A DNA stretch of 25,894 bases. It comes from a virus. Shown here one piece after another: positions 1 to 25,894 of the stretch. The position numbers and the translations under genes were made by a program. The stretch covers positions 1 through 25,894 of the IMG/VR virus record IMGVR_UViG_3300031963_000835. One strand, 5' to 3'. The notes beneath the pieces were generated by a model. The model saw only the letters and a list, made by a program, of their open reading frames with translations, made no database searches and was not told where the DNA came from. Every line of letters starts with the position of its first letter. Within the stretch, counting starts at the first letter, position 1.

Positions 1-631
1 CGGCATCGAGGTCGTTGATCGTGTCGTAGTAGAGTTTGTAGGCTTGCGCGAGGTAGGCTGCATCCTCTTTGCCATCGACCAGTTCGGGATACTTCTGTTG
101 CCACTCGTTGAAGACCCCCGTCATGCCCTCCACAAAAGGCCGGTTCACCCCGAGATTGGTATCGGCAAGGGCTTTCCCTACCGACTGAACATGGAGGTCG
201 TTGATCGCCTCGGTGCGTTGGCGCTGGAAATCATAGGTGCCACGGATCGCCTCGAAAAGCTGCCCGTCATCGAGGTTCTTTTTGCCGTAGTTCGCCATCG
301 CGAACGCATCACGCTCGGGTTCGTAGTTGGCGGATGGAATTTCGCGACCGAGTTGGTGTTCAAGGTAAGCGGAAATCGCTCCTCTTTTTGCCATTGCTCC
401 GGGGTCGAGGGCTTGTGCTACCGCTTCGTTTTCTGCGGTCAGTTCTTGGAAATAGGAATCGTCGGTAAAAAGTTTTGCATAGTGAGCATCCGCCTCTTCG
501 TATTCTTTTGCTTTCTTCTTTTCTCCCCAAGCAATTAAGGCGTCACCTATTTCGTCTCGATTTTCATCCGTAGCATTTTTGGATTCATTGAAATAACGGA
601 TAGCTGTTTCTTCGTCGTTTATTTCGATCAT
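1..631 (-). CDS. Large internal virion/ejection protein, N-terminal part (cut by window edge)
   Basis: An open frame starts at ATG 631 and runs without a stop to base 1, giving 210 codons. It begins MIEINDEETAIRYFNES and is rich in Glu, Lys and Ala, with long amphipathic helical stretches and no signal peptide. The product is not recognisable from this part alone. Its place, last after two other internal virion proteins and six bases after the upstream stop, matches the position of the largest ejection protein (gp16 type) in T7-like phages. That role is inferred from gene order only. The first 150 bases of the gene are AT-richer than the tail genes. No Shine-Dalgarno is visible; the upstream sequence is CATAATTTTCC. 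Confidence 0.7.
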   Translation of the reverse strand, partial: MIEINDEETAIRYFNESKNATDENRDEIGDALIAWGEKKKAKEYEEADAHYAKLFTDDSYFQELTAENEAVAQALDPGAMAKRGAISAYLEHQLGREIPSANYEPERDAFAMANYGKKNLDDGQLFEAIRGTYDFQRQRTEAINDLHVQSVGKALADTNLGVNRPFVEGMTGVFNEWQQKYPELVDGKEDAAYLAQAYKLYYDTINDLDA

Positions 632-637
632 GGAAAA

Positions 638-2632
638 TTATGCGTTGGAGGCTTTTCGGAAGGAAACAACGGCCATGCCATCGTTCTTTTGTTTGCCGCC
701 GGGAGAGTGAAAATCGAAGCGACCCGTAAGTGGTTTGCCGAATTTCTTGATCGCTTGCGCGTCTTGCATCGTGCGGTCATCCCAAGTGCGGATCACGGTG
801 GACCCATCGGCAAGGGTCAGTTCCACGGCATCGCCCTTGCCGATTCCGGCGGCTTTGAATTTGCGCTCGATGTCGGGCGAGATGGCGAGGGAGTTTTCGT
901 CGAGGCGATTGTTCCACGCACCGATGCGGTTGCGTGAGTTGGAATCCGAATACGGATCGCCGGGGAAGTTGTAATGGGTCACCTTGCCAATTGGCTTTGC
1001 TTCATTGGAAGGTTTTTTAGTTTCTTTGCCTTGTTGAATGTATTGGCTGGATGATGGGGTAGGTTGTTTTTCTGATGGTATCGAGAACAACCCAACATCA
1101 GTTGCCGGAATTGTGGGCTTGGCATTTTTTGGGAAATACTTTGCTCGCGCAGCCTCGTCTAATTTCGGCTTGATTAGGCTATCCCTGTAGGCATGGGCAT
1201 CCGCAGGAGTCTTGTCCTTGTTGGCAGGATTTCGGAACCAATCCTCCAACGATTGCTGGTAGCCATACACATCCTGCCAGTATTTATTGTTCTTCTCGAC
1301 ATCGACAATGTTCTTGCCGTCTTTGTCCAAACCTTGGTCGCCGAGGATGCCAGCTTTCCCGAGGTCAAGGACATGGCGGATCATGTCTCCCTGCCATTTT
1401 TCGGTGGCAGATTTTAGCGTCCCATCGGCGTTGAATTTTTTAACCGATTGGGCAAGCCGGTCGTTGAGAAGCGGGCGGAGTTGTTTGGGAACCTTGGCGG
1501 CGATTTCGTTTTGCAGGGTTGCGTAATCACCGAGGTCTTTGTCGGTGGCTGGGTCGTAGGTCGCAAGGCGGGCGTTTACTTCGGCAATGTCCTTTGAATT
1601 GTAAGGAACATTGTCGCTGATGAGGCGCTCAAGCCTAGCTTTGGACTCGGTGCCGGTGACTTTGAAAGTCTCCAGCGCCTTGTTGAGCTTGTCCTTGTCG
1701 GTGATGAGAAACTCGTTGCCGTTGGCATCGCGGATCGGGGTGTTGGAATCGATGGCTTGGGCGAGGGTGTTGTAGTTGTTTGTCTCGGTGATCCGGCCCT
1801 GCTGATCGACTTGCGCCATCAACCGGCGGACTTTGCTCATCGGCATCTGCCCGTATTCGCCATCAATGCGGGCATCGTCTTTCGCGTCCCCGGCGGTCTT
1901 GACATATTCGTTGAGGTTCTGCTTCGCGACCGTCCAGTCGGTCATCAAGTCGGCGGTGATCCGGTCGGTCTGCATCGACTCGGCAGCGCGGATTTCGTTG
2001 TCGCGGATGTCGGCGGCGAATTTGTCGAATTCCTCTTGGGTGAAAACGCCTTTGTCCACGCCACCTTTGAAGGCAGAAAGAGAGGCTTCAAAATTGCTTT
2101 CGGCAGCGAGGCGGAGGGCGTTGGCCTTGATGTCGGTCTTGGCAAGTTCCAGTTGCTTGATGCGGGATTCTGCATTCAGCGTGACCTCGGACTTGAGCGT
2201 CCAGTTATCTAAATACGGTTGGAATTTTGCTGCGGCGTTGTTGCTGAACTTGATTTCGGCCAGCGCCCGCTTGGTTTCCTCTTGGTGTCTGGCGAAAGAC
2301 TCGCCCCACTTTTCCAAAGGGAGAGTCGCTTGGTCGGCTTTCTGCTTTTGCGTAGCGACCGCGAGGAGCGTCTCGGCGCGGTTGATGTCCGCGTAGTCCT
2401 TGGCCTCGGCGAATTTCTGGCCCCACTTCATGGCGACATCGCCCAGCCCGCCGATGGAGTCGGCGAATTTGCCCATGGCGCGGGCTTCCTGCGAGAAGGC
2501 GTCGAGTTCCAGCGTTTGGGTGAGCATCGAGTTGGACCCTCGTCCTATGGACGAAGCCGCGATGCCTTGGCCTTGGGGCGGCGTTATGGCATTTCCTGCG
2601 TTTGGGATGTCAATGAGTCGGATGGCGGGCAT
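638..2632 (-). CDS. Internal virion protein with C-terminal double-psi barrel-like domain
   Basis: A 664-residue protein. Residues 1 to about 500 are mostly charged, helical, Ala/Lys/Asp-rich sequence without membrane segments, as in podoviral inner-core (ejection) proteins. A low-complexity linker rich in Pro, Ser, Gln and Lys follows around 515-545. Residues 546-664 look like a compact beta domain: KVTHYNFPG, then LAISPDIERKF, GDAVELTLADG, VIRTWDDRT and GRFDFHSPGG. The order 'aspartate-proline-like step, GD-V-L strand, V-x-x-W-D-D-R, G-R-x-D' resembles the double-psi beta-barrel of the RlpA/3D families, some of which act on peptidoglycan. A cell-wall role during DNA entry is inference. The neighbours are the gp14-like protein upstream and the cut large protein downstream. 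It starts at ATG 2632, two bases after the previous stop. Confidence 0.75.
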   Translation of the reverse strand: MPAIRLIDIPNAGNAITPPQGQGIAASSIGRGSNSMLTQTLELDAFSQEARAMGKFADSIGGLGDVAMKWGQKFAEAKDYADINRAETLLAVATQKQKADQATLPLEKWGESFARHQEETKRALAEIKFSNNAAAKFQPYLDNWTLKSEVTLNAESRIKQLELAKTDIKANALRLAAESNFEASLSAFKGGVDKGVFTQEEFDKFAADIRDNEIRAAESMQTDRITADLMTDWTVAKQNLNEYVKTAGDAKDDARIDGEYGQMPMSKVRRLMAQVDQQGRITETNNYNTLAQAIDSNTPIRDANGNEFLITDKDKLNKALETFKVTGTESKARLERLISDNVPYNSKDIAEVNARLATYDPATDKDLGDYATLQNEIAAKVPKQLRPLLNDRLAQSVKKFNADGTLKSATEKWQGDMIRHVLDLGKAGILGDQGLDKDGKNIVDVEKNNKYWQDVYGYQQSLEDWFRNPANKDKTPADAHAYRDSLIKPKLDEAARAKYFPKNAKPTIPATDVGLFSIPSEKQPTPSSSQYIQQGKETKKPSNEAKPIGKVTHYNFPGDPYSDSNSRNRIGAWNNRLDENSLAISPDIERKFKAAGIGKGDAVELTLADGSTVIRTWDDRTMQDAQAIKKFGKPLTGRFDFHSPGGKQKNDGMAVVSFRKASNA

Positions 2633-2634
2633 TG

Positions 2635-3441
2635 TTAAGAAATGGGTTTAAAACTTCCACTTGATGGAGCGTAGTATTGGCCCCCGGTTGCGGATGTTTT
2701 TGGGACATACTGCTGGCCCCCATAACCAGTAACAGCCCCTGTAGGATTCTTCGACGCGGAGCTTCCGTAGTAACTCAACCCGGTGTTGGCAGCGGAGCCG
2801 ACCCCGCTGGCCAGCGCGGTGTAGCCTCCCATGGCGGTGGCGCGGGCGGTGGCGTTGCCGGACATTTGCTCGATGGCGGCTTGGCGCATGTTGATCCGGT
2901 AACCTGCTCCGCCCGTTTTTTCTTCCCACAACGCCGTTGCCATTTGGTAATCGGCAGCGGTTCTTTCCAAGTCCGCTTGGTAGGTTTGTTGCCGAGAAAA
3001 TTCATACGCCTTTTGCCTTTCATCGACCGCCGCCAGTTCGCCCTGGGTGAAGGTATCAGCCAAAACTGCAAGTGGAGAGCCTTCGGGAGTTACGCCCCCA
3101 GCAGCATATTGGCTGCGCTGAAGACCCAAAATGCGGTCGCGTTCTTGACGGATGCGGTTGGCTTGTTCTTGGGATTGCTGTGTTTGGGCATCGGCGGCTT
3201 GCTGTCGCCAGTCCGCCATGTTTTTTTCGACTTGTGCGTTGTATTGGGCGGCTTGGGCTTGAGCTATGGCCGCATTTCTTGCAATCTCGGCGTTCTGCTC
3301 ATTGATCTGGCGGTTGTATGCTGCGATGGCGGCTTGCGATTTGCTTTGCTCGCTGGCGGAATACATGGCCACTCCGGTCGATGCGGCGGTGGCGACTACG
3401 GAAGCGATAGCAAGATAAGCTGCTGGCTCTAAACCTGTCAT
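2635..3441 (-). CDS. Internal virion protein, gp14-like, coiled coil
   Basis: A 268-residue protein starting at ATG 3441, whose ATGA overlaps the stop of the GNAT-like gene. The longer open frame upstream of this Met lies inside that gene and was rejected. Residues about 6-26 (AAYLAIASVVATAAST) are hydrophobic and could span a membrane. A long Ala/Gln/Arg-rich heptad region follows (SKSQAAIAAYNRQINEQNAE onward). Then comes the segment YAAGGVTPEGSPLAVLADT, typical of podoviral internal virion proteins of the T7 gp14 class, and a Gly/Ser/Tyr-rich tail. Such proteins leave the capsid with the DNA and form part of a channel across the envelope; that is family knowledge. Exact orthology was not tested. 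Confidence 0.8.
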   Translation of the reverse strand: MTGLEPAAYLAIASVVATAASTGVAMYSASEQSKSQAAIAAYNRQINEQNAEIARNAAIAQAQAAQYNAQVEKNMADWRQQAADAQTQQSQEQANRIRQERDRILGLQRSQYAAGGVTPEGSPLAVLADTFTQGELAAVDERQKAYEFSRQQTYQADLERTAADYQMATALWEEKTGGAGYRINMRQAAIEQMSGNATARATAMGGYTALASGVGSAANTGLSYYGSSASKNPTGAVTGYGGQQYVPKTSATGGQYYAPSSGSFKPIS

Positions 3442-3851
3442 ATTTCTTCCTCCGATGTTGATGCGATCATGGCGACTTGATTGCAGGATAATTCGCGGAA
3501 TCCTTGAGATTCCAAACGACGAGCGATGCCAGGGTAGGTGAAGACAGCCATGGTGTGGTAGCCGAGTTCGCGGGCCATTTTGCGAAGGCAGGCCACACAA
3601 TGCCGGAAGGCGAGCATCGCGGTTTTCAAGGAAAGGCCGGGGGCGCTGACGGCATGTTCGGCCATGCACATCCCACAGGAATTGTCCATGTGGAGGAAGA
3701 GTGCGGAGACCGGCTTGCCGTCGATCTCGCAGACGACTCCGCATTTCGGGAGCATCGGCTCCGGGCGGCGGTGCTTGCCGTGGGCATGCCACCACTCCGA
3801 GAGCATCTCGTAGTCGGTCGGTTCGTAGTGGCGGATGGTGATGTCACTCAT
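3438..3851 (-). CDS. GNAT-fold acetyltransferase-like virion-region protein
   Basis: A 137-residue protein. The start at ATG 3851 overlaps the stop of the nozzle gene by eight bases; the longer upstream frame is a shadow of that gene. It begins MSDITIRHYEPTDYEMLSEW, the usual first strand and helix of a GNAT fold. LPKCGVVCEIDGKPVSALFL corresponds to the central beta strands, and a later helix precedes LGYHTMAVFTYPGIARRLESQ and GFRELS, which resemble the C-terminal GNAT elements. A clear Q/R-x-x-G-x-G/A acetyl-CoA loop is not visible, so catalysis is uncertain. Small GNAT-like proteins often lie between tail tube and internal virion genes in podoviruses. It is Cys- and Met-rich for its size. 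Confidence 0.7.
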   Translation of the reverse strand: MSDITIRHYEPTDYEMLSEWWHAHGKHRRPEPMLPKCGVVCEIDGKPVSALFLHMDNSCGMCMAEHAVSAPGLSLKTAMLAFRHCVACLRKMARELGYHTMAVFTYPGIARRLESQGFRELSCNQVAMIASTSEEEI

Positions 3852-6600
3852 TGCCGTAGGCGTCCCACTTGGGAAGGATCGAGATGATGCACATGGGATA
3901 GGGTTCGGTTTGCCGGACATCGACATCGGCGTCGATGCCGAACGCTCCGCCGAGGATGATCTTTTGGTCGCCCGTGGTGGTCGTCGGGGCGAGAGCATAC
4001 CATGTTCCATTATTTGTGCGAACTTCGCCGCCGCGACTCTTCAGAGTGCGGACGACGACTTGATGGATGCGCTTCTTGCGCGACTGCGCGGTGCCGTCCT
4101 CGAAGTCGGCATCGAGCTTCATGGGGCGGAGCGTGGAGGTGTAGGGCAGGCCGACATAGCCTGCGGCGGCTTGGGGAACGGTGATCGCTCCGCTGGCGAC
4201 CGTGCGGGTCACGGGGGCTTGGCCGTCTTGCATGACGGTGACGGTTTTCCCATTGAGATGCGCGAGGCCGGAGATCGTGCGGTTGGCTTCGCCGGTGGCG
4301 AAGGCGACATGGCCGTCGAGGTAGCGCCATGAGTTGGCAGTCTGGTCATCGATGTGTTTGCGCCAGAGCAGAGGGAATCGCTCCACCGTGCGAACCGTGG
4401 CGGCGGCATTTCCTGTGTAGGTGAAGGTTCCACCGCTCAAGGATGAGACCGGCGCGGAGAAACTGCCATTCACCACGACGACTTGCGTGGTGTTTGGGGT
4501 GATCGAGGAATTCGCGATGCCTAGCGACTCGCCGCTCAAGCTGCCGATGGTGAAGGTGTTCGACCCGGGATTGGCCAGAACGACATAGGTCTCCGTGGCC
4601 GAAATGTTCGATCCGGCAGGGAGATTCGTGAACTGGACTCTTTGACCGGCGACGATGCCGACATAGCGTTTCACGACCATCCAGACTTCATCCTCGGTGC
4701 CGTTCCCGTAGATGGTAGCGACCGATTCCACATCGGCATCGCCGAGCGTGTGGCGGTGCCAGCCGACGACTTTCTGATCGCGCTCGTAGGTCATGGCGAT
4801 GAGGGTGCCGTCTCCGCGAACGCACCAGAGGACCGCATCGGGTTGTTGCTGGTAGGCGATGTCCACGATCTCGCCATTGGTGATGTGTTCCGCGAGTAAG
4901 GTGAGGTCCGGCGCGACCCAACCGTCCTTGTTGAGTTCGTAGACCAACTCGCGAACCTTGCGTCCGTTGCGCTGGACGAAGAGGAGGACATCATTCACCA
5001 GCGCGGCCTTCATATATTTTGACCCGTAGGAGGATTGCCGGTTCGCCTGCACATTCGTTGCCGAGAGCGCCTGCGTGGAATCGGCGCTGCCAATCGTCCA
5101 CTCGTCGCCGGATGTGCCGATGAGGAGTTGGCTTTGGCTATACATCCAATTGATGCGGTTGCCCTCCGAGGCCGCGAGCGTGAACTGCACGGCATCGCTG
5201 GCGGTGACGCCGGTCTGGAAATTCTCAAAATCATCAATCGCGCTGCACCAGACGGTGTTTGGCTGGGAGGATGTGCCGCCAAAGCAAAGGCGCTGCTCAT
5301 GCATGGCGACCGAGCGGGGGTGGCCCGATTCTCCAGAAAAGGCAGGCTCGGTCCAATAGGTGGTTTTTTTATTGCTGCGCGATTCCGCCCCGAGCCACTC
5401 CAACGCAGTAGCCGAAGCTGTGAGTCCATCGGTTGCCACAGAGTTGATTTTGACGAGGCCACCCACTTCGTAAGTGCTATTGGTAAGCAAGGCGCGGGCA
5501 TTGGTCGCGCTGGTATAGCTGGAAATCCAGATTTTCAATCCGCAGCGAGCGGATTCGTTTCCGCTTGTGATGATGTTTCGGTCGCCGTTGGAGTCGTATT
5601 CCCGCACGACTTCCATTTGGGAAATGTTTTCAACGACCACGGTGCCGGAGGTGGCCCCGGAATTTGCCACGGTCACCGTGTAGGAATTGTCGTTGACGAC
5701 CGTGATGGTGTAGGGGATTGCCGAGAAAAATGGGGCGGGTCCGCTGACGAAATGAACAAAATCACCCGTTGAGTATCCATGGGCGGTGTGGGAAACCGTG
5801 CAGACGGTTCCGACTCGGGTGACAGAACATTGAATCGGACCGTTTTTCCAAATTTCGTTTGGGGTCCGCATGATGCGGACAACGGCATTCCATGTGCCAA
5901 AAGTGGAGAAATCCCAAGCGCCAATGACATCCATGCTGGCCGAAGCCCACCGGCCTCCGATGGCAAAATCAAACGAAGCTCCAAGGCGTTTCCATTTCAA
6001 ATCCCAGCGGGTATTGACATGGCCGGGTTTGAAAATCGCAGCGCTGGCGGTGAGGGTCACGGTCCCCTGCTCTCCGTTGGCGGAAATCGTGGTGGTGGTG
6101 TCGTTGCGTTCTAACTGCGGTGGGTAGTCCCAATCGACCGGTTCAAAAGTCCAGTTGTTGTCGGCGAGGCGCGAGAGTTTGTAGGGAGGGTAGTTCGCAT
6201 GGGCGAAATACATGATGTCGTTGATCTGGACATATTGAATTTCGCGCAGGTCGGCTCCCACATACGGGTGCGAGATTTCCAAAGTCCCGCCCGAGGTGTT
6301 GGTCTGCAAGGCTCCCGTGGCGGGGTTCCAGAATCTCATGTAGCCCACGCCCATCTCGATGATGAAGCGGGTCGTGGTTGAGAAGTTGAACCCGATCAAG
6401 CGAACTTCGCCAAGCGTGACATATTTGGTCGTGCCGAGGAATTGCGTTCCGGGGCGGCGGATCACGCCGCCGTAGGGCAGGATTTGGAAGTTCTCTAAAG
6501 TGCGGCAGGCGCTGCGGTATTTCTCCAGACTCGTCCGGGCGTCGATGAAGGGCGAGACTTCACCGGCATTGAACGAGGGATAGAAATCGAACTTCGGCAT
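3844..6600 (-). CDS. Tail nozzle / tail tubular protein B-like
   Basis: A 918-residue protein starting at ATG 6600, directly after the TAG of the holin-like gene. The N-terminus, with SFNAGEVSPFIDARTSLEKY followed by ENFQILPYGGVIRRPGTQF, is the signature of the podoviral tail nozzle or stabiliser family (T7 gp12-like). That protein extends the tail tube below the portal and adaptor. The later core contains RSVAMHEQRLCFGGTSSQPN, LLIGTSGDEWTIG and DAVLWCVRGDGTLIAMTYER, all usual in this family. Two extra beta-rich segments appear to interrupt the core: about residues 255-330 (SVTRVGTVCTVSHTAHGYST), and a stretch between VWMVVKRYV and RTVERFPLLW. It ends with a conserved-looking domain (LRPMKLDADFEDGTAQSRKK). 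Family assignment is strong; the inserted domains are my reading. Confidence 0.85.
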   Translation of the reverse strand: MPKFDFYPSFNAGEVSPFIDARTSLEKYRSACRTLENFQILPYGGVIRRPGTQFLGTTKYVTLGEVRLIGFNFSTTTRFIIEMGVGYMRFWNPATGALQTNTSGGTLEISHPYVGADLREIQYVQINDIMYFAHANYPPYKLSRLADNNWTFEPVDWDYPPQLERNDTTTTISANGEQGTVTLTASAAIFKPGHVNTRWDLKWKRLGASFDFAIGGRWASASMDVIGAWDFSTFGTWNAVVRIMRTPNEIWKNGPIQCSVTRVGTVCTVSHTAHGYSTGDFVHFVSGPAPFFSAIPYTITVVNDNSYTVTVANSGATSGTVVVENISQMEVVREYDSNGDRNIITSGNESARCGLKIWISSYTSATNARALLTNSTYEVGGLVKINSVATDGLTASATALEWLGAESRSNKKTTYWTEPAFSGESGHPRSVAMHEQRLCFGGTSSQPNTVWCSAIDDFENFQTGVTASDAVQFTLAASEGNRINWMYSQSQLLIGTSGDEWTIGSADSTQALSATNVQANRQSSYGSKYMKAALVNDVLLFVQRNGRKVRELVYELNKDGWVAPDLTLLAEHITNGEIVDIAYQQQPDAVLWCVRGDGTLIAMTYERDQKVVGWHRHTLGDADVESVATIYGNGTEDEVWMVVKRYVGIVAGQRVQFTNLPAGSNISATETYVVLANPGSNTFTIGSLSGESLGIANSSITPNTTQVVVVNGSFSAPVSSLSGGTFTYTGNAAATVRTVERFPLLWRKHIDDQTANSWRYLDGHVAFATGEANRTISGLAHLNGKTVTVMQDGQAPVTRTVASGAITVPQAAAGYVGLPYTSTLRPMKLDADFEDGTAQSRKKRIHQVVVRTLKSRGGEVRTNNGTWYALAPTTTTGDQKIILGGAFGIDADVDVRQTEPYPMCIISILPKWDAYGNE

Positions 6601-6783
6601 CTACTTTTTCAGATCGCGGAGGATTTTGACGAGGGTGACGATGCCCACCGCGAGGCCGACCGCCACGGACGCGAGGCGCATCCACGCTTCCAGATGCGGG
6701 AGCATGGAATACACCGCCGCACCGATGGAGGTGGCGCTGCCGACGAGGCCGGTGGCTGCGGATTTGAGTTGGTCGCCGTTCAT
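6601..6783 (-). CDS. Small holin-like membrane protein
   Basis: A 60-residue protein with two hydrophobic segments: about residues 9-28 (AATGLVGSATSIGAAVYSML) and 37-55 (LASVAVGLAVGIVTLVKIL). They are joined by a short polar turn, and the protein ends in a basic C-terminus, RDLKK. Size, two-segment layout and charged tail fit a small phage holin. The place between fibre genes and the nozzle gene also fits, since T7-like phages keep the holin near the fibre gene. No endolysin is seen nearby, so lysis function rests on context. Start ATG 6783 shares one base with the TAA of the fibre gene (TAATG). Confidence 0.65.
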   Translation of the reverse strand: MNGDQLKSAATGLVGSATSIGAAVYSMLPHLEAWMRLASVAVGLAVGIVTLVKILRDLKK

Positions 6784-8285
6784 TAGCTATTGGCTTGAGC
6801 AAGAAGATTTCCGAGGATTTCCGTGGTCGTGCATTGGCCGAGTCGAGTCGTGTTGAGGGCCGAGACTTTGGCGAGTTCGCTCGAAAGCTCGGTTCTCACC
6901 TGTGAGGCGATCTGGCTGGCGGTGGGGACGGTGGGCGCGTTGGTCAAAGTTGTTGCGGTATCGACAAGCCCGCCGGTGATGGTGCGGGTGGCGTGGCTCC
7001 AGATGTCGCTCGGCGTGACAGATGCTGGTGCGTTGGTGAGCGTGGTGACGGTGCCTCCAGTGATTTCGCGGGAGGCAGCAGACCAGACGGCGCTGGCGAT
7101 TTCACCCTCGGTGGGCACATCGGGCGCGTTGGTGAGAGTTGTGACCGTGGCAAGCGTGCCGTTGGGGGCGAGCCTGCTTGAAACAGTTGCATCGAGGTTG
7201 TCCAGAGCGCCAGCGCGGGCGGTGGTGAGGCCCTGCGCGGTGAGCGCGGATTGAACATCGGCAGGCGTGAGGACTGCCGTGCCTGTGGTCGCATCGACGG
7301 GGACTCCCAGCGCCACCGATCCTGCGGCTGGGACCGCACATGTGCCGGTGAGGTTGCCATTGGCATAGACGGTTCCGGTGCGGACATCTGCGGGGGCGGC
7401 TTGGCCGAGCGAGTTGTCGGCGGTGTAAAAATCCGAATAAGTTGTTGTGCCGTTTTTTGCAAAACGCACAAACGCAGTAGACGGCGTTGGGTTCATTAAA
7501 AATTTGGCGCAGTTTGTTGCAGCCAGTCCATTGGGTGCAGAAATCAACGACCCGCTTAGAGTTATATTTGCACCAGTTGTATTAGTGCATTCTAGTCCAT
7601 GGTGCGAGTTTGAGGCGGTGATCGACCCGCTAATGGTAACTGCTCCTGTCGTGGCATTGGAAATGCCAGGGGCGTTTACCGCCAAAACTGAACCGGTAAT
7701 ATTTAATGTGCCGCCTGCGGCATTTCTAATTCCGGATCCGGTCGCTGAAGAACCGGCAGTTACATTGCCAGTCACAATAATAGTGCCTGTTGAGTTATTA
7801 TTGACTCCGTAGGGGGCAACAGTTCCCGGCCCGCCCGATATAGTATTGGCCGTTATATTGACCGTGCCGACACCTGTGTTATTTACCCCATAAGCTCTCG
7901 CCGCATTTGCTGTAACATTACCTGCTGTGGTTACCGTCAATAAGCCAGAGGATGTATTTGCAACCGCAACTGCATCGTTTGTTGGTCCCCCGCTAATGTT
8001 GCCCACGATGTTTGCGCTGGCCGGAGATGCCGAAGAAAAAGTTAGAAGAGTTACCGCTAAGGTCGTGGATTTGTGCGTCACATTAGCTGTTAAAGTGACT
8101 CCACCGCTTAAAATAAATGTTCCTGTCCCTGCGTTGGAAATCTCATCGCAAGTGACATTTGCATTGATCGTAATGGTGTGGCCTGTCGATGCGCGGGCTT
8201 CGTCGCCAATCGTAGGCACAACGCCACCAACCCATGTCGCGCCCGCATTAAAGTTGCCGCTTGCGGCAGAGGTAATGAGTGCCAT
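6783..8285 (-). CDS. Tail fibre/spike protein with beta-solenoid-like repeats
   Basis: A 500-residue protein rich in Thr, Ala, Gly, Asn and Val. It starts MALITSAASGNFNAGATWVG, a common N-terminal opening of phage beta-helical fibres. Residues about 45-250 consist of irregular repeats with N-I-T, G-N-V-T and G-V-N-N turns, as expected for a right-handed beta helix. Residues about 375-470 hold three copies of a repeat of the type TLTNAP..PT..I-x-S-x-V/H, two of them ending in ITGG, likely a shaft. The C-terminus (TELSSELAKVSALNTTRL) is helical. The solenoid part (about 7430-8170) is visibly AT-richer than the shaft part. The receptor is unknown. A fibre or spike role is supported by composition, repeats and neighbours. 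Confidence 0.7.
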   Translation of the reverse strand: MALITSAASGNFNAGATWVGGVVPTIGDEARASTGHTITINANVTCDEISNAGTGTFILSGGVTLTANVTHKSTTLAVTLLTFSSASPASANIVGNISGGPTNDAVAVANTSSGLLTVTTAGNVTANAARAYGVNNTGVGTVNITANTISGGPGTVAPYGVNNNSTGTIIVTGNVTAGSSATGSGIRNAAGGTLNITGSVLAVNAPGISNATTGAVTISGSITASNSHHGLECTNTTGANITLSGSLISAPNGLAATNCAKFLMNPTPSTAFVRFAKNGTTTYSDFYTADNSLGQAAPADVRTGTVYANGNLTGTCAVPAAGSVALGVPVDATTGTAVLTPADVQSALTAQGLTTARAGALDNLDATVSSRLAPNGTLATVTTLTNAPDVPTEGEIASAVWSAASREITGGTVTTLTNAPASVTPSDIWSHATRTITGGLVDTATTLTNAPTVPTASQIASQVRTELSSELAKVSALNTTRLGQCTTTEILGNLLAQANS

Positions 8286-8288
8286 GGC

Positions 8289-8570
8289 TTAGAGTCCTTT
8301 TGCGATGAGGTAGGCTTGGAGGGCGGATTGGATCGCGCCAACCGCTTGCTGTGTGGCCTCGTCGCTGCCTGCCAGCGATCCGAGCGCAATGCCGATGGCG
8401 GCTTCGTCTGCGGTGATGACTTCGCCGGACTCAATGCGGGTTGGGACGAGGCGCATGGCGACCTGCGCGTCAGAAGAACCATCGCTCAAATACCGGCCCG
8501 TGATGGCCAAATTGAGTGAGAATTTGTCGTAGGATTTTCCGTTAATTTCGATTGGTGCGGATGCTGTCAT
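8289..8570 (-). CDS. Small hypothetical protein in fibre cluster
   Basis: A 93-residue protein. I chose ATG 8570 (MTASAPIEINGKSYDKFSLN) because the longer frame upstream runs through the neighbouring gene. It contains IEINGKSYDKFSLNLAITG, a short beta region, then a helical C-terminus (DEATQQAVGAIQSALQAYLI). No catalytic motif or membrane segment is seen. It lies between two fibre genes, with 3 bases to the next and 22 bases from the previous one, so a small virion or fibre-assembly role is possible but unproven. The upstream sequence (CCCACCACC) has no Shine-Dalgarno. Confidence 0.65.
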   Translation of the reverse strand: MTASAPIEINGKSYDKFSLNLAITGRYLSDGSSDAQVAMRLVPTRIESGEVITADEAAIGIALGSLAGSDEATQQAVGAIQSALQAYLIAKGL

Positions 8571-8592
8571 GGTGGTGGGTTTTTTTGAGGTT

Positions 8593-8985
8593 TTAGCTGT
8601 AAGAAAGTGAGGTTCTGGACGACCACGCGCCGGTGGCGGATTGGGTGGCCGTGACCGCCCCATCGGCATCGGTGGTGATGCGGGTGATTGTCCAACCGGA
8701 GGAGGATTCGGCGGTGCCGGTGGGGGCGGTGCCGTAATAATGATAGGGGGAGTCCCAAGCGGCGCGGGCGATGGTGGAACCGCCCTCGGTGAGAGGAACG
8801 GGTGACCACGCCTCGCCGTCGAAGACGAGGATGTCGCCCATCTCCGCCCCCTCGCCAGAGAGGCGAGAGGCCGGGATGGTGACGGGCATGACCTGCCAAC
8901 GCGCTCCCGTCCACTTCCACTTCCGATTGCCGGAAGTGAAGGTGTCGTTGACTGACGGGGTAGATGGAAACGCGAGGGCGGACAT
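8593..8985 (-). CDS. Short fibre-associated protein with shared N- and C-terminal modules
   Basis: A 130-residue protein. The N-terminus (LAFPSTPSVNDTFTSGNRKW) parallels the start of the next fibre protein (ISFPSSPALNDIHTVGSRSW). This gives a shared module with F-P-S-x-P-x-x-N-D, a Gly turn and W-K-W/Y. The C-terminus (YYGTAP, WTITRITTD, GAVTATQSATGAW) parallels the last 55 residues of the adaptor-fibre fusion at 10178-12385 (YYGLLL, WTITRSALS, GTVTATAQATNVAW). It therefore looks like a minimal fibre made of an attachment module joined to a tip module. Function is inferred from these paralogies. It starts at ATG 8985, 6 bases after the previous stop. Confidence 0.7.
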   Translation of the reverse strand: MSALAFPSTPSVNDTFTSGNRKWKWTGARWQVMPVTIPASRLSGEGAEMGDILVFDGEAWSPVPLTEGGSTIARAAWDSPYHYYGTAPTGTAESSSGWTITRITTDADGAVTATQSATGAWSSRTSLSYS

Positions 8986-8991
8986 GGTTTT

Positions 8992-9831
8992 TTACTGCTT
9001 GTCGATTTCGACCCAGGCTCCGCCGTAGCTGAGATACTCGGTCATATCGGTAGGGTCGATCCAACGCAGACCTTCGGTGTGCGAAGGCGCGTTCGTGCTG
9101 ACGACATCCTTGATCTGCTTGCCGTCAAGGGCGGTTTGGCCAGCGGTGGAGACGGGTTTGTTCGCATCACTTGTGTTGTCCACATTGCCCAAACCCACTT
9201 GGGATTTGGTGACAGAGTGCGGGTTGTTTGTCGCGGCGGTGTGGCTGCTCAATGAACCCTCGGCAGTAGTGACACGGCCCGAGAGCGTGGTCGCTGCGCC
9301 CTCAATCGTGGTGGCGCGGGACTCCAGAGCATCGATGTCTCCCTCGGCGGCGGTGGCGCGGCTTTCGAGGCTGGTGGCGCGGCCTTGAAGGGTGCTAACT
9401 GCGGAGTTGTTAGATGTGACATAACCTGCAAACGCTGAATCATTTGTGGTGTCGACCGAATTGATCAAGGTCACAATTTCCGCGAAGGAATCGCTATCCG
9501 CCCCGGCGGCGGAGAGGACGGCGTCCACGCGGCCTTTCTCGGTGGCGAGACCACTGGTGAGCGTGCTGATATTGCCTTCGGCGGTGCCGACACGGGTCGT
9601 CAAGCTCGTCGCGGCTGACTCGATGGAACCGGCGCGGGATTCGAGGGCGGACACGGCTGGGGCCGAGGCCACGCGAGCGTTGGTGTAGTAGAGGTTGGTG
9701 GAACCTTCGACAACCGCATCGGTTGTGCGAGGGACGAGTTTCCAAGCGGTGCCGTTGTATTTCCACGAACGGGAACCGACGGTGTGGATGTCATTCAGCG
9801 CGGGGCTGGATGGGAATGAGATAGCTGCCAT
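8992..9831 (-). CDS. Tail fibre protein, coiled-coil shaft
   Basis: A 279-residue protein from ATG 9831; the extra 19 codons upstream overlap the previous gene and were not used. Residues 1-35 form the F-P-S-x-P/N-D/W-K module shared with the 130-residue neighbour. Residues about 55-200 form a long Ala/Ser/Thr/Glu heptad region with repeated L-E-S-R-A and T-A-E-G units, a trimeric coiled-coil shaft by its look. Next is HTAATNNPHSVTKSQVGLGN followed by VDNTSDANKPVSTAGQTAL, a segment very common in phage tail fibres. The C-terminus (LSYGGAWVEIDKQ) resembles that of the next upstream gene (WFGGSWVEKP). No Shine-Dalgarno is seen. Confidence 0.8.
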   Translation of the reverse strand: MAAISFPSSPALNDIHTVGSRSWKYNGTAWKLVPRTTDAVVEGSTNLYYTNARVASAPAVSALESRAGSIESAATSLTTRVGTAEGNISTLTSGLATEKGRVDAVLSAAGADSDSFAEIVTLINSVDTTNDSAFAGYVTSNNSAVSTLQGRATSLESRATAAEGDIDALESRATTIEGAATTLSGRVTTAEGSLSSHTAATNNPHSVTKSQVGLGNVDNTSDANKPVSTAGQTALDGKQIKDVVSTNAPSHTEGLRWIDPTDMTEYLSYGGAWVEIDKQ

Positions 9832-9845
9832 GGTAGTAGTGTTTT

Positions 9846-10181
9846 CTAGTTGTTGGTTGGTTTTTCGACCCAACTTCCTCCGAACCATTCGTAGGTGGTG
9901 AGGTCAAAAGTGTGTGTCCAACGCTGCCCGGTGTAAGGGTGCGCGGGCGGCGTTTCGGAAAAAGTCGCGGGGAGATCGGCGGCGGGAGTGTAGGCGGTGC
10001 CGTTCCAGCGGTAGGGCAGGCCGGAATCCAGCGAGATGTAGAGGCGCTGGGCTTTTCCGATTTCCGGAAAATTTGCGGCCTGCGGATATTCGACGACCGA
10101 TTGGATTTCCTCTGGGAAAACGATCTGGAACTGGCTCAAATCCAGTTGCTGGGTGATATTTGATTCGGTAATCGTCGTCAT
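9846..10181 (-). CDS. Short tail fibre-like protein
   Basis: A 111-residue protein. ATG 10181 is chosen because its ATGA overlaps the stop of the large adaptor-fibre gene; the earlier in-frame start lies inside that gene. The C-terminal part (ISLDSGLPYRWNGTAYTPA, TGQRWTHTFDLTTYEWFGGS) is Trp/Tyr/Gly-rich. It resembles the 'virion surface tip' segments seen at the ends of other fibre proteins here. The N-terminus (MTTITESNITQQLDLSQFQI) carries no recognisable domain. A fibre or fibre-tip role is inferred from composition and place. Confidence 0.65.
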   Translation of the reverse strand: MTTITESNITQQLDLSQFQIVFPEEIQSVVEYPQAANFPEIGKAQRLYISLDSGLPYRWNGTAYTPAADLPATFSETPPAHPYTGQRWTHTFDLTTYEWFGGSWVEKPTNN

Positions 10182-12385
10182 GCGTAGGTGGAGGTCTCCC
10201 GGTTGGTCCACGCGACATTGGTCGCTTGGGCGGTGGCAGTGACGGTTCCGTTGGCGGAGAGGGCGGAACGAGTGATGGTCCACTTGGCCACGGCAGCAGG
10301 AGAGCCGGTGGCGGGGATGTCGGAATTCAGAAGCAAGCCGTAGTAGGAAAAGGTGCCTGCGGTGTTCAGCGCAAAGGAGTGGATGAAATTATCCGGGTCG
10401 CGCTGGGTGGTGGGGGAGTAGAGGCCGAGGGCGACGACAACGATTTTCGCATTGTTCGGGATCGCGGTGGTGAAAGTGATCGTGCCTGCGCCTTGATTGA
10501 CGAGGTAGTCGGTGGTGGGTTCCTGCACGACACCGTTGATCGAGACGATGACATGGTTCGGGTCGCTCGACTTGAGTCCCGAGACGGTGAAGGTTTTGAG
10601 CGTTCCGTTGCCGGTCAGTCTTGTCTTGGCCGAGGAGAGGAGCGCGGACTGTTGGAGGGTGAGGTTGAGTGTCTGGTTCGGAGCGGTGCCGGTGATCGAG
10701 GCCGCAGCGGTCGGGCCAGCGGTGACCGTTCCGATGGAAAGGGAATTCGCGGGGCCAACGGCTCCGGTGTTTCCCGTCAACCCTTGAATGCCTTGGATGC
10801 CTTGGTCTCCGCGAGGGATGGTGAAATTGAGAACGCGGTTCTCCGGGGTGCCGGTGGCGGCAACGCTGGCGTTCGTCCCTGCGGTCCCGGTGGTGGTGGT
10901 GCCGACATTGACGGTTCCCGCCGGTCCTTGCGGGAGTCCGAAATTCAGAACGGCGGTGTCGTTGACTCCGGTGTTGGTGACCGTGGGAGTGGAGCCGGTG
11001 GGGAGGTTGGTGACCGATCCCACGGTGACAAGGAGCGAGGGGTAGCTGACGCCGCCTGCGGGTCCGCCTCCGCTGACCTGCGCGGCATCGACCCCATCGC
11101 CGCCATTGCGGGACGAGACGAGTTTGGAGGACATCCACGCTGGCTTGATCCGACCCTTGCGCTCGGTGGAGTCCCGGCGCATGGCGGGGCTTTTGCCGAG
11201 GAGTTCGGTTTCCTTGGCGAGCAGCGCCGCCTTGTTGGCATCGCCGGTCAGTGGGACGGCGAGCTTGGAGGCGAGGTTGGCCGTGAGTAAGTCTATGAAT
11301 AAGGAGTCGAAGAGGGTGACCTCGGTCACTTTCTTGACATATTCCAGCGTGATCGCCGTGCCGAGCCAGACATCCCAATCGGTCGTCCAACTGGAGGTGA
11401 CGCCGGGTTGCTTGGTCGAACCGGCAACCAGGCAGCGGTAAACCGCGCCGTTGTTGGAAACGGCATTGCCGACTTCATAGGTGCGACCGGTGACCCATGC
11501 GGGCGAGCCGGAATCGGCATTGGCGAGGACGAAATTGCCCGACACTTCCCACGCCGAGTCGCCGGTCGAATAGTCGTAATCGTTGACCCGGAACACGCGC
11601 AGGCAGTCCGATGGGATCGCGTAGCGGTAGGCCCACTTGTATTCCGGACGCGGGAGCGTCTCGATAACCGTGGTGGACTTCATGGCCCATGTCCACGATC
11701 CGGCGAGGAGGAGCGCATCGCGCACCTGCGGGTAGAGGGACTTGGCGAGGAGCATCGCCTGCGAGGAGGGTCCGAACTGCTCGGCGGTGCCGACCCGCAA
11801 GATCGCTTGGCGGCAAAGCTCGTCCTCGGTAAGCGTGGTCGATGGGCGGTCCTTGGCGGTCGCGAGGATCAGCGCCTTGACGACCGGGCGCTGCATATTG
11901 GCCGAGAAAACCTCGGCCATCTGGGTGAAAAGGTCTTTCGAGCCGGTGAGCGGCATCGCGAGGTTCGTGGCCAGCTTTGCGGAAAGGATTTCGACAAAGA
12001 CCGCCGGGAACTTCGCGGCGTCGGTGACATGGGCGATGTATTCGATCTGCGCGGGTGCGGCAAGGTCGGTGTGGATGAATCCATCCACGATTTCCCATTT
12101 GGAGAAGTTCTCATCCTCATCGATCCCGTTGAGGCGGATCAGTCGCAGGAAGTCGGAGGGAACCGCGAACCGGCGGGCGTAGCCAAAGGCTGGAGAAGTG
12201 GCGTCAGCGGTCAGCGAGGCGAGTTTCCGGCAGAACTGCCAGTCGAACTCCGTTTGGAGTTCCTCCAAAGTCTGCGCGTAGAACAGAGAACAATACTGCG
12301 CCTGCGCGGTCGCGTCCGAGAGCGAGGTGATGCGGGCGTCACCGAGTCGGGCGAGAGCGAGGTTGCAGATTTGGATGTCTGTCAT
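10178..12385 (-). CDS. Duplicated tail tubular adaptor fused to collagen-like and tip modules
   Basis: A 735-residue protein. Residues 1-170 match the podoviral tail tubular A/adaptor family (IQICNLALARLGDARITSLS, RRFAVPSDFLRLIRLNG, AKLATNLAMPLTGSKD). Residues 186-400 repeat the same fold (LCRQAILRVGT, YRYAIPSDCLRVFRVND, ANLASKLAVPLTGDANK), so the adaptor domain is duplicated in one chain. Within the second copy, residues 293-340 (AWVTGRTYEVGNAVSNNG, VYRCLVAGSTKQPG, WTTDWDVW) look like an inserted CBM5/12-type carbohydrate-binding module. Residues 445-580 are Gly/Thr/Asn-rich with short collagen-like tracts (RGDQGIQGIQGLTGNTG). A C-terminal tip domain (INGVVQEPTTDYLVNQGAGT and the last 55 residues) follows. 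Such an adaptor would bind the portal while carrying fibre parts. It starts at ATG 12385, after the capsid gene and a terminator-like hairpin. Confidence 0.8.
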   Translation of the reverse strand: MTDIQICNLALARLGDARITSLSDATAQAQYCSLFYAQTLEELQTEFDWQFCRKLASLTADATSPAFGYARRFAVPSDFLRLIRLNGIDEDENFSKWEIVDGFIHTDLAAPAQIEYIAHVTDAAKFPAVFVEILSAKLATNLAMPLTGSKDLFTQMAEVFSANMQRPVVKALILATAKDRPSTTLTEDELCRQAILRVGTAEQFGPSSQAMLLAKSLYPQVRDALLLAGSWTWAMKSTTVIETLPRPEYKWAYRYAIPSDCLRVFRVNDYDYSTGDSAWEVSGNFVLANADSGSPAWVTGRTYEVGNAVSNNGAVYRCLVAGSTKQPGVTSSWTTDWDVWLGTAITLEYVKKVTEVTLFDSLFIDLLTANLASKLAVPLTGDANKAALLAKETELLGKSPAMRRDSTERKGRIKPAWMSSKLVSSRNGGDGVDAAQVSGGGPAGGVSYPSLLVTVGSVTNLPTGSTPTVTNTGVNDTAVLNFGLPQGPAGTVNVGTTTTGTAGTNASVAATGTPENRVLNFTIPRGDQGIQGIQGLTGNTGAVGPANSLSIGTVTAGPTAAASITGTAPNQTLNLTLQQSALLSSAKTRLTGNGTLKTFTVSGLKSSDPNHVIVSINGVVQEPTTDYLVNQGAGTITFTTAIPNNAKIVVVALGLYSPTTQRDPDNFIHSFALNTAGTFSYYGLLLNSDIPATGSPAAVAKWTITRSALSANGTVTATAQATNVAWTNRETSTYA

Positions 12386-12400
12386 TGAGGCGCGTTAGAA

Positions 12401-12440
12401 AATGGAAAAAGGGGGGAAGGCAGACTTTTCCCGGTCTGCC
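12401..12440 (-). terminator. Terminator-like hairpin after the capsid gene
   Basis: On the minus strand GGCAGAC (12425-12419 on the complement) and GTCTGCC (12440-12434 on the complement) can form a perfect 7-bp stem with an 8-base loop. The stem is followed by TTCC, a C-run and a T5 run (TTCCCCCCTTTTTCC). The pyrimidine tail is interrupted, so termination may be partial. It lies 12 bases after the capsid stop, like the leaky late terminator after gene 10 in T7. That would allow excess capsid mRNA over tail mRNA. Confidence 0.6.
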
Positions 12441-12452
12441 AGCGGGTTTTGG

Positions 12453-13358
12453 TTAGGCTTCGTCGCAGGCGATCTCGACGACCTTCTTCTCTTCCATGCG
12501 AACAGCAGCGAGGCTGGCCACGGAACGGATTTGAAGGGAGTGCGAGAGGTCCGTGCGGATGTCCATGTGGGTCTTGAGTCCGCGCTCGGCGAGGATGACT
12601 CCGGACTTCACATAGGCGTAAACGCTGCGGACCGTGCTGGTCTTCGGAAGCAGTTGGGTGCGGCGGAATTTGAAACCCATGAAGGTGTTCAGATTGCCGT
12701 CCACCAAGGCGCGAACCGTGTTGTAGTCGGCGCTGGTGGCTTCCGTGGTGCGGAGCAGGTCTTGAAGCTGCTTGGCCGAAACAACCAAGATGCGCTCCTC
12801 CTCCTCATCGACATCGTTGCTGTCGAAGAGGAACTTCGCAGCGCGGAGCTTGCCGATGGTGAGGCCCGAGTTCGCGGCGGTGCCGGATTCCACATAGTTG
12901 ACTGCGACCTTCTGGCCAGCAGGCAATGCGGTTGCGGTTGTGCCGGTCGTGCCGGTAAAGGCTGTCCCGCCAAGAGCGCCGATGATGATCGTGTCGCAGG
13001 TGCGGCCATAGGCGGCAGCGTGCGATTGGATGATCGGGCTGGTGGGAAGGACGACTTCGCCGAGGAGTTGCTCGTCCCATTCGTCTACGAGTTTCGCGCA
13101 GTCGTATTGCTGCGGGCGAATCCAGCGTTTAGCCATCGCTTGATCGCTGATGCGGGTGTCGCGTGAGCGATCCGTGATCTGCGTCATCGAGGTCGTGTCG
13201 ATTTGATTGTAGGACTTCTCTTTTCCTTCGATGGAATCGATGGTCACATATTCTTTCAGCTTGCTGTTCTTTTGTTGAACGAGGTGTTTCCAGTTCGCGT
13301 CGAACTGTGTGGTGTAGTGGTTGGGGACATTCGTCAGAACGCCATTGAGGTCTGCCAT
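12453..13358 (-). CDS. Major capsid protein
   Basis: A 301-residue protein that would form the icosahedral shell. It begins MADLNGVLTNVPNHYTTQFD and contains KEYVTIDSIEGKEKSYNQID, RWIRPQQYDCAKLVDEWDEQ, VVSAKQLQDLLRTTEATSAD and HSLQIRSVASLAAVRMEEKK. These are typical of the capsid proteins of podoviruses with an HK97-like fold. The order scaffold, (tRNA), capsid, adaptor confirms the role. It has the best ribosome binding site in the window, AAGGAG with a 6-base A spacer before ATG 13358. It is also preceded by a 15-bp repeat copy and a long structured leader, which fits the need for very high expression. No maturation protease gene is seen. Confidence 0.9.
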   Translation of the reverse strand: MADLNGVLTNVPNHYTTQFDANWKHLVQQKNSKLKEYVTIDSIEGKEKSYNQIDTTSMTQITDRSRDTRISDQAMAKRWIRPQQYDCAKLVDEWDEQLLGEVVLPTSPIIQSHAAAYGRTCDTIIIGALGGTAFTGTTGTTATALPAGQKVAVNYVESGTAANSGLTIGKLRAAKFLFDSNDVDEEEERILVVSAKQLQDLLRTTEATSADYNTVRALVDGNLNTFMGFKFRRTQLLPKTSTVRSVYAYVKSGVILAERGLKTHMDIRTDLSHSLQIRSVASLAAVRMEEKKVVEIACDEA

Positions 13359-13383
13359 TTTTTTCTCCTTGTGTTGAGTTGGT

Positions 13384-13398
13384 TGGTATCAGTCGAAA
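13384..13398 (-). repeat. 15-bp repeat copy 1 (before capsid gene)
   Basis: The plus strand reads TGGTATCAGTCGAAA, differing from the consensus at one base. It lies 25 bases upstream of the capsid ATG. With the preceding ATCAGT this copy can form a 6-bp hairpin closed by a TTCG loop, a feature not shared by most other copies. Confidence 0.85.
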
Positions 13399-13521
13399 CT
13401 GATGGTTCGTTGCTCCCTTCGCTTCCGAGTGTCCCAATCGGGGTCTTCGACGGCGGGTATTAGGGAGCAGGCTCAACAAAGGAGGTGTCTGCTCTGACGG
13501 TGTGAGTTCTACACCATCACA

Positions 13522-13536
13522 TGGTATCAGTCAAAA
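13522..13536 (-). repeat. 15-bp repeat copy 2 (just after tRNA)
   Basis: Perfect TGGTATCAGTCAAAA on the plus strand. It begins two bases beyond the mature 3' end of the tRNA on the transcript side and is followed at once by ATG TGA, a start codon directly followed by a stop. Confidence 0.85.
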
Positions 13537-13538
13537 AT

Positions 13539-13609
13539 TAGCGGGGCCGAGAATCGAACTCGGGATTCCAGATTATGAAACTGGTGTGATGCCTCTTCAC
13601 TACCCCGCA
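13539..13609 (-). tRNA. tRNA-Met (anticodon CAU)
   Basis: On the minus strand the cloverleaf reads as follows: acceptor GCGGGG paired with CCCCGC; T8 A9; D-stem GTGA/TCAC with loop AGAGGCA; anticodon stem CCAG/CTGG with a T-T pair at the base; loop TTCATAA giving anticodon CAT; a 4-base variable loop; and T-arm CCGAG-TTCGATT-CTCGG. The first acceptor pair would be a T-T mismatch, and CCA is not encoded. The anticodon stem lacks the three G-C pairs of an initiator, so elongator Met, or Ile2 after lysidine modification, is more likely. It sits 5 bases after the scaffold stop, inside the head gene cluster, and would be cut from the head mRNA. Confidence 0.85.
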
Positions 13610-13614
13610 GAAAT

Positions 13615-14496
13615 TCATCCCTGTTTGAGCAAGGAGGTGACGAGCGCGGCGGCTTCGCGGTCGCCTTCCATGTAACGCTTGTGCCAAGCATTCTCCGAGT
13701 TCGACATGATGTCCTTGGCGCGGGCCGCGCCGGTCATAAACTCGGTGCCGCCCATGGAGCGACCGACCTTGTCCTCGCTCATCATTTGCGCCATGCGAAC
13801 GAATCCACGCACAACTTCGGGATCGGAAAATCCATGTGAGTTCGCATCCACGCCCGCGAGCTTCGCGGCCTGCTTGGCGAGTCCGATGTTTTTTCCGAAA
13901 TCATTTCCCCACTCTTTTTGGAGACCCTGCACGGCCTCGGTGCGCTGCTTCTCGTAGGTCGCTTGGATCGCTTCCAATTTGAACATCTCGGTCTTCGCGT
14001 GTTGCGCGACGAGTTCCTTCATGGCCGAGGGCGGGATGCCGTGCTTGTGCGCGATCTCGGCATAAGGCTTCGCCATGTCGTCACTCCATGTCATGCCCTC
14101 GGGCAGCGAGTCCGGAGCGAACTTGTATTCCTCAATCGACTCGGGAACGCCCATGGCACGGCGGAATGCGGCTACCTCCTCGGGTGAGGATTTCTCGTTG
14201 GGGACGCCGAGCTTTTTCCCGATGAGCGCATTCGCGTTCGCGAGCGCCTTCGCCATGTCGGGAACGCTTTTGTATTTCGAGAGCGTGTCCTTGTAGTCCT
14301 TCGCATCGTCGGGCAGGGCATCGAGCCACTTGTCTCCGAAGGTGCCGTCTGGATTCACCCAGCCGGTCGAGGGAGTTGAGGGTTGCGTGGTTTCCGCAGC
14401 GGGCTGCTGCGCCTGTGCCTCCGGAGAGGCGCTTGTGTTATCGGCTGCGGCGAGAAGTGATTCCTCGCCGGAGGTGTCGATTGTGGTGTCTTCCAT
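13615..14496 (-). CDS. Capsid scaffolding/assembly protein
   Basis: A 293-residue acidic protein. Residues 1-50 are disordered and rich in Ala, Gln, Thr and Ser. WVNPDGTFGDKWLDALPDDA, YKSVPDMAKALANANALIGK and GVPESIEEYKFAPDSLPEGM are hallmarks of podoviral scaffold proteins, which direct procapsid assembly and then leave. The middle is helical (KLEAIQATYEKQRTEAVQGL). Position between portal-side genes and the capsid gene agrees. The start is ATG 14496, only four bases from a 15-bp repeat copy; there is no Shine-Dalgarno, the leader reading TACCATTTATG. Confidence 0.88.
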   Translation of the reverse strand: MEDTTIDTSGEESLLAAADNTSASPEAQAQQPAAETTQPSTPSTGWVNPDGTFGDKWLDALPDDAKDYKDTLSKYKSVPDMAKALANANALIGKKLGVPNEKSSPEEVAAFRRAMGVPESIEEYKFAPDSLPEGMTWSDDMAKPYAEIAHKHGIPPSAMKELVAQHAKTEMFKLEAIQATYEKQRTEAVQGLQKEWGNDFGKNIGLAKQAAKLAGVDANSHGFSDPEVVRGFVRMAQMMSEDKVGRSMGGTEFMTGAARAKDIMSNSENAWHKRYMEGDREAAALVTSLLKQG

Positions 14497-14499
14497 AAA

Positions 14500-14514
14500 T
14501 GGTATCAGTCAAAA
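14500..14514 (-). repeat. 15-bp repeat copy 3 (before scaffold gene)
   Basis: Perfect TGGTATCAGTCAAAA on the plus strand. On the transcript it ends three bases before the scaffold ATG, filling the place of a ribosome binding site. It lies between the 58-residue gene and the scaffold gene. Confidence 0.88.
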
Positions 14515-14521
14515 CAGCGCA

Positions 14522-14698
14522 TCAGTCTTGATGCGGGTGGTAACCGAGATGGGTCTCGCGACCGGCGTAGGTCTTCTGAAATTCCTCGGGCGCGTAGTCG
14601 CGCAGCCACTCGACCAGTTCGATGGTTTTGTCGCCGAGCATGGGGTCCATTTCGGGGCGTGGCGGGATGTCGTTTTTGGGTTCGGTTTTCTTGCTCAT
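14522..14698 (-). CDS. 58-residue head-region hypothetical protein
   Basis: A short gene, ATG 14698 to TGA 14522. The start overlaps the Bbp19-like gene's stop by ATGA. The protein begins MSKKTEPKNDIPPRP, contains MDPMLGDKTIELVEWLRDYA, and ends YAGRETHLGYHPHQD. The central D-P-x-x-G-D-K-T segment followed by a helix and a basic G-R-x-T-H motif recalls small proteins encoded next to portal and scaffold genes in other podoviruses. That is recollection without a search. Its function is unknown. The reading frame, coupling to the upstream gene and the clean end before a repeat copy all support that it is real. Confidence 0.75.
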   Translation of the reverse strand: MSKKTEPKNDIPPRPEMDPMLGDKTIELVEWLRDYAPEEFQKTYAGRETHLGYHPHQD

Positions 14699-14988
14699 TT
14701 TTTGACCTTTCGTTTAGGAGTTTCGATGTCGCCGTCCGCGATGACCGGCCTGCGGAGGACCGCTTCGATGTGAAGGATCACACCGCGCTGGCCATCGCGG
14801 AGTGCAGCGACCACGGGGTTGAAATCGTAGCCGGGGAGGAAAACTTGGCTTTCGGTCGCGAACTGCGCCTTGAGGTCGGCGATGACCGCTTGGCCTTCCT
14901 TGGTGCTGAACACACGATGGTAGGCGTTGGTGACCTTCTGGCGCTCGCGCTCGCGCCGAAGGGCGGCGGCTTTGTCCTCGGGAGCCAT
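14695..14988 (-). CDS. Bbp19-like structural-region protein
   Basis: A 97-residue protein (MAPEDKAAALRRERERQKVT). The core (YHRVFSTKEGQAVIADLKAQ, then GQRGVILHIEAVLRRP) matches the Bbp19-type small proteins named after Bordetella phage BPP-1, found beside the portal gene in many podoviruses. Their exact role in the head is not established. I start at ATG 14988, which shares one base with the portal stop (TGATG). A GTG three bases earlier, giving a GTGA overlap, is the alternative. The C-terminus is basic (PKRKVKK). Confidence 0.75.
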   Translation of the reverse strand: MAPEDKAAALRRERERQKVTNAYHRVFSTKEGQAVIADLKAQFATESQVFLPGYDFNPVVAALRDGQRGVILHIEAVLRRPVIADGDIETPKRKVKK

Positions 14989-16658
14989 CACGCTTGTCCC
15001 ATCATGCCGGGGAGCATCCCGGCAAGCATCGAGTCCTGCTTCACCGCACCGGCCTTACCAAGTGCGCTTGCGGTGCGCTCCATTTGCTCGGCCTGCATGG
15101 CCTGCTGTTGAGCTTGGGCGCGGGCGGCTCGTTGCTGCGCGACCATTTCCTCCTCCATGAGCCAGCGGGCGGGGAGACCATCGTTCCTCGCCATGTCGCG
15201 GCAGATTTCATCGAAATCAAAGTTGTCGAGCATGTCGGGCTTGAGTTGCGCGTAGGGCAGAAGCATCTCGGTCGTGCGAACGAATGCGGCGTTTTCGAGA
15301 GACTTGATCGCGAGAGCGATTCGGGAGTTGTAGGCGACATCCGGTTCGGGGATGACGCCGATCATTTGCAACTGCTGGGGCGGGGGAGGGAACTTGCCAG
15401 CGCGGGCGAGGATCGCAAAGACCCGGCGCAGGAGCGGATTGAATAGCTCCGTGGTGAGTCGCGCAAAGGTCGGGGAAAACTGGATCAACTTCTCGCTGGC
15501 TCGCTCGGCAACTTCGCGGGCGGTCATCTGCTTTTGCAACTGCGCGAACATCTGGAACAAGTCCACATGGAAGGCTTCGTTGATCGCCTTGCGCTTCTGC
15601 TCGGCCCGCTCGACGCCGATGTCGTATCGCCCATTGGTTCCCCATTCCCGGGGAGTGGCGTTGGGGTTGTTGGGGTCGAAATAGGTCACGCCACCGGCGC
15701 GGAGGTCGATATCGCCATCGAATCCGGCAGGGATCAGAATGCGCGGGAACGCATGAATCTCGGCGAGCGAGTCGAGTTGCTTTTCAAGAAAGTTGAGTTG
15801 CTTGCACTCCGGCAGGGCGGTCCAGCTTGGCGAGTAGCCGTAGCACTCGGAGTTCTTCCATTTCAAATATCTCGTCACGAAGAACGGTTGCTCATCGAAG
15901 CCCGAGGAAAGGAAGACATGCTTGCTGGCCTTGTCTACATACACCGAGGCGTAGGGCTTGTTCTCGGCGTCTCGCTTGCCTTGCTCGATTTCACCCGGAC
16001 CACGGGGAGCGATCAAATGAACGCAGGAAAACTTGCGGTTGGAGTTGGGCTTCTCCAGTTCCTTCTTCATCGAGTCGGTGAGGTTCTCCACGCCGAACTT
16101 GAGCGCGGCCTGCCGTGCGGTCATCTCATACTCGCGGGAGAGCGTATCGACATAGCCTTCGTCATCCTCGGAGATCGCGAACGATCCGAGGTCGAGTTTG
16201 GTAAAGTTGAGGGAATTGTTCTTGCCGCCTTCCACCAAGATCGCCGCCGTGCCGAAGGCACCCCGGTCGAGATAGAGTTCGTGGATTTCCGTGTAGAAGT
16301 TCGACCGGCTGAGTTCGGCCTGCATGACCTCGGTGCAACGCTTGAACCATTGCTCGATCTCGTCCTCGCTTTCCATCGCCTTCGGCGGCTCCAGCGAGAA
16401 CCACCGGCTTTCGAGCGGCGTCATCCAACTGAGTTGGCCATTGGCCAGAATCATGTTTGCCCGCACGGCGGTGGCGTCGAAGAGTTGCGCCTCGTCTTCG
16501 GTGGATGGCGAGGTCGTCTGCGTGAACATCGTCGCCTTCCGGGGCATCACATACTTCGCGATGTCCTCCCAGAGAGATTCCCATGTCGCCCGCTGATGAA
16601 CGAGTTCCGCATGGCGCTGGAGAACCTTGTCGGCGAGTTCGGGATTTTTTCCGGTCAT
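14988..16658 (-). CDS. Portal (head-to-tail connector) protein
   Basis: A 556-residue protein of the T7-type head-to-tail connecting family, forming the ring through which DNA enters and leaves the capsid. Diagnostic parts are RHAELVHQRATWESLWEDIA and YVMPRKATMF near the N-terminus, then LANGQLSWMTPLESRWFSLE. After these come NFYTEIHELYLDRGAFGTAA, the helical KALKF-type wing around LKFGVENLTDSMKK, and the C-terminal Gln/Ala-rich helix (AAQQ/MQAEQ type). TAREVAERASEKLIQFSPTF lies in the conserved stem region. Length fits the family. ATG 16658 is separated by only AA from the CCA-proximal end of a 15-bp repeat copy, and no Shine-Dalgarno exists, so the repeat itself occupies the initiation region. 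Confidence 0.92.
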   Translation of the reverse strand: MTGKNPELADKVLQRHAELVHQRATWESLWEDIAKYVMPRKATMFTQTTSPSTEDEAQLFDATAVRANMILANGQLSWMTPLESRWFSLEPPKAMESEDEIEQWFKRCTEVMQAELSRSNFYTEIHELYLDRGAFGTAAILVEGGKNNSLNFTKLDLGSFAISEDDEGYVDTLSREYEMTARQAALKFGVENLTDSMKKELEKPNSNRKFSCVHLIAPRGPGEIEQGKRDAENKPYASVYVDKASKHVFLSSGFDEQPFFVTRYLKWKNSECYGYSPSWTALPECKQLNFLEKQLDSLAEIHAFPRILIPAGFDGDIDLRAGGVTYFDPNNPNATPREWGTNGRYDIGVERAEQKRKAINEAFHVDLFQMFAQLQKQMTAREVAERASEKLIQFSPTFARLTTELFNPLLRRVFAILARAGKFPPPPQQLQMIGVIPEPDVAYNSRIALAIKSLENAAFVRTTEMLLPYAQLKPDMLDNFDFDEICRDMARNDGLPARWLMEEEMVAQQRAARAQAQQQAMQAEQMERTASALGKAGAVKQDSMLAGMLPGMMGQA

Positions 16659-16659
16659 T

Positions 16660-16674
16660 TGGTATCAGTCAAAA
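16660..16674 (-). repeat. 15-bp repeat copy 4 (before portal gene)
   Basis: Perfect TGGTATCAGTCAAAA on the plus strand. It fills the short gap between the Pro-rich protein's stop and the portal ATG, reading TGATACCAAATG on the transcript. Together with the preceding TCAGT it can form a 5-bp hairpin (TCAGT-TTTG-ACTGA). Confidence 0.88.
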
Positions 16675-16679
16675 CTGAA

Positions 16680-16961
16680 TCAACCGAGGGTCGAGTAGCC
16701 GGTCGTCACGGGAGTCTGCGAGGATTCCCCGGCGAGAATGGATTTCCTTGTGCCTTTACGCCGTGCGGCTTCACTTGCCATGGCTTCCTCTCCGGATTGC
16801 ATATCGACTACTGCTGGCGGTGGCGGTGGGTCGGGCGGTGGGGGCGGTGGTGGTGGTGGCGGAATATTTATTGGTTGTGACTTTGGGGCGCGTCTTCCCC
16901 CTCCGAACCAAGCTAGGCAGGGAGAGAGGATGGGGTTTTCTTGGTGGTCAGTAAGTCGCAT
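16680..16961 (-). CDS. Small proline-rich protein
   Basis: A 93-residue protein. A run of ten prolines and a second Pro-rich run sit near residues 25-45. A basic helical segment (EAMASEAARRKGTRKSILAG) and the end TPVTTGYSTLG follow. Small proteins with a poly-Pro linker and a C-terminal 'A-R-R-K-G-x-x-S-I-L-x-G ... L-G' end are frequent just before the portal gene in podoviruses; their role is unknown. ATG 16961 is the most likely start but overlaps the upstream gene by 49 bases and lacks a Shine-Dalgarno, so the N-terminus is uncertain. The poly-Pro run is encoded by a CCN tract, a likely slippage site. Confidence 0.65.
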   Translation of the reverse strand: MRLTDHQENPILSPCLAWFGGGRRAPKSQPINIPPPPPPPPPPDPPPPPAVVDMQSGEEAMASEAARRKGTRKSILAGESSQTPVTTGYSTLG

Positions 16962-17308
16962 CGCGTTTGGAGTTTCGAGGTTTCGTAAATCCGGAGCGGG
17001 CGGTCTCGCCGACTCCATGCGATGAAGGGAAGTGTATACGGGGCGAAGTTGCAAGGGTTATTTTGACTGATACCACTATATATAGTGATCAGCCAGCAGT
17101 TCTGACACAACCTGTGGTATGTGTGGGCGGCATCGCGCCAGCGTTCCTCGGGGTCGTGAATATCCACCGGGCGGGCCAGAAGGAAGAAGTCCTCGGTGTT
17201 CACGACCACCCCATTCCATGCTGTCAATTCTACCTCCTCGGAGAAGGATCGCGGCTGCGGGTAGCGCCGGTAGAGATCGAGGATTTGGAGTTCCAGTTCG
17301 CGATTCAC
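16913..17308 (-). CDS. Hypothetical protein following terminase
   Basis: A 131-residue protein starting at GTG 17308, whose GTGA overlaps the TerL stop. It contains NGVVVNTEDFFLLARPVD and, near the C-terminus, NFAPYTLPFIAWSRRDRPLR. These fit small proteins of unknown function often encoded between terminase and portal in podoviruses (recollection, not searched). Residues 79-83 (GISQN) are encoded by an inverted copy of the 15-bp repeat. The last 20 residues are Thr/Lys/Ser-rich and overlap the next gene, so the true C-terminus may be degraded. Alternative longer frames upstream are inside TerL. Confidence 0.65.
   Translation of the reverse strand: MNRELELQILDLYRRYPQPRSFSEEVELTAWNGVVVNTEDFFLLARPVDIHDPEERWRDAAHTYHRLCQNCWLITIYSGISQNNPCNFAPYTLPFIAWSRRDRPLRIYETSKLQTRCDLLTTKKTPSSLPA
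17061..17075 (+). repeat. 15-bp repeat copy 5 (inverted, inside coding sequence)
   Basis: The plus strand reads TTTTGACTGATACCA, the opposite orientation to the six other copies. It lies inside the gene after TerL, where it encodes G-I-S-Q-N. Directly beside it is a perfect 14-bp palindrome CACTATATATAGTG (17074-17087). The sequence is AT-rich compared with the surrounding gene. Confidence 0.85.
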
Positions 17309-18627
17309 CGCCGCACCTTTCCGAATCCACCACCTCGGAATCCTGCCATGACTCTGGTTGCTTCGTGGCGCTCGGCTTTCCGAGGGATCGCGGAGCGGTC
17401 GATGACCATCCCGCGCTTGATAGCCTGGTGCGAGAGACTGAACGCATCGGCGAAATGCGATGACCAATCATGCACCGGCACATCCTTGATGGTGACGCCA
17501 TCGCGCTCCTCTTTGCTGTGGTAGGCGTCAAGCGCCTCGATACCATCAGCACATCCGGCCTCGTTCATCGAGATGCGAGGGAACGCATCGTTGGCGAGGT
17601 TGATGCCATCCCATACCGAGTTCTGCCGTGGCACCGGCACCACGCCGGTCAGTCCGCTGCGAGCGAGCGCCTCCTGCCAGAGTCCTCCCACTTCCGCTGC
17701 GGCATCGTGCGGGATGTAATGCCCCCCGTAGGCATATTGGCGATCCTTGAGTCGTGCAGCCCAGTCCGCTGGGGTCTTGCACTCGTCGGACCCAGAGAGG
17801 GATTCCAGATAGTTGATGCGGTCGCCGACCATCTGCCATATCCAGACCTTCTGATTCAGCGGAGCGCCCACATCCCATGAGGTGTAGACCGGCAGTTCCT
17901 TGAACCACAGAATGTCGTTGGTGACCCGCTTCTCTGCGCGGGCCTTTTCGAGTGAGCGAACATAGATCGCGCCCGGGCGACCGATGTTGAACGAGCATTC
18001 GTATTCCTGTGCAAAGGCGTTCTCCGTGGTGCCACGCCGGATGTCGGTGAGTTCCTCCTCGGGGATGATGTGACTCTCGCTCGCCTTGAGCATGAGCGTG
18101 AACCACTCGCTGTCCGCACACGCCCGGTTCCACATCTTCCAGAAGATGTTTCGACCTTTCGGCGTTCCCACCCATGTCGCCCAGCCTTGGTAGTCGGTGA
18201 GTGTGGGACGGATGACATTGTCCCACGCTGCCGGGTCGAGATCCGCCGCCTCGTCCATCACGACTCCATCGAGATAGATTCCGCGCAGGCGCTCGTAGGC
18301 TTCGCCCGAGTAAAGCCGGATCGTGGCCTCGTTGTGGAAGGTGATCGCGAGATCGGCCTTGTTGATGACCACGCCGGGGATTTGCGAGGTGAACTGGACA
18401 AGGTATTTCCAAGCGATGTCCTTCGCCTGCTCGCGGGTGGGAGCCACATAGGCGTAGCGGAGCGGCGGTCCGCTGCGGCGATGCGAGAGCGCCTTGGCAA
18501 TCAAATCTTGGATGCAAACAAATGATTTCCCGGCACGCCGGTGCAGCACCATCACCGACCAGCGTTCCTTGCGGTGCAGGTAGCTCGCGAGTTGCGGTCG
18601 CGGGATGATGTCGATGTTAATGGCCAC
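17305..18627 (-). CDS. Terminase large subunit
   Basis: A 440-residue protein from GTG 18627, the only start that keeps the whole ATPase domain and stays near the TerS stop (11-base overlap). Walker A is HRRAGKS (residues 29-35), Walker B VVMDEA, and the coupling motif GTPKG. The nuclease half begins after IGRPGAIYV with YTSWDVG, and further acidic residues lie in GIEALDAYHSKEE and DWSSHFADAFSL, as in RNase H-fold terminase nucleases. It cuts and pumps phage DNA into the procapsid through the portal. The longer upstream frame is a shadow of TerS. Confidence 0.92.
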   Translation of the reverse strand: MAINIDIIPRPQLASYLHRKERWSVMVLHRRAGKSFVCIQDLIAKALSHRRSGPPLRYAYVAPTREQAKDIAWKYLVQFTSQIPGVVINKADLAITFHNEATIRLYSGEAYERLRGIYLDGVVMDEAADLDPAAWDNVIRPTLTDYQGWATWVGTPKGRNIFWKMWNRACADSEWFTLMLKASESHIIPEEELTDIRRGTTENAFAQEYECSFNIGRPGAIYVRSLEKARAEKRVTNDILWFKELPVYTSWDVGAPLNQKVWIWQMVGDRINYLESLSGSDECKTPADWAARLKDRQYAYGGHYIPHDAAAEVGGLWQEALARSGLTGVVPVPRQNSVWDGINLANDAFPRISMNEAGCADGIEALDAYHSKEERDGVTIKDVPVHDWSSHFADAFSLSHQAIKRGMVIDRSAIPRKAERHEATRVMAGFRGGGFGKVRR

Positions 18628-18982
18628 CGATGCGGATGTTGATGTCCATGGCCCCGGCGACCTCGATCTTCTCGGGTTCGTTCCATCCCATCGCCTTCGC
18701 GAGCATCTCGCCATACTTGGCGCAGGTCGCCGATTCCGGCGGCATTTCCATGAACCGCTCGCGGAGTGTTTCGAGGTAGGTCTCGCGTTTGTAGTTGAGC
18801 TTGGCCTCGGATTTGGCGCGGAGTTCGTTCACTCGTTGGCTGATTTCAACATTTTTCAACAAACGCTCGCCGCCCTGTCCGGCTCCCTTTTCCGAGTAAC
18901 CGGCGCGGATGTAGGCTTGAGTAAGCGAGAGACCGCTCGCGACCCCTTGGCAAAACGCCTCTTGTTTCGGGTTCAATTTCAT
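18617..18982 (-). CDS. Terminase small subunit
   Basis: A 121-residue protein (MKLNPKQEAFCQGVASGLSL). TQAYIRAGYSEKGAGQGGER followed by LLKNVEISQRVNELRAK is the helix-turn-helix region of the Terminase_2-type small subunit, which recognises the packaging site. The C-terminal part (AKYGEMLAKAMGWNEPEKIE and INIRIGGH) would oligomerise and contact TerL. ATG 18982 is preferred over an in-frame start 12 codons upstream, because those codons would run across a 15-bp repeat copy and carry no family signature. No Shine-Dalgarno is seen; the repeat ends eight bases before the start. Confidence 0.88.
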   Translation of the reverse strand: MKLNPKQEAFCQGVASGLSLTQAYIRAGYSEKGAGQGGERLLKNVEISQRVNELRAKSEAKLNYKRETYLETLRERFMEMPPESATCAKYGEMLAKAMGWNEPEKIEVAGAMDINIRIGGH

Positions 18983-18990
18983 AGAGTTGA

Positions 18991-19005
18991 TGGTATCAGT
19001 CAAAA
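18991..19005 (-). repeat. 15-bp repeat copy 6 (before TerS)
   Basis: Perfect TGGTATCAGTCAAAA on the plus strand. It lies between the RusA-like coding region and TerS, at the head of the packaging gene block. The adjoining GTCAAGATCAATTTTGAC can form a 5-bp stem with an 8-base loop. Confidence 0.88.
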
Positions 19006-19036
19006 TTGATCTTGACAAGTATTGGGAATCTCCCCC

Positions 19037-19414
19037 TCATACTCCCCCTGTGGTTGTTATTTCGATGTGGGTCATTTCTTCGGCCTTCGTTTTGACTTTG
19101 ACTTGCCGGAAGAGAATTTCGATGGTTTCGGGGTCGTCGTCTTCGATGAGCTTGGCATAGCGCAACTGGTCAATAAGAGGCTTGCAACCGCCTGCGAAAT
19201 TGTCGGCGTCGAGGAGCGAGCATGAGCGTCTCGTAATGATGAGAGTAGTGCGAGCTTGGCGCGGACTTTCTCTTTTTGCAGGAGCGACCAATGCTGGCCG
19301 AGGAGCCGGTTGAGGCTGGGGGTGAGGTAGCCGCGCAGTTGAAGAGTGACTGAAGCTGCCGTCGGGATTTTGCCGGTAGCCGAGTTTTCGGAGTTGTTCA
19401 TGCGTCCAGTTCAT
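19037..19414 (-). CDS. RusA-like resolvase, frame with C-terminal catalytic half
   Basis: A 125-residue frame from ATG 19414, ATGA-coupled to queD. Residues about 62-115 look like the catalytic half of a RusA-family Holliday junction resolvase: TLIITRRSCSLLDADNFAGG, CKPLIDQLRYAKLIEDDD, TIEILFRQVKVKTK. The D-x-D-N and D-D-D acidic clusters and the Lys match the metal-binding residues of the family. The N-terminal part (MNWTHEQLRKLGYRQNPDGS) is plausible, but residues 30-58 are a Pro/Arg-rich stretch. That stretch overlaps a second frame carrying the usual RusA N-terminal half (next entry). Either two overlapping genes or one frameshifted gene is present. Confidence 0.7.
   Translation of the reverse strand: MNWTHEQLRKLGYRQNPDGSFSHSSTARLPHPQPQPAPRPALVAPAKRESPRQARTTLIITRRSCSLLDADNFAGGCKPLIDQLRYAKLIEDDDPETIEILFRQVKVKTKAEEMTHIEITTTGGV
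19072..19401 (-). CDS. Overlapping frame with RusA-like N-terminal half
   Basis: A 109-codon frame from ATG 19401, shifted by one base relative to the entry above. It contains SVTLQLRGYLTPSLNRLLGQ and HWSLLQKEKVRAKLALLSSL. That is the first strand, the P-S-L-N-R-L loop with H-W, and the helix that open many RusA-like proteins. Its last 45 residues are low-complexity Ser/Lys and clearly the shadow of the other frame. A -1 shift near the A5 run at 19276-19280 would join this half to the catalytic half. It may be a split gene, a frameshift mutation, or a true overlapping gene. I cannot decide from sequence alone. Confidence 0.45.
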   Translation of the reverse strand: MNNSENSATGKIPTAASVTLQLRGYLTPSLNRLLGQHWSLLQKEKVRAKLALLSSLRDAHARSSTPTISQAVASLLLTSCAMPSSSKTTTPKPSKFSSGKSKSKRRPKK

Positions 19415-19794
19415 TCAATTTCAAATAAAACAGATGTTGTTGGTGTTTCGTATAATTCCACGGCACAAATACTTGGTAGTTTCCCTGTAAGTTCATTTGC
19501 AAACCACCACACAAGATTTTCTGCTGTTGTTTCAAAATCGAACTGATCATTGAGAAACGAATGGTCTAGTTTCTGCACTATCGGACGCACGGCGGCGGCA
19601 ATGTCGGCGTAATCCACCACCCAATCTCGAGCGGGGTTGAGCTTGCCTTGGCAATGGACGCGAAGCTTGTAGCTATGCCCGTGAAGTCTTCCGCATTGAT
19701 GCCCCACGGGAACCTTGGTAAGTTGATGTGCCGCCTCGAAAGAAAAGTCTTTCCACAGGCGAAAAGTTGCGTTGAGTCTGTCTTGTTTATTCAT
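19411..19794 (-). CDS. queD: QueD-like 6-carboxytetrahydropterin synthase
   Basis: A 127-residue member of the 6-pyruvoyl-tetrahydropterin synthase/QueD family, which turns dihydroneopterin triphosphate into 6-carboxy-tetrahydropterin, the second step to the 7-deazaguanine base preQ0. The zinc ligands H23, H38 and H40 (FEAAHQL, GRLHGHSY), catalytic C34, the D77-H78 pair (LDHSFLND) and E113 (VELYET) are all present, so the enzyme looks active. Length is normal. It follows the DpdA-like gene, with which it was probably once coupled by ATGA. In phages this pair points to 7-deazaguanine DNA modification. FolE, QueE and QueC are not in the window. Its 3' half is notably AT-rich (about 40% GC on the two lines counted). 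Confidence 0.9.
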   Translation of the reverse strand: MNKQDRLNATFRLWKDFSFEAAHQLTKVPVGHQCGRLHGHSYKLRVHCQGKLNPARDWVVDYADIAAAVRPIVQKLDHSFLNDQFDFETTAENLVWWFANELTGKLPSICAVELYETPTTSVLFEIE

Positions 19795-19859
19795 AGTGTG
19801 AATTGAAGTTGAGGACGGCGGTCGCCGCCGGTTGATTGTTCCAGATATCGGTGGAGTTC

Positions 19860-20444
19860 TTACAAACGGTCTTCTCCTCCGCGCATCCAGCCTGTGCCAT
19901 CGCAGGATTCTACTCCCGCTTCATGGCACATCCAAAGGAGTCGCTCGGAGTTCACCCGTCCCACATGGACGCGGGGAAAGTTATTTGCCCAAGTGTGTAG
20001 GTGCTTCCATTTCCACTCGGTTGTGCCTCCTACAAAAATTACATCTGCTTCGTCCGGCACATCGTTTGGGGTCATTCCGTCTTGGACGGCAAACGCAAAG
20101 CATACCCCGTGCAGGCGATCTCGTAGTTGCGGCATCCATTCATGCCAGCGGATGATCGTTGACTCCCTGTCTGCTACCACATCGGGAACCACCACCCAGC
20201 GCGGCTTGTGTGCAGATTTTGATTTCTCAATCAACTTAAGAAAAGCCTCTGCATCCCACTCGCGATCATTTGACCACGCCCCATACGCTCCATTGTCTAA
20301 AGCGTATGGCATCCAAGTTGGAGGCTGCCGCCAACCATCTGGAGATAGCAGCCAGCCGATTCGGTTTTGAAATTTTCCGGCAAGGTATCCGATTTGGATG
20401 CCCGAGTTATTGGAAGGCATTACAATCATACCTTGCCAGTTCAT
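19860..20444 (-). CDS. dpdA: DpdA-like (TGT-superfamily) DNA base-exchange enzyme, C-terminus cut by a stop
   Basis: A 194-residue protein from ATG 20444, ATGA-coupled and preceded by AAAGGA. Its motif order follows tRNA-guanine transglycosylase: LDNGAYGAW (D50, like DSGGF), VVVPDVVAD (P87-D88), FAVQDGMTP (like VQGG), VIFVGGTTEW (G139-G140), then HVGRVNSERL and ESCDGTGW. D182 in the last motif is the candidate nucleophile. The TGT zinc-binding C-x-C-x-x-C end is absent, as in short phage DpdA proteins. DpdA enzymes swap guanine in DNA for a 7-deazaguanine such as preQ0. The frame stays open beyond TAA 19860 for 22 codons, ending in ATGA with queD, so the gene seems truncated by a nonsense change. 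DpdA subtype is not resolved. Confidence 0.75.
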   Translation of the reverse strand: MNWQGMIVMPSNNSGIQIGYLAGKFQNRIGWLLSPDGWRQPPTWMPYALDNGAYGAWSNDREWDAEAFLKLIEKSKSAHKPRWVVVPDVVADRESTIIRWHEWMPQLRDRLHGVCFAFAVQDGMTPNDVPDEADVIFVGGTTEWKWKHLHTWANNFPRVHVGRVNSERLLWMCHEAGVESCDGTGWMRGGEDRL

Positions 20445-20737
20445 CTCTTTTTCCTTTCGCGAAGCATCTTGATGATTTGCGGATACTTCCCCGGGTGAAA
20501 TGCCGCATCTTTGATTTTGTCCGCAGGGAGCCGTGGAAAGATGGAACAGATTTGCTGATACGACCGGCTTTTCAAAAAATGCCGAGCCGTCCGCCGTGCT
20601 TCCACGATGATCGCTTGTTGGTGCTTCGACTTGTAGGTGTGCTTGTTCCAGCAATCCTCGACCGCCTGCAAAATGATATTGCAGGCTAAGTCTCGGACTC
20701 CTTCCAAGTGGTAGTCTTTAGAAGGAGATTTCGTCAT
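20441..20737 (-). CDS. Hypothetical phage protein, helical
   Basis: A 98-residue protein. ATG 20737 (MTKSPSKDYHLEGVRDLACN) overlaps the end of the SSB-like gene by 20 bases and is preceded by no clear Shine-Dalgarno. The much longer upstream frame is a shadow of that gene. The protein is basic and mostly helical (IILQAVEDCWNK, AIIVEARRTARHFLKSRSYQ) and ends KMLRERKKR. It vaguely resembles small phage proteins with a helix and an S-x-x-F/Y-x-x-I motif found near replication genes. I do not recognise it further. It is coupled to the DpdA-like gene by ATGA, so the two are co-translated. Confidence 0.7.
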   Translation of the reverse strand: MTKSPSKDYHLEGVRDLACNIILQAVEDCWNKHTYKSKHQQAIIVEARRTARHFLKSRSYQQICSIFPRLPADKIKDAAFHPGKYPQIIKMLRERKKR

Positions 20738-21203
20738 CGGAGGCGCGGGCGGCGGCAAGGCGTTCGTTGAGCGTGGCCAGCCGGTCGCTGGAGAGTGGCT
20801 CGGTTTCCCGTGGTTTGGATTCCAGCGGGTTGAGCCATTTGATCTTGTGGCGAAGTTGGCCGTTGTATTCCTCGGCCTCGACCGTGATCCGGCATTTCTG
20901 GCCGAGAAACGGCGACTTGCCAGCGTCCAGCGATTTGATGTCCCATTCGCGGCCAAATGCCTGGTCGAGCGTGTCACAAGTGCGCTTGGTTGCCTTTTCG
21001 GTCAACCAACCCTGCCAGACGATTTCCCGTCCGTGCTGGTCGCTCTCCGGGTCATCGATGAGGAGTGGGACGCGAATGAAATCCGTTCCGGTCTTGGTGG
21101 TTCCCAGCCACCCGTTGCCGGGGGCTTTGACTTTCGCGATGTATTTGCCTTCGGCGGTCACATAGCGGTTCTGTTTGTCTGCGAGTTCGTGTGTTGTTGT
21201 CAT
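20718..21203 (-). CDS. Single-stranded DNA-binding-like protein (DUF669-type)
   Basis: A 161-residue protein. The middle (KYIAKVKAPGNGWLGTTKTG, FIRVPLLIDDPESDQHGREI, GQKCRITVEAEEYNGQLRHK) reads as an OB-like beta domain of the kind found in DUF669 and related phage proteins. The C-terminus ends in an acidic tip with terminal Phe (SDDEISF), like the DDIPF tip of bacterial SSB that recruits partners. The place between replication helicase and modification genes agrees. ATG 21203 follows a leader made almost only of C and A (AACAACAACAACCAAACAAC) with no Shine-Dalgarno. A 15-bp repeat copy lies 28 bases upstream. Confidence 0.7.
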   Translation of the reverse strand: MTTTHELADKQNRYVTAEGKYIAKVKAPGNGWLGTTKTGTDFIRVPLLIDDPESDQHGREIVWQGWLTEKATKRTCDTLDQAFGREWDIKSLDAGKSPFLGQKCRITVEAEEYNGQLRHKIKWLNPLESKPRETEPLSSDRLATLNERLAAARASDDEISF

Positions 21204-21231
21204 GTTGTTTGGTTGTTGTTGTTCGGGAGGT

Positions 21232-21246
21232 TGGTATCAGTCAAAA
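21232..21246 (-). repeat. 15-bp repeat copy 7 (before SSB-like gene)
   Basis: Perfect TGGTATCAGTCAAAA on the plus strand. On the transcript its TTTTGA contains the TGA stop codon of the 61-residue gene, so the repeat overlaps a stop codon, as stoperators of L5-like phages often do. This is the copy at the highest coordinate. Confidence 0.88.
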
Positions 21247-21426
21247 CGGCGTGTCTTCGGTTAAATCGGCTTTGGGTTCGTCGGGGAAATATGTATTTCG
21301 GAGTTCCACGGCCCGCTTGTAGGCGGCTTCTGCCAAATGATAACGAGCCTTGTCATTAGATTCCCAAATTTTGTTGGCGAGTTCCAAATCAAAGCAGGCG
21401 GCTTCAAAAGCCATATCAGTTGTCAT
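21241..21426 (-). CDS. Small hypothetical protein
   Basis: A 61-residue acidic, helical protein (MTTDMAFEAACFDLELANKI, YHLAEAAYKRAVELRNTYF, ending LTEDTPF). ATG 21426 overlaps the helicase stop by ATGA, which supports it as a real, translationally coupled gene. The acidic end with a terminal Phe is similar in style to the SSB-like neighbour's tip. No known domain is recognised. Its stop codon is inside a 15-bp repeat copy. Confidence 0.7.
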   Translation of the reverse strand: MTTDMAFEAACFDLELANKIWESNDKARYHLAEAAYKRAVELRNTYFPDEPKADLTEDTPF

Positions 21427-22664
21427 TGGTTTTGATCCTCCTCAAAACGGGAAATGTCTCCACGCATCACCACCGGCACGGTGGCCCCTCGTTGCCCTCG
21501 CCGATTTTTATCGATGACAATGATCGGCGATCCATCGTGCCGGATGTTAATGACCGCATCGGCATGGTGACCAATGGCGCGAGATTCGCGCAACCGACCC
21601 TCCTCGTTGAGTTGCGAAGCGGTCAGCACCACGGAATTGGTCTTGAGGGCGGTGAGCTTCAACCTCCGGGCGAGTTCCGAGATCGCCTGTTCCCGGCTGT
21701 CCGCCTTCGGCATCGTGACAATTTGGAGATAATCGACAACGATGAGATCAGCTTTCCCCATCGCGACCAACCGATGCGCCTCGGCATCGATCTCTGCCAC
21801 TTCGGAAATCGTGTCGTGGATCGTCAGCGGGTAATTCATCAATCGCGCAAACGCATTGGAAAGGTCAAATCCGCTGGCGACATGGCGCTGGTCGCCGGTC
21901 ATTTCCCGAATACCCTCCACCCGCTTCCCAATCATGTTTGCCGCCATCCGCCGCAGGATCGCCTTGGCAGGCATCTCCAAAGAAAAGATCGCTACACGCT
22001 TCCCAGCCTCAAGAGCTTGGAGCGCGGCTTGGTAAAGCAAAATGCTTTTCCCTCCTCCAGTATCAGCCCCTACCACCAGCATTTCCCCTCGCAGCAATCC
22101 TCCATGGAAATGCCTATCCAATGCCGGGATGCCGGTGCTGAAAGTTTCAATTGCTGTTTTCTGCTCAAGATCGTCAATCAGTTCGGTTAAATGATGCTTG
22201 ATGGTTTTTTCCTCGACCACATTCCCCGCTGCTGCCCGAGCGATCTTTTCGGAAATTTCGGCCAAGTCGCAGTTCATTCGCCGGATATCTGGCTCGGATT
22301 CTGTCCATGCCGCTATCGCATCGCGGAACCCTTTCGCCTTCGCCAATTGTCTACGGTAATCCGATGCGACCGATTGCGCGATAGCACCCGGTCCATACAA
22401 AGAAGTTTTGAAAACCTCCATGACTGCTGGCGTTCCTCCGCAAAACTCCAGACGACCACTAGTCTCAAGCTCACAAATCGCCTGTATCGCGCTGCAAGCA
22501 CCTGTCCGCTGGTGAACCCTTGCTATGGCATCAAAGATCGTTCTGTTAGGCTCCAAAGCGAAAAGCGAGGCATCCCACGGCAATGCCGAGAAGATATCCG
22601 GGTCGGAAACAATCAGACTCAACGCTGCCTCCTCGGCAGTTTTGGCTATAGGGACTTCTTTCAT
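21423..22664 (-). CDS. DnaB-like replicative helicase
   Basis: A 413-residue protein. ATG 22664 is preferred because it makes an ATGA overlap with the upstream stop; a TTG two codons earlier is possible. The N-terminal domain (about 10-130) is the usual DnaB helical part (EEAALSLIVSDPDIFSALPW, TIFDAIARVHQRTG). The C-terminal RecA-like domain carries Walker A GADTGGGKS (199-207), the catalytic Glu in FSLEM (E230), Walker B DLIVVDYLQI (D311), and the later VVLTASQLNEEGRLRESRAI and IVIDKNRRGQ segments. It would unwind phage DNA at the fork, loaded by the DUF1376-type protein encoded just upstream. Length is slightly shorter than E. coli DnaB. Confidence 0.9.
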   Translation of the reverse strand: MKEVPIAKTAEEAALSLIVSDPDIFSALPWDASLFALEPNRTIFDAIARVHQRTGACSAIQAICELETSGRLEFCGGTPAVMEVFKTSLYGPGAIAQSVASDYRRQLAKAKGFRDAIAAWTESEPDIRRMNCDLAEISEKIARAAAGNVVEEKTIKHHLTELIDDLEQKTAIETFSTGIPALDRHFHGGLLRGEMLVVGADTGGGKSILLYQAALQALEAGKRVAIFSLEMPAKAILRRMAANMIGKRVEGIREMTGDQRHVASGFDLSNAFARLMNYPLTIHDTISEVAEIDAEAHRLVAMGKADLIVVDYLQIVTMPKADSREQAISELARRLKLTALKTNSVVLTASQLNEEGRLRESRAIGHHADAVINIRHDGSPIIVIDKNRRGQRGATVPVVMRGDISRFEEDQNQ

Positions 22665-23350
22665 AAACAAGATGCTGCGCGTGGCTTTTGTTGTTTCCCG
22701 TTGAATGTGGCTTTGGGTTCAAAAATGCCCTGCCACCCTTGGGAGATCGATTCGTTGATCGCTTTGATCGCGGCGTCATGCCCCCACTCACTCATCTTTT
22801 TGAGTTGCGCCACTTGGCTTGTCGGCAGCAGGGATTTCATGCGCCCGTTTTTGCGGTATTCCAGATATTCCTTCCAAGCCTTCTCAAATTCCGGAGTTTT
22901 TAGGTTTGTTGGAAATTCAACCATCGTCTCTTCTTTTGAAGATGAAGAAGAAGAAGAAGAGCATGCGTTTGGCATATGCCGTTTCGATGCCACCTCGATG
23001 CCAGAATCATGCGGTGGCATTGCCGTGGCATTGTCAACCCATCGCTTTTTAGCGTTTTCGCGTTGTTTTTCACGATACTGCTCCTGCTCCTGCCTAACCT
23101 CCTCAAGTCGATTGTTATACAATTTTCCATCTTCACCTTCCTCAAACTTGAGCTTCATAACTGCATCAACCGAAGACTCGTCTTCGCAAGCAGCAAGCCT
23201 CGCCAAGATGGACACATGGTTTGGGAGTCCACCATTTGTCCATTGGTAGCAAAGCAAGCGAATGTAGATGCCTGTTTCCTCTGGGGTGAGGATTGCCGTC
23301 CCCACTAAAAAGTCCGAAGGGTAGAATTGAAACGCCGGTCGTTTAGTCAT
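22661..23350 (-). CDS. Replication initiator/helicase-loader-like protein (DUF1376/YdaU type)
   Basis: A 229-residue protein. Residues 1-80 (FQFYPSDFLVGTAILTPEET, YIRLLCYQWTNGGLPNHVSI) are a DUF1376 winged-helix domain, typical of phage replication proteins. A charged helix (EEVRQEQEQYREKQRENAKK) and a disordered linker with eight Ser follow. Most of the Ser are encoded by a (TCT) tract near 22938-22962. The C-terminal region (WGHDAAIKAINESISQGWQG) is the short domain ending W-Q-G-I-F that in such proteins is linked to helicase loading. ATG 23350 is ATGA-coupled to the upstream gene, and this gene's stop is coupled to the helicase. Confidence 0.82.
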   Translation of the reverse strand: MTKRPAFQFYPSDFLVGTAILTPEETGIYIRLLCYQWTNGGLPNHVSILARLAACEDESSVDAVMKLKFEEGEDGKLYNNRLEEVRQEQEQYREKQRENAKKRWVDNATAMPPHDSGIEVASKRHMPNACSSSSSSSSKEETMVEFPTNLKTPEFEKAWKEYLEYRKNGRMKSLLPTSQVAQLKKMSEWGHDAAIKAINESISQGWQGIFEPKATFNGKQQKPRAASCL

Positions 23351-23577
23351 GCTGCCCTCCTGTGGCGTCCGTGCAGCGCCTCGATACCCACAACAGGGTC
23401 CGCACCGTGGCGCTTGGCAAAAGCCGCCGCTTCCTCGATGCTTGCAAATGTCTTTTGATTGGCATCACCAGGCCAGCAGTAAATGCCCTGCATCACATGC
23501 CAGAATGGTCCCCAGTTGTTTTTCACGACCTTCACCGGCTCCAGTTCTTGAAATGAAAATTCAAACTGAATGTTCAT
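23347..23577 (-). CDS. Small hypothetical protein
   Basis: A 76-residue protein (MNIQFEFSFQELEPVKVVKN) containing GPFWHVMQGIYCWPGDANQK and a helix (SIEEAAAFAKRHGADPVVGI), ending in basic HGRHRRAA. ATGA coupling at both ends supports it as real. It has no recognised domain. The Trp/Tyr/Cys-rich centre could be a small beta unit. It sits between a winged-helix protein and the DUF1376-type replication protein, so a DNA-related accessory role is possible but untested. Confidence 0.7.
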   Translation of the reverse strand: MNIQFEFSFQELEPVKVVKNNWGPFWHVMQGIYCWPGDANQKTFASIEEAAAFAKRHGADPVVGIEALHGRHRRAA

Positions 23578-23864
23578 GCCGCCCCCCTATAAACGGCCAG
23601 CACCCGGGCATGAGCTTTCGCCCTCTTCGCCTTGCGGTAGCAGAGGTGACGAATCCTCCCTGCCTTGACCGCTGCGGAAAACCTCGCGCCCATCGCGTTC
23701 GGGTGGGGCGGTTCGGGAATCCATGGCCGGACATCCTCGGCGGTGAATTCCGCTCCGTTGCGAGCCAGCCATGAGATGACCCCATCGCAGGTCGCCTTCC
23801 AATCCTCGGAAGTGTTGGCATCCACTTGCAGGATGCCCCGGTCGCGCAGTTCCTCGCCGGTCAT
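23574..23864 (-). CDS. Winged-helix-like small protein
   Basis: A 96-residue protein. The central region (GAEFTAEDVRPWIPEPPHPN, AMGARFSAAVKAGRIRHLCY, RKAKRAKAHARVLAVYRG) follows the helix-P-N-x-x-G-x-x-F-x-x-A-x-x-x-G-x-I pattern of small winged-helix domains often found in phage early regions. It likely binds DNA. It starts at ATG 23864, ATGA-coupled, behind a good Shine-Dalgarno (GGAGG, spacer about 9). Its stop overlaps the next start by ATGA. Specific function is unknown. Confidence 0.72.
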   Translation of the reverse strand: MTGEELRDRGILQVDANTSEDWKATCDGVISWLARNGAEFTAEDVRPWIPEPPHPNAMGARFSAAVKAGRIRHLCYRKAKRAKAHARVLAVYRGAA

Positions 23865-24118
23865 TTCACTCCCTCCTGCTTAACTATGAACTCAATGTCA
23901 TTTAGTAGGGATTCAGCATCATCAAGAACATGGAACGGGTGCCTTCTTGGGTATCCATCTTCTTTCCAAGATTCTCCGATATCGTATCTTTTTAAAACAG
24001 GCGTATCACAGCCTTCATCGGGATCGGTATAATGACCGCTCGCAAGAAGTCCGGCCACAAGTTGAACCAAAAGCTGCTTCTTCTCCGTGACCTCTGTGTC
24101 CTCTGTGGTTAATTTCAT
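23861..24118 (-). CDS. Hypothetical protein starting within a 9-base tandem repeat
   Basis: An 85-residue acidic protein (LTTEDTEVTEKK at the N-terminus, then LLVQLVAGLLASGHYTDPDE and FHVLDDAESLLNDIEFIVKQ). Residues 3-12 are encoded by three 9-base units CACAGAGGA, CACAGAGGT and CACGGAGAA, a sequence commonly seen between genes in environmental bacteria. The rest reads as a normal soluble protein. ATGA overlaps at both ends favour translation. The start may thus have been built from a captured repeat. Function is unknown. Confidence 0.65.
   Translation of the reverse strand: MKLTTEDTEVTEKKQLLVQLVAGLLASGHYTDPDEGCDTPVLKRYDIGESWKEDGYPRRHPFHVLDDAESLLNDIEFIVKQEGVK
24077..24112 (-). repeat. Tandem CACAGAGGA-type 9-mer repeat at gene start
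   Basis: The minus strand reads TTAACCACAGAGGACACAGA and continues with GGTCACGGAGAAGAAG: three near-identical 9-base units. I recall this phrase from many unrelated bacterial genomes, where it produces spurious 'TTEDTE' or 'HRGHR' peptides. That recollection is not checked here. Confidence 0.6.
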
Positions 24119-25143
24119 TTCGCGGCCCTCGCTTTCTTAGGTTTGTCCTCAACGAGCTTCACGATGTCGGCCTTGCGTTGCGCGTTCTCCTCACGAACCG
24201 GCATCCGCATTTTCTCATGCCATTCGCGGAATGCCTTGCCACCCATGTCGCCACCCATCGCCGCGACGAGATCATCGAGGCCCGACTTCCCAGCCACCGC
24301 CGCCGAGACGATAGCAAGCCGGTCGAAAAATTCGCTCCCGCTTTGGTGCTGGAGTTTCCAACCAGGCACCTCGCCATTGGCCGCGAGGAGTTCCTTCGCC
24401 GCATCTTTGATCGGCTTGAGGAGTTCCTTCTCAAAAATCGACGCCGCCTTAAGAAATTTCCCCAGCCGATCCGGGTCGGCGAGGATTCCCTGCCGAACAT
24501 CGGCCAGCGAGACCGAGGATTCCACGGTCGCCAGCGTCTGCACCACCGGCTCGACAACCTGTGGGCATCGGTCTTTTTTGAGGCACCATGAGCAATACTC
24601 ATTAGCGCAGGGCTGGCGGTTGGGATCGGTCGCCGAGGCCACGATCCGTTTCACCAACGCATCCGCCTCCTCGTAGGTGTAGCGGTAGTGGACCACCTCG
24701 CGCTGGTCGCAGAATAGCAACACACACTCCCACTCTTTCGCGAATGTGCGGTCCATGTTGCCGAGGGCATAGGCACTCTGCTGCTTGTGGTAAGACCGCA
24801 TTTGGCCCGACTTCAAATCCATGCTCATGGATTTCGCATTCACTCGCGAATCCTCCGTTCCCTCATGCGAGAGATGCGGCGTGGTCACCTTGAGGAGCGC
24901 CTCGTCGGCGATGATCTCATGGCCATCGGCCAATTCCTTGGCCGTTGTGACCGCCCACAGCACCGCATCCTGCTCGTCGTCGGAGAGCGAGAGGAATGGC
25001 TGGCGCTCCCCCATGAGGAGTCCACGGTAAGCCGCATCCATGCGAGTCCCGCGCTCCGCCGCAGGACCGGAGACGGGGTTGGATTCAAAGCACGGACACA
25101 GGTCGAGCTTGTCGAGAGCGGAGTGGCGAATCGTCGCGCTCAT
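24115..25143 (-). CDS. PD-(D/E)XK nuclease, Cas4/AddB-like (DUF2800 type)
   Basis: A 342-residue protein. The N-terminus has HSALDKLDLCPCFES and AAERGTRMDAAYRG, the usual opening of RecB-like nucleases. The catalytic part is EGTEDSRV (D98) followed by MDLKSGQM (D109-x-K111), then Q121-x-x-x-Y125 helix residues. The cysteines C179, C184, C187 and C193 (CANEYCSWCLKKDRC), perhaps with C16 or C18, could hold an iron-sulfur cluster as in Cas4 and AddB. It would act as the exonuclease partner of the RecT-like protein next to it. The C-terminal third is helical and Lys-rich (KKARAAK end). Start ATG 25143 overlaps the recombinase stop (TAATG). Confidence 0.85.
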   Translation of the reverse strand: MSATIRHSALDKLDLCPCFESNPVSGPAAERGTRMDAAYRGLLMGERQPFLSLSDDEQDAVLWAVTTAKELADGHEIIADEALLKVTTPHLSHEGTEDSRVNAKSMSMDLKSGQMRSYHKQQSAYALGNMDRTFAKEWECVLLFCDQREVVHYRYTYEEADALVKRIVASATDPNRQPCANEYCSWCLKKDRCPQVVEPVVQTLATVESSVSLADVRQGILADPDRLGKFLKAASIFEKELLKPIKDAAKELLAANGEVPGWKLQHQSGSEFFDRLAIVSAAVAGKSGLDDLVAAMGGDMGGKAFREWHEKMRMPVREENAQRKADIVKLVEDKPKKARAAK

Positions 25144-25894
25144 TATGCGACCTCCTTCAATACGGCCTCGATGAATCGTGGCGTGTTCGACAGCACTCGG
25201 TTGCGGTAGCCTTCATCCGCGATGTCGCGGAAAGTCTGCCCCTCGGCGATCTGGCCTTTGGCAACGAGGAAGGCGTTGACCTTCGGCTCATGCTCGAAAA
25301 TGCGCTTTTCCAATTCCGCCGCCCAATCCGGTTCCGGCGTGGTATCATTTGATACCGCCACGGCTTCGACCTCGATCAGCTTCGGTGCTTCCGCCACCGG
25401 CTCTGGTGCGACCTCCACCTTCACCGAGCGTGTCGGGCGAGGGGAGTCAAACTCGCCGACTTCCTCCGGGGTATACATCCCATTGAGAACCGCCGGGAAG
25501 GTCGCACGGACCCCCTCGGAGATCACCCGCGCCCGGAGCATTTGGCGAGGATAGGATTTCCAGTTGTCCTTCGATCCCAGCCCCGCCGCCTTGGCGCGAG
25601 CCATGTCCCAATCGATGCGGAGCGATCCGCCCGCAGGGTGGGAAAAGGTCGCAGAGACCTTCTCGTTCGTGTGGTCGTGCCACTCGACCCGCCCGCCGCT
25701 CTGCTGGAACCTCGCCAGCATCGAGTCCGCCTTGAGCGAGGCGCGGCCTTGAATAATATGGTAGTCGCTCGCCACCGATCCGGGGTGACGCCCTTCGGCG
25801 GTCGCCACGATCATCAGCGCCAGTGCCTGGTCTGGTGTCTTCATGCCGAAGAGACCCGATTTCACGATGGCCGAGGCCATCACCTGCATGTCGC
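25143..25894 (-). CDS. RecT-like single-strand annealing recombinase (5' end beyond window)
   Basis: The frame is open to the window edge. An internal ATG lies at 25889, but family proteins extend some tens of residues further, so the true start is probably outside. SGLFGMKTPDQALALMIVAT, EGRHPGSVASDYHIIQGRAS and LKADSMLARFQQSGGRVEWH correspond to the core of RecT/RedB-type annealing proteins. DNWKSYPRQMLRARVISEGV and NGMYTPEEVGE follow. The C-terminal part (after about 160) is a Glu/Pro/Val-rich linker and a short helical domain. It would anneal single strands made by the adjacent nuclease during phage recombination. A perfect inverted repeat of GGTATCA half sites (25341-25356) lies in the linker. 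Confidence 0.82.
   Translation of the reverse strand, partial: DMQVMASAIVKSGLFGMKTPDQALALMIVATAEGRHPGSVASDYHIIQGRASLKADSMLARFQQSGGRVEWHDHTNEKVSATFSHPAGGSLRIDWDMARAKAAGLGSKDNWKSYPRQMLRARVISEGVRATFPAVLNGMYTPEEVGEFDSPRPTRSVKVEVAPEPVAEAPKLIEVEAVAVSNDTTPEPDWAAELEKRIFEHEPKVNAFLVAKGQIAEGQTFRDIADEGYRNRVLSNTPRFIEAVLKEVA
25341..25356. repeat. Inverted repeat of GGTATCA half sites
   Basis: GGTATCA-TT-TGATACC, two 7-base arms with a 2-base spacer, inside the recombinase linker coding region. The arms equal the first seven bases of the 15-bp repeat after its leading T, but the rest of the repeat (GTCAAAA) is missing. It may be chance. Confidence 0.4.

Follow-up and report, generated by a model that had tools for sequence, protein, structure and literature searches.

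The message for the major capsid protein of this virus carries, just ahead of the coding region, a pair of mirrored hairpins that we interpret as a candidate operator bound by the capsid-assembly protein encoded upstream. We put the probability of this reading at about 0.68. The structure of the element, its conservation, the concerted change of its two hairpins and its co-variation with the assembly protein are computational observations on the window (the whole 25,894-nucleotide stretch of a virus record that was analyzed) and its relatives.

Structure and conservation of the capsid leader

The head and tail genes of the window lie on the minus strand, in the order terminase, portal, capsid-assembly protein, tRNA-Met, leader, capsid and tail genes (Table 1). 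The capsid and assembly proteins are akin to Pelagibacter phage proteins annotated as ‘major capsid protein’ and ‘capsid assembly protein’. The sole relative from a named genome is a contig of a Verrucomicrobia MAG, which is weak evidence of host. The tRNA-Met gene is carried by the window clade and is missing from the L257-L279 families. In L257-L273 and L275-L279, about 1.5 kb of extra genes separate the assembly gene from the capsid gene.

Table 1. Positions of the leader features and neighboring genes in the window.
Feature	Position	Strand	Sequence or remark
Major capsid protein gene	12453-13358	-	PF19821, PHROG 3437
Capsid ribosome-binding region	13365-13378	-	CUCAACACAAGGAG; includes the Shine-Dalgarno sequence 13370-13365
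Arm around hairpin A	13412-13468	-	closed by GCUCCCU (13468-13462)/AGGGAGC (13418-13412)
Hairpin A core, mirrored module	13427-13445	-	GA.C.CCC-GAUU-GGG.ACAC.UC
Hairpin B (anti-Shine-Dalgarno hairpin of the original prediction)	13465-13494	-	GAGCAG.ACAC.CUC-CUUUGUU-GAG.C.CUGCUC
Anti-Shine-Dalgarno stretch	13472-13484	-	CUCCUUUGUUGAG; able to pair with the capsid ribosome-binding region
tRNA-Met(CAU) gene	13539-13609	-	between assembly and capsid genes
Capsid-assembly (scaffold-position) protein gene	13615-14496	-	PHROG 3742; proposed RNA-binding partner
Assembly-protein codons 70-75 (DTLSKY)	14272-14289	-	patch switching with the RNA allele

The original prediction described an anti-Shine-Dalgarno (anti-SD) sequence in a hairpin loop of this leader, and each of its sequence features was recovered at its position. 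In the minus-strand transcript, a stem of GAGCAG (13494-13489) and CUGCUC (13470-13465) encloses 18 bases, and CACCUCCUUU, identical to the 3' end of 16S rRNA, sits in this loop at 13487-13478. It is the only exact copy in the window, where 0.06 are expected by chance, and it is present in 6 of 100 shuffles. GCUCCCU is complementary to AGGGAGC, and the AAGGAG of the SD precedes the capsid start codon (ATG, 13358). Compared with shuffled sequence, the 199-nt leader has a more stable fold (z = -3.47).

Several details were revised. The loop has 18 bases but is not simply open: ACAC (13488-13485) faces C13471, so that the outer stem GAGCAG/CUGCUC is followed by an inner stem CUC/GAG and a loop CUUUGUU. 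The two stems that had been thought mutually exclusive, GCUCCCU/AGGGAGC and GAGCAG/CUGCUC, overlap and partly compete, but can coexist once shortened to UCCCU/AGGGA (5 bp) and GCAG/CUGC (4 bp). The 180-base length is right for the stretch after the tRNA, while the full intergenic gap is 256 nt and includes the tRNA-Met gene, which had been overlooked.

The same module recurs across families. It consists of a stem, a single base X opposite the four bases N1-Y-A-M, a second stem and a variable loop; CACCUCCUUU is made up of the bulge, inner stem and loop bases of hairpin B. In our reading, X opposite N1-Y-A-M may represent an X-N1 wobble or pair followed by a three-base bulge. The module appears twice per leader: in hairpin B the four bases belong to the 5' strand, in the hairpin A that follows to the 3' strand. 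With a descriptor requiring at least six pairs, it is 10.2-fold enriched in capsid leaders compared with elsewhere on the same loci, against 0-0.9 for nine control descriptors; as the descriptor came from these same leaders, the enrichment lends support without being independent evidence. A search of both strands of the window gave a single B-then-A pair whose X and M agree, and no second such pair elsewhere, including ahead of the assembly gene. Hairpin B is also present by descriptor in the cultured Pelagibacter phages HTVC010P and HTVC024P, whose hairpin A was recognized by eye only, in their leader sequences. A search with the covariance models of Rfam release 15, at the gathering threshold and at a relaxed E-value of 0.5, covered the window and the leaders of 13 relatives; only tRNA passed, and a single sub-threshold match in L281 falls outside the leader.

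The element is strongly conserved in position and structure. It lies just ahead of the capsid ATG in all 80 closest capsid relatives, and further contigs found by its sequence have it at the same place wherever the capsid start is readable. Relatives at 53-57% capsid identity keep it despite many base changes, and those near 40-44% retain a modified form; covariation of the stems reaches to relatives whose capsids are about 40% identical. In the wider family, the hairpin shape is constant while the inner stem is swapped to CC/GG or UUC/GAA. Two-sided changes affect 8 of 17 pairs in the window-type families (18 sequences) and 12 of 21 pairs, in 38 cells, in the marine family (17 sequences); none of 500 shuffles reaches either value. 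When partners are slid by 1-3 columns, the signal collapses. By eye, the stem enclosing hairpin A also shows compensated changes, namely GCUUUCC/GGGAAGC in L245 and UGUCC/GGACA in L257. Compensatory base changes thus accompany a constant position before one gene, as expected of a structured cis-acting RNA. This strongly supports the original proposal of a conserved, covarying RNA ahead of the capsid gene, for which lack of covariation and conservation among relatives had been named as the refuting outcome.

Other features of these genomes were recorded alongside. Marine leaders (L301, L303, L306-L326, L359) hold a strongly covarying multi-hairpin RNA about 150 to 70 nt before the capsid gene, in which the module occurs in both flipped and forward orientation alongside two more hairpins; this is a separate RNA family that merits its own description. 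A QueD-like 6-pyruvoyl tetrahydropterin synthase gene at 19411-19794 (minus strand) has a neighbor at 19860-20654 (minus strand) that is weakly like queuine tRNA-ribosyltransferase, which suggests phage 7-deazaguanine metabolism.

A repeated motif, TTTTGACTGATACC, is found near start codons. It occurs on the minus strand at 13385-13394, 13523-13532, 14501-14510, 16661-16670, 18992-19001 and 21233-21242 and on the plus strand at 17065-17074; with at most one mismatch, there are 8 sites against 0.85 expected. The capsid leader holds two copies, and others precede the start codons of the genes for the terminase small subunit, portal and assembly protein by 4-12 nt. The assembly (14497-14510) and portal (16659-16670) genes begin right after the motif and show no visible SD; if it were a promoter, this would be in keeping with leaderless or atypical starts. 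In the L257 family, a relative of the motif, TTTTGACTAAACC, is inverted just before the capsid ribosome-binding site, and such reversed copies weaken the case for a simple forward promoter. The motif is a candidate promoter, operator or other site.

Concerted change and co-variation with the assembly protein

The two hairpins change together. X and M were read with patterns that allowed hairpins A and B to differ, yet X is identical between them in 71/71 distinct sequences (64 C/C, 7 U/U), as is M (37 C/C, 34 A/A); 7 of 24 marine leaders were off-pattern and are left out of this count. Y is free, with 16 of the 71 discordant between hairpins. In a lone sequence, L325, U faces GUAA in both hairpins, which would be expected if a U-G had taken the place of a similar C-A wobble. 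The variation between CAC and CAA is in step with the second hairpin and with the assembly protein rather than with complementarity to the SD. A single partner recognizing both hairpins is the simplest reading of these joint changes, and hairpins A and B probably both bind it.

The assembly protein is the best candidate for this partner. The window clade has two RNA alleles, A (X = C, M = C) and B (X = U, M = A). Residues 70-75 of the assembly protein read DTL[SA]KY in the 55 proteins that accompany allele A and [NS]S[FIV]KNF in the 12 that accompany allele B, a perfect association; outside this patch, no position of the protein reaches 0.95. In a set extended to those window-clade loci whose upstream protein segment could be read, the match has no exception among 77 distinct A and 11 distinct B sequences. 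L372, which comes from a collection of bacterial genomes, fits with an A-type leader and DTLAKY, and the sister pair L243/L245 has A-type RNA with ETLAKY and ETLARY. On the capsid-gene tree, all seven allele switches coincide with the corresponding change in the protein (p = 0.016, sign test). The determinants of RNA and protein specificity co-vary, as they should in a protein-binding operator of the MS2 or P22 style.

Other nearby proteins were considered as ligands. Among them, full separation of the alleles in a well-filled sample is seen only for the assembly protein. The capsid protein was rejected in the window clade, its best residue reaching an association of 0.76, and the portal and two small genes were likewise rejected, having no residue that tracks the RNA allele. 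Some tail-protein positions also separate the alleles, but on only four B-allele sequences.

The assembly protein and all 31 relatives are assigned to PHROG 3742 and resemble PHROG 458 (‘protease’) more weakly. The putative scaffold or assembly role of the protein follows from gene position and the annotation of relatives. No significant Pfam family, solved relative or recognized RNA-binding domain was found for it, and Foldseek returned viral homologs only, with no solved structure. The structural model is helical (mean pLDDT 72, pTM 0.38), with an N-terminal domain of moderate confidence (pLDDT about 70). In this model, residues 70-75 run from the end of helix 63-72 into the turn that leads to helix 78-96.

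The same pairing of RNA and protein would also arise if the capsid mRNA, or a piece cut from it, gathered assembly protein and nucleated procapsids with no translational control. The co-varying partner is indeed an assembly protein, two tandem sites suit the nucleation of a multimer, and the element is unique to the capsid leader. Its position in a leader and its complementarity to the SD favor gene control instead, and we consider such an assembly cofactor unlikely.

Translational control and alternative explanations

In the predicted fold of the leader, CUCCUUUGUUGAG pairs with CUCAACACAAGGAG around the capsid SD, with a 13-bp match in the window. Pairing of CUCC with the SD is predicted in 73 of 74 window-type leaders (mean probability 0.93), and CUCCU is invariant or nearly so across these families. 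Shuffling the loop lowers the predicted pairing from 0.83 to 0.61. The fold containing hairpin B is 4-18 kcal/mol less stable than the anti-SD:SD fold, the difference in the window being 18 kcal/mol. In a permutation test, loops match their own ribosome-binding sites only marginally better than others (p 0.04-0.05, uncorrected for relatedness), which makes the anti-SD layer the weaker part of the case. Sequestration of the SD is unsupported for the group as a whole; among marine and Pelagibacter phages, the SD is predicted to pair with varying partners. The anti-SD, which the original prediction had treated as the key feature, is not the core of the element but a plausible extra regulatory layer in the window lineage.

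The near-invariant CUCCU, the predicted pairing, its drop on shuffling and the 13-bp match would equally be expected of a protein-free switch in cis, where anti-SD:SD pairing lowers translation and the hairpin presents or hides the anti-SD during transcription. Such a switch leaves the concerted changes of X and M and the co-variation with the protein unexplained. Moreover, marine relatives carry the same hairpins without an anti-SD, and the match between loop and ribosome-binding site is only marginal. We judge this mechanism improbable.

Under the operator reading, the assembly protein would recognize both hairpins through its N-terminal helical domain, so that capsid synthesis would be tied to the amount of free assembly protein. 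We infer the binding itself from co-variation, together with a presumed effect on translation and its direction. In the window lineage, the inner stem of the first hairpin has turned into CUCC(U), an anti-SD. Hairpin B is proposed to fold first during transcription, since it is the form conserved by covariation and is common also to relatives without the anti-SD. The unbound leader would then refold, CUCC pairing with the capsid SD and keeping translation low, while binding of the assembly protein would hold both hairpins and free the SD. Since the predicted pairing of CUCC with the SD belongs to the unbound state, protein binding could turn capsid translation on, and activation is weakly favored over repression in the window lineage. 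Outside this lineage, repression is equally possible. Because the hairpin-B fold is 18 kcal/mol higher, switching would need co-transcriptional kinetics or strong binding.

Adjacent genes recombine together, which counts against the operator reading. The protein patch and the RNA allele might have moved jointly on recombining segments, the true ligand being another protein; the assembly gene adjoins the leader in the window clade and the association scan was confined to 3.6 kb. Within this stretch, however, associations of at least 0.95 occur only at 14289-14273 and 13485-13419, and none of the 787 nt separating the two peaks is associated. All seven associated codon positions alter the amino acid. 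The result was also replicated in a second family (L257/L260 type), where the assembly gene is about 1.7 kb from the leader and the alleles differ in M. Over about 300 aligned residues, only seven separate M = A (5 proteins) from M = C (4 proteins), all of them within residues 69-89, in the N-terminal region of the same assembly protein. Hitch-hiking is a quite unlikely explanation.

Exchange of short cassettes was also observed. Leader alleles A and B have been swapped between clades (13412-13494; L006, L007, L012, L026, L035, L063), and the exchanged pieces are apparently a matched pair, the leader piece being about 80 nt long and that of the assembly gene about 17 nt.

Two further possibilities are very hard to reconcile with these data. 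A cis-acting antiterminator acting on RNA polymerase, like HK022 put, would suit two adjacent hairpins with internal loops near a motif resembling a transcription signal; the co-variation with a capsid-assembly protein and the placement directly before one structural gene make it very unlikely. Least credible is a trans-acting small RNA, or ribosome mimic, that titrates SD sequences through the identity of CACCUCCUUU with the 16S rRNA end, because the match is broken by CAACUCC and UUCC variants, many relatives keep the hairpins but not CACCUCCUUU, and the element always lies ahead of the capsid gene where context is readable.

Significance and relation to known systems

The balance of scaffold and capsid in tailed phages is a long-standing question, and recognition of RNA by a scaffold would be unexpected. 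An operator at this site would link the synthesis of the shell protein to the building of the shell. A broader and rather doubtful proposal is that, from freshwater to cultured Pelagibacter podophages, the twin hairpin of the capsid message serves as a scaffold receptor, with the shell made, and possibly assembled, there; if true, this would be an RNA-guided step in dsDNA phage assembly. The natural A and B alleles, some six residues and a few bases per hairpin apart, provide a ready-made specificity-swap test. The related hairpins in the leaders of HTVC010P and HTVC024P make the idea testable in an infection. In addition, the protein-RNA pair might serve as an orthogonal protein-RNA tether.

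Binding of message leaders by phage proteins is a known mode of regulation. A literature search for scaffold or capsid leader RNAs found nothing relevant, and the read-out of a tailed-phage capsid message by a scaffold-type protein at a defined twin-hairpin site appears to be new. A close functional parallel is the scaffolding protein of phage P22, which autoregulates, so that a morphogenesis gene is controlled post-transcriptionally and supply is matched to assembly. In the scheme proposed here, a scaffold-type protein of a tailed phage would likewise govern a morphogenesis gene. The P22 scaffold acts on the message that encodes it, where we know of no defined RNA site; the present candidate site, in an unrelated phage group, is a structured pair of hairpins ahead of the capsid gene. 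As in the coat-protein operator of RNA phages such as MS2, a virion-assembly protein appears to recognize a short bulged hairpin in a message of its own virus, but this is a dsDNA phage with two mirrored hairpins rather than one, and the partner is an assembly protein rather than coat. T4 gp32 and other translational repressors of T4 likewise bind structured mRNA leaders, as we infer for the assembly protein; those are replication proteins that regulate their own messages through other RNA structures. Finally, HK022 put also consists of two adjacent hairpins in cis, which act on host RNA polymerase and need no phage protein, whereas here a phage protein co-varies with the RNA.
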